Below are positions 1 to 43,127 of a DNA stretch of 43,127 nucleotides, piece by piece. The notes beneath the pieces are model-generated. The model was not told the origin of the DNA and searched no databases. It saw only the letters and a list, made by a program, of their open reading frames with translations. A program made the position numbers and the translations under genes. Origin of the DNA: a virus; IMG/VR virus record IMGVR_UViG_3300040801_002965, positions 1 through 43,127 of that record; one strand, written 5' to 3'. How positions within the stretch are numbered: the stretch's first letter is position 1; each line of letters starts with the position of its first letter.

Positions 1-19
1 AGAATGCTCGGCTTGTTGT

Positions 20-95
<76 letters not shown>

Positions 96-131
96 ATAAG
101 GTTTCTGAAAGCTTCGTAGTCGACGTTTTCA

Positions 132-207
132 GTCCCCATCGTCTAGAGGCCTAGGACACCGCCCTTTCACGGCGGCGACCGGGGTTCGAATCCCCGTGGG
201 GACGCCA
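132..207 (+). tRNA. tRNA-Glu (UUC), prophage integration target
   Basis: Acceptor GTCCCCA pairs with TGGGGAC, anticodon loop CTTTCAC gives TTC, and CCA is encoded at 205-207. The last 16 bases equal the sequence at 43011-43026, so the prophage entered the tRNA 3' end and restored an intact gene. The serine recombinase ends antisense inside this tRNA at 167, so its transcript would run antisense across the tRNA. Confidence 0.97.
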
Positions 208-1717
208 TATTTAGGCTGCGCTGGGGTTGGATCCGATATTGGATCTGACACTGGCCAGAGGCAGGGCAGAGCATGATGCGGCCGATGAGGTCGCGGAGTG
301 CGGGCTTGAGTTCCCTGGCGCTGGCGTGGCGTAGCTCTGACAGGCGGTCGTGTAGCAGCGACCGCACGTCATCTTCCGAAAGGGCCTGCACGGTGTTCCG
401 GCAGGCCCTTTCTTCTTCCATGCGATCGATTTCGGCCTGCAGGGCCGGGCGGCTGGTCTCGAGCTCGTCGACCTTGCGCAGCGCCGGCGCTGGGTCGTTC
501 AGTTCCTCGGCCAGGTCCATCATTCGGCTCACGCGTCGATCGAGCTCGGCCAGGCTCTTCCTTGCCGACTCCAGGGCGTCGTCGGTGCCGTCATAGTGGC
601 GTCGCGCCGCCTCGAGCAGATCCAGGACGAATCTCTGGCTGGCCAGGTCGTGGCTGAGCTGATCCATGACGGCCGTGTCGACGTCCTCGCAAGGGAAGTA
701 GCGACCAGGTCGGCCCTGGCTGGCCTTGAGTCGGTACCGTGGCGCCGGGTAGGTCTTGGCGCTGGTGCCGGTCCACATCTGGCCGTCCGGGCTGTAGAGC
801 AGGCCGGTCAGCAGGTACTGGCTGCCCATGGCCTTGGCCTCGCGGATCGCCTGGCCCACCTTGCTGGATTCCAGGGCCTCGATGATGCGGGTGGCCTCTT
901 TCTCGGTGATCAGGGCCTTGTGGGTGTCGCGCTGGATCAGCCACTCGTCGCGTGGCCGGCGCTTGCTGCCCTTCTTTCGCTCGCCGCCGTAGTGCTCGGC
1001 GTACATGCCGTAGACGGTGTGGCCGGCGTAGGTGAGGGCGTGCCAGTCCAGGCTGACCGCGCCGGACTGGCTGATCTTGAGCTTAGTCTCGCGCAGCGCC
1101 TGGCGGCGCGGCGTGCCGCCGGCGCGCAGTTTCAGGTACCTGGCGACGACGGGCGCCTGTTCTCCCGGCACCAGGACAGACTTGCTTACCTCCTGGCCTT
1201 CGCGGAGCTGGCCGGTGGCCACCTTCTGCAGCTTGTAGCCGATGGGCGCCTTGCCGCCGGCGCGGTAGCCGCGCTTGATGTTCTCGACCTGACCGGAGAT
1301 TCCCTTATCCCGGGACGTGACCGAGTGGATCTCGTCCATCGCCTCGAGCACGGACTCGAGCACCAGGCGGCTGATCGGATCCACGTCCGGCATCGTCTGG
1401 TAGACGACCTCGACGCCGCGGCGGGCCGCCTCGTGCCGGAACACCGGGCCCATCCATCGGCGGCGGCCGAGTCGGCTGGTGTCGAGAATCAGGATGGCTT
1501 CCCACTTTCGCAGGCTGGCGGGCTGGCGCAGGTCGTGCAGCAGGCGCTGGAAGCCGGGGCGGTCGATCGACGCGGCTGATTCGACCACGTCGGTGTATTC
1601 GGCGATGACTTTCAGGCCGCGATCAGCGGCGAGTTCCTGGAGCCTGGCGCGCTGAGCGTCGATCGACACGTCGTGGCGATCCTTGCTCGAGCGAAGATAC
1701 AGGGCAGCTTTGGCCAC
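167..1717 (-). CDS. Large serine recombinase (516 aa as integrated)
   Basis: Serine site-specific recombinase. N-terminal resolvase domain (about 1-140) has Y-x-R-x-S (R9, S11 the likely nucleophile) and the DTSRLGRR segment (79-86). A recombinase domain follows (about 150-300). Where relatives carry a Cys4 zinc ribbon (about 304-345) only one cysteine remains. A coiled coil covers about 380-440. The start is GTG behind GGAGGGACACC. The stop lies inside tRNA-Glu, so residues 504-509 are encoded by the att core and 510-516 by host tRNA DNA read antisense. In the excised circle the frame would exchange those 7 residues for 22 others and stop at 42941. It is last in the early operon, with no terminator seen before the tRNA. 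Confidence 0.93.
   Translation of the reverse strand: MAKAALYLRSSKDRHDVSIDAQRARLQELAADRGLKVIAEYTDVVESAASIDRPGFQRLLHDLRQPASLRKWEAILILDTSRLGRRRWMGPVFRHEAARRGVEVVYQTMPDVDPISRLVLESVLEAMDEIHSVTSRDKGISGQVENIKRGYRAGGKAPIGYKLQKVATGQLREGQEVSKSVLVPGEQAPVVARYLKLRAGGTPRRQALRETKLKISQSGAVSLDWHALTYAGHTVYGMYAEHYGGERKKGSKRRPRDEWLIQRDTHKALITEKEATRIIEALESSKVGQAIREAKAMGSQYLLTGLLYSPDGQMWTGTSAKTYPAPRYRLKASQGRPGRYFPCEDVDTAVMDQLSHDLASQRFVLDLLEAARRHYDGTDDALESARKSLAELDRRVSRMMDLAEELNDPAPALRKVDELETSRPALQAEIDRMEEERACRNTVQALSEDDVRSLLHDRLSELRHASARELKPALRDLIGRIMLCPASGQCQIQYRIQPQRSLNMASPRGFEPRSPP
192..207. repeat. attL: attL core, 16 bp
   Basis: CCCCGTGGGGACGCCA is identical to 43011-43026, the only other copy noticed. Both copies are preceded by TCGA, here with two extra bases (AT) before the core. 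It spans the T-arm and acceptor 3' strand of tRNA-Glu, the usual target of tRNA-integrating phages. Codons 504-509 of the serine recombinase lie on its minus strand. Confidence 0.93.
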
Positions 1718-1904
1718 GGTGTCCCTCCGTGTGTTGCAGCAGCAATCCTATCACCTGGCCGGCGCGTTCCCCGGCCGGCACGCCCAGGGACGGGATCATT
1801 TGCACCGAAACCGGGCCTCTCTCGCGCACAGAACGCCCGTCACCCTTGGCGATCGGCGTTTCATGGCGCTCTCGCGAGCGGTTGGTTTCGGTTTTGTGTG
1901 GCAT
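1623..1904 (-). CDS. Hypothetical small basic protein (93 aa)
   Basis: An open frame whose ATG overlaps the methyltransferase stop by one base (TGATG), as is usual in this operon. It is rich in Arg, Glu and Gly and has no membrane segment or recognisable domain. It runs 95 bases into the serine recombinase gene in another frame, so its C-terminal third may be noise. Its place next to the recombinase would suit a recombination directionality factor, but no sequence feature supports that. Real gene status is uncertain. Confidence 0.4.
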   Translation of the reverse strand: MPHKTETNRSRERHETPIAKGDGRSVRERGPVSVQMIPSLGVPAGERAGQVIGLLLQHTEGHRGQSCPVSSLEQGSPRRVDRRSARQAPGTRR

Positions 1905-3694
1905 CAGGCCCTGGCGTCGACGCTTAAGGCCACGGCAATCGGTCGCACCCAGATGGGCGTGCTGCCCAAGGCGAAGGTCTGGCCCGACCATGCCAGCAGC
2001 AGGGTCGTGCCCATCACGCTGGCGATGGCGGCGGCCGCGTCGCGCGGCACGGCGTTGCCGATGCGCTCGCGCCATGCGGTGTCGCTTGAGCCTTCGAGCT
2101 CTAGCAGCGGGTCCTCGGGATCGATCAGAGACTGCAGCGCTGCCAGTTCCAGCGTGGTGAAGGGGCGGTGCCAGGTGCCATCGAGCGAGCGGATGATCCA
2201 CACGCCCTGTTCGGTGGCTTCCGGGATCCGCGGATCGGCTACGTTATGCCGGCCAGAGTCGTGGCGAGCGCGGCCGCTGACCACGTAGGCGGGATCGGTC
2301 CATGGAACGACGCCGTACTGGCCGCCGGTGCGGTAGTGCTGTCGGTCCGGATCCATGCCGAAGCGCGGGTCAGCGATACCGCCACCAGAAGTTGCGCCCA
2401 TCGACCCGTTTACGGCTCGCGATTGCTCATTCCACCCGATCATCCGATAGGCCGTGCTCTGCCTGACGCCATCGACGCGCGGATCTGCAATGCACGGCGC
2501 GCCGGATCCCGGCCGGCTGGCACCGGTCACCGTGTTGCAGGTCTGGCCCCAATCGATGATGCGGTAGACGTTGTTGAACGCCGGGCCCTTGTTGCCCAGG
2601 CGCGGGTCGGCCACGCTGAATCGGCCTTGCCCGGGCGATCTCTGCGACGTGATCGTGCCGGCGGTTTCTTCCCAGCGGCCGACGCCGAGCTGCGCGTACT
2701 CCGATTTCCATGCGGGCCGTGGATCCGCGATCGAGAACCGGCCGCAGCTCGGCGTGCCGGCCTTGCTGGTGACGGTGCCGGCCGAGTCTTGCCAACCGAG
2801 CACGCCCATCGAATCGGCGTAGGCCTCGTACTCGGGAACGATGCCCAGGTCCGCCAGGTAGCCATCTTCCATGCGCAGCTTCTGCAGCGATCGCCAGTCG
2901 CCGCCGGCTTCGATCAGTGCCAGGCGCACCCACGTCTTCCAGTGCAGCCGCGGCAGCCGGTGCATGGCGCCGCCGTTCTCGATATCGCCGGGCATGGGCA
3001 GCTTGCCCAGCACCTCGCCGACGCCGCGCAGCTCGCGCTTGGGCGGCTCGTACAGGAAGGGCGGGACCTTTTCCTGGTGGCGCGCCACCAGCAGGAAGCG
3101 TCGGCGCGATTGCGCTAGGCCGCCCAACTCGCCGCAGTCATGCGTCGATTCGGCCACTGCGTATCCGTAGCCCTCGAGCAGGCCGATGATCGCGTCCAGC
3201 AGATGCCGGCCGCGGTTGGCGATGCGCGGCACGTTCTCCAGCAGCACGAACTCGGCCGGGTCGTCCTTCCAGGCTTCTAGCATCAAGTGCAGCCCACGCA
3301 GCGTCAGCTCGTTGAGCGCGCGGTATTTTGGCCCGATGCTCTTGGCCTGGCTGAGCAGGCCGGAGAAGCCCTTGCACGGCGGCGATGTGAACACGATGTG
3401 CGGCCGCTCCCCGTCAGCTGCGTTCCGGATGTCGGCCGGAGTGGCCTCGCGCCAGTCTGCCGGCGGCTCGTGACCATGCCAGGCGGTGTACTGCTCACGG
3501 GTGAACAGATCCAGGCAGGTGCCGGGCACGCCGGCGAGCTTGCCGAAGTCGGCGGCTGCGGCCGGGTCGGAGTCGATGCCGCCGATGCACCGGAAGCGCG
3601 CTGTGGCGGTGCCGACACGGGCGTGGCCTCGGTTGAAGCCAGCGGCGCCGCCGCCCAGCCCGCAGAATAGATGGAAATGCAATATCTCGCTCAT
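1904..3694 (-). CDS. DNA (cytosine-5-)-methyltransferase with repeated modules
   Basis: Transfers a methyl group from S-adenosylmethionine to C5 of cytosine in DNA; here it probably protects phage DNA from host restriction. Motif I is FCGLGGGAAGF (10-20), motif IV TSPPCKGFS (103-111, catalytic C107), motif VI ENVP (153-156), motif VIII QSRRRF (195-200) and motif X RIGNAVP (544-550). Between VIII and X lie five modules of about 30-45 residues, each with a W...TVT-like strand and ending in ADPR (323, 362, 404, 441, 487). At 596 residues it is longer than simple enzymes of about 330-420. ATG at 3694 follows GAGAGGGACC. No partner nuclease gene is visible. Confidence 0.95.
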   Translation of the reverse strand: MSEILHFHLFCGLGGGAAGFNRGHARVGTATARFRCIGGIDSDPAAAADFGKLAGVPGTCLDLFTREQYTAWHGHEPPADWREATPADIRNAADGERPHIVFTSPPCKGFSGLLSQAKSIGPKYRALNELTLRGLHLMLEAWKDDPAEFVLLENVPRIANRGRHLLDAIIGLLEGYGYAVAESTHDCGELGGLAQSRRRFLLVARHQEKVPPFLYEPPKRELRGVGEVLGKLPMPGDIENGGAMHRLPRLHWKTWVRLALIEAGGDWRSLQKLRMEDGYLADLGIVPEYEAYADSMGVLGWQDSAGTVTSKAGTPSCGRFSIADPRPAWKSEYAQLGVGRWEETAGTITSQRSPGQGRFSVADPRLGNKGPAFNNVYRIIDWGQTCNTVTGASRPGSGAPCIADPRVDGVRQSTAYRMIGWNEQSRAVNGSMGATSGGGIADPRFGMDPDRQHYRTGGQYGVVPWTDPAYVVSGRARHDSGRHNVADPRIPEATEQGVWIIRSLDGTWHRPFTTLELAALQSLIDPEDPLLELEGSSDTAWRERIGNAVPRDAAAAIASVMGTTLLLAWSGQTFALGSTPIWVRPIAVALSVDARA

Positions 3695-3707
3695 GGTCCC
3701 TCTCAGA

Positions 3708-6407
3708 TCACTCCACCGGCACCAACAACCCAAACCGCTCCAGCCGTTCGACTGAAAGCGCGGTCAGGTGGCCGTAGCGGGTGTGTTGGACTCGGCGTTC
3801 GACGCCGTCTTTTTCGATTACGCCGGCGCGCTCGAGCTGGCGTTTGAATGCCTGGCTGGAGCGGATCGGCAGGCTGTCCCATACGGTGCGCAGGCCGGGG
3901 CTGTGGCGGATGTGGTCGAGCATGTGGCTGGGCCGGATGATCAGGCACAGCTCGCCGTCGGTCAGGCAGTCGACCACGTAGGGGTGGTGGTACTGGCCGC
4001 GCGCCATTTCCGAGAGCACGGTTTCGATGATCTTCACCCAGGGCTGGCGGCTGGCGCCGGTCTCGCTGATGTGGTTGTTCATGGTGCTGAGCAGGTTGCG
4101 CATGAAATCGCCGGTGTCGACGTCCATGCCGGCGAATTCGGCCAGCAGGTACCAGGCCGCGCCCACGGCGGCGTAGTTGGTGATCATGCGGTCGGCGTTG
4201 GGGTCGTTCTCGCGCGCTGCGCAGCCGGCCTCGAGGAAGCCGTGCGACTGGCGGTAGAGGTCGCGCACCTGGTGCTTCGTGCAGGTGCTGAGGAACTTCA
4301 CCCAATCGTAGACCGGGAACAGTGGCGTCTCACCGCTGACCGGTTCGCCGCGGTTGGCCAACTCCAGGTGCACGCGCACGGTCTTCCCGGCGACGTTGTT
4401 CATGGCTTCGTCGTCCTCCCCGACGACCATTACCGGCGCGCACTTGATCATCGGCACTCGCGCCGCGCCCCAGTGGTCGACGGCGAACTTGTAGCAGTCC
4501 TGCAGTTTCGACTGGGCTTTCAGGCCCGCCACGTGGCCCTGGTTGGAGATTTCCTCCCAGACCACGGGGTGGAATGTGCCGCAGATCGATGCGAACTGGC
4601 GGAAGGGGCTTTCCATGGTGGCGCCGCCGAATACTTTCATCCCGATCGCCCTGGCCAGTGAGTGGGCGTTGGTCGTTTTGCCGGTGGACTTCTCGCCGGC
4701 GAGGATGAAGTGTGGCCAGAACTGCGTGAACGCCTTCAGGTGCGCCCCCAGGGCCCACACCAGGGCCATGAGCGTCTGGCAGTTGCCGTAGTTGCGAATG
4801 AAGGCGCTGATGACGCGCTGGGCGTCGGTCTGCGTGCCCCGGGGCATGGTGTGGGCGTAGTAGGGGCACTGGATCTCGGGCTCGCGCCAGTAGCAGTCCG
4901 GTCCTTCGTTGACGACCAGCTTGCCCTTTTTCCAGGCCAAACCATAATGGTTGACGGCGTGCACAGCGCCGATGTGCGCTGCGCGCTCCCAGATGTTGAT
5001 CAGGCGGCTGAACCGTGGCGGCCGGTAGACGGGCCCAAACTTTTCCCACATGCCCTTGTTGTGCACCTGGTCGTCAGTGAGCACCCGGCGCACCAGGTTG
5101 GCGCCGTGGCGCGGCGTCTGAACCACCACGGCAAACAGCGTCTCCGGGGCATAGTCCTGGTCGCCGGTCAGCGTCGACTCGGGTGATTGCACGGTCACCC
5201 GGCTCATGGCGGCCACGCGAAAACCGCACAGGTCGCGGAAGACCGGTTCCTGTTCCTTGTCCAGCTCCATCACGCTGGAGAAGTCCGGCGTGACGCGGTA
5301 GTTGCCGTATACCTCGAAATCCTTCGCCGGCAGCCACACCCGGGCGCGGCCGCGCTGCGCATCCAGGTTGGCCACCTGCCCAGGAATGGCCCAGCGCGAT
5401 GTGCGCTTCAGCATGGGCCGCAGCTTGTCGGGGCCCAGGTCCCGCAGCAGATCGTTGACGTCCTTGCCGGTCTCCCAGTCGTCCTGGTCGATCATCATCG
5501 CGCTGACGTTCACGGCCGTCAGCAGGTCATAGCAGCGCCAGGCGGCCTCCGTGCCCGGGCTTCGTCCGGCCATCGGGCCTTTCTCGATCGCCGGATCCGG
5601 ATCCATCGCGATCAGCACTTCCTTGCCGCGCAGAATCGACCAGTCGATCGAGTCCAGCGTCTGCGTGCCCCGGGTGGCCATCGCCACCGTGCCCTTCATG
5701 CCGCAGGCCTCCACGCTGATGGCGTTGATCGGCGATTCCACAAGCACCACGCGCCGGGCAGCCTTGAACGCCGCGCGGTCCATGATGAACGGCGCGCCGT
5801 CCTTGTCGCCCTGGGTCGTTGTCTTCACGCCGCCGTTGAGCTGCACGTCGCGGTAGCGAAGCTCCACGGCGGCCACATGGCCCGGGTTGAGCGTGCGCAC
5901 CACCACGCACAGCGCCGGCCCGCCGTGGCCGACCTCGCCCTGGGGCACCTTCGGGTTCTCGTAGTCGTTCCAGCCCACCACCTTCAGCTCGGCCGCGCGC
6001 CGGGCCGTGGCCTCCGGAATGCCGCGTTCGCTCACCAGGTACTCGATGGCCGGGTCCTGGTTCTGCAGCGACTTGTCGGCAATGAACTCGGCCAGGCTCT
6101 GCTCTTTGCGCTCCGGCCGGGGGCTGGATGCAACTGGCGCCGGGTAGCCATATTCCCTGCGGATCCACTCGATGGCCGGCTCCACCTCGTTGTAGCCGAA
6201 GTGGAACATCACCGCATCGATGCAGGTACCGGCCGCGCCGCTGCTGTGGTCCTTGAAGCGCTTGCCGTCGTTGAAGATCGAGATTGACGGGTTCTTGTCC
6301 GGATGGTGCGGGCTGCGATAGTTGCCGCGGCTGTGCGGCCGCTCCCAGCCCAGGCGCTGGGCCAGCTCGTGCAGGTCGATCGCTTCCTTGATCTGCTCGA
6401 GGTTCAT
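3708..6407 (-). CDS. Primase-helicase with TOPRIM and ATPase domains (899 aa)
   Basis: Likely primes and unwinds DNA at the phage replication fork. The N-terminus (29-70) has the layout of a CHC2-type primase zinc finger, but the ligand cysteines are replaced (YRSPHHPDKNPS; FKDHSSGAAG). The TOPRIM domain has glutamate VESP (223-226) and DPDP (269-272). A C-terminal ATPase carries Walker A GEKSTGKT (571-578) and Walker B VVWEE (615-619), in the style of virulence-associated E or superfamily 3 helicases. ATG at 6407 overlaps the upstream stop (ATGA). It is the only clear replication gene in the prophage; no DNA polymerase was seen. Confidence 0.88.
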   Translation of the reverse strand: MNLEQIKEAIDLHELAQRLGWERPHSRGNYRSPHHPDKNPSISIFNDGKRFKDHSSGAAGTCIDAVMFHFGYNEVEPAIEWIRREYGYPAPVASSPRPERKEQSLAEFIADKSLQNQDPAIEYLVSERGIPEATARRAAELKVVGWNDYENPKVPQGEVGHGGPALCVVVRTLNPGHVAAVELRYRDVQLNGGVKTTTQGDKDGAPFIMDRAAFKAARRVVLVESPINAISVEACGMKGTVAMATRGTQTLDSIDWSILRGKEVLIAMDPDPAIEKGPMAGRSPGTEAAWRCYDLLTAVNVSAMMIDQDDWETGKDVNDLLRDLGPDKLRPMLKRTSRWAIPGQVANLDAQRGRARVWLPAKDFEVYGNYRVTPDFSSVMELDKEQEPVFRDLCGFRVAAMSRVTVQSPESTLTGDQDYAPETLFAVVVQTPRHGANLVRRVLTDDQVHNKGMWEKFGPVYRPPRFSRLINIWERAAHIGAVHAVNHYGLAWKKGKLVVNEGPDCYWREPEIQCPYYAHTMPRGTQTDAQRVISAFIRNYGNCQTLMALVWALGAHLKAFTQFWPHFILAGEKSTGKTTNAHSLARAIGMKVFGGATMESPFRQFASICGTFHPVVWEEISNQGHVAGLKAQSKLQDCYKFAVDHWGAARVPMIKCAPVMVVGEDDEAMNNVAGKTVRVHLELANRGEPVSGETPLFPVYDWVKFLSTCTKHQVRDLYRQSHGFLEAGCAARENDPNADRMITNYAAVGAAWYLLAEFAGMDVDTGDFMRNLLSTMNNHISETGASRQPWVKIIETVLSEMARGQYHHPYVVDCLTDGELCLIIRPSHMLDHIRHSPGLRTVWDSLPIRSSQAFKRQLERAGVIEKDGVERRVQHTRYGHLTALSVERLERFGLLVPVE

Positions 6408-6601
6408 CGGCCGGCCACCTCCTGCAGCGTGTGCAGCACCGCGCGCATGCGCTCGAGCTCGCGCTGCGCCTCGGCCTCCTTCATGCGGCCCTGGCGGACC
6501 CAGCGGGGGTAGCAGCGCTCGCGCATCTTGATTTCGCGCGCCACGCACTGAATCTGTTTCTCGATCGGGACCACGCCCGACGACAGCTCAAAGTCGGTCA
6601 T
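6404..6601 (-). CDS. Small phage protein of unknown function (65 aa)
   Basis: A charged, mostly helical protein with the segment REIKMRERCYPRWVRQGRMK, a pattern I associate with small unknown proteins of phage early operons. ATG at 6601 overlaps the upstream gene by 14 bases; the stop overlaps the primase-helicase start. No catalytic motif or membrane segment. The position suggests a replication accessory role, but that is inference. Confidence 0.75.
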   Translation of the reverse strand: MTDFELSSGVVPIEKQIQCVAREIKMRERCYPRWVRQGRMKEAEAQRELERMRAVLHTLQEVAGR

Positions 6602-6761
6602 CCATTTCCTCCGCCATGTCGGCCAGGGCTTCCAGGTCTTCCTGGAGCGCCTTGATGATGGGTAGGTATTCGGCGAGGGCTTTGGCCAGCGTCACGATCA
6701 CGAAGCCGAAGCCGACGACAACGCCGATTGCGAATGCCAGGGCAATCCATAGCCAGGTCAT
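6588..6761 (-). CDS. Small single-pass membrane protein (57 aa)
   Basis: Begins MTWLWIALAFAIGVVVGFGF, one membrane helix (about 3-26), followed by an acidic helical tail rich in Leu, Glu and Asp. ATG at 6761 overlaps the upstream stop (ATGA). Function unknown; such peptides occur often in phage early regions. It has the same design as the next gene upstream. Confidence 0.7.
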   Translation of the reverse strand: MTWLWIALAFAIGVVVGFGFVIVTLAKALAEYLPIIKALQEDLEALADMAEEMDDRL

Positions 6762-6934
6762 AGGCTCTTCCTCGTCTCGTCGATCGTGATCTTGATCTCG
6801 CCGCGATCGAGCTTGAGCAGCGCCTCATTGAATCGCTCCAGGCGAGACAAGCACTTCCCACGCGCCCACCAGCCCAGGAAAAAGCCGTAACCGAAGATCG
6901 TGCAGAGGGCGACTATCGTCAGAATCTCGCTCAT
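6758..6934 (-). CDS. Small single-pass membrane protein (58 aa)
   Basis: Starts MSEILTIVALCTIFGYGFFL, a membrane helix, then WWARGK and a charged helix ending in KSL. The stop overlaps the next start by four bases and the start overlaps the upstream stop. Together with 6588-6761 it forms a tandem pair of small membrane proteins. No function assigned. Confidence 0.7.
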   Translation of the reverse strand: MSEILTIVALCTIFGYGFFLGWWARGKCLSRLERFNEALLKLDRGEIKITIDETRKSL

Positions 6935-7134
6935 GACTTCACCTTCCCGGCTTGCAGTTGGTAGTAGCGTCGGGCTTCTGCCAGTTCAGATTCGGCAGCA
7001 TCGATGCAGTCGACGATGTAATCGGGCCGCGGCTTTTCGCCGTTGTGCTGTCGGTTCATTTCGAACACGGCGCGGTTGACCGAAACCTGCGCGTTAACCA
7101 GGGACTGGTCAGCTCTGGACCGGTTCACCGCCAC
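6931..7134 (-). CDS. Hypothetical early protein (67 aa)
   Basis: Predicted soluble and helical, from a GTG start at 7134 behind a GGAGGGGG ribosome site inside the J-domain gene end. The central part contains DYIVDCIDAAESELAEARRYY. No recognised domain. It is translationally coupled to both neighbours by short overlaps. Confidence 0.7.
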   Translation of the reverse strand: MAVNRSRADQSLVNAQVSVNRAVFEMNRQHNGEKPRPDYIVDCIDAAESELAEARRYYQLQAGKVKS

Positions 7135-7787
7135 CCCCTCCGCGCCTGTTCGAACGCGCGTCGGACCTTGTCGAACTTCTCGGGATCGCCGCCGCGGTCA
7201 GGGTGGTGCTGGCTGCGCAGGCGGCGGTAGGCGGCTTCGATCTCGGGGCGGCGGGCGTCGGGTTGGACGCCCAGGGTGTCCCACCAGTGGTCGACGTGGC
7301 CGTAGCTTTCGCCGGTGCCGGGCGGCAGGGCGGCGAAGCCGGCAAACACGCGGCGCAGGTCGCCCACGCCCCAGCGTTCCATGCCGCGCATGGCGCCCAG
7401 GTGGGCGGCGATCGCGGCGATGTTGTCGGCTACGCGGTCCCAGCGATCGCAGGGGAAAACGTGCGGCTCGCCGTCGAGCTCGAGGTAGACGGCGACGCCG
7501 GAATCCTCGGGCTCGCGGGCGTTGCTGTAGGGCAGCCCGTCGTTGCGGGTGCGGACGTTTGTGCTGACCACCACGAGCTCGGGATCGATGCGCCAGTCGT
7601 GGCCGACTCGAGTAAAGGCCTGGACCTCGCCCTTCAGCCGAAGAATCGCCTGGTTGACCGTCAGGCGGCTGACGCCGAAGCTGCTGCCCTTGCGGCCAAA
7701 TCTGGCGCGCTCGCGCTTGTTGGCCGGCGTCCTGGGGAAGCCCTCGGGCCAGGTCAGCGGGTAGGCCTCCGTTGGTGTCTTGATCAT
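7125..7787 (-). CDS. J-domain (DnaJ-like) protein (220 aa)
   Basis: The C-terminal 55 residues form a J domain: WWDTLGV...EIEAAYRRLRSQHHPD (HPD at 195-197), then KFDKVRRAFEQAR. J domains stimulate the ATPase of Hsp70 (DnaK). The 165-residue N-terminal part is unrelated to DnaJ and lacks G/F and zinc regions, so this is a J protein with a phage-specific client or adaptor domain. ATG at 7787 overlaps the upstream stop (ATGA). It may direct host DnaK to a replication complex, as known for lambda replication with host DnaJ, but the target is not visible. Confidence 0.88.
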   Translation of the reverse strand: MIKTPTEAYPLTWPEGFPRTPANKRERARFGRKGSSFGVSRLTVNQAILRLKGEVQAFTRVGHDWRIDPELVVVSTNVRTRNDGLPYSNAREPEDSGVAVYLELDGEPHVFPCDRWDRVADNIAAIAAHLGAMRGMERWGVGDLRRVFAGFAALPPGTGESYGHVDHWWDTLGVQPDARRPEIEAAYRRLRSQHHPDRGGDPEKFDKVRRAFEQARRGWR

Positions 7788-7993
7788 CGTCTTCGCCCTC
7801 TTGCGTTCTGTCGTTCCAGGCACGCCGCGTGGCATCTGAGCAGGCGGCCGTACCATTCGTGTTCCAGGGCCTGCCGCAGCGTGTAGCCCGGCAGGCTGTT
7901 CTTGTGCACCCGCCATACCTGGCGGATGTAGTCGTCACCCAGCAGCGATAGCTGTACTGGCGGCAGGCCGGTTTGTTGGGCTGCGCGCGGCAT
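7784..7993 (-). CDS. Hypothetical early protein (69 aa)
   Basis: A basic small protein with VQLSLLGDDYIRQVWRV near residues 13-29 and an Arg-rich C-terminus. ATG at 7993 lies 15 bases below the preceding stop, and its own stop overlaps the J-domain start. No recognised domain. Confidence 0.65.
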   Translation of the reverse strand: MPRAAQQTGLPPVQLSLLGDDYIRQVWRVHKNSLPGYTLRQALEHEWYGRLLRCHAACLERQNARGRRR

Positions 7994-8008
7994 CGCTATG
8001 GGTGCGGG

Positions 8009-8281
8009 TTATCCGGTGCCGCTGGCTGCGATTCGGCAGGGCCGTTTCGCTGGTTCCGGGTGAAGACACTCATCGGCCAGGCGGTCGCTGACCAGCTCGC
8101 GCATCTGTTCCAGGTGGCGGTACTCCGCGCCGAGCGCGCAGTGGGCCAGGTGGATCAGAACGACCTGGAAGGTGCTGCGGCCGATGCGGTACTTGCGCCG
8201 GGCGATCTGCGGATCCATGCGGCGAATCAGTACGTCGATGGCCACGGCGGTGTTTCGGTTGTAGAGGTCAGCCGGCGTCAC
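8009..8281 (-). CDS. Hypothetical early protein (90 aa)
   Basis: Starts at GTG 8281 with GGTGGGGG upstream, overlapping the preceding gene by 14 bases. Contains a helical core (AVAIDVLIRRMDPQ...FQVVLIHLAHCALG). No known motif. Its place in the overlapping early series supports it being real. Confidence 0.7.
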   Translation of the reverse strand: MTPADLYNRNTAVAIDVLIRRMDPQIARRKYRIGRSTFQVVLIHLAHCALGAEYRHLEQMRELVSDRLADECLHPEPAKRPCRIAASGTG

Positions 8282-8516
8282 GGTTCACCCCCACCTGGTC
8301 CGCGGTTTCCTTGTCCACGTGCAGCTCGAGGCGGCCGAACTCGATACCCATGCGCTCGACGAAGCTGGCCAGCTCCGGCTGCTGGTCTTTCATGCGATCG
8401 AAGGCGCGCCGGCGTTCCTCGGGCGGCAGCTCGCTGAGGTTGACCATGCCCTTCTCGATCGGATCGCCGCGGGAAACCTTCACCGGCGCCGGCCAGTTGC
8501 AGTTGAACTGCTTCAT
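8268..8516 (-). CDS. Hypothetical early protein (82 aa)
   Basis: Begins MKQFNCNWPAPVKVSRGDP and contains LSELPPEERRRAFDRMKDQQ followed by an acidic C-terminus. Soluble, with no recognised domain. ATG at 8516 overlaps the upstream stop (ATGA). Confidence 0.7.
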   Translation of the reverse strand: MKQFNCNWPAPVKVSRGDPIEKGMVNLSELPPEERRRAFDRMKDQQPELASFVERMGIEFGRLELHVDKETADQVGVNRDAG

Positions 8517-8824
8517 GGCGCCACCGCCTTTGCCAGGGGATCCAGTCCCGGCTCGTCGGCCCAGTAGCGCACGGTGTAGTCCTGCTCGGCGATCGGGGTT
8601 TCCGTTCCGACCAGGTACCAGCCGGCTTCCCAGGGCTGATCGCCGTTCCGCCACTCGCCCAACTCCCAACACAGTTCGCCCTCGGGCGTTTCCAGCACCA
8701 GCCAGACGCCAGTGGCAGTGCGGGGCTTGTAGCGCTCGGGGTCTTTCAGGACCAGCAGGGCGTTCATGATGATCACGCCCTGGTCGAGCAGCCTGACCGT
8801 TTCGTTGGTCGCTTCCATGCTCAT
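8513..8824 (-). CDS. Hypothetical early protein (103 aa)
   Basis: The second half is Trp-rich and probably beta-structured (GVWLVLETPEGELCWELGEW; WEAGWYLVG). ATG at 8824 overlaps the upstream stop by four bases. No family recognised and no membrane segment. Confidence 0.7.
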   Translation of the reverse strand: MSMEATNETVRLLDQGVIIMNALLVLKDPERYKPRTATGVWLVLETPEGELCWELGEWRNGDQPWEAGWYLVGTETPIAEQDYTVRYWADEPGLDPLAKAVAP

Positions 8825-9078
8825 ATCGCCAGCACCCCCTGCAGCTCCTGGCGCGCCGCCTGCTCGAGCAGCTCGCCGTTGAGCTTGATCTGGATCTGCA
8901 GGTGCACCAGCACCGCGTCGGTGCGGGTGGCCAGGCCCTGGCGGATTCGGATGGCCTGGGGCATCAGGCCCACGTGCTCCACCAGGCGGGCGTCTCGCTG
9001 CGTTGCCATGCCGCCTTCAACGCGCCGGCACAGGGCCGCCCACTGGGCTTCGTTGAGCCCTTCCAGTTGCTTGCTCAT
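8821..9078 (-). CDS. Hypothetical early protein (85 aa)
   Basis: A helical protein starting MSKQLEGLNEAQWAALCRRV. The ATG overlaps the stop of the membrane-protein gene upstream. No known motif. Part of the overlapping block of small early genes from 10.8 to 6.4 kb. Confidence 0.68.
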   Translation of the reverse strand: MSKQLEGLNEAQWAALCRRVEGGMATQRDARLVEHVGLMPQAIRIRQGLATRTDAVLVHLQIQIKLNGELLEQAARQELQGVLAI

Positions 9079-9308
9079 GGGTTGAACCTCCGTTGCCGGC
9101 GAACACGCCGGCGCAGGGCCTGGCCGCTGATCCAGATCAGGAGTGTGAGAATCAGGACCAGCGGCCAGGCGAAAAGGGCGAGCCACGTCCGGCCCTCGGA
9201 GTTGCCCGCCCAGCGCATGATGTCGTTGCAGCCGCTGTCGTCGATGAACATCAGCAGCCGCATGCCAAGGAAGGCGTAGATGAGGCCAATAGCAATACCG
9301 AGCTTCAT
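9075..9308 (-). CDS. Small two-helix membrane protein (77 aa)
   Basis: Two hydrophobic segments (about 3-22, and 43-60 with ALFAWPLVLILTLLIWI) flank a short polar loop. The C-terminus is strongly basic (RRRVRRQRR) and probably cytoplasmic. ATG at 9308 overlaps the upstream stop. Holin-like in size but in the early operon, so a superinfection-exclusion or membrane-stress role is equally possible. Confidence 0.7.
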   Translation of the reverse strand: MKLGIAIGLIYAFLGMRLLMFIDDSGCNDIMRWAGNSEGRTWLALFAWPLVLILTLLIWISGQALRRRVRRQRRFNP

Positions 9309-9643
9309 GACGACGCTCCCTCCGTCGCTGGAACGAAGCACGGCCGGCGTCCGCCATCGGGCTGGAGGATCTCCAGCTCGTGGATCTGGAACAGCCCGCC
9401 CAGCGTCCAGTCGCAGCCCTTGCCGTCGACGTAGCGCCCGATGCAGGAAAAGCCCCAGATGTGCGCCACATCCTCGAAGGATTCGCCCTGGCCGGCGTTG
9501 ATCAGGTCCTGAGCGCTCTGCAGGGTGCCGCATCGCGGGCAGCGGACCGTGCAGTCCTCGAGGCGTTCATGGCCCTGGGCTTTCAGCTCGTCGCGCAGTT
9601 GCTCGAGCGTGATCGTTCTGATGCTGTTGGTCGAGTCGGTCAC
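9305..9643 (-). CDS. Zinc-ribbon-like early protein (112 aa)
   Basis: Contains CPRCG followed by GFSCIGRYVDGKGCDWTLGG, four cysteines that could bind one zinc. This layout recalls small phage proteins of the VVA0879 type, an assignment from memory and not certain. Start GTG 9643 overlaps the recombinase stop (GTGA) and has GGGAGG upstream. Function unknown. Confidence 0.75.
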   Translation of the reverse strand: MTDSTNSIRTITLEQLRDELKAQGHERLEDCTVRCPRCGTLQSAQDLINAGQGESFEDVAHIWGFSCIGRYVDGKGCDWTLGGLFQIHELEILQPDGGRRPCFVPATEGASS

Positions 9644-10257
9644 GACGCCTCCCGGAGCGCTTGCTCGATGTCTTCGCGGTCGGGGAGGGTGTAGATGTCG
9701 GTGCTGCGGCCGTCCTTGTGGCCCAGGGCCAGGCGGGCGATCGCCTTGGGGTCCTGGGCCGTGGAGCGGCGCATGATCCGCTTGGCGAAGGTGTGGCGCC
9801 ACCAGTGCGGCGTGGCCTCGATCTGCAGGCCGGCGGCCCGGCACCAGTTCTTCATGCGGATCTGCAGCAAGCGGTCGGAAACGAAGCCGCCCTGGCGGTT
9901 GACCACCAGCGGGCTGTCCGGATACATCGGCCGGCCCAGCTCGCGGCGAATGCCCAGCAGCGACTGGATGGCGTAGCGCGCCGGGTTGGTCAGGTAAACC
10001 TCGTAGCCGTGGCCGCCCTTGGCCTTCTCGCCGTCGATGGTCATATAGCCGCTGGCCAAGCTCTCGCGCGCATCGCGCACGGTCATGCGGATCAGCGCGC
10101 CGACGCGGATACCGGTGTGCCGAAGCACGCGCATCCAGGCCAGGTCACGCCGCGCCCAGGGGCAGCGCAGGCGCTTCAAGTGGGCGAACAACTTCTTTTC
10201 CTCGCTCTCGGTCATGTAGCGGTCAAACACCTTCCGGTGCGTGATTCGGTTTCGCAT
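9640..10257 (-). CDS. Catalytic-domain-only tyrosine recombinase (205 aa)
   Basis: All active-site residues of the tyrosine recombinase family are present: R51 (HTGIRVG), K80, H151-x-x-R154 (HWWRH), H180 (LGH) and nucleophile Y189 (DIYT). It lacks the N-terminal core-binding domain of integrases, and its length matches FimB/FimE-type invertases and small resolvases. It lies mid early operon, far from the att sites, so it is unlikely to be the main integrase. Resolution of multimers or a DNA inversion are possible, but no paired inverted sites were recognised. ATG follows GGAGGGACACC. Confidence 0.9.
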   Translation of the reverse strand: MRNRITHRKVFDRYMTESEEKKLFAHLKRLRCPWARRDLAWMRVLRHTGIRVGALIRMTVRDARESLASGYMTIDGEKAKGGHGYEVYLTNPARYAIQSLLGIRRELGRPMYPDSPLVVNRQGGFVSDRLLQIRMKNWCRAAGLQIEATPHWWRHTFAKRIMRRSTAQDPKAIARLALGHKDGRSTDIYTLPDREDIEQALREAS

Positions 10258-10633
10258 GGTGTCCCTCCATTGCGAGTGGGTTTCTGCGCCAGCAGGGCAG
10301 GCCCGTGCCGTGGTACTGGACCTCGATCAGGCAGGCTGCTGGGCGGTCTAAGTGGTCGAGCCGGACGGCTCGCGGAATAACCAGGTGATGCGGCGCCATG
10401 CACCCGGGGCGCATTGGCTGTAGTGGGACGGCGCATTGCGGGCGGCCGTCCGTCAGGTACAGGTCCAGCCACAGTTCGCGGTCATCGCGAATCAGCAAGA
10501 TCAGAAGCTGGCCCACCGACAGCGCGCAGCCGATTTCCAGCCACACGCGTCGGCGGCGATGGGGCGCCACCGGATCCGCGCAGGTCAGCATCTGGACGCG
10601 GTCGGCGCGCTTGATGGCGGCTACGGCGCTCAT
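10223..10633 (-). CDS. Hypothetical early protein (136 aa)
   Basis: Begins MSAVAAIKRADRVQML; a hydrophobic stretch (CALSVGQLLILLIRD, about 36-50) precedes ELWLDLYL. Several Cys and His residues in the second half have no clear metal pattern. ATG at 10633 overlaps the upstream stop. The gene end overlaps the tyrosine recombinase start by 35 bases. No family recognised. Confidence 0.6.
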   Translation of the reverse strand: MSAVAAIKRADRVQMLTCADPVAPHRRRRVWLEIGCALSVGQLLILLIRDDRELWLDLYLTDGRPQCAVPLQPMRPGCMAPHHLVIPRAVRLDHLDRPAACLIEVQYHGTGLPCWRRNPLAMEGHHAKPNHAPEGV

Positions 10634-10848
10634 GAGCGGCCCAGCTCCCAGCCGTCGATCTGGCTGTCTTCGGGCCACAGTTTTTCGGCGCGGCGCAGGG
10701 CCGGGCAGGGGCGCGGCTGGTGTTGCCGGCGGCTGGCCTGGTGGCGGCGTGCCGTGCGGCGGTTCGCGCCGGCGTCCACGGCCAGGCCGATCAGCGCGCA
10801 CAGTGCGGCGCCTGCGGCGATCAGAGAAATGACGGCCAGCGCGCTCAT
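10630..10848 (-). CDS. Small single-pass membrane protein (72 aa)
   Basis: N-terminal membrane helix MSALAVISLIAAGAALCALI followed by a basic tail rich in Arg, His and Gln. ATG at 10848 overlaps the lipoprotein stop (ATGA). It pairs with the lipoprotein next door, a spanin-like arrangement, but its tail is too short and basic for an i-spanin. Confidence 0.6.
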   Translation of the reverse strand: MSALAVISLIAAGAALCALIGLAVDAGANRRTARRHQASRRQHQPRPCPALRRAEKLWPEDSQIDGWELGRS

Positions 10849-11153
10849 TCCGTCAGCTCCAGGGGCTGTGCCGCATGGCCTTCGGTCAGGCCAATGCACC
10901 GGGTGTGTTGACTCGGGAAGAACAGCGTGCGGCGATAGCCGTCGGTGTCGATCGCCTCGATCCTGATCTGGTAGCCGGAGCTCCGGACGATGTTGAAGTT
11001 CTCCGCTTTCACGGTGAATCGTTGGCCGTCGCGGAAGTCGACGCATTCCACGCGGGCGGTCGTCAACTGGTTTTCCACTTCTGGCGGTACCCAACAGCCA
11101 GCCAGCAAGGCCGAGGCCGTCGCGATGATGAACAGTCGTGCGAAAAAGAGCAT
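10845..11153 (-). CDS. Small lipoprotein (102 aa)
   Basis: Signal peptide with lipobox LLAGC (C20), then an 80-residue periplasmic domain with a likely beta structure (RVECVDFRDGQRFTVKAENF) and two more cysteines. Probably attached to a membrane facing the periplasm. ATG follows GGAGGGACACC. Early-operon lipoproteins of phages often act in superinfection exclusion; here that is inference only. Confidence 0.78.
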   Translation of the reverse strand: MLFFARLFIIATASALLAGCWVPPEVENQLTTARVECVDFRDGQRFTVKAENFNIVRSSGYQIRIEAIDTDGYRRTLFFPSQHTRCIGLTEGHAAQPLELTE

Positions 11154-11163
11154 GGTGTCCCTC

Positions 11164-11643
11164 CTACTCGTCGTCTTCGGCCAGGGCTTCGAGCCTGGAC
11201 AGGAATTCGAGGCCGGTTTGGGCGTCCTCGATTAGCTCGCGCCGCACCTGGCGCACGGCCTTGCGGCTGATTCGTCCATTGGGTGCGGCCAGCGCCTCGC
11301 GGATGGCGGCCGCGGTTTCGCCGATTTCGGCGTGGTGCTTGGCGTAGAGGTCCAGCAGTTCCAGGTCGTGGGTTTTGCTGAACTCGCCCAGGGGGATGAT
11401 TCCGTGGCCCACGTCGGCCGCCAGGGCGGCGAGGATCTGGAAGTCGCCGGCCGTGCGCATCACCGGAATGGCCTCGCGCAGCGTCAGCTCGCTGTCGTGC
11501 GCCGGGTCGGCCTTGTTCGAAAGCGTGCCGGGGCGCATGCCCACCAGCGGGGCCAGGCCCACCGCGCCGCGCGGCTGCGCCGGATCGGCCGGGCGCCAGT
11601 CGTGCACGGTGCGGTAGATGGCCATTGCTAGGGCGTCGAACAT
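11164..11643 (-). CDS. CII-like phage regulatory protein (159 aa)
   Basis: Resembles the phage regulatory CII (CP76) family: YRTVHDW near the start, then GLAPLVGMRPGTLSNKADPA, a helix-turn-helix in the style of P2-group Apl/CII proteins, followed by LTLREAIPVM and AALAADVGH. The C-terminal half is helical. It likely controls the lysis-lysogeny decision or early transcription. GGAGGG precedes ATG 11643, and only two bases separate it from the upstream gene. Confidence 0.82.
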   Translation of the reverse strand: MFDALAMAIYRTVHDWRPADPAQPRGAVGLAPLVGMRPGTLSNKADPAHDSELTLREAIPVMRTAGDFQILAALAADVGHGIIPLGEFSKTHDLELLDLYAKHHAEIGETAAAIREALAAPNGRISRKAVRQVRRELIEDAQTGLEFLSRLEALAEDDE

Positions 11644-11645
11644 GG

Positions 11646-12026
11646 TCAGCCCTCCCCCTGCTCTGGACGAAGACAGAACTGTTCAAACGTCTGGTATTCG
11701 TCCCAAACGTCGAGGATCAAATCGGCGCCGGACAGGGCGAGTTGGCCCCGAGCAAGCAACTCCACGATCAGCAGAGCAAGATGAAGCGGGAATTCTGGGT
11801 CCCGCATCCGCTCCCGGATGCGGGCGAATTCCTTGTCGGAAACCTGGGGGCAGGTCTCCCCTTCAGATTTCAGAAGCTGGCGACAGGCGTTCTCGACGAA
11901 ATCCCGCATGCTCAGCCGGCGCTTAGCGGCGAATACCTTGACGCGGTTGTGTAGCGCCGGGTCCAGCATGGTGGTAAAGGGCACTTTGACCGGGGCGCCC
12001 GCATAAACGCTTGTCTGAACCAGCAT
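11646..12026 (-). CDS. Ribbon-helix-helix-like protein (126 aa)
   Basis: Residues 14-54 (VKVPFTTMLDPALHNRVKVF then RLSMRDFVENACRQLL) fit a strand plus two helices, as in Arc/CopG-type DNA-binding proteins. A further 70 residues follow with no known motif. Second gene of the leftward operon, next to another RHH protein and divergent from the repressor, so a Cro-like regulatory role is plausible. Confidence 0.65.
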   Translation of the reverse strand: MLVQTSVYAGAPVKVPFTTMLDPALHNRVKVFAAKRRLSMRDFVENACRQLLKSEGETCPQVSDKEFARIRERMRDPEFPLHLALLIVELLARGQLALSGADLILDVWDEYQTFEQFCLRPEQGEG

Positions 12027-12032
12027 CGTGGA

Positions 12033-12221
12033 TTACCCCGCCTTTTTCACTGGCACCTGACTGCCTGAACCGGCAGTCTTTTGCGCAAGGTGGGCACGGA
12101 GAGCGCGCTCCAGAACCTCGCGCATCGTGCAGCCTGTGGAGGCTGCCTGGATTTTCAGGGCACGAAACAACTCAGCATCGATGTGAGTGCCCAACTGAAC
12201 TGGCCGGCGGTCGGTATCCAT
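12033..12221 (-). CDS. Ribbon-helix-helix regulator (62 aa)
   Basis: An Arc/CopG-type fold in miniature: strand RPVQLGTHID, helix AELFRALKIQAASTG, turn, helix TMREVLERALRAHLA. First gene of the leftward early operon, divergent from the XRE repressor with few bases between, so it probably regulates the early promoter. No ribosome site precedes ATG 12221. A candidate promoter lies at 12274-12303. Confidence 0.75.
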   Translation of the reverse strand: MDTDRRPVQLGTHIDAELFRALKIQAASTGCTMREVLERALRAHLAQKTAGSGSQVPVKKAG

Positions 12222-12248
12222 GTTGTAATCAGCTTTGATGATGTAGAA

Positions 12249-12830
12249 ATGGATAAATCAAGCAATGAGCTGCACGATACAGGCACTCAAATGCCCATGT
12301 CAAGGGGTGATGTGGAATTGGGGTGCGTGTTCGTGAGCGAATCGGGCACAGAATTGCGCGAAATGCTCAAGATTGAGCGCAAGAAAGCGGGGTTTTCGTC
12401 TAGGGACAGCCTGGCGAAGGCCACTGGGTGGGGCGCGCGAAGCATCACCGCTTACGAAAATGGCGAGTCGCCGCCCAGCGCGGATTTCCTCGTCGATTTT
12501 GCAAAGGCCACCCAGGCGGATTTCGGCGAGCTGATGCGGTTGTGGCTCGAGGAAACCGGCAATCACGACCTGGCGGCGCAGGTGGAACCGGAAGGAGTCA
12601 GGGACGAGGCCGCCGCATATATACCGACGAAGCCGGAGCAGCTCGGGGAACTGAGAAGCCGACTGGAAGTGTCGGTAATGCCAAAGGAGTGGTCGCTGTT
12701 GCTACAGGAACTGGTGTTTCAGGGCGGCATGACGGTACCGGCGGCTTGCACGATTGCCGATTTTTGGGATGCTTGGAGCCCAGACCCTACGTTTCTAGAG
12801 TCACTACAAGATGATCCGCCTGGGCGGTAG
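12249..12830 (+). CDS. XRE-family repressor candidate
   Basis: A lambda-repressor-like helix-turn-helix (LREMLKIERKKAGFSSRDSL...SITAYENGESPPS) is followed by about 100 residues with no S24 peptidase signature. First gene of the rightward lysogenic cassette, divergent from the early operon, so it is the likely prophage repressor. The start is uncertain: ATG 12249 gives 193 residues without a ribosome site; ATG 12291 (179 residues, AGG seven bases upstream) and GTG starts nearer the HTH also fit. A downstream start would better free the promoter at 12274-12303. Confidence 0.82.
   Translation: MDKSSNELHDTGTQMPMSRGDVELGCVFVSESGTELREMLKIERKKAGFSSRDSLAKATGWGARSITAYENGESPPSADFLVDFAKATQADFGELMRLWLEETGNHDLAAQVEPEGVRDEAAAYIPTKPEQLGELRSRLEVSVMPKEWSLLLQELVFQGGMTVPAACTIADFWDAWSPDPTFLESLQDDPPGR
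12274..12303 (-). promoter_or_regulatory. Candidate leftward early promoter
   Basis: On the minus strand TTGACA (12303-12298) and TATCGT (12279-12274) are 18 bases apart, a sigma-70-like pair with a perfect -35. It would start about 45 bases before the RHH gene. The small palindrome GGCActcaaaTGCC (12282-12295) lies between the two boxes and could be an operator. Confidence 0.45.
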
Positions 12831-12844
12831 GGAGGATGGATCCG

Positions 12845-13246
12845 ATGGGCTATGAAGATGATTGGAGAGAACGCAGTGTTCGTATTCAGTTCCACCACCA
12901 AAAAACGATGGAGGCACTTCAATCTGCGTGGGTTGCTTCGAAAGAAGATTCCAACTACCGGACTTGTATCCGGGCGCTGCATAACCACGCCCTCCAGCAG
13001 TGCAAGTTCCAAGACACGGGTTACGTGACGATAAAGGCGTCCGGTCGAGCAGGAGAATCCTGCCACGTATGTAGGGAGCTAGACGGTAAGATTTTCCCGA
13101 TTGAAGTCGAAGAAAGTGCCCCGCATTTGCCAGTAGCTGGCTGCAAATGCACGGGCTACGAGGACCATCAGACGGGATTTTGTCTGTGTCGTTATGAATC
13201 GGCGTTTGAAGATGAATTTGAGCAGCAGCAGGGGGCACGAGCATGA
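12845..13246 (+). CDS. Multi-cysteine protein with MuF-like C-terminal motif (133 aa)
   Basis: Three cysteine pairs: CHVC (73-76), CKC (100-102) and CLC (113-115), in the order CxxC-x2-LDGK...LPVAGCKC...GFCLC. The middle part resembles the metal-binding end of Mu gpF-type minor head proteins (C-x-x-C-x-x-LDG...P...CRC), but the rest does not. ATG 12845 is preferred over 12836 because GGAGG lies nine bases upstream of it. Transcribed with the repressor. A zinc-binding role is likely; function unknown. Confidence 0.72.
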   Translation: MGYEDDWRERSVRIQFHHQKTMEALQSAWVASKEDSNYRTCIRALHNHALQQCKFQDTGYVTIKASGRAGESCHVCRELDGKIFPIEVEESAPHLPVAGCKCTGYEDHQTGFCLCRYESAFEDEFEQQQGARA

Positions 13247-13584
13247 GAAAAGCTTCGGTTCTAGCGATGGTGGCTTTCGCAATAGCCGGTTGCGGCCAGG
13301 CGTCTTCGAATGAAGCAGGAGATGGAGTCGACTGGCGTGATTGGTGCGCCCAGGTTGAGACTGCTGCTGCAGAGATCATGCGGTCTCGACAGGCTGGATT
13401 GCCGATGTCTCAGATGATGGAAATGGTTGAGGCTGACGATTCGGATGGCAGATTACTGGCCGACCTTGTTGGTATGGCCTTCGAGCACCCTCGGTACAAC
13501 AGCGACTCGGTTGCCAAAGAATCAGTTCGAAACTTCGCCGATATGGCATATCGGAAGTGCGTAGTCGACAGTCAGGGAAGATAG
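13243..13584 (+). CDS. Lipoprotein of the lysogenic cassette (113 aa)
   Basis: Signal peptide MRKASVLAMVAFAIAGC with lipobox IAGC (C17), then a helical domain with two more cysteines (WCAQVE; RKCVVD). ATG overlaps the previous stop (ATGA). Expressed with repressor and VasI-like gene, so probably made in the lysogen and exposed to the periplasm. No family recognised. Confidence 0.75.
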   Translation: MRKASVLAMVAFAIAGCGQASSNEAGDGVDWRDWCAQVETAAAEIMRSRQAGLPMSQMMEMVEADDSDGRLLADLVGMAFEHPRYNSDSVAKESVRNFADMAYRKCVVDSQGR

Positions 13585-13594
13585 GAGGGTAATC

Positions 13595-14203
13595 ATGATT
13601 AGATTTATGATTTTGGGGTTGGTGTTGGCGGTTTCGACGGTCTCGCATGCGGATGCTCAGCGGGATGTGGCTCGCTGCGCGGCTATTTCCGGAGATGCTC
13701 AACGGCTTACCTGCTACGACGAATTGGCCGAATCCATGGGGGTCGCGGAACCCGCTTCGTCGGCGAGTGAGGTTGGGCGATGGAATGTGGAAGTCGAGGT
13801 ATCTCCCATCGACGACAGCAGGAATGTGTTCCTGACAGTTGAGTCTGAGAGCGCCATCAGGAACTCCATCGGTCGTCCGGTCAAGCCGGTACTCTTCATT
13901 CGCTGCAAAGAGAACACCACCGAGGTGTTCATAGCCTGGGGCGTCTACTTGGGGCTGGATTCAACAAGGGTTCTGGAAAGACTCGATAAGCAAGACGCGA
14001 CCACCACCGCCTGGAACAACTCCACCGACAACAAGGCGGTATTTCGTAGGGGAAACAAGATCGACTACGTGAAGACCCTAATGGAACATGACAAGGTGCT
14101 CTATCAGGTCACTCCTTACAACGAAAGCCCGGTAATGGCCAGCTTTGATCTACGCGGCCTCAGCGAAGCCGTTGAGCCGCTTCGAGACTCTTGCGGCTGG
14201 TAG
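13595..14203 (+). CDS. VasI-like exported protein (202 aa)
   Basis: Has a signal peptide (about 1-21), then RDVARCAAISGD...LTCYDELA and a domain with LFIRCKENTTEVFIAWGVYL, RLDKQDATTTAWNNSTDN and PYNESPVMASFDLRGL ending in CGW. This arrangement matches the VasI (VC_A0118-type) family found in type VI secretion clusters, recognised from its motifs. No other type VI gene is present here. AGGAGG precedes ATG. Together with the adjacent lipoprotein it looks like a lysogenic-conversion unit acting in the periplasm. Confidence 0.78.
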   Translation: MIRFMILGLVLAVSTVSHADAQRDVARCAAISGDAQRLTCYDELAESMGVAEPASSASEVGRWNVEVEVSPIDDSRNVFLTVESESAIRNSIGRPVKPVLFIRCKENTTEVFIAWGVYLGLDSTRVLERLDKQDATTTAWNNSTDNKAVFRRGNKIDYVKTLMEHDKVLYQVTPYNESPVMASFDLRGLSEAVEPLRDSCGW

Positions 14204-14375
14204 GTAGCTCATTTCCTACACCACCCCGCGCGGTTCTCTGATGCAGGGCCGCGCCGGGGTGTGCACAATGGATCCTGCATCGGCCCGATAGTCCCTGGTG
14301 TGCGCTTCCCGGCTCTCTCGCCCCCGGGTAGCTTTGTGAACCGACTTTCGGGCCGTTTTCTTGGAGGGTTAGATT
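14204..14375 (+). other. Structured 172-base intergenic leader
   Basis: Three nested or competing inverted repeats: CACCCCGCGCGG against CCGCGCCGGGGTG (about 14222-14264), GATGCAGG/CCTGCATC (14240-14247, 14274-14281) and CGGCCCGA/TCGGGCCG (14281-14288, 14348-14355). The last is followed by TTTTCTT, so a terminator with a long loop is possible. The ribosome site of the next gene follows immediately. Confidence 0.5.
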
Positions 14376-14948
14376 ATGTATGTTCACTGGAATTACTACT
14401 TGGCCCTTGAAGAGGATATGGCGAAGATTGCGCGATATGTTGAGCCTGCAGAAGGAAATCTGTCCACATACTCAATTGAATTCGCCCACTTGTACTTGGC
14501 CACCTGCTCTGAGATCGATGTCGTCCTCAAGCTTTTGTGTCAATCTCTTAGCGATCGAGCAAGGCCTGAAAACATCGATGGATATAGAGAAACTATCTCC
14601 GAGAAGTGCCCTCGGCTCATCCATGAAACCTGCGCTATTCCTCGATACGATATCATTATGGCCCCTTGGAAACCTTGGGGATCTGGTGAGAACCCGGAAT
14701 GGTGGCGGCAGCATCAAGACGTAAAGCATCGACGTAGCGAGCACTTTGCAGATGCAAATTTGGGAAATGTCTTATCAGCACTAACCGCACTGCACATTGC
14801 GACCGTCTACTACTATCACCTCAGGTTCAACGACGGCAGGATGGATGATGCAATGTACACAACCACATCCAGACTTCAGCCAGAAGCAGACTTGCTGAAG
14901 CTGCCTCGAGAATACTACTACCAGAGGCTTGCTGCGCCACCGCTGTGA
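14376..14948 (+). CDS. HEPN-like cargo protein (190 aa)
   Basis: An all-helical protein of low GC. Motifs include ATCSEIDVVLKLLC (42-55), IPRYDIIMAPWKPW (88-101), WWRQHQDVKHRRSEHF (109-124) and ANLGNVLSALTALHIATVYY. I recognise this pattern from widespread HEPN-like or Abi-like hypothetical proteins; the VKH-R/H cluster could be an RNase site, which is inference. GGAGGG precedes ATG. It faces the last tail gene tail-to-tail with 24 bases between, a common site for lysogenic conversion genes. Confidence 0.7.
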   Translation: MYVHWNYYLALEEDMAKIARYVEPAEGNLSTYSIEFAHLYLATCSEIDVVLKLLCQSLSDRARPENIDGYRETISEKCPRLIHETCAIPRYDIIMAPWKPWGSGENPEWWRQHQDVKHRRSEHFADANLGNVLSALTALHIATVYYYHLRFNDGRMDDAMYTTTSRLQPEADLLKLPREYYYQRLAAPPL

Positions 14949-14972
14949 GATCGGACACGGCGTAGCGGCTAA

Positions 14973-16127
14973 CTACAACGCCTGCCTGATTTCCATCCGC
15001 ACGTCGTGAATGGGCCCGTTGATGTGGGTGACGCTGGCGCCAGGGCGGAGTTGGCCGTAGGTGGCGGCCACCTGGTGCCAGGCCTGGCCGGTTCGGGGGA
15101 GCCACAGGACGGGCTCGGTGCTGGCGGCTGTTTCGATGACTTGCTTGGCGTTGATCTCGCGGGGGGCGCTGCATTCTCGTATCGACACCAGCTCGACGGT
15201 GCCGCTGTAGTTGGTGGCGCTGGCGGTGAGGATCTTGAGCGCGGTGTCGCTGCCGTCGTCGGGGGTGGCGACGATCTGGTTGCGGCCGGGCTGCAGGGCC
15301 CACTGGTTGCCGGTTCCGATTTCGACGGCGGGAATGCCGGCGTTGCCCGCGTCGTAGCTCACTTCCAGTTCCAGTTCGTAGTGCTTGCCGGCGGTGAACA
15401 CGCCGGCCTTTTCCAGCAGGGTGCCGTTGGTGGCGGTGACGGTGTACTCGTTGCCGGTGCTCGAGGCGGTGTTGTTGGTGTCCCAGGTGGTGGGGATGGC
15501 GACGGCCGCGCCGGGCAGGTGCAGGCCGTGGCTCAGGTCGACGCGGCGGGCGCGGAACGATATCGGCAGGGTGTAGCCGGTGTGGCCGGGGCTGGACCAT
15601 GGCACTTGGCCGGCGCTGCGCTGGATGCTGCCGGTGTCGAAGCCGGTTATGCCCCAGCCGCGGTCGAGTAGGAAGCGCAGGCTGGGGCTGGCCCACACGG
15701 CACCGATGCGGCCGCCGGCGCCGGCGTTGGACAGGCGCACGGTGAGCGTATCCAGGCTGACGGCTTCGGGCAGCGGCACCACCAGGTGCGGCGGGTTGCC
15801 GAATACGGGGCGCCAGGTGGCGGCGGCGAGCAGGTCGGATCCGTTGAGGAATTCCACCAGGGTGCCGGGTTCGAGAGTGTGGCCGAGCAGGGCCAGCACG
15901 TCGGCGCTGAAGGTCTCCGCCGCCTCCTCGCTGTCGACGGCCGCGCAGTCGAGGGTGGCGTCGGTGCCTTCGAAGGCGGCGAACAGGCTGAGTTGCTGGC
16001 GGCCGAGGTTGCCCAGCGGCTGAGCGCTGGCCCAGGTGCCGGCCGTGCCGGTGAAGGTGGCCGGCTTGGTGCCGCGAGTGTGGAAGCGGTTGTCGTAGGC
16101 GAGGATGGCGCGCGGGTCGATGGTCAT
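14973..16127 (-). CDS. Tail-tip or receptor-binding protein (384 aa)
   Basis: Starts MTIDPRAILAYDNRF at ATG 16127, overlapping the upstream stop; mostly beta-rich. The middle and C-terminal parts (GKHYELELEVSYDAGNAGI; TALKILTASATNYSGTVEL) look like carbohydrate-binding jelly-roll modules. Last gene of the late operon, where phages keep tail-tip and receptor-binding proteins. No catalytic residues recognised. Confidence 0.75.
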   Translation of the reverse strand: MTIDPRAILAYDNRFHTRGTKPATFTGTAGTWASAQPLGNLGRQQLSLFAAFEGTDATLDCAAVDSEEAAETFSADVLALLGHTLEPGTLVEFLNGSDLLAAATWRPVFGNPPHLVVPLPEAVSLDTLTVRLSNAGAGGRIGAVWASPSLRFLLDRGWGITGFDTGSIQRSAGQVPWSSPGHTGYTLPISFRARRVDLSHGLHLPGAAVAIPTTWDTNNTASSTGNEYTVTATNGTLLEKAGVFTAGKHYELELEVSYDAGNAGIPAVEIGTGNQWALQPGRNQIVATPDDGSDTALKILTASATNYSGTVELVSIRECSAPREINAKQVIETAASTEPVLWLPRTGQAWHQVAATYGQLRPGASVTHINGPIHDVRMEIRQAL

Positions 16128-17155
16128 GACGATTTCTCGAACGATTCGGCGTGGTCGCTGATGCGCAGGTCGAATTCGACTTCGAGCGGGTTGTCGGTGA
16201 AGCGCCGGCCCTGGATCTGCGCCCAGCGGCCCATGAAGAAGAGCGGGTCCATGGCGTCCTGGTGCCACATCATCTTCGTGGGCTTGGTCAGCGGGTATTG
16301 CTCCGGCGTCACGGGCAGGCGCTTGGTCACGCGGTACGGCGGGTAGCGGTAGACGTTGACGAGGTGGTTGGCGAGCTGGCGGGCCGGGGTGCGTTCGAGC
16401 AGGGCCGTGGGCAGCGGGTCGCGGCCGGAGACGTCTTCGAAGCTGGCTTGGAATACCTCTTCGTCTTCAGGTATCGGCGCGATGTCCCACCAGCCACGGC
16501 CGGCGCCGTCGTTGTAGAGCCATTCGGCGATCTCGTCGGTCGGGGCAAGTTCCGCGACCAGGATTTCGTCTAGGGGTTGTTGGGACTCTGATGTGCTGCT
16601 GCCTCCCGAAATCTCTACCCTGCCGTAGTTTGCGTCGTAGCCTGCAGAACCAGAGGTGCTCGACTGGGCCAGGACCCCGTCGTGATAGAGAACTCGCTTC
16701 ACGCCCGACTCGACGCCAACGAGAACGTGATGCCATCCCGCCGTCGCCTTGATCGGCTCGTTGAGTTGGTGGACGATGGACCCGTTTATCCAGAACCCAA
16801 TTTCACCAGAAGACACGCCCAACCTAACCTGGTCATCTGTTCCAGGCTGATCGGTAAAGTGGACCCATCGGCCTACAGCCGACGACCCACCGTAATACCA
16901 GGTCGAAATGAAAAATGACCGATTGCGAAAGTCAAAGTAGTCGCCGATGCCGTTTTTTTCGAACCCCGAGCTGTCGCCGGAAAACGATCCTGCCAGCCCA
17001 TTAATGCCCGCTATCAGCGAGAAATTCTCAGGGCTGTTTCCGGCAAAAGGGAGATCAACGTTGCCTGATCTATCGACAAGCGTCTGCGCTGGATCCCCGC
17101 CGTCAAAATCCCAGTAGGCCAACAGCGCGTTATAGATGTCGCTCTTTACAGTCAT
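16124..17155 (-). CDS. Tail protein with N-terminal LamG-like domain (343 aa)
   Basis: Residues 8 to about 215 look like a LamG/concanavalin-type sandwich (LLAYWDFDGGDP, DRSGN, DYFDFRNRSFFISTWYY, AGWHHVLVGVESG). The C-terminal 130 residues are different and probably virion-bound (YPPYRVTKRLPVTPEQYPL). The 5' half (about 16.5-17.15 kb) appears lower in GC than the 3' half, suggesting the LamG part was acquired. ATG overlaps the upstream stop. Likely part of the receptor-binding complex. Confidence 0.75.
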   Translation of the reverse strand: MTVKSDIYNALLAYWDFDGGDPAQTLVDRSGNVDLPFAGNSPENFSLIAGINGLAGSFSGDSSGFEKNGIGDYFDFRNRSFFISTWYYGGSSAVGRWVHFTDQPGTDDQVRLGVSSGEIGFWINGSIVHQLNEPIKATAGWHHVLVGVESGVKRVLYHDGVLAQSSTSGSAGYDANYGRVEISGGSSTSESQQPLDEILVAELAPTDEIAEWLYNDGAGRGWWDIAPIPEDEEVFQASFEDVSGRDPLPTALLERTPARQLANHLVNVYRYPPYRVTKRLPVTPEQYPLTKPTKMMWHQDAMDPLFFMGRWAQIQGRRFTDNPLEVEFDLRISDHAESFEKSS

Positions 17156-20100
17156 GGCGGCGAATTCTTGTAAGGGTGGCCAGATGGCAACTGTGATTCA
17201 AGCCCCCACTCGTGGGCGAGGTATCCCCAAATCTTGTCGATATTCCCCTGGCTCAAGTCCGTCGTGACGACGCGCTCGCCGAACTTTCCCTTCCAGTAGT
17301 TGGCCGCTACGCCAGATTGGTAGCCGACGGTGAAACCGTCTTCGTTCGTAAGCGCCGCGGTAGCAGCTGCGCTGGTGTCCAATACCAATTCAGTGGCGTC
17401 TTTGTAAACAGCCAACTCGGTGTCCAGCTTTTTCACGACCCCGATTATCGACGGCCCCCAACCAGTGTTTGGGAAAGAACCATTCGCCGTATTGATGATC
17501 GCGCCGTTATTGAAGAGATCCAACCGCTGGCGGTTGGACTGCGGGTAGTAGGTGATGACGAATCCCGAATCGTACTCGCCGAGCTGGAACGATCCCCTGT
17601 AGGTGCTGGATGCGGAATCTGCCTCGTGAGCAACCACCTCGAATACCGCGAAACTGCCCGAGCCCACGCCGATCGTTGACCCAGTCAGTGCTGTGCTCGA
17701 CCCGTCGAGCACAGCGCATGTGAGCCCGTTGATCGTGCCGGTTGCGGGGCGCTTGGATGCGTTGGACTGTGTCGCGTCGTAGGCGTTTCCGCTCTTGTCG
17801 CCGATTTGCTCGATGTTCCCAGATCCATCGAGGAGAATGCTGCTGGCATCGGAGATTTTCTGCCACAGCACCAGGCCAGAGTCGCTTTCTGGCGTCCAGA
17901 GGCTGGAGTAATCAAATCCGTTAGCGAGGCTCACGCTCTGGCCCCCTACCGTCACGACTACAGCAACAGCCCCCGTCGCACCACCGTCGCTGGCAGGGGT
18001 GTCGCAGGTGATTTCGGTGCTGCTGACCACGGCGACGTTGGTTGCCGCGTTGCCGCCGATTGTGACTGTCGCGCCGGCTTCGAAGCCTGTGCCGGTGATG
18101 GTTACGGTGGTGCCGCCCGCCGTGTCGCCGGTGGCCGGGTCGATGCCGGTGACGGTGAGCGTCGGGAATCCGACCAGGTTGCTCCAGTCGGCTTTTTCGG
18201 TGATGCGCCACTTATCGAGGACGAGCTGGCGCTGGTCTTCGGGCCATGTGGTTGTGACGTTGGCGGTCTCGCTGTCGCGCAGTGGGTGGACGTTGCGGGC
18301 GGCATGGACGCGGTCGCGCAGGTCTTCGCCTGTGTCGGGGTAGGCGCTGCGGGGGCCGAAGGATCCGACTACGCTTAGGTATTCGCCGTCTGGTTGTTGC
18401 GGCACGCGCATTTGGCCGGCGGTCCACTTTTTGTCGAGGCCGCCCCAGGCGGCGGCTCCTAAGCTGTGGGCCAGCAGGGTGCTGAGCTGCTCGGCTGTCG
18501 TCTGGTCGTCCACGTACCAGCCGAGGCGCGGGTTGCCGGCCTGGGTTTGGACGAGTTCGAGGGCGGTGTTGTCGCAGACTTCGTCGGGATCCTGCCCGAA
18601 CAGCTCGTGGATGTAGCGCTGCAGCTCCTTGAAGCGCTCGCGGCTGGCGGATTTGTCGATGAGCTGAATGCTGCTGATGACCTGTTCGCCGTTTCCGTCT
18701 CCACGGTCGAACTCGATGGCAAAGCGCTTGCCGGTGGCGACGATGCGAAATTCGTGGACATCCGCACTCTCCAGTTGCGCGCTGGTCTGGGCATAGGGGT
18801 TGTCGCTCGACGGGATATCGTCCGAGTGTGCCGACACGCTTCCCCAATAGCCCTTGATTGAATCGCCGCTGCCGCCTTCTGTGGTGATTCGCAGAAGGTA
18901 AGAATTGCCCACGGTCATCACGTCTGATTTGGTGGTCAGTCGCAGCCGGTCGACGACTGTGCCGTAGTGGACTTTGAGCGCAATCTGGTAGACGCGAATA
19001 TCGAGTGCACCGGAGGGCGTGGGGTCGCTGTTTCGCACATGCAGGAATACCTCGAAGCCCGGGTCCTCAAGGATCGCGCGGGTTAGCCGAACCGGCAAAT
19101 AGGTGCTCGAGCCAAAATCCAGCGTCGTTTTGGTGCCCGGAATGATCTCCTTGCTCGCGAAGCCTCGCACAAACCCGTCGGGATAGCGGATGCCGAGCGT
19201 GTGGATTTGTGGCCCGCCGCCTCCGGCGGTTTCGATCACCACGCGGGCCTCCAAACCCACTGGCTCGACCGTATCGCTGAGCCCGAAATCGAATCCGCTT
19301 CCCGTCAGTTTGAGCACGGTATACAGTCCGGGGCCCGTCATCCGTGCGTACCGGGTGTCGTTGGCGGAGACGACATCGGCCAGCGTGTCGGTGTCTGGAA
19401 CCGGCGTGGCGTCTGGCCCCAAATAATTCTCGCCAGCGGCGTAGGTCGTGCCGGTAATCCAACCCGTGTCCCCGTCGATTTTGGCGGTGTTTTCGACTTT
19501 GGCGTAGCCGTCGACCGTCTCACTGATCACTGCGTAGGGCGCGTCTTCCGTCACGTCCCAGCCGTCGGGCAGCCCACTTGCCCAGTCTTCAAAATCGCCT
19601 ACGCCGCTCAGCACATCATTTTCTTCCCATCCTTCGAGCGCTGGACCTGTGACGTCGCATGTCAGCTCGAGTGATGGGCTCTGGAATAGCTGGAATCCCA
19701 GCGGCACGGGCTCGTAGACAGGCGTCGCCGGGTTCCCGCCCTCTTGCACGGCCGGGATGTCGTTGGCGTTAGCGGCCACGGCGTAGCGCTGGATTTGCGG
19801 CTCGGTGACGAGCGGCTTGACCTGGTACGCGCTGCCGAAAACCAGCGGCACGGTGGTGTTGATGAGCCGGGTGTTGCTGACGTCGTCTTCGCTGAACACC
19901 TGGCGGGCGACGGGCTGGCTCATGTAGTCGAACCAGTTGCGCAGGGTGATCATGACGCGCTCTCGGCCGCGGAACTCGGGCTTCCCGGCGCCCTTGAAAT
20001 AGGCCTTGAACCAGTTTTCCCAGGGCTGGTCAGCGTAGCCGCGGCCCCAGGTCCATTCCAGGCCGGCGAGGATCCAGCGGCCCCAGTCGTCGAATTCCCC

Positions 20101-20340
20101 TTCGGTGTTGATCAGCGGAATCTGGCTGATGGAGACGTTGCTGCTGCCGCCCTGGGGCTGGAACTCGACTTCCTCGCCGACCGACATGCCGGCGTTCTCG
20201 GGGATGACGGCCAGGGCCGTGCCGTACTCGATCAGGCTGGCCAGGGCGGGGTCGTGGTACGGCGCGGTGGTCAGCAGGTAGGTGCGCACGCGCTCGCCGT
20301 CGCTGATCTGACCGAGCAGGCCGGTGATGATTTCGCTCAT
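17152..20340 (-). CDS. Large tail-tip protein with TIG and LamG-like modules (1062 aa)
   Basis: The first about 725 residues form a tail-specific part, beginning MSEIITGLLGQISDGERVRT. Residues about 725-815 are an IPT/TIG immunoglobulin-like module (TVTGIDPATGDTAGGTTVTI; TVTIGGNAATNV). About 815-1062 is a LamG-like domain ending with the typical WGYLAHEWGL...LPSGHPYKNSPP tail. It directly follows the tape measure gene, the place of tail-hub and tip proteins in siphoviruses. The terminal modules probably bind host surface sugars. Confidence 0.82.
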   Translation of the reverse strand: MSEIITGLLGQISDGERVRTYLLTTAPYHDPALASLIEYGTALAVIPENAGMSVGEEVEFQPQGGSSNVSISQIPLINTEGEFDDWGRWILAGLEWTWGRGYADQPWENWFKAYFKGAGKPEFRGRERVMITLRNWFDYMSQPVARQVFSEDDVSNTRLINTTVPLVFGSAYQVKPLVTEPQIQRYAVAANANDIPAVQEGGNPATPVYEPVPLGFQLFQSPSLELTCDVTGPALEGWEENDVLSGVGDFEDWASGLPDGWDVTEDAPYAVISETVDGYAKVENTAKIDGDTGWITGTTYAAGENYLGPDATPVPDTDTLADVVSANDTRYARMTGPGLYTVLKLTGSGFDFGLSDTVEPVGLEARVVIETAGGGGPQIHTLGIRYPDGFVRGFASKEIIPGTKTTLDFGSSTYLPVRLTRAILEDPGFEVFLHVRNSDPTPSGALDIRVYQIALKVHYGTVVDRLRLTTKSDVMTVGNSYLLRITTEGGSGDSIKGYWGSVSAHSDDIPSSDNPYAQTSAQLESADVHEFRIVATGKRFAIEFDRGDGNGEQVISSIQLIDKSASRERFKELQRYIHELFGQDPDEVCDNTALELVQTQAGNPRLGWYVDDQTTAEQLSTLLAHSLGAAAWGGLDKKWTAGQMRVPQQPDGEYLSVVGSFGPRSAYPDTGEDLRDRVHAARNVHPLRDSETANVTTTWPEDQRQLVLDKWRITEKADWSNLVGFPTLTVTGIDPATGDTAGGTTVTITGTGFEAGATVTIGGNAATNVAVVSSTEITCDTPASDGGATGAVAVVVTVGGQSVSLANGFDYSSLWTPESDSGLVLWQKISDASSILLDGSGNIEQIGDKSGNAYDATQSNASKRPATGTINGLTCAVLDGSSTALTGSTIGVGSGSFAVFEVVAHEADSASSTYRGSFQLGEYDSGFVITYYPQSNRQRLDLFNNGAIINTANGSFPNTGWGPSIIGVVKKLDTELAVYKDATELVLDTSAAATAALTNEDGFTVGYQSGVAANYWKGKFGERVVTTDLSQGNIDKIWGYLAHEWGLESQLPSGHPYKNSPP

Positions 20341-23300
20341 ACGCGGGCCCTACCGTTGCCGCGGCCGCCGCGGGCCTTGCGCTGTTCGTACTGCACGAGT
20401 TCCTCGAGCTGCTGGTTCGTGAGCCCGTCGCCTTCGCGAACGGCCTTGATGAGCTCGCTGACGAGGATGCGGTCTTGCTCTTCCATGCGAGCCAGACGTT
20501 GTTCCATCTTGGCGAGCAGGGCGCGGGTTTGCGGGTCGCTGCCGCTGTTGACCGGTACGCCGTTGCGCTGGAAGAAGGTGGACACGTCGTGCGGCAGGAT
20601 CAGCTCGGGGCCCAGCTCGCCGGTATTGACGATGCCGCTCGACCAGCCGCCTGCGGCCTTGCCGACCGGTTCATTGCCCTGGTCGCCCGGGATATCCGTG
20701 CGGCCGGGCGGCTTCAGGGCCTCCCAGTCCACACCAAGCAATTCGGTGCGGATATCGGTCAGCACGGTCTCGATACGGCCCAGGGTAGAGAGCTGCGCAT
20801 CGGCGTCTGCGATGAAGTCGTTGAACTCGGTGCGCAGGGCCTTGCCAGTCGCGGTGGGCATTTCGCCGGTGACGGCCTCCATCAGGTCGCCGAGCGGGAT
20901 ATCCAGTTCCTCGGCCAGCGCCGCCGGCGTCTTGCCGCTGAGCCGCGACAGAACGCCCAGCTCGTCGACCATGCGCCCGGCCAGCCGCGCCTGCTCGAGC
21001 GCGGTCATTTCCGTGCTCTGGGTGGCGTCGACGATGGACTGCGTCTGGCCGTAGGTGGGCGCGGCGTTTTCCTGGGCCACGTCCATGTCCGCGACGCCCT
21101 GCATCGCGTCGCGGACCATCTGCCATATTTCCTGGTACTCCGCCGTCGAAGTGCCCCACCAGCTGCCAGCCTGGCTCAGGAACTGGTCCGCCAGGCCGGG
21201 CAGGTTGCTGGCGGCTTCGGCATCACCGCCCCGTGCGGCGTCGATCGCGTTCCAGAACTGGTTGCCGGCGGCGTCGAGCTGTTCCTGGGGCAGCAGCGGG
21301 CTGTTGTTACCCAGCAGGCTGCTGTCGAGCCATTCCTGCACGCCGGCGATAGCGTCGATCATGCTGCGCTGGATCTCGCCCATGGAGCTGCTGATCGAGC
21401 TGGCCGTCGACTGCATGCTCGAGCTGATGCTGTTGCTGCCGCCGCCGAAGAGCTGGTCGCGCATGTCGGCGAGGCTGGCGCGCAGCTCGCCGGCCAGGGC
21501 TTGCGTCTGCATGGTGTAGCGTCGCTGGATCAGCGCGTATTCCTCTTCGCTGCCGCCGCGCGCACGCACGGCCGCGGTGGCATCCAGCGTGGCCTGCGTG
21601 ATGCGGTAGAGCTCCTGGCGCAGCGGCGACCATTCCATGCCGCGCATGTCGGCCAGGACCTGGCCGAGGATCTCCTGCACGGCCTGTTCGTCTTCCAGCG
21701 CCCAGATGCGCTTCTGAAGCGATCGGTTGGACTCGTCTAGGGATTCAAGCTCGATGGCCCGCAAGGCAGCCGTGTCGCCCTGGAGTTGCAGCAGGCGCTG
21801 TTCCAGGCCCTCACGCTCTTGCTGGATGGCTTCCAGGCGGCTGTAGAAAGCATCGGCGGCGTCGGTCAGTTCGAGCAGCGTGGCGATCTGGCGGCGGCCG
21901 GACTCGGTCGTTGCGTCCAGGGATTGCATCAGCTCCCACATGCCCTGGCGCGTGGCCGGTACCTGCAGGCCCAGTTGCCCCAGCGCCCGGGTCATGTCGG
22001 ACTGGGCGATTTCGAACTGGTGAGCTTCCGGCGCGAACTTGTCGACGAAGCTCTCCATCTGCGTGATGAATTGCTCGATGCCGCCGGCGGCTTCGACCAG
22101 GCCCACGCTGACCTGGGCCATGTGCTCCGGATCCAGCTCGCCGATGGACAGGCCCAGCCGGTGCACGGCTTCTTCGGTGACCTGCACGCTGGTGGCCACG
22201 CGCACCATGGTTTCGCCCATGCCTTCGCCGACCTGCTGGAACTGGCCCAGGAAGGGGATGACCTGGGTGGCCAGGTCGTCGAAGATCCGGCTGAATACGG
22301 CCTCGAGCTCGGCCTGTGCTTCTTCGGCAGAGAGGTCCTTCAGGCTGATTTCCTGCGCCTCGACCTTGAACCGGTCGATGCGCGCCTGGATCTGTTCGAG
22401 CGGAATGCCCAGCGCTTCGCCGGCGGCAGACACGGCGTCGATCATCGAGCCGAAGATCAGGTTGATCTGGTCGTTGAACGCCTCGTCCAGGTCCTCGGTG
22501 ACGGTCTTGCGCTTGCTGCCAAACAGGCTCTTGCGCTTCAGGTCGCCGTAGGCCTGAGCGACCGCGCCCTGGGTCAGCTCCGTGATGGTGCCGCCGAGCA
22601 GCTTGATGCCCTGGTCCATTACCTTCGTCTTGCCAAATCCGAACAGCCCGCCCACGAAGCTGTCGATGGCGTAGCCGAGCGGATCGAAGTTTTTGAAGGC
22701 GCTCTCCAGGCCGCTCATTCCCACATCGACGCTGGAGAGGTCCAGGTCGCCGGCACCGCGGGCCACAAGCCCGGCCGCGCCAGAAATGCCGTCCTGAAGA
22801 CGTTGCAGCGCCCGGAGCTGGGCGCGGGAGATGCCGACAAGCTCGCTGGTGGCGTCCGCAGTGATTTCCGTGGCGTTGGCGATCGACTCGCTCTTGGCGC
22901 TGGGGTCGCCGAGTACGCTGCCCGTGCCCTGGACTTCCTGCCTGCTGGCCGCCGATCCTCCGCCGCCGGATAGGCTGTCGACGCCGTCGACGAGTTGGGC
23001 CACCATCGCGGCCATGGCGATCATGCGGGGGATCGCGGTGTACGGGTCGCCCATGCCCTGCTGCAGGATCGCAGCGATCCCCAGGGCGACGTTCAGCGCT
23101 TGCTGGGCCAGCTCCAGCTCCTGGTATTCCTGCGAACTGCGGTCCACGCCGGCTTTCATGGCGTCGAATGCGGCGTTGGCCGTAGCACCAACCCTGAAGA
23201 AACCTGCCTCGGCTTCGCTGATCAGGGTCCTATTCAGCGCTTCATCGATGAGCGCGATGTCGTCTTGCAGCCGGCGCATCTGCCCGGCAAGCGGGTGGAA

Positions 23301-25304
23301 CGAGTCGATCAGGTTTTCGAAGTTCCACTCGATCGCCGCGATCTCGGACATCTGGTCGTAGATGTCCTCGAGTTCTTCCATGACGCCTTCGAGGCCGAAC
23401 GGCAGGCCTTGCGGGTCGCCGCGGCGGGTGTTCTTGTTGGCCTCGCGGTTGAAGCGCTCCATGCCCGTGGCGGCCTGGAATAGCGCTTCGGCCACGCTGA
23501 TCATCGACTCGGCGTAGAAATCGGCGCGTCCGCGGGCTTCGTTGATGCGATCAACCAAGCCACTTAGCGACTTGTCAAACTTTCGCGCGATCTCTCCGGC
23601 TTTCTCGATGGTCTTATTTGTCTTCTCGACCTCTTCCTCGACTTCAGGCAGCACGATGCCGAAGCGCTCCAGGACCTCTCGGCCTTCATCGGTCACGCGG
23701 TTCCAGAATTCCTGAGCCACGGCGACGCGCTCAGCCACTGTCGGCCAACGCTCCGCGATCGCCATGCGCGCTTGCGCAGCCTCTCGCTCCTGCTTCATCA
23801 GGTCGATTCGTTCCTGCAGAGCGACCATGCGGGCGGCATCCTGCCCCGCACCGAAGTCCCCGACCTCCGAACGAATGCCGCCAATCTGGCTGGCGCGAAT
23901 CCTCGATTCCATCAGGCGCTCAAGCGACTCTTCTGCCGCCATGATTTCCTGATTTAGCGTGTTGATCTGCTCGCGGAAATCCTTGATCCCGCCGGCGTCC
24001 AAGTCGCCCTGAGTTATCGCATGCAGCCGTTCGATTGCCTCACGGGCCTCGTCGGTCGGTTGGCGAAGCCGTTCAATCTCGATCCGATGCTTGACCCAGG
24101 CAGCGGTCACGATGGCTAGGCCGCCGACGATCAAGCCTTGTGGCCCCATCAGGATGGAGAGTCGGCCGAGCAGGGGTAGCAGTGAACCGATTGCTCGAAC
24201 CGTGGTGCCGAGAACGATGAGGAAGGGGCCAAATGCCGCCGTCGCAGCAGCGAACCGAATAGCAGTTCGTTGTGTTTCCGGATTCAGCTCACCGAACCAC
24301 TGAACTGCGGCGCGGATCTCCGGAACGATCTCGCGCACGGCCGGCACGAGGTTCTGGCCAAGATCTTCAGCCAACTGCCGGATGTCCGCCTGCAGGAACC
24401 GGATCTGGTTGGCCGCGTCGTCGGCTGTGCGGGCGGCGTCGCCCACGGCGTCGGTGCTGTCGCGGGTGATGGCGATCAGCGTGGCTTGGGCCATCGCCGT
24501 GTTGTTGAGCTCGTCGCCGACGCCGATCAGGCCCTCTTGCAGGGCGATCTGTTCCAGGCGGGTGACGCGGGTATCGACGCCGAAGCGCCGCATGGGCTCG
24601 CTGGATCCGGCCAGGGCCGACTGCATGGCCATGAGCACCTGGTCGGTGCCCACGTTGTTGAAGCTGGCCAGGTCGCCGGCGAGCTTGACCATGTCCACCG
24701 ACATGCCGGCCGCGCTCTCGCGCGCCACCCCCATGGGCACCAGCATGTCCTGAATGCCGGCTGCCATGGCTTCCATCTGCGACCGGGTAAGCGGGATAGT
24801 GGCCGTGAGTTCCTCGAGCTCTTCGCGGGTGCGCGCAGCCGCCGGGCCGAACACCACGTTGAACTTGTTGGCGGTTTCCTGTGCGTCGATGGCCAGCTTG
24901 GCGGCGGCCACGCCGGCGGCGGCGATGGGGAGCGTGAACCCCACGGTCATCATCTTGCCGGCGTTGGCGGTCGAGCGGCCGAACTCGGCGGCCGACCGGC
25001 TGGCCGAGTTCAATCGCTGCTGGAAGTCAGCCGCGCCGACGCCGGCCTGCTGCTGCGCGCCGATGAAGCGGCCCAGGGAATCGCGGGCGCGAGTCGAGGC
25101 CGCTTGCGACCGCGCGCCGAAACGCTCGGCTTCCTGCCCGGCCGTGCGCATCGACTGGCCGCTGCGCTTGGCGCCGCCGTCCAGGTCGTCCAGCGTGCGC
25201 TCGAGCTGCCGCGCCTCACGCGCGGTCAGCTTCAGGGTGCCTTGCAGGCCCTTGCCGTCCGCGCGCAGGACGATCGTTACGGGATAGGTGGTTTCACCCG
25301 CCAT
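20337..25304 (-). CDS. Tail tape measure protein (1655 aa)
   Basis: Sets tail length and takes part in DNA passage. Long helical protein with coiled-coil segments rich in Ala, Gln and Glu, several hydrophobic stretches (MMTVGFTLPIAAAGVAAA near 112; GPFLIVLGTTVRAIGSLLPL near 350) and an N-terminal tape-measure-type region. It lies between tail chaperones/lysis genes and tail-tip genes. With the usual 0.15 nm per residue the tail would be near 250 nm, an estimate. The lysis cassette sits upstream of it, between chaperones and tape measure, which differs from lambda. Confidence 0.93.
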   Translation of the reverse strand: MAGETTYPVTIVLRADGKGLQGTLKLTAREARQLERTLDDLDGGAKRSGQSMRTAGQEAERFGARSQAASTRARDSLGRFIGAQQQAGVGAADFQQRLNSASRSAAEFGRSTANAGKMMTVGFTLPIAAAGVAAAKLAIDAQETANKFNVVFGPAAARTREELEELTATIPLTRSQMEAMAAGIQDMLVPMGVARESAAGMSVDMVKLAGDLASFNNVGTDQVLMAMQSALAGSSEPMRRFGVDTRVTRLEQIALQEGLIGVGDELNNTAMAQATLIAITRDSTDAVGDAARTADDAANQIRFLQADIRQLAEDLGQNLVPAVREIVPEIRAAVQWFGELNPETQRTAIRFAAATAAFGPFLIVLGTTVRAIGSLLPLLGRLSILMGPQGLIVGGLAIVTAAWVKHRIEIERLRQPTDEAREAIERLHAITQGDLDAGGIKDFREQINTLNQEIMAAEESLERLMESRIRASQIGGIRSEVGDFGAGQDAARMVALQERIDLMKQEREAAQARMAIAERWPTVAERVAVAQEFWNRVTDEGREVLERFGIVLPEVEEEVEKTNKTIEKAGEIARKFDKSLSGLVDRINEARGRADFYAESMISVAEALFQAATGMERFNREANKNTRRGDPQGLPFGLEGVMEELEDIYDQMSEIAAIEWNFENLIDSFHPLAGQMRRLQDDIALIDEALNRTLISEAEAGFFRVGATANAAFDAMKAGVDRSSQEYQELELAQQALNVALGIAAILQQGMGDPYTAIPRMIAMAAMVAQLVDGVDSLSGGGGSAASRQEVQGTGSVLGDPSAKSESIANATEITADATSELVGISRAQLRALQRLQDGISGAAGLVARGAGDLDLSSVDVGMSGLESAFKNFDPLGYAIDSFVGGLFGFGKTKVMDQGIKLLGGTITELTQGAVAQAYGDLKRKSLFGSKRKTVTEDLDEAFNDQINLIFGSMIDAVSAAGEALGIPLEQIQARIDRFKVEAQEISLKDLSAEEAQAELEAVFSRIFDDLATQVIPFLGQFQQVGEGMGETMVRVATSVQVTEEAVHRLGLSIGELDPEHMAQVSVGLVEAAGGIEQFITQMESFVDKFAPEAHQFEIAQSDMTRALGQLGLQVPATRQGMWELMQSLDATTESGRRQIATLLELTDAADAFYSRLEAIQQEREGLEQRLLQLQGDTAALRAIELESLDESNRSLQKRIWALEDEQAVQEILGQVLADMRGMEWSPLRQELYRITQATLDATAAVRARGGSEEEYALIQRRYTMQTQALAGELRASLADMRDQLFGGGSNSISSSMQSTASSISSSMGEIQRSMIDAIAGVQEWLDSSLLGNNSPLLPQEQLDAAGNQFWNAIDAARGGDAEAASNLPGLADQFLSQAGSWWGTSTAEYQEIWQMVRDAMQGVADMDVAQENAAPTYGQTQSIVDATQSTEMTALEQARLAGRMVDELGVLSRLSGKTPAALAEELDIPLGDLMEAVTGEMPTATGKALRTEFNDFIADADAQLSTLGRIETVLTDIRTELLGVDWEALKPPGRTDIPGDQGNEPVGKAAGGWSSGIVNTGELGPELILPHDVSTFFQRNGVPVNSGSDPQTRALLAKMEQRLARMEEQDRILVSELIKAVREGDGLTNQQLEELVQYEQRKARGGRGNGRARV

Positions 25305-25584
25305 TGTCTTCGCCGGCCGGCTGCAGGGCGCGCAGGTGGGCGCGGTCGGCCTGGGCTTGTTCCACCAGGGTCATGAGCTGCTCGACCAGTTCGATCAGGT
25401 CTTCGACGGTCAGCGGCGTGGGCGGAACGCTGGGGATGGTCAGCGGCTCGGTGTACTCGCTGGGGATGGGCTTCCAGGCCGGTACGGGCTGGAGGATGGT
25501 CTCGGTTTCGGTCACGACGCGGCCGCCTGCGCAGGCGGCCAGGACCAGTGTCAGCAGTGCCGTGAGAAGCAATCGGGCCATCAT
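25294..25584 (-). CDS. o-spanin lipoprotein (96 aa)
   Basis: Outer-membrane spanin subunit candidate. Signal peptide with lipobox LAAC (C18) then a Pro-rich stretch (PVPAWKPIPSEYTEPLTIPS) and a short helix. ATG overlaps the i-spanin stop, and the end overlaps the tape measure start. It is placed after, not embedded in, the i-spanin gene. With its partner it would fuse inner and outer membranes in the last step of lysis. Confidence 0.85.
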   Translation of the reverse strand: MMARLLLTALLTLVLAACAGGRVVTETETILQPVPAWKPIPSEYTEPLTIPSVPPTPLTVEDLIELVEQLMTLVEQAQADRAHLRALQPAGEDNGG

Positions 25585-26012
25585 GGGCCCGATTTCAGCG
25601 CCTCCAGCCGGTCACGTATACGGGTATCCGTGTCGCTGCACAGCTCGAGCTGGGCCAGTTCGGCGCATTCGGGCTGCCGCTCGTACAGCGCCTGGCGGTC
25701 GCGACGGGCCTGGTCCAGGGCCTCGCGGCGGCGGGCTTCGGAGCGGTCGCGCTGGCGCAGGTACTCTTGCACGGCGCGCTGGCTGATGGCCACTTCTTCG
25801 GTGCAGGCGGTCAGCCGGGCGCTTACCTTGCGGAGCTCTTGGGTCTGGTTCTGGTTGGCCGATTCGCACTGCGTGAGCTGCTGGTCGATCTTGCCCAGAT
25901 CGCGCTGGCTGTCGAGCAGCTTCCAGCTCACCGTGCCCAGGGTGGCCAGCAGCCCGGCAAAGGCCACGCCCACGCCGATGAGCATCTTGCCCGTGATGGC
26001 CTTGCCGATCAT
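25581..26012 (-). CDS. i-spanin, Rz-like (143 aa)
   Basis: N-terminal membrane anchor (about 9-30, MLIGVGVAFAGLLATLG) followed by a periplasmic coiled coil (DLGKIDQQLTQCESANQNQT onward), the standard inner-membrane spanin design. Two cysteine pairs could form intermolecular disulfides. ATG at 26012 overlaps the transglycosylase stop by one base (TGATG). The adjoining lipoprotein is its partner. Confidence 0.85.
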   Translation of the reverse strand: MIGKAITGKMLIGVGVAFAGLLATLGTVSWKLLDSQRDLGKIDQQLTQCESANQNQTQELRKVSARLTACTEEVAISQRAVQEYLRQRDRSEARRREALDQARRDRQALYERQPECAELAQLELCSDTDTRIRDRLEALKSGP

Positions 26013-26635
26013 CAGTAACCGGCCCGGAACAGCCGGTGCCAGTGCTCGATGCTGGCCACGTAGCTGAGCGTTTCGGCCGCGTGGCGGCCGGTGACGGCCG
26101 GCAGAAACAGCTTGATCTGGCTCCAGTCGCGGCACTCGAGCACGCCGTAGCTGCGGCACTGGCGCTGGGCATTGATGATGTGGCCGGCGCCGGCGTTGTA
26201 GCAGGCTTCGGCCAGGCGGCGGCGCTCGAGCCTGGGCCGGGGCTCGGTCCAGATTCGCAGCCGGGTCTGAAGGTAGTAAGCGCCGGCATCGATCGCCGGC
26301 CGGGCCATGCGCGGCGATAGCCCACCGGCGCCGATGGCCTTGGCCACCGTGGCCCAGGTGCCGGGCATGAATTGCGCGATGCCCTCTGCGCCGGCCGGCG
26401 AGCTGGCGTCCGGATCCAGCCGGCTTTCCTGCCAGAGCAGGGCGCGGTAGCGCAGCCAGTCGTGGCCGGGCAGCCATTGCTGGCTGGCGGCGCGGATATC
26501 GGCATCGTAACGGTCGGTGCCCAGGGCGTGGGCCGTTCGCGGGCCGATGGCCAGCCACAGCAGGCCCATTACCAGCACCCAGAGCAGCAGCGCCACTCCG
26601 ATCGTCTTCAGCCAATGACGCGCCTCGCGGTTCAT
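26012..26635 (-). CDS. SLT-type lytic transglycosylase endolysin with membrane anchor (207 aa)
   Basis: Cleaves peptidoglycan glycan strands. Soluble lytic transglycosylase motifs are visible: catalytic E70 in LWQESRLDP, GAEGIAQFMPGTW (82-94) and CYNAGAGHI (145-153). A hydrophobic N-terminal segment (about 11-30) without a clear cleavage site could be a signal-arrest-release or permanent anchor. It sits between holin and spanin genes. ATG overlaps the holin stop. Confidence 0.9.
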   Translation of the reverse strand: MNREARHWLKTIGVALLLWVLVMGLLWLAIGPRTAHALGTDRYDADIRAASQQWLPGHDWLRYRALLWQESRLDPDASSPAGAEGIAQFMPGTWATVAKAIGAGGLSPRMARPAIDAGAYYLQTRLRIWTEPRPRLERRRLAEACYNAGAGHIINAQRQCRSYGVLECRDWSQIKLFLPAVTGRHAAETLSYVASIEHWHRLFRAGY

Positions 26636-26859
26636 CGGATGGCGGCCGAGAGGATCAGCCCCAGGGCGATGACCCAGGCGGCGCTGTAGATGGCGGCCGC
26701 CTGCGGCGTGCTGGTGATCTTGCCGCGCAGCTTGGGCCAGTCGATGCCGGCGAAGCGGTCGCGCAGGCGCAGCGCCCAGAACATGCCGGCGACGGCCAGC
26801 ACGGCCAGGAACAGGGTGGTGAGGATGTTGAACAGGGTCAGGCCCAGGTATTCAGTCAT
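26632..26859 (-). CDS. Holin-like membrane protein (75 aa)
   Basis: Two membrane helices: LTLFNILTTLFLAVLAVAGMFWAL (about 7-30) and AAIYSAAWVIALGLILSAAI (about 55-74), joined by a charged loop. Size, topology and place before an endolysin and spanins fit a class II holin. The start has GTAGGAGCACGGC before the ATG. Lethal pore function is inferred, not shown. Confidence 0.78.
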   Translation of the reverse strand: MTEYLGLTLFNILTTLFLAVLAVAGMFWALRLRDRFAGIDWPKLRGKITSTPQAAAIYSAAWVIALGLILSAAIR

Positions 26860-26881
26860 GCCGTGCTCCTACTGCGTGGGG

Positions 26882-26947
26882 AATTCGGCCGGCCCGTGAA
26901 GGCGGAAGAGGGACGGACCGCCTTGGGACACACGGGCCGGCCGAAAT
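26882..26947 (-). other. Long nested hairpin directly after tRNA-Met
   Basis: An outer stem AATTCGGCCGGCCCGTG with its complement at 26931-26947 (one extra A) encloses an inner stem AAGGCGG/CCGCCTT (26899-26905, 26918-26924). It begins at the base after the tRNA CCA end and lies 22 bases before the holin gene. No U-tract follows, so it is not a standard terminator. Confidence 0.7.
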
Positions 26948-27022
26948 TGGTAGCGGGGGCCGGACTCGAACCGGCGACCTGGTGGTTATGAGCCACCCGA
27001 GCTGCCACTGCTCTACCCCGCA
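26948..27022 (-). tRNA. Phage-encoded tRNA-Met (CAU), initiator-like
   Basis: A 75-base cloverleaf: acceptor TGCGGGG with CCCCGCT, D-stem GAGC/GCTC, anticodon stem GGTGG/CCACC around CTCATAA (anticodon CAT), T-arm GCCGG/CCGGC, and encoded CCA. Position 1 faces 72 as U-U, unpaired, and the 11-24 pair is A-U; both are hallmarks of bacterial initiator tRNA. Only two of the three G-C pairs at the loop end of the anticodon stem are kept (29-41 is U-A). It lies in the late operon on the sense strand, six bases below the lipoprotein stop. Confidence 0.93.
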
Positions 27023-27028
27023 ATTCGG

Positions 27029-27712
27029 TCAGCCGCCGCCGGCGTCCGGGGGTTCCGGCGGCGGGTTGTCGGTGCTGTTGTCGCTGTTGTCGATCGGCCC
27101 GGGGCTTGAATTGCGGCAGGCATCGCCCACGCAGGATCCGCGCACGTCGTCGCCAATGCGCTGGTCGCCGCCGATCTGGTCGCGGCCGATTTCATCGCCC
27201 CGGGTGTCGCCGTAGTTGCCGCCCACGCTGATGCCGTTGTCGGTGTCGCCGTAGTTGCCGCCGACGGTCACGCTGTTGTCGACGGGGCCCTGGACATTGC
27301 CGACCACGCTGCCAACCGAGCCGACCAGGTCAACCATGTTCTGGCCCGACTGATCCACCAGCCAGCCAGCGCCCCAGACCTGCAGCCCGGTGTTGAGCAG
27401 GTGGCCGATGGGCGCGAAGCCGCGCGCGAATTCCTCGCCCGGACTGCGGAGCTGCGGCGCCTGCACGCGCATATCCGGCCGCCCCAGGGCGCCGGCCAGG
27501 GTGACGGCTACACGGCACATGTCGTCCTGGCAGCTCGAGGCGGTCTCGGCAATGGCGCTCTGGTAGCTGGTGGCCTGCTGGTGCAGGGCGCGCAACTGCG
27601 TGTCGTGGGCGGCCATGGCCTGACGGTTGAGGCTGGTGGTGCCGCAGCCGGCCAGGGTGGCCAGGGCCGCGACGCCGATCAGGACGGACATCATCAGGGT
27701 TCGCTTCTTCAT
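27029..27712 (-). CDS. Lipoprotein with glycine-rich repeats (227 aa)
   Basis: Signal peptide and lipobox TLAGC (C23). Residues about 28-130 are helical; the C-terminal third has repeated SVTVGGNYGDT / ISVGGNYGDT units, a D/G-rich stretch and a Pro-rich end. ATG overlaps the tail-chaperone stop (ATGA) with GGGAGG upstream. Late-operon position between tail and lysis genes suggests a lysis-time or envelope role; no family recognised. Confidence 0.75.
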   Translation of the reverse strand: MKKRTLMMSVLIGVAALATLAGCGTTSLNRQAMAAHDTQLRALHQQATSYQSAIAETASSCQDDMCRVAVTLAGALGRPDMRVQAPQLRSPGEEFARGFAPIGHLLNTGLQVWGAGWLVDQSGQNMVDLVGSVGSVVGNVQGPVDNSVTVGGNYGDTDNGISVGGNYGDTRGDEIGRDQIGGDQRIGDDVRGSCVGDACRNSSPGPIDNSDNSTDNPPPEPPDAGGG

Positions 27713-28227
27713 CGTTTCCTCCCGCGGGACGGGGCCCGCTGCCGCGCCTGTTGGCGCTGTTGCTCCATCTGCTGGCGCGCCTGCTCGGCGATGCGCCGGT
27801 TCAGTTCCGGGCAGGCGTGGCGAACCATGACCTGCACGCTGTCGATGACTTCCAGGCGGTACCGGGGCTCGATGTCCTGAATCTCCAGCCAGCGCTCGAT
27901 TTCCTCGGTGCGCACGCCGGTGTAGACGCTGATGCCCTGATCAACCTGGCGTTCGAGGTGCACGCGCAGAAAGATCTGCGCGGCATCCCAGTTTTCCTCG
28001 AGCACGGGGTGGCGCGGGTCGTCGTCTTCGTCCTCGTCCGCCTCGTCCTCGTCGCCGGCAAGCAACTCGGCTTGCCGGTCTTCCATTTCCTGGATCTGCT
28101 CGTCTGCGAGGCCCATTCGGCGCATGTCGCGCTTCTCGGCCTCGCTGAAGATCAGATCCTCGTCGTCATCGCCCTCCGGACAGACGGCGTCTACCCACGC
28201 CTGCGCCGCCGCTTGGAGGTCCGCGAT
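27709..28227 (-). CDS. Tail chaperone extension made by -1 frameshift
   Basis: This frame has no good independent start but is open from the slippery site: after CCCAAAA it reads IADLQAAAQAWVDAVCPEG onward to MRRMGLADEQ and the end RGRKR. Joined to the first 115 residues of the upstream gene it gives a 287-residue protein, the GT-type partner of the chaperone as in lambda. It is acidic then Gln/Arg-rich at the end. Its distance from the tape measure gene is larger than usual because the lipoprotein, tRNA and lysis genes lie between. Confidence 0.85.
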   Translation of the reverse strand: MADLQAAAQAWVDAVCPEGDDDEDLIFSEAEKRDMRRMGLADEQIQEMEDRQAELLAGDEDEADEDEDDDPRHPVLEENWDAAQIFLRVHLERQVDQGISVYTGVRTEEIERWLEIQDIEPRYRLEVIDSVQVMVRHACPELNRRIAEQARQQMEQQRQQARQRAPSRGRKR

Positions 28228-28571
28228 TTTGGGTCGACGCTGTTGATCTCCCAGAACTCGTTGATGACGTACTGCATGGCCTCCCAGTCGTTGCGCACAG
28301 CTTCGAGCGCTTCTTCCGGGGGCAGGGGTACCGGCTCGCCGGCTTCGTCGGTCTTGGTCGGGTGGCCCACCGGGCCCGCCTCGAGCACGACGTCGTCGAA
28401 GACCTCGCTGGCCAGCAGGTTCTCGTCGATCATGCGGTCGATGTCGGCGGTGGTGACGGCCTTGTACTTGACCGTGAGCTCACCGCGGCGTTTCTTGCTG
28501 CCGTCTTCGTTCTTGGTGAAGATGACGACCTTCCGCTCGACCGGCGGTCTTTCGGATACTGCTTTGAACAT
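28191..28571 (-). CDS. Tail assembly chaperone, short form (126 aa)
   Basis: Follows the major tail protein, the usual place for the G-type chaperone that coats the tape measure protein during assembly. The N-terminal part is beta-rich (RKVVIFTKNEDGS, GELTVKYKAVTTADIDRMI), then helical. It ends with an Arg-rich tail (KRRRRRG) after the slippery site, which is lost in the frameshifted product. ATG follows GGAGGGACACC. Confidence 0.85.
   Translation of the reverse strand: MFKAVSERPPVERKVVIFTKNEDGSKKRRGELTVKYKAVTTADIDRMIDENLLASEVFDDVVLEAGPVGHPTKTDEAGEPVPLPPEEALEAVRNDWEAMQYVINEFWEINSVDPKSRTSKRRRRRG
28227..28233 (-). promoter_or_regulatory. -1 ribosomal frameshift site CCCAAAA
   Basis: The heptamer is in the canonical X XXY YYZ phase (C CCA AAA) of the chaperone frame, 12 codons before its stop. 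Slipping one base back places ribosomes in the frame that ends at 27709, with no stop between. Confidence 0.85.
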
Positions 28572-28607
28572 GGTGTCCCTCCAGGGGTGTCTCTCTTGGG
28601 TTGAAAT

Positions 28608-28630
28608 GGCCCCGGCACGCGGCCGGGGCC
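28608..28630 (-). terminator. GC-rich hairpin after the major tail gene
   Basis: Perfect 9-bp stem GGCCCCGGC/GCCGGGGCC with a 5-base loop, 10 bases below the major tail stop. Only a short TTT follows, so a partial terminator or mRNA 3'-end stabiliser is more likely than full termination. Confidence 0.55.
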
Positions 28631-28640
28631 GGCTGAGCTA

Positions 28641-29597
28641 TCAGCGGAAGATGAAATCGACCGCCTTGTATTCGTTGGTGCTGTTGCCCACCAGCGGGCC
28701 TTCCACATCCAGCGCGGTGCGGCCCTGCTCTTCGTTCTTGCTGGGGGCCGTGGGCTGGGCCTGGGCGGCGGTGATCTCGATGATCTCGCCGGCCGTGGTG
28801 CCGTGGATGTAGGAAAGCGCACCGAGCGACTCGGCCTCGATCAGGGCCCAGATATCGAAGTCGTTGTCGATATCGGGCTCTTCCAGGCGCATCTGGAAGC
28901 GGCTCTGCCGATCGGTGATCTCGATCGACTCCGATTCGGAGTGCTCGTAGAACTCCGTGTTCTCGCCGCTGGTGATGGTCAGGCTGTGGCAGGCAACGGT
29001 GTTGCCATGCAGCGAGACATCCACCAGAGCGGCCCGGAAGGGCAGGGCCTTGAGGAAGGCCGTGGTGTCGGCCGTCGAGGCATCCAGGGTGCTGGCTTCA
29101 ACCGGCACGAACAGGCCCATGAAGGTCCAGTTGAACCGCGGGAAGTTGCGCTTCTGGGTGTTGAACTCCACGGTTCCGCGGCTGCCGACGAACTTGTGCA
29201 GTACGCCGCCGATGTCGCAGTAGAAGGTGAGCGAATCGGTACCCGGGAAAACCTGGGTGTACTTGTAGAGCGTGGGCGTACCCACGTCGTCCGGCGCGCC
29301 TTCGTAGCCGCAGCCGGCAAACAGCGGATCCAGGGGCGGCACATCGCCCTCGTTGCCCGCGCCAACGCTCGCGGCGTAGGTGGAGAATCGCAGCACGCCG
29401 TGGCGCCCGACCAGGGTTTCGGCATCCGAACCCGGCTTGGGCTTGTCTTCCTCGACCGTGATGTTCTCCGCGTTGAACGGATCGAAGTCGAAATCGAAGG
29501 TGCGCAGCATGTTCAGCGCCGGCGTCGGCCCCGGATCGGTGCTGTAGGTGACTTCCTTCATTGCGAGGATCAGCTTCTCGCGCCAGTAGTAGCTCAT
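28641..29597 (-). CDS. Major tail (tube) protein (318 aa)
   Basis: Begins MSYYWREKLILAMKEVTYST and is beta-rich throughout, with paired segments such as TLYKYTQVFPGTDSLTFYCD and RFNWTFMGLFVPVEA, typical of tail-tube proteins of siphoviruses. It directly precedes the frameshifted chaperone genes and is followed by a hairpin, as expected of an abundant virion protein. ATG overlaps the small basic gene stop. Confidence 0.83.
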   Translation of the reverse strand: MSYYWREKLILAMKEVTYSTDPGPTPALNMLRTFDFDFDPFNAENITVEEDKPKPGSDAETLVGRHGVLRFSTYAASVGAGNEGDVPPLDPLFAGCGYEGAPDDVGTPTLYKYTQVFPGTDSLTFYCDIGGVLHKFVGSRGTVEFNTQKRNFPRFNWTFMGLFVPVEASTLDASTADTTAFLKALPFRAALVDVSLHGNTVACHSLTITSGENTEFYEHSESESIEITDRQSRFQMRLEEPDIDNDFDIWALIEAESLGALSYIHGTTAGEIIEITAAQAQPTAPSKNEEQGRTALDVEGPLVGNSTNEYKAVDFIFR

Positions 29598-29761
29598 TGC
29601 TTACGCTCCTGTTCCTTGCCAGAGGCCGCGCCCTTGCCCTTGGCGGCGGACGGTGCTTCGGCCCTGGGCTGGGCCTTCTCTTCCTGGCGGGCGATCCGCT
29701 TGCCGGTCTTCGTCCGCAGCTTGCTCTGCTTGCGCAGAAAGTCCTGGGTGGTCTTTTTCAT
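29594..29761 (-). CDS. Small basic Lys/Ala-rich protein (55 aa)
   Basis: Begins MKKTTQDFLRKQSKLRTKTG and is rich in Lys, Arg, Ala, Glu and Gln, with low complexity. ATG overlaps the tail-terminator stop by four bases and its stop overlaps the major tail start. Translational coupling argues it is expressed; function unknown. Possibly a nucleic-acid or scaffold-binding peptide. Confidence 0.6.
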   Translation of the reverse strand: MKKTTQDFLRKQSKLRTKTGKRIARQEEKAQPRAEAPSAAKGKGAASGKEQERKQ

Positions 29762-30180
29762 TGCTTGCTGTCCGTGAAGGTTTGCCATTCGCTCTTCACC
29801 CAGCAGTACGGGTTCTCGAGCTGCATGCTGGTCTCGGCGCTCTGCAGCGTGAGCGTCGGCCACTTGATGGGGGCCTGTTCGGCCAGGGCTTCGAGCTCGT
29901 TGACTGCCGCGAACTCGAAGGCTTCGAGCGTGGGGCCGTCGGCGCCCTCGTCGACCTTTCCCTGGAAGACGATCAGAATCTTTTGCCGGCCGTCGTCGCC
30001 CGGCTCGTAGACGACCGGGTACTGAGCGACGCCGGCGGAGACGATGGTGAAGATGCCCTTGCGCAGGTCCTCGGCCTTGTGGCGGCCAAAGTCCTTGTAG
30101 GTGCGGGTGATGACCCGGTCCGGCGCGATCTCGGCCAGCAGGGTTTCCAGGTCGTCCAGACGGGTGCTGTAGTCGGTCAT
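29758..30180 (-). CDS. Tail terminator / tail completion protein (140 aa)
   Basis: Size and place (between the gp10-like gene and the major tail gene) match the lambda gpU-type tail terminator. The sequence starts with a helix (TRLDDLETLLAEIAP) and contains strand segments (FTIVSAGVAQYPVVYEP, KILIVFQGKV). GGAGGG precedes ATG, which overlaps the previous stop. The call rests mainly on gene order. Confidence 0.72.
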   Translation of the reverse strand: MTDYSTRLDDLETLLAEIAPDRVITRTYKDFGRHKAEDLRKGIFTIVSAGVAQYPVVYEPGDDGRQKILIVFQGKVDEGADGPTLEAFEFAAVNELEALAEQAPIKWPTLTLQSAETSMQLENPYCWVKSEWQTFTDSKQ

Positions 30181-30671
30181 GCGAAGGCCCTCCGCACGCC
30201 GGCTTGGCTGGCCGCGGCCATGGTGGCGCGCAGCGTGTCCTGGCTGGCCTCGAGCGCCGGGCCCATGAAGGGCTGCGCCGCGGTGCCGTCGCGGGCGATC
30301 TTGCGGCCGATGACGAAGGCCAGGTCGCGTTCGGTTTCCACGCCGTCGCCCTTGGGCTGGATCTTGCGCGCGCGGATCCAGTCGATCAGCGGCTGGATGG
30401 GCGGCATGGGCCCGCCGGGCCTGCGGCCGATCTCCATCGGACCGGCGTGCGCTTTTCGCGCCTGGACCATATGCTCGCCCTGGCGGATCCGGACGGTGGT
30501 GATCGAGCCCGCCAGTTCGCTGGTGGCCTTCGGGGCCAGGTCGCGCGCCGTTCGCCCCAGGGCCAGCGCGCCACGACCAGCGCCGCGGTCGACCTCCTGC
30601 ATGACGATCGCCGGCGCGCGCTGCAGCGCGGCCGCCAGCTCGCCCACGTTGTGGTCGACGCGGATCCTCAC
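30177..30671 (-). CDS. HK97 gp10-like head-tail joining protein (164 aa)
   Basis: Typical features of the family: an N-terminal strand-helix (RIRVDHNVGELAAALQ), ARDLAPKATSELAGSITTVR and PQPFMGPALEAS-like segment AQPFMGPALEASQDTLR near the end. The chosen start is GTG 30671 in a GTGA overlap with the previous stop, eight bases below GGAGG; an ATG five codons upstream is possible. It helps join head and tail. Confidence 0.83.
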   Translation of the reverse strand: MRIRVDHNVGELAAALQRAPAIVMQEVDRGAGRGALALGRTARDLAPKATSELAGSITTVRIRQGEHMVQARKAHAGPMEIGRRPGGPMPPIQPLIDWIRARKIQPKGDGVETERDLAFVIGRKIARDGTAAQPFMGPALEASQDTLRATMAAASQAGVRRAFA

Positions 30672-31558
30672 GGCGCGTCCCTCCATTCGGCCAGCAGGGC
30701 GGCGTAGAGGGCGCGCGGGGTGTCGTTGCGCGGCTGGGACAGCCCGCCGCCGCGCAGTTCCACCGGCTTGGTCACGTTGCGCATGGCCAGCTCGCGGCAG
30801 GCCTCGGCCTGGGCACGCAGAAGCACCAGGTACCGGTCGGCCTCGTCCAGGGAGGTCACCGTGAAGTCGGCCGGATCGGAGCCGGCCACTTCTTCGAGCT
30901 GGTGCTCGGCCAGATAGATCAGGTCGCATTCGCCGTTGAGGGCGCGCACCTGCTGTGCAGTCGGCGGGGGCGACAGCCGTATTTCACGGCCGCTGCTGGA
31001 TTCGATAACGCTGGCCAGCGGCGCCGGGCCGGGGTAGTCGTTGTGCCAGGGCTCGCGGCTGCGCTCGCTAACCCAGTCCAGGCCGATGACGCTGGCCAGG
31101 TCGGCCGGCGCCGGGTAGGTGCGCTGGCCGGCCTCGAGCGTGAGCGGCGCATAGAGCTCGCGCGGGCGCTTGTGCAGCGCCATGTCGCGCAAGGCGATGC
31201 GCACGTGGCGTTGGAAGTCAGTCGTTTCGAAGACTTCGCCGGCGTCGTGCAGCGAGTCTTTCAGTTCGGTGGTCAGGTCGCTGAGCAGCACGTCAGAGGA
31301 CTCCAGCCGGGGCCGGTAGAGGTCCCGGCGCATGTCGCGGATTTCGCGCTTGAGCTCTTCGATATCGACGCGCTGGCGCTCCATGCGCTCGCTGAGCACC
31401 TTGGTGGTCGCCCACGCGCTGGCGCTGGCGGTCAGGATCGCCGTCAGCGCCGCAATCAGCAGGCCCTCGAACACCCGGCGGGTGTTCAGGTGCACGCCGC
31501 CCCGGGTCTCTTCCGAGAAGGGAATGCGGCTGTGATCTCGTGAGCGATCCGAGCACAT
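30668..31558 (-). CDS. Membrane-anchored connector-like protein (296 aa)
   Basis: Residues 31-52 (EGLLIAALTAILTASASAWA region) form a membrane helix, 53-80 a charged coil, and 85-296 a domain in the style of phage head-tail adaptors (LLSDLTTELKDSLHDAG, FQRHVRIALRDMALHK, TLEAGQRTYPAPADLASVIG). Gene position also fits an adaptor. A membrane anchor is not expected in a virion connector, so the N-terminus may be a fused small gene; in-frame starts at GTG (residue 22) or ATG (residue 76) exist. Confidence 0.65.
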   Translation of the reverse strand: MCSDRSRDHSRIPFSEETRGGVHLNTRRVFEGLLIAALTAILTASASAWATTKVLSERMERQRVDIEELKREIRDMRRDLYRPRLESSDVLLSDLTTELKDSLHDAGEVFETTDFQRHVRIALRDMALHKRPRELYAPLTLEAGQRTYPAPADLASVIGLDWVSERSREPWHNDYPGPAPLASVIESSSGREIRLSPPPTAQQVRALNGECDLIYLAEHQLEEVAGSDPADFTVTSLDEADRYLVLLRAQAEACRELAMRNVTKPVELRGGGLSQPRNDTPRALYAALLAEWRDAP

Positions 31559-32061
31559 CAGTCCTCGTCCGGGGTCTCCGCGGCGGCCTTGCGGCGCTCG
31601 ATTTCAGCCTGGTAGGCATCGACCACGCGCTCGCGGTTCTCGCCCTCGGTTTCGGCCTTGAGCGCCTCGGCCAGGTCTTCATCCGACGCGGAGAGCTGCT
31701 CGGCCAGGAACTCGTCGTACTCGACGCCCAGGTCCTCGGCCAGCGCGGCGCGCCGGGCGAATTCCTCGTCGAAGTGCTTCAGCAGGGTGTTGCGCGTCTT
31801 GTTGCCGTCGCGCTCGGCCTGCTGGACCTTGTCGAACGCCTCGTTCGTCAGCGTGGGAAGCTGCGGCACGATCACGTCGATGCGGTTGTCGAGCAGGGCC
31901 AGCACCGGATCGGAGTGATCCTTCTTCGGTCGCTTGGCCGGCTTGCTGGCCTCGCCCGGGACCAGGCGCGCGTCGACCGGCCGCGTTTCCTTCGGGGCGA
32001 TCATCACGCCGCCGATCGACCGGTAGCCGGGGCCGGGGTTGTAGAAAGGAACCTTCTTCAT
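31558..32061 (-). CDS. Hypothetical virion-region protein (167 aa)
   Basis: The N-terminus (MKKVPFYNPGPGYRSIGGVM) resembles the short proteins found after the major capsid gene in many siphoviruses, followed by an acidic helical half (DEDLAEALKAETEGENRERV). GGGAG precedes ATG. Its stop overlaps the next start by one base (TGATG). It may be a head-completion or decoration-related protein; not established. Confidence 0.65.
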   Translation of the reverse strand: MKKVPFYNPGPGYRSIGGVMIAPKETRPVDARLVPGEASKPAKRPKKDHSDPVLALLDNRIDVIVPQLPTLTNEAFDKVQQAERDGNKTRNTLLKHFDEEFARRAALAEDLGVEYDEFLAEQLSASDEDLAEALKAETEGENRERVVDAYQAEIERRKAAAETPDED

Positions 32062-32075
32062 CTTCGTCTCCCGAT

Positions 32076-32098
32076 GCCCCGGCCAGGTCGGCCGGGGC
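32076..32098 (-). terminator. GC-rich hairpin after the capsid gene
   Basis: Perfect 9-bp stem GCCCCGGCC/GGCCGGGGC with a 5-base loop, 27 bases below the capsid stop. There is no U-tract. It is very similar to the hairpin after the major tail gene, suggesting a shared attenuation or transcript-end role. Confidence 0.5.
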
Positions 32099-32125
32099 GG
32101 TTACGGACACAGGGTCAGGCAGCCA

Positions 32126-34870
32126 TTACGGGCTGTACGGGGTACGGTCCGCCGTGGTGTGGACGATCACCGAGGTGTGCCGCTTGCGCAGCGGCTTGGG
32201 CACCTTGATGGCCGACAGCTCCCAGCCCCAGGCTTCCTTCTCGCCGGTGAGCGAGCCGTTGGCGTCGCGATAGTCCACCGGCTGGCCGTCGATGCTCCAG
32301 GGGCGGGCGATGGTGTAGCTGAGCATGCCGCGCTGACCCATCAGGATCCGCTCGTCGCCCAGGTCCACGCCCGGCGCGTTGGAGCCGAACGCCGGAATGC
32401 CCTTCACCGTCTCCAGATCGCCCTGGGCGCTGGTGTCGGTGCCGTCGCGCTTGGAGTGCGCCGTGAAGTTCTCGGCGTTGGTGCAGATGTCGTTGAGCGT
32501 CGGGCTCATGAACTGGTAGTCCGGCACCCCGCGCAGGTCGCTGTTCATCGTGGCCTTGCGGCTGCCGATGGCGCGCAGCAGGCCGTTCAGGTGCTTCTCC
32601 AGCGTGGTCTCGGCGCTGTTGAAGTCCAGGTTGAACTTGCCCACGTTGGTGGCGTAGCTGTAGCCCACGGCACTGGCCGAGGCGGCCTGCGGATCCGGGT
32701 TGCCATCCTTGTCGACGAGCTGCAGCTTGGCCAGGTTGTAGCTGACCACGCGGTAGTAGGTGCCGGCCGACTGGTCGCCCGTTCCGTCCCAGGCCGTGAT
32801 GGTCGTGGGCGAGCCGCCGATGGTCAGGTTCACGCTGATCGGGTTCTCGACCGAGCCGACGGCATTGCCTTCCATGTCGTACTGCTGGAAGGGCCGCACA
32901 AGCGGGTACTGGGCCAGCGTGATGACGGAGTTGGTGCCGTCGAGCTGAGAATGGACTTCCTCGTCCTCGACATCCACCGCCTGGTACTGATCGGCCACGC
33001 GCTGCAGTTCGTTGAGAATGCGCCGGGCGACAAGTTCGCGCATGATGCGGGCGTTGGCGGCCAGGTTGCGGGCCCAGGCATCCCAGTTGATCTGGGAGGC
33101 GCGGGTCAGGTGCATGACCTCCACCGACAGGATCATGGCCAGCTTCATCGGAAGCAGGTAGGCCATGTCCATGCGCTGGCGAACGCCGCTGCGCGGGATC
33201 GGGCCACGCTCGTAGACAATGCCGTCGTTCGGAATCGACGCGGCGTCGCCCTGTTCCTCGTAGGGAATCTGGGTGGTGCCGGTCGCGCCAAAGTCGGTGA
33301 GCGTCTGGACGAGCTGCAGAATGTAGGTGTCGGAGAAGATCTCCGTGATCACCTCGCGCATGAAGCTGACCGGCAGGTCCGTGTCGGATACCTGGGTGTT
33401 GCCGCCTTCGGCCAGGATGATCTGGCGCTCGCGGTGCAGCTTGGGCGCGTGGAGCTGGTCGAAATGGCTCAGCACCTTCTTCGCGAACGGATGCAGCTTG
33501 TCGGGTTCGGCCAGGCGAATCTTGCCCTGCATGTACTCGGACGTGCCCTTGAGCTTCGTGTGAATCTCGGAGCTGAGCTTCTTGATGCCGTTGGACTCGT
33601 CCACGCCCATGCGCGGCGTGCCCGTGCGGCTGTCGCCGTAGCCCTGGGCGGCGAGCTGGCGGGCGGCCTCGAGGTCGTGCGCCTGCTTCACCTGGAACTC
33701 GGCCAGGCGACGGACCTGGTCGTCGGACATGTTGACCGTGATCAGGTCGTCGACCTGCTTGCAGAGTTCCTTCTTCGTGTCGTCGCTCAGGCCCTCGGCC
33801 TGGTCGACGGTGTCGCTGAAGGTCTTCTTCCGCGCGTCGAGGTTCTGGGCGAGCTGCTTGCGCTCGTCCTCTTCGGCCTTGCGGGCCTCGGCGAGCTGCT
33901 TCGCGACAGCCTTTTCGAGGTCTTCGGCCGACAGCGCCTTGCCGCCACCGTCGTCGTTGGGCTTTTCGCCGGCCTTCGGCAGGCCCTCGATCGTCAGCGT
34001 GACGTTCTCGCCGGGCTTGGCAGCGGCCAGCTTCTTCCCGGTGGCCTCGAACTGATCGGCCAGGGCCTTCAGCTTGTCCTCGTCGTCGCCCACGTTGGCG
34101 GCGGCGAGCTTGTAGGCGCCGGTCAGGGATTCAACGGCATCCTTGGAAAGTGACAGGGCCGCCAGGGCGGCAGCCAGTGCTTTGAGGTGCTTGTCCATTT
34201 TCGCGCTCCAGTCATTTGAAAGCTGCCGGACCAGCTCCGGATGGAGCAGGGTGGGGCCGGCAGCGATGGAATCCGGGGTCAGGTGGATATCGGAGAGTTC
34301 TACGGGGTCGAGGTGCTTGATCACCGGGCGGGTCGTCAGGCCGGCGCCCATCAGCACGGCGCCGTGGGCCTTGCGCTGCTCGTTGTCGCGGTAGTTTTCG
34401 TGGAACTCGGCCGAGAGATAGATCATCTTCTTCCGGCGCACGGCATCCAGGCCGTACTCGGTCCAGCGCACCAGCGCGCGCAGCCGTTTGTTCTCGCGGC
34501 TGAGCTTCAATATCTCCGCTGCCGCGCCTTGGTCCGGCCGGTGCTGCACATCCACGAACACCTTCTGGCCCAGCACACCGGCGTCGAAGTTCGCGACCAT
34601 CTGGTCGAGCTGCTTCGCGGTGATCTCGAAGTCGCCATAGCGCTCGTCGTAGAACGTGCCGGTTCGCGTGAGCGTGATCCAGCTCTCCGTCTCGCCTTCG
34701 TCAAGGGAAATCTGCGCACCGGAAAGGAAACGCACCGCCCGGTGGTCCTTGCTGGCCGACAGTTGGAGTACCCGTCCGAAGGAACGCACCGCGGACGAAA
34801 AACCGGCGCCCAGGACCAGAACCCGGGGCGCCGTACTGTCGATACCTGCAATGGGAGTACTCGATTTCAC
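32126..34870 (-). CDS. Protease-scaffold-major capsid fusion protein (914 aa)
   Basis: Three regions in one frame. About 40-220 resembles Mu gpI-type prohead protease (FYDERYGDFEITAKQLDQMV, VFVDVQHRP, IYLSAEF, LMGAGLTTRPVI). About 225-480 is Lys/Glu/Ala-rich and helical, scaffold-like. About 490-914 looks like a major capsid protein (LPVSFMREVITEIFSDTYIL ... GVPDYQFMSPTLND ... AWGWELSAIKVP). The start is GTG, with its AGG ribosome site inside a hairpin. An in-frame ATG at 34198 (residue 225) has GGAG seven bases upstream and could give a separate scaffold-capsid product of 690 residues. Confidence 0.85.
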   Translation of the reverse strand: MKSSTPIAGIDSTAPRVLVLGAGFSSAVRSFGRVLQLSASKDHRAVRFLSGAQISLDEGETESWITLTRTGTFYDERYGDFEITAKQLDQMVANFDAGVLGQKVFVDVQHRPDQGAAAEILKLSRENKRLRALVRWTEYGLDAVRRKKMIYLSAEFHENYRDNEQRKAHGAVLMGAGLTTRPVIKHLDPVELSDIHLTPDSIAAGPTLLHPELVRQLSNDWSAKMDKHLKALAAALAALSLSKDAVESLTGAYKLAAANVGDDEDKLKALADQFEATGKKLAAAKPGENVTLTIEGLPKAGEKPNDDGGGKALSAEDLEKAVAKQLAEARKAEEDERKQLAQNLDARKKTFSDTVDQAEGLSDDTKKELCKQVDDLITVNMSDDQVRRLAEFQVKQAHDLEAARQLAAQGYGDSRTGTPRMGVDESNGIKKLSSEIHTKLKGTSEYMQGKIRLAEPDKLHPFAKKVLSHFDQLHAPKLHRERQIILAEGGNTQVSDTDLPVSFMREVITEIFSDTYILQLVQTLTDFGATGTTQIPYEEQGDAASIPNDGIVYERGPIPRSGVRQRMDMAYLLPMKLAMILSVEVMHLTRASQINWDAWARNLAANARIMRELVARRILNELQRVADQYQAVDVEDEEVHSQLDGTNSVITLAQYPLVRPFQQYDMEGNAVGSVENPISVNLTIGGSPTTITAWDGTGDQSAGTYYRVVSYNLAKLQLVDKDGNPDPQAASASAVGYSYATNVGKFNLDFNSAETTLEKHLNGLLRAIGSRKATMNSDLRGVPDYQFMSPTLNDICTNAENFTAHSKRDGTDTSAQGDLETVKGIPAFGSNAPGVDLGDERILMGQRGMLSYTIARPWSIDGQPVDYRDANGSLTGEKEAWGWELSAIKVPKPLRKRHTSVIVHTTADRTPYSP
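34196..34209 (-). promoter_or_regulatory. Internal translation start in the capsid fusion gene
   Basis: Minus-strand GGAG, seven bases, then ATG (34198), in frame with the full gene at residue 225, exactly where the protease part ends and the scaffold-like part starts. This mirrors lambda C/Nu3 and similar nested scaffolds. Confidence 0.6.
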
Positions 34871-34876
34871 CTTGTC

Positions 34877-34895
34877 ACCTGCCTTTCGGGCAGGT
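34877..34895 (-). promoter_or_regulatory. Hairpin covering the ribosome site of the capsid fusion gene
   Basis: On the minus strand ACCTGCC, loop CGAAA, GGCAGGT: a perfect 7-bp stem ending six bases before the GTG start. The AGG used as ribosome site is in its 3' arm, so translation from GTG would need unfolding or be held low. Confidence 0.55.
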
Positions 34896-34943
34896 TCAGG
34901 CTATGAAGTTGCCGGCGTCAGGGAAACGGGGCGAAGTGGCGGG

Positions 34944-34980
34944 CAAAAAGAAACCCCGACAGGGCCCTGCCGGGGTTTCT
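34944..34980 (-). terminator. Rho-independent terminator after the MuF gene
   Basis: On the minus strand a stem of AGAAACCCCGGCAG with one G-T pair, centre GGGCCC, then TTTCTTTTTG. It lies about 60 bases below the MuF stop and before the capsid fusion gene, dividing the late region into a packaging unit and a capsid-tail unit. Confidence 0.8.
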
Positions 34981-35040
34981 CTGGCCCGGCGTCCCGGGGC
35001 TTCTCTCGCTGTGGCATTCAATACGTGGTAGGTCTTGAGC

Positions 35041-36129
35041 CTATCCCTCAAAGCGCTCCACGTCCACCCCCTTGCGCTTCAGGCTCTCGCGCAGCTTCGA
35101 CCAGGGCGTGGCGATGCTGCGCTCGGTTAAATGGCCGGCGCGGAACGCGCGCAGCTTGGCCTCGCTGCCGCCCAGGGCGGGCAACACAATGCTATCGGGC
35201 TGGTCTCCCAGCCAGTCGATTCGGCTCTGCTTCCCGGAGCGGTCTTCGTCCGTGACCTCGTCTCGGAAGACGACTTGCTCATAGCTCATCGTGTTGGGGT
35301 GCGCTGGCCAGGGCGAGCGGTCGGGCGGGTAGACGCCGGGGCCCAGCCCGTAGATGTTGGCGCTGGCATGCACGTCGCAGATATCGACGCGCGGATGATT
35401 CGGGCTCAGCCTGAACTGGACACCGGCCACATCCGGGTGCGCGGCCGCAGCGGCGCGGTGCGCCATACCGTGGGCGCGGACGGATTCGGTGCGCATTACC
35501 TGGAGCGCCTTGCGGTATTCCTGCCCGCCGTCGAGCTCGTTGCGCGCCTTCAGCGCAATGGCCTGGGCCTTGGCCCTCTCGCGCCGGCTGAGCACGTCGT
35601 CGGGGATCGGCTCGTTCCGCAGCACGTAGTCCTGGGCGGCCCGGCTGGCGGACTGGCCTTCGGCCACGGCCGTTTCGATGTGCTGGCGAATCGTGCGGCG
35701 CGAACTGGCGTCGAGGCGCCACAGCCGGTCGGATAGCTGCAGGCCGTTGGCATCCTGGAAGGTGCGAACGCCGCGCATGACCTGCTCGGTAAGCTGCGCG
35801 GTGGTGGCCTCCAGGGGTTGGCCTTGAAATGGACGAATGCCCAGCTCTGCCATGCGCTCCATGCCGGTGTCGAGGCGGGCCGACGCTTCGGCGTTCAGGT
35901 CGTCCAGTATCTCGTCGACGATCCGGCGCAGCCGGCGCACCTGGTCGACGCCGATCACGCCTTCGGCGTTCGCGGCCTGCTGGATCTCGGCCTGCAGAAT
36001 CTCGCCAGCGCGGCGGTAGAGCTCGAGCAGCGCGGTCTCCTGCGCCTCGAGAAAGCGCGCCAGCTCGCGCTGGCCCTCGCGATGGGCACGGCGGATGGCG
36101 TTGGCGATCGGGTTGGTCCCGGTAGGCAC
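35041..36129 (-). CDS. MuF-type minor head protein (362 aa)
   Basis: Head morphogenesis protein related to Mu gpF and SPP1 gp7. The N-terminal half is helical (ANAIRRAHREGQRELARFLE). The C-terminal part carries MRTESVRAHGMAHRAAAAAH followed by DICDVHASANIYGLGPGVYP and PWPAHPNTMSYEQVVF, the family's conserved region. It follows the portal gene as usual. The start is GTG 36129 because TAA lies two codons upstream; no ribosome site is visible. Confidence 0.88.
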   Translation of the reverse strand: MPTGTNPIANAIRRAHREGQRELARFLEAQETALLELYRRAGEILQAEIQQAANAEGVIGVDQVRRLRRIVDEILDDLNAEASARLDTGMERMAELGIRPFQGQPLEATTAQLTEQVMRGVRTFQDANGLQLSDRLWRLDASSRRTIRQHIETAVAEGQSASRAAQDYVLRNEPIPDDVLSRRERAKAQAIALKARNELDGGQEYRKALQVMRTESVRAHGMAHRAAAAAHPDVAGVQFRLSPNHPRVDICDVHASANIYGLGPGVYPPDRSPWPAHPNTMSYEQVVFRDEVTDEDRSGKQSRIDWLGDQPDSIVLPALGGSEAKLRAFRAGHLTERSIATPWSKLRESLKRKGVDVERFEG

Positions 36130-36167
36130 TATTTAAAATTCCGCGCTGAAATTTGAATAGTTGGGCG

Positions 36168-37562
36168 CTAGCGGTTCGTGATTGACGTTCCGCTGTCGCC
36201 CTTTCGATCATTCCCCGGCGTGATCGACACTTTCGGCGGGCGGCCGCTGCCGCCCTCCGGGCCGGCGACGCCGCCCGGGTAGGGCTCGAAGTCCTCGGCC
36301 TCTTTCTCCAGGTTGCCCTTTTCCTTGTCCGGATCCAGTCCGGCCGTGCGCCAGACGGTGTCCATGCTGGCGCCAACGGCCTGGCGCTTCAGGGCGAGGT
36401 CGGCTCGCTGGTTCACGCTGAGCGCATGCGGCTCCTTGAATCGGATCTGGAAGTCGACGGCCTGCGGATTGATGCCGGAAAGCAGCAGGTCCAATGCGAA
36501 GGCCTGCTGGTAAGCCTCGGCCACCAGTTCCTGCATGGACTCGAGCTCTTCGGCGTAGTCGCGTTTCAGGTCCTCGAGGATGTCGCGAGGGATGTCGTCG
36601 ACGTAGCCGAACAGGCCCTTCGGTGCCGGGGCGCTGGAAAAGAAGGAATCGAGCAGCAGCACGATGTCCTTGATCTGGTCCAGGTTGGCATCGCCGCCAA
36701 TGGCGGTCACGCCGGCGTCTTTCTTGTTGGTGTAGTAGTCCTTCCAGTTGCCTTCGGCCTGGTCCTGCTCGACGTTCTTCTGGTAGTTCTTCATTTCCGG
36801 GTCGCTGGCGCCCGGGATGTTGTGGTGAAGCTGCTGCGGCGCGCGCGTGCGGCGGCGGACGACCAGGTCCGACTCGGTCATCGTCAGCTGCTTCCACAGC
36901 TTGCGGCCGGCGTCGATATACGGCCGGCCCAGGCAGCCCCAATCATCGTAATTATCCGGCGCCAGGCGCACCATCTTGAGCTGCCACAGCGCAAAGCTTG
37001 CCACCACGCGATTGCCGGGCCACTCGATTTGGTCATAGGCGCGCTTCACATCCTCGAAACGGCCGTCCTTGCCGACGCGGGGCAGGATGGTTTCCGAAGG
37101 CATGCGCACTGCCCCGATCACCTGCGGCCGGCCGACCTCCGGCCGGCTGACCACCATCTGCAGCGGCAGGTTGCCTTCCATCATCAGCCCGCGGAAGTCG
37201 CTTTCCAGCTTGGCGCGCTGGTCCAGGCCCAGGCGCTGCTCAAACTCGCGCCAGCGCTTCTTCAGCGCCTCGTTGCCGGCGCCGACTTCGAGCACCAGGC
37301 CGCCCTTGACCGCAGATCGCGCCGTGCGGGTGTGAATGCGGCGCACGCGCGGGTCCTGCTTGTCCATCAGGCGCACGTCATGAATCGACTGGCGGATTTC
37401 CAGGTCGATCCACATTTCTGCGTAGGTGCGAGCGGCCTGGTCCAGGGGCCGGACGCGCGAGCCGCTTTCGGTCGACGCTTCGTGTTCGCCCGGCAACTTG
37501 TAGCCGCGGCCGCGCATGCGCCGGTCGGCGACGCGATCGAGCAGGTTGGCAAGAATTCCCAT
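36168..37562 (-). CDS. Portal protein (464 aa)
   Basis: Forms the dodecameric ring through which DNA enters the head. Its position between large terminase and MuF, its length, and segments such as GGLVLEVGAGNEALKKRW, MPSETILPRVGKDGRFEDVK, a central stem-like helix rich region (LEDLKRDYAEELESMQELVA) and the acidic/Gly-rich C-terminus fit the family. ATG 37562 follows GGAACGACC, eight bases below the terminase stop. Confidence 0.88.
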   Translation of the reverse strand: MGILANLLDRVADRRMRGRGYKLPGEHEASTESGSRVRPLDQAARTYAEMWIDLEIRQSIHDVRLMDKQDPRVRRIHTRTARSAVKGGLVLEVGAGNEALKKRWREFEQRLGLDQRAKLESDFRGLMMEGNLPLQMVVSRPEVGRPQVIGAVRMPSETILPRVGKDGRFEDVKRAYDQIEWPGNRVVASFALWQLKMVRLAPDNYDDWGCLGRPYIDAGRKLWKQLTMTESDLVVRRRTRAPQQLHHNIPGASDPEMKNYQKNVEQDQAEGNWKDYYTNKKDAGVTAIGGDANLDQIKDIVLLLDSFFSSAPAPKGLFGYVDDIPRDILEDLKRDYAEELESMQELVAEAYQQAFALDLLLSGINPQAVDFQIRFKEPHALSVNQRADLALKRQAVGASMDTVWRTAGLDPDKEKGNLEKEAEDFEPYPGGVAGPEGGSGRPPKVSITPGNDRKGDSGTSITNR

Positions 37563-37570
37563 GGTCGTTC

Positions 37571-39142
37571 CTATCCGTGGCCGGCCAGCAACTGCTGGCG
37601 GTTGTGGGTGGTAGTCAGGATGCAGGTTTCGGTCTCGTCAGCGCCCCTGGTGTCGAGAGCCCAGGCGGCGGCCATCATGGCGTCGAAGCCGTCGTCGCCG
37701 ATCTTGCGGTTCACCATCTTGTAGGTGGAGTAGGGCGCGCCCGACTTTTCTTCCTTGATGTTGACGAGCTGGCGGCACAGGTCGCGCAGGTCGCGCAGAT
37801 CCTCGGTTTCGATGTGGTGGTCGTCGAAGTACGGAATGACCACGTGCCCGCCGCTGAAGGCCTGCGCCAGTCGCCTGGCCATCTGGTGTTTCGTCATGCC
37901 GTCGAAGCGCAGCGGCGAGAAGGGCCATTCCTTCCAGGTGCTCGAGGTCGACTCGCCGTCACCCACGGCGCGGCGGTCGATCGTCGTCAAGCCCTCGGAG
38001 AAAAGCTTGTCGTTCAGGCCCGAGAGCATGCCCACGGCGAACGCGTCGCCGATCGCTTCATCCGGCCTGAAATAGCGCCAGAAGCCCAGCAGGTCGCGCT
38101 TGACCACCTCGTCATCCTCCGCCGCCGGCCAGAATTTGCAGAAGATCACGACCAGGAACATGCCGACCTGTTCGGTCACGATCAGGCAGTGCCGGGAACT
38201 CTCCGGGCGCTCACCGTGGCCGCCGGCATCGTAGCCAAAGCTGAGCAGGCCGCGCTTGCGGTACTCGGCCCCCGGCATGGGCTGCGCAATCTGGAAGCGC
38301 GAGCGCAGGCCCATCTGCAGGGCGCGGCGCATGTGCGATTCCCAGATCAGGTTGCGGCCGGAAACGTTCTTGCAGAGCACCTGGCGCAGGTATTCGTCGG
38401 GCGTGAGCTCGCTGGCCATCTGGTCGAACACGCTGGCGTGGGCAATGCCCATTTCCTCGGCCAGGTACCGGTCGACGGGCGGCAGCAGGTGGTAGCCGCC
38501 GGAGTCGATCAGGCCCTGCAGCGTGTCGGCGCCTTTGAATACCCCGGTGATGCGGATCTGCGGATCGTTGATCGCGTCCGGATCTGCGCCCAGGCGCTGG
38601 CTGGCACCCAGCATCGGCAGGAACCGGCCGTGCAGGCGATCGTGGGGCATGTCGTCAACTTCGTCCAGGCTGGCCAGCGTCAGGTCGCCGCCGTCGATCT
38701 GACTCATGATGCCGTAGGACTGCGCCAGAGACCGGTTGCAGAACTGGTACCGGGAGTCGCTCATCTGCTTGCGGCCGTTTTTGTAGCGCAGCCAGGCCTT
38801 GAGGATGTCGGATCGCTCGATCGCTTCGATGTGGTAGCCCAGGGCCGTGGACGCCTGCTGCTGGCGCGGCGCAACAATGCCGAGCTCCTGGTCGGCATGC
38901 GTGGCCAGGTATTTCAGGTTGTAGAGCTCTTTCGAGGTGGTCTTGCGGGTACGGCGGCAGCTCACGTCGATGGTGTTCGGGTGCTTGTCCATCTCGTACT
39001 GCTTCAGGATCTGCACCGGGTCGAGCTCAACGCCGTGCACGTGCTTGTGCCACAGGTAGTGGTCATCTGCGTAGCGCATGACCTCGATCTCGGCCTGGCT
39101 CTGCAGCCGGGCGCGCTGGGCCGATGAGACCCGCTCAGCCAT
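37571..39142 (-). CDS. terL: Terminase large subunit (523 aa)
   Basis: ATP-driven DNA packaging motor and nuclease. The Walker A region is the divergent SCRRTRKTT (61-69). Walker B is LTLASLDEVDD (154-164, D160 E161). The RNase H-like nuclease domain begins at SFGYDAGGHG (D305) and has a late DAMMAAAWAL. ATG 39142 overlaps the previous gene and is preferred over in-frame starts farther upstream because it matches the ATGGCTGA overlap. Confidence 0.92.
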   Translation of the reverse strand: MAERVSSAQRARLQSQAEIEVMRYADDHYLWHKHVHGVELDPVQILKQYEMDKHPNTIDVSCRRTRKTTSKELYNLKYLATHADQELGIVAPRQQQASTALGYHIEAIERSDILKAWLRYKNGRKQMSDSRYQFCNRSLAQSYGIMSQIDGGDLTLASLDEVDDMPHDRLHGRFLPMLGASQRLGADPDAINDPQIRITGVFKGADTLQGLIDSGGYHLLPPVDRYLAEEMGIAHASVFDQMASELTPDEYLRQVLCKNVSGRNLIWESHMRRALQMGLRSRFQIAQPMPGAEYRKRGLLSFGYDAGGHGERPESSRHCLIVTEQVGMFLVVIFCKFWPAAEDDEVVKRDLLGFWRYFRPDEAIGDAFAVGMLSGLNDKLFSEGLTTIDRRAVGDGESTSSTWKEWPFSPLRFDGMTKHQMARRLAQAFSGGHVVIPYFDDHHIETEDLRDLRDLCRQLVNIKEEKSGAPYSTYKMVNRKIGDDGFDAMMAAAWALDTRGADETETCILTTTHNRQQLLAGHG

Positions 39143-40085
39143 CCGGCCCCTCCAGCTCGCGGTGCTCGGCGAGGATCGGGTCCTTCTTCCGGCGCTCGTC
39201 GGCGAGCTGCAGCCGGTTCTCGAGTGCCTCAAGGGCGCGCACCCCGCGCTCCCGCGCTTCGCCTTCGTCTTCCGATTTCACCTTCTGCGCGTCGATGTAC
39301 CCGCGCAGCAGCGCATCGTCGTCCTGCTGGCGCATCGTCAGGCCGGCATCGGCCAGCGTCAGGTTCAGGTTTTTCATCGCGTCGATCAGGTGCTTGATCA
39401 GCGGATTGGCTTCGACCTTCCTGATGATCTGGCGCTCGCCCTGGCTGTTGGTGAACTCCGCCAGGTGGAACTCGCCATCCTTGTCGAAATACCACTCGGG
39501 CGACTCCAGCTCATAGCCGCGGCGCTGCACGGCCAGGAACATGGAATCGATCATCGCGATCGCATTGGCCTGGAGGCGGGCCAGAATGCCCTTGAGCATG
39601 GACGGATCGCCGGTCTCGTAGGCCAGGTGCGTCTGGAAGAAGAGCTCGGTGCGCTGCAGGCAGGGGCCGGATTTCGCCACCTGGTCGAGGCACAGATTGT
39701 CTCGGTACGGGCAGCCCTCGCAGGCATCGTATTGGCCCGGGCGCGCCGGGAAGTACGTGGCCACCTCGGCATTCATGCCGTGTTTCAGTGCGTTGAAGCG
39801 GGTGCGCTTGGCTTCCTCCGGCGTCGGGTGCCCCTCGAGGTTCGCCGCCGACTTCGCCTTGCCCTCCGGCGTCTTCGGCCCAGTCGCCCGCGCCCACATC
39901 TTGAACATGTTCCGCTGGCGCGGATCCTGCTCGGAAGTCTGGCCGCAGCTCGGGCAGGCCGCCTCGTACTGCCAGGGGTGATAGTCCTCGTCGCAGTCGA
40001 TGACACGATCCGGCGCACGCTCGAACACGTAGCCGCAGTTGCAAGCGAACCGAACCGTTTCCTGCTGTGGACGCACCTTTCCCAT
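39135..40085 (-). CDS. Zinc-cluster protein, terminase small subunit candidate (316 aa)
   Basis: Two cysteine clusters: CNCGYVF...CPSCGQ (15-47) and CEGCPYRDNLCLDQVAKSGPC (about 122-142). Between them is GPKTPEGKAKSAANLEGH...NALKHG, a motif common in phage proteins encoded just before the large terminase. The C-terminal half is helical. It overlaps terL by eight bases, so it probably works in packaging. The gene at 40710 competes for the small-subunit role. Confidence 0.7.
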   Translation of the reverse strand: MGKVRPQQETVRFACNCGYVFERAPDRVIDCDEDYHPWQYEAACPSCGQTSEQDPRQRNMFKMWARATGPKTPEGKAKSAANLEGHPTPEEAKRTRFNALKHGMNAEVATYFPARPGQYDACEGCPYRDNLCLDQVAKSGPCLQRTELFFQTHLAYETGDPSMLKGILARLQANAIAMIDSMFLAVQRRGYELESPEWYFDKDGEFHLAEFTNSQGERQIIRKVEANPLIKHLIDAMKNLNLTLADAGLTMRQQDDDALLRGYIDAQKVKSEDEGEARERGVRALEALENRLQLADERRKKDPILAEHRELEGPDG

Positions 40086-40141
40086 GCTGCCCGACGCTAC
40101 AAGCGCCCGGCCAGCACGGAAACGGGGCGGCGTGTCGCTGG

Positions 40142-40720
40142 TTACGGCAGAGGCGTGAAATGGTCGATAAGGCGATCGAGCAACCGTGAGGAGCTGGCAT
40201 GGAACTCGTTCAGCGCTTGTGGCAAGACATGCATCCGCTTTCTGTCCGCTTCGAAGCAGTCAGCGCGCCGCTTCAGAATCGCCTCCATTGCACCCCTGTT
40301 TCGCATCAAATCTACTCGGCCGGCGGAGTGCAGAAGGCAATGACGCACGTCCGATGCATCCATCAGGAAACACCAGTCCTCCGACTCTCCAAGTTCTTCA
40401 CCGAGCGCAGCCTTAAATAGCGGCTTGTACTTACGGATCCCGTTGCCCTTCTCTGGTGGTCTGAATGGCGGCGTTCGGCTCGCGTGATCCAAATGCTCCT
40501 CGAGCCAGGAATACATCATCAAGAAAACCGAATTGCAGAAAAGGCGTGGATAGAGCTCCCCAAATTTATGCGCGTTGGCGCGCTTCACGCGATCTTCCGA
40601 CCGCTCGAGCTCCCTGGTCCTTTCCAGGAGGGTCGCCGACACGTCCTTGTAGTACATCACCAGATGATTCAGGTTGTGGGTCGAGGACCAGGCGAAGAAT
40701 TCTTTTCTCTCATCGATCAT
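40142..40720 (-). CDS. HEPN-motif protein inside the packaging operon (192 aa)
   Basis: Helical protein containing DASDVRHCLLHSAGRVD (121-137); R126 and H131 form the R-x4-H signature of HEPN RNases, followed by the SAGRV turn typical of that family. Longer in-frame starts exist upstream, but ATG 40720 has AAGGTG eight bases before it and overlaps the previous gene end. It is not a usual packaging gene, so it may be a cargo abortive-infection factor or toxin. Confidence 0.72.
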   Translation of the reverse strand: MIDERKEFFAWSSTHNLNHLVMYYKDVSATLLERTRELERSEDRVKRANAHKFGELYPRLFCNSVFLMMYSWLEEHLDHASRTPPFRPPEKGNGIRKYKPLFKAALGEELGESEDWCFLMDASDVRHCLLHSAGRVDLMRNRGAMEAILKRRADCFEADRKRMHVLPQALNEFHASSSRLLDRLIDHFTPLP

Positions 40721-41249
40721 CGGACACCTTACTGTCTTGGGTTGCGCGTGCGTGGATGCGCTCGATCGTACGCGGGCTGAGGCCCGCCGCCGATCGCATC
40801 GGCCCCAGCATCCGCTGAATCTCAGTCGGCCCAAGCCCGGCCCGCGCCATTGCACTGATGATCTGGTCGCGCTGGTGCCGGAGAAAGGTTTTCTCCAGGC
40901 ACGGTACGTAGAGCCGTCGGCGATCGTCGAGCACCGGCTCGGCCTGGTCGAGCATCGACCACATCGCAATGAAGCGCTCGAACCCGACCAGCTCGGCCAT
41001 CCGTATCCACAGCTCGTTCAGCCCGCATTCGCGCAGCTCTTCGACCCGCGGATCGCCAGCGCCCAGGTCGGCCAGCGGATCGGCCACCGGCGCCCCGCAC
41101 CCACCGGCCGTATTGTCAGCCTTTGAGGATGTGCAAGTCTCTGGGTACCCACCCCCCCAGGTGGGCGCGCCCGATCGCTCCGCCGACCCCCCACCCGGGC
41201 CAGAATCATAGCCTTTGCCTATCGGTCTGTCCTTCGCTCGCCTGGTCAT
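40710..41249 (-). CDS. Putative DNA-binding protein, small terminase candidate (179 aa)
   Basis: The first 60 residues are Gly/Ser/Ala-rich and likely disordered. The C-terminal part has a helix-turn-helix-like stretch (AMARAGLGPTEIQRMLGPMR, then LSPRTIERIHAR). First gene of the late operon, where small terminases lie. ATG 41249 with AGGTGG is preferred over GTG 41258. A run of seven G bases (minus strand of 41152-41158) lies in the disordered part. Confidence 0.6.
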   Translation of the reverse strand: MTRRAKDRPIGKGYDSGPGGGSAERSGAPTWGGGYPETCTSSKADNTAGGCGAPVADPLADLGAGDPRVEELRECGLNELWIRMAELVGFERFIAMWSMLDQAEPVLDDRRRLYVPCLEKTFLRHQRDQIISAMARAGLGPTEIQRMLGPMRSAAGLSPRTIERIHARATQDSKVSDDR

Positions 41250-41277
41250 TCCTGCCACCTGATCGACTTTGCCGATT

Positions 41278-41374
41278 GAGTTTCGGTTTTCCCTCTCACC
41301 ATGTCAGATAACCCCTTCTCCGCACTGGTTCCGGATGCCTGCGAGTTTCGGTTTCATGCCAGAAAGCGAAACTG
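41278..41374. repeat. Iterated 12-bp motif upstream of the late operon
   Basis: GAGTTTCGGTTT occurs at 41278-41289 and 41343-41354, and a 10-of-12 inverted version (AAAGCGAAACTG) at 41363-41374. They lie in the 252-bp gap before the first late gene and may be operator sites for late transcription. Confidence 0.45.
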
Positions 41375-41501
41375 AGTGACAGGCCGGGGCCATAGAGGGT
41401 GCCTATAGAGTTTGCCCGTTTTTTTTCCGAGTTCTGGCGCGACCACGACCGCCCACCTGGAGCGGGTTCCAGAGGGGAGGGAGGCCCGGACAATAAGAGT
41501 T

Positions 41502-42551
41502 CTAAGCACCATCGGGGGACCGAGAACGCGTCTGGATCTTGTTTGCGAGTAGCCGGGCGTCGCGCACAACGCCGGCGTGCATCTTGCTCATGGGGTTGCC
41601 CTTGTCGACGGACTTCACCAGGCGGCGTATGGCCACGTGGGTGTAGATCTCGGTGCTCTTCGGGTCGGAGTGACCCATCAGCGTCTGGCGCTGCAGGATA
41701 TCGATCTCTTCCTCGGCCAGCTCGGTGGCGTAGAGGTGGCGAAGAGCATGCGGGTGGCACTGGTCGGCCGGCAGCTTGGCGCGCTCGCCATAGCGCTGGA
41801 TCATGTCGTGCACTGTCCTGGTCGCGATGCGGCGTGCCTCGCCGTAGTAGTCGGCCGGGTCGATCGTCCTGTTGTTGGTCGAGACCCACAGCACGTCATC
41901 ACCATCGGGCAGCGAGGTGTCGATCTCAAGCAGCTCAGGGCTGGCCAGGTATGCGCGGATCAGCACGGCCGTCTCGATCGGCACCGGGATCACGCGCTCG
42001 TGGTCCCCTTTCTCGCGCACGCTGATCACCATTCGCTCGGCCCCGTCGATCACCATCCAGGTCAGGTGGCCACGGTTCATGCGGACCAGGCCGGACACGC
42101 GCAGGCCGCAGCCGATCAGCGTGGAGAGCAGGGCGGCATCGCGCAGGCCGATGAAGGTGTTGATGTCGGGCTGCATCAGCAGCTTCTCGGCGGTCGCCAG
42201 GTGTGCGGGCTTGGGGAGACGCCGGCCGGTGGACGGATAGAGCAGGTCGACAGCGGGCGAGGTCGTGATGACGCCTCGGCGCCGGGCCCAGGAGTAGAAG
42301 CCACGCAGTGCCGCGACCAGTGGCCGCCTGCTGCGAGCAGTCATGCCCAGCTCGCGAGCGACCAGGCCGACAAAGACCTCGAGGTCCTCCAGGGAAAGCG
42401 CCCAGGGATCCAGCTTGCTGGCCTTGGCGTAGGCCTCGAGCTGGTGCAGGTGACGCCGGTATTTGTCAGCGGTGAGGGGAGAGCGGCCCTTGACCGTCTG
42501 GAGCCAGACCGCCCAGTCGTCGACGACGGAAAGAAAAGGGGGCAGGGGCAA
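41502..42551 (-). CDS. XerC/D-like tyrosine integrase (349 aa)
   Basis: Full-length tyrosine recombinase: N-terminal SAM-like core-binding domain (FLSVVDDWAVWLQTVKGRSP to about 100), then catalytic residues R151 (GCGLRVSG), K181, H268-x-x-R271, H294 (LMGH) and nucleophile Y303 (EIYTHV). It has no lambda-type arm-binding domain. The only start available is TTG 42551 with a poor ribosome site, suggesting low expression. It lies 459 bp from attR, reading away from it. Integration into a tRNA 3' end with a 16-bp core is typical of this class, so it is a strong candidate for the main integrase. Confidence 0.92.
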   Translation of the reverse strand: MPLPPFLSVVDDWAVWLQTVKGRSPLTADKYRRHLHQLEAYAKASKLDPWALSLEDLEVFVGLVARELGMTARSRRPLVAALRGFYSWARRRGVITTSPAVDLLYPSTGRRLPKPAHLATAEKLLMQPDINTFIGLRDAALLSTLIGCGLRVSGLVRMNRGHLTWMVIDGAERMVISVREKGDHERVIPVPIETAVLIRAYLASPELLEIDTSLPDGDDVLWVSTNNRTIDPADYYGEARRIATRTVHDMIQRYGERAKLPADQCHPHALRHLYATELAEEEIDILQRQTLMGHSDPKSTEIYTHVAIRRLVKSVDKGNPMSKMHAGVVRDARLLANKIQTRSRSPDGA

Positions 42552-42562
42552 TATTTCTCGTG

Positions 42563-42851
42563 TTCCGTGGGCGCAAGGTCAGTATGGGGCTAAGTCACTG
42601 ATTTGGCAACATTCATCCGCCCACGGAAACACACGAAAACCCACGATTCCCGAAAATTCCCGTGGTCGCATTTCTACAACACCAATAAAGGCCGTGTGCA
42701 ATATTGGGTAAATTGTGTGCGGTATTGCCATTCCCGTGTGCGTTTTGACGTTTCCCGTGTGTGTCCTTCTTCTTCTTCTTCTTCTAAAAAGTTAGAAGAT
42801 ACATATACATAAGAGGTTTGTGGCGCATATGAGACCACGAAACCACGGGAA
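42563..42851. repeat. Iterated TTCCCGTG motifs
   Basis: Direct copies of TTCCCGTG at 42657, 42731 and 42752, an inverted copy CACGGGAA at 42844-42851, and shorter TTCCGTG (42563) and CACGGAA (42622). Likely protein-binding sites for a recombinase, replication initiator or regulator. Confidence 0.6.
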
Positions 42852-42926
42852 TTTAGAGATTGCCTGTGGATTGAATATTTGAGGGAGTGACGCAGTTCTC
42901 GGTTTTCCTTTTCAGGGCCGAGATCT

Positions 42927-42957
42927 ACTTCCAGGAAGTGCTACCGGCGAGCGCCGG
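42927..42957. repeat. Paired palindromes near attR
   Basis: ACTTCC-a-GGAAGT (42927-42939) and CCGGCG-ag-CGCCGG (42944-42957) stand 54-84 bp from the att core. They could bind recombinase or a directionality factor, or fold in the serine recombinase mRNA of the circle. Confidence 0.45.
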
Positions 42958-43010
42958 CGATCTTGATCAGGCGGGTGGTCGACGAGGCTTCGAGCGTCCA
43001 TTGTGCTCGA

Positions 43011-43026
43011 CCCCGTGGGGACGCCA
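43011..43026. repeat. attR: attR core, 16 bp
   Basis: Identical to 192-207 (CCCCGTGGGGACGCCA) and preceded by TCGA as the left copy is, without the two extra bases. Host DNA resumes right after it. Confidence 0.93.
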
Positions 43027-43033
43027 ACACGAG

Positions 43034-43067
43034 AAAGGCCCGCCTTCGAGCGGGCCTTTTTCTTTTT
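43034..43067 (+). terminator. Host tRNA operon terminator displaced by the prophage
   Basis: Perfect 10-bp stem AAAGGCCCGC/GCGGGCCTTT with loop CTTCGA, then TTTTCTTTTTC. In the empty chromosome it would stand 7 bases after the tRNA-Glu CCA end; the prophage now separates it from its operon by 42.8 kb. Confidence 0.9.
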
Positions 43068-43127
43068 CGGCCGCCCTGTCCTGCACGGCGTCCCGTGGCT
43101 CCGGCAATGGAAACGGCGCCCCCGCCG

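Follow-up and report, generated by a model that had tools for sequence, protein, structure and literature searches.

Does a phage integrase whose gene runs through its own attachment core remain the same protein after integration and, if not, what does the exchanged end do? The question is raised by the window, meaning here the whole stretch of 43,127 nt that was analysed, in which the frame of a large serine integrase crosses an att core into a host tRNA-Glu gene.

Prophage ends, host and attachment core

The 16-bp core, CCCCGTGGGGACGCCA, has exactly two copies in the window, at 192–207 and 43011–43026 on the plus strand, and is the longest direct repeat shared between both window ends. The left copy is shared by the integrase gene and the 3′ terminus of a host tRNA-Glu(UUC) gene (132–207, plus strand), the attB target, which is intact in the prophage; the right copy is attR. 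A tRNA-Ala(GGC) gene (20–95, plus strand) adjoins the target, and both tRNA genes were called by ARAGORN. Positions 1–207 are 99 % identical to the tRNA-Ala/tRNA-Glu locus of Wenzhouxiangella sediminis. Likewise, the sequence downstream of the right core (ACACGAGAAAGGCCCG..., 43027–43127, plus strand), which carries a terminator-like hairpin, matches the DNA 3′ of the same tRNA in W. sediminis, and the only copy in the genome collection of a 22-mer that covers the right core and runs into the adjoining host DNA is from that species. These matches identify the prophage host as Wenzhouxiangella or a near relative of it. Since the outer flanks match W. sediminis they are host DNA, and thus the join used to reconstruct the excised circle is the expected one.

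In W. sediminis itself the tRNA-Glu gene is occupied by a different element of ~10 kb (L017, G006:C42 60565–70824), which has its own integrase-like gene and a 46-bp tRNA fragment 10 kb away. Judged from these two occupants, tRNA-Glu is an integration hotspot shared by the window prophage and the W. sediminis element. The sequence pattern of the window attL had no match in other viral contigs. Elsewhere in the prophage, a gene at 13595–14203 matches VasI (PF11319, a type VI secretion accessory protein) and phrog_1848, and a tRNA-Met(CAT) gene is carried at 26948–27022 on the minus strand. A primase scan of the window gave no match.

Two forms of the integrase

In the prophage the integrase gene is read on the minus strand from a GTG at 1717 to a stop at 167, giving an integrated (attL) form of 516 aa with the C-terminus MASPRGFEPRSPP. 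Its last codons are supplied by antisense tRNA-Glu (167–191, minus strand), which encodes FEPRSPP and the stop, as it does in 15 relatives. In the reconstructed circle, where the left core continues into the sequence below 43011, the same frame encodes 531 aa. The phage DNA at 42941–43010 (minus strand) then contributes a 22-residue tail and a TAG stop at 42943–42941, and the protein ends MASPRG-RAQWTLEASSTTRLIKIAGARR, i.e. ...MASPRGRAQWTLEASSTTRLIKIAGARR. Base 208, the A of the ATG through which the frame enters the core, lies just beyond the core on the phage side and is therefore retained in both forms. A preliminary description of this DNA had the frame crossing the core, with 531 residues before integration and 516 after it; when both frames were re-read, all of its coordinates held.

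A family with a rewritten C-terminus

Scans of viral and genome contigs with the single protein returned no relatives, and none were found in the host's taxonomic family. A profile built from three sequences found 54 viral loci. About 50 related large serine integrases, 36–51 % identical, carry the tRNA-Glu core, and the integrase bodies have a median pairwise identity of 44 %. The core stands in the same integrase frame in 46 of the 47 forward-oriented loci that have it; the sole exception is L067 (~7468), in which the core is read in another frame (RWRPHGDSS...). A subgroup of opposite orientation (L035, L039, L043, L045 and L060) was excluded from all counts. In these five the core is reversed within the integrase gene, most read NPRGDAT or similar, and the arms are symmetric; a tRNA-Asp gene lies just downstream in L035, L043 and L045.

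Sixteen loci besides the window are integrated, 14 of them viral and two in bacterial genomes. Here the frame enters antisense tRNA-Glu and ends like ASPRGFEPLLPP*, the stop being a TGA opposite the anticodon loop. The two bacterial relatives (48 and 41 % identical) both end MASPRGFEPLLPP in tRNA-Glu, and the former adjoins conjugation genes and is ICE-like, as judged from its translated neighbours. Free (attP) forms, in which phage DNA follows the core, number 31: 28 read directly, the window, and two reconstructed from prophages of which both ends are present (L038 and L069), whose tails fall in the same length range as the others. L076, whose free tail contains TTCGAA, is counted among them. 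In one contig (L028, G063:C31) there are two attR-like cores, at 3712 and 5368, 1.66 kb apart and each preceded by a similar terminator-like hairpin. Both would give 22-residue free tails that stop at the same codon, their sequences having diverged.

The claim that integration rewrites the integrase C-terminus is thus supported and applies family-wide, across the 16 integrated and 31 free forms. The preliminary description had also proposed that related phages be checked for a conserved free form, and a tail of 20–30 residues is present in 31/31 (window included). On these comparisons, the rewriting is not an accident of one prophage.

Other families of serine integrases (~20–33 % identical) also appear, by eye, to end in antisense tRNA-like or tmRNA-like sequence; cases are found at L102 2220–2258, L105 3000–3130 and L110 2640–2695 (Faecalibacterium phage FP_Toutatis, Moorella phage MCACPph1 and a Paracoccus plasmid). 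ARAGORN called no complete gene at these three ends. Judging from such endings, tail rewriting may be wider than the tRNA-Glu family.

Enzyme class and choice of integrase

The window protein is filed as a serine integrase because of its catalytic domain, fold and att site. It has an N-terminal resolvase catalytic domain (PF00239, E 2.5e-17) and matches phrog_95 (integrase), and the integrase profile matches TP901-1 and phiC31 chains. The Recombinase domain PF07508 scored 17.8 bits in the window, under the cut-off of 21.1, and was found in 28/30 family members at E<=0.01. The model of the integrated form (pLDDT 84.9, pTM 0.48) contains a long helical, coiled-coil-like segment, and its top PDB matches are full serine integrase complexes, phiC31-type and others (E 1e-16), with whole-chain TM-scores of only ~0.2–0.4. 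Among 30 aligned members, no Cys occupies an invariant or near-invariant column where zinc-ribbon cysteines were sought; a variant zinc domain is likely in this family. Around the dinucleotide in CCCC-NN-GGGG the family attP shows the symmetry expected for a serine integrase, its arms being 77–100 % complementary at 18–22 bp from the centre.

Two tyrosine recombinases that the preliminary description had passed over are also encoded on the minus strand: a short one of 205 aa (9640–10257, PF00589) and a complete one of 349 aa (41502–42551, PF00589 and PF02899). The latter is a rival candidate integrase, given its tyrosine-recombinase domains and its position 460 bp from attR. Tyrosine enzymes are the usual integrases at tRNA genes (PMC4383910), and the arms of the window attP are without symmetry (5/22 matches vs 5.4 in shuffles, i.e. 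chance level). It is nevertheless very unlikely that this enzyme integrates the prophage at tRNA-Glu and that the serine enzyme has another role. In 39/47 viral records with the serine family, some of which are fragments, no tyrosine recombinase scored over the threshold, and none is evident within 16.5 kb in the ICE-like element that carries the same serine family and ends in tRNA-Glu. The family attP, moreover, has serine-type symmetry, and the two nearest relatives of the tyrosine recombinase adjoin unrelated serine integrases. The tyrosine recombinase as true integrase is therefore disfavoured, and by these gene contents and sites the serine enzyme is the better candidate.

The two nearest viral relatives of the 349-aa recombinase (L002 3962–4999 and L003 3863–4984, 43–45 % identical) lie directly upstream of those serine integrases, which end KRAA and AIAA. 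Tyrosine recombinases of similar size are present in G446, G456 and G470. In the window, the intergenic region at 42540–42880, which precedes the tyrosine recombinase, has repeated CCCGTG/CACGGG-type words and a CTT run, and may be an origin or a site for protein binding.

Selection on the free tail

All free tails are 20–30 residues long in the integrase frame, vs 2–82 in the other two frames. A terminal Ala is found in 24/31 free tails vs 55/290 among the remaining ORFs of these loci (P=8e-11), and in 0/16 integrated forms. Ala-Ala endings occur in 14/31 vs 14/290 (P=5e-9), and endings like the C-motifs of ClpX in 20/31 vs 14/290 (P=2e-15), this last pattern having been drawn up with the tails already in view. 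As samples, related integrases are only partly independent; of the 25 clusters that they form at 60 % identity, 18 held only Ala-ending tails. The final Ala is encoded by GCG (8), GCT (6), GCA (5) and GCC (5) and is followed by all three stops, and this variety places the constraint on the amino acid. Pooled over three close pairs, the distal tail differs by 20 synonymous and 16 nonsynonymous changes (dN/dS 0.31, P=4e-4). Identity in L050/L066 is 74 % within the tail and 13 % past the stop; L068/L070 has no such fall at the stop (88 to 83 %). By these measures, purifying selection acts on the free tail at the protein level.

Conservation of attP DNA alone was considered for the distal tail and rejected: symmetry fades beyond ~22 bp, and the Ala end lies ~50–80 bp from the centre with varied codons. 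The proximal tail, which overlaps an attP arm, is conserved partly at the DNA level. A P-x-L-R pattern is conserved in the free tails. As a general habit of serine integrases, the Ala-Ala ending was found in 0/11 distant members; an Ala ending is not unique to the tRNA-Glu family, since the serine integrases beside the relatives of the window tyrosine recombinase end KRAA and AIAA.

The free tail of the window ends ...IAGARR and, unlike most relatives, is without terminal Ala, as are 7/31 tails in all. Its length is usual, and by eye AQW-TL can be aligned with VEWPTL of L042, one codon shorter. Given the ending without Ala and the asymmetric attP arms, the window prophage may be an unusual member or one whose right end has decayed, its tail then being a variant or a product of that decay. 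The conclusions below about a degradation signal rest on the relatives, not on the window prophage.

Function of the two forms

The preliminary description had suggested that a rewritten recombinase could switch direction or stability. A difference in function between the two forms is supported indirectly by the selection on the tail and by the ClpX-type ending that most free tails lose on integration, and stability seems a better fit to the sequence data than direction. ClpX C-motif 1 has the endings LAA, NAA, PAA or EAA, and C-motif 2 is RRKKAI-, RAKKVA- or HARKVA-like (PMC9775585); free tails with comparable endings include ...RNRKAA, ...LKLAA, ...GKVA and ...RRRVA. The tail that the integrase loses on integration is conserved and probably linked to degradation. 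The preferred reading, to which a probability of about 0.5 is given, is that the free tail acts mainly as a C-terminal ClpXP-type degradation signal placed after a beta strand, and that integration removes both.

In this proposal the protein is the integrase of a temperate phage and belongs to the large serine family that targets the 3′ end of tRNA-Glu. attP lies in the last part of its gene, which in the free circle reads on through the core into a tail of 20–30 residues. The putative signal would consist of basic or hydrophobic residues followed by Ala-Ala or Val-Ala, and the strand before it would pack on the C-terminal sheet of the integrase. A short-lived integrase in the free phage would limit lysogeny and stop re-integration after excision. 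After integration, the frame passes into antisense tRNA-Glu and stops at the anticodon loop; the enzyme made in the prophage would then lack the tail and last longer, and would be available for excision together with its directionality factor. That a widespread family of tRNA-Glu serine integrases possesses such a built-in stability latch, a degradation tail in the free phage shed by the enzyme's own recombination, is put forward tentatively, at a little short of an even chance.

Against the degradation reading, the tail is mostly beta strand in the one free form modelled (L055), so that its role may be structural rather than one of stability. Residues 495–506 of that model form a strand, apparently against 474–486, and the last residues are loose. 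A strand that completes the C-terminal sheet could favour attP x attB recombination, and its loss could weaken the enzyme or shift it to excision; the conserved P-x-L-R pattern would suit this, as would the altered activity described for the Mx8 integrase. The confidence of the model at the strand is only 63–76, however, the most conserved feature, the terminal Ala, falls past the strand, and the P-x-L-R part overlaps an attP arm and is partly under DNA constraint. A mainly structural or regulatory tail is the chief rival reading, possible but doubtful. It is improbable that the overlap merely results from fitting attP into the last part of the gene, with both tails functionally neutral. Compatible with neutrality are a body that folds in the absence of the tail, disorder from residue 500 onward in the model of the integrated window form, and the atypical free tail of the window itself; yet tail length is fixed in one frame only, the ending is Ala, dN/dS is 0.31 and identity falls at the stop codon.

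Should the tail prove to be a degradation signal, a single crossover would insert the phage and at the same time convert a short-lived integrase into a long-lived one, which would explain simply how lysogeny is limited while the capacity for excision is kept. Serine integrases are major genome-engineering tools. Copies annotated in prophages would be tail-less, so that database entries may show a C-terminus other than the one at work during integration. The 31 natural free tails, vs 16 integrated ones, provide material for testing.

Comparison with known systems

Phage Mx8 of Myxococcus xanthus has attP in the coding sequence of its integrase, and integration creates a new 3′ end and altered activity (PMC6070905, PMC4701971). 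It is like the tRNA-Glu family in having attP inside int and two C-termini; it works alike and is not kin. Mx8 differs in that its enzyme is a tyrosine recombinase, 112 residues are replaced by 13, and no Ala-terminal tail is described in the accounts consulted. In a survey of streptococcal ICEs, the rumA serine integrases, which also have the att site within the gene, change the length and sequence of their C-terminus on integration (PMC4701971). There, however, integration takes place in a protein-coding gene and exchanges its 3′ part, and the accessible part of the survey reports no selection on a free tail and no degradation motif.

Serine recombinases at tRNA genes are called rare, with phiRSM1 at tRNA-Ser, Mycobacterium AICEs at tRNA-Leu and Paracoccus Pami6 at tRNA-Met (PMC3218068, PMC6536676). 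These too are serine enzymes at tRNA genes; the tRNAs are others, and rewriting of the integrase tail is not reported in the portions of those papers at hand. Elsewhere, too, tRNA targets of such enzymes are described as rare or unknown. With the present family, tRNA-Glu joins the short list of tRNA genes reported as serine integrase targets.

In integration-dependent immunity, an ssrA-like tag is removed from the repressor by integration (PMC9262239). As in the tRNA-Glu family, a gene of the mycobacteriophages concerned (BPs and relatives) spans attP at a tRNA site. In BPs-type phages it is the repressor that is switched, the integrase keeps its tag, and that integrase is a tyrosine enzyme. 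The window has attP in the integrase gene, unlike the repressor-gene attP of those phages, and an ending of the viral form that may act as an ssrA-like tag is present in sequence in 20/31 free tails, not in that of the window. The principle of a self-rewritten protein of this kind is already known from Mx8, the rumA ICEs and the ssrA-tagged repressors; new, as far as the literature surveyed goes, are the tRNA-Glu family, its selected free tail and the ClpX-like Ala ending that is lost on integration.
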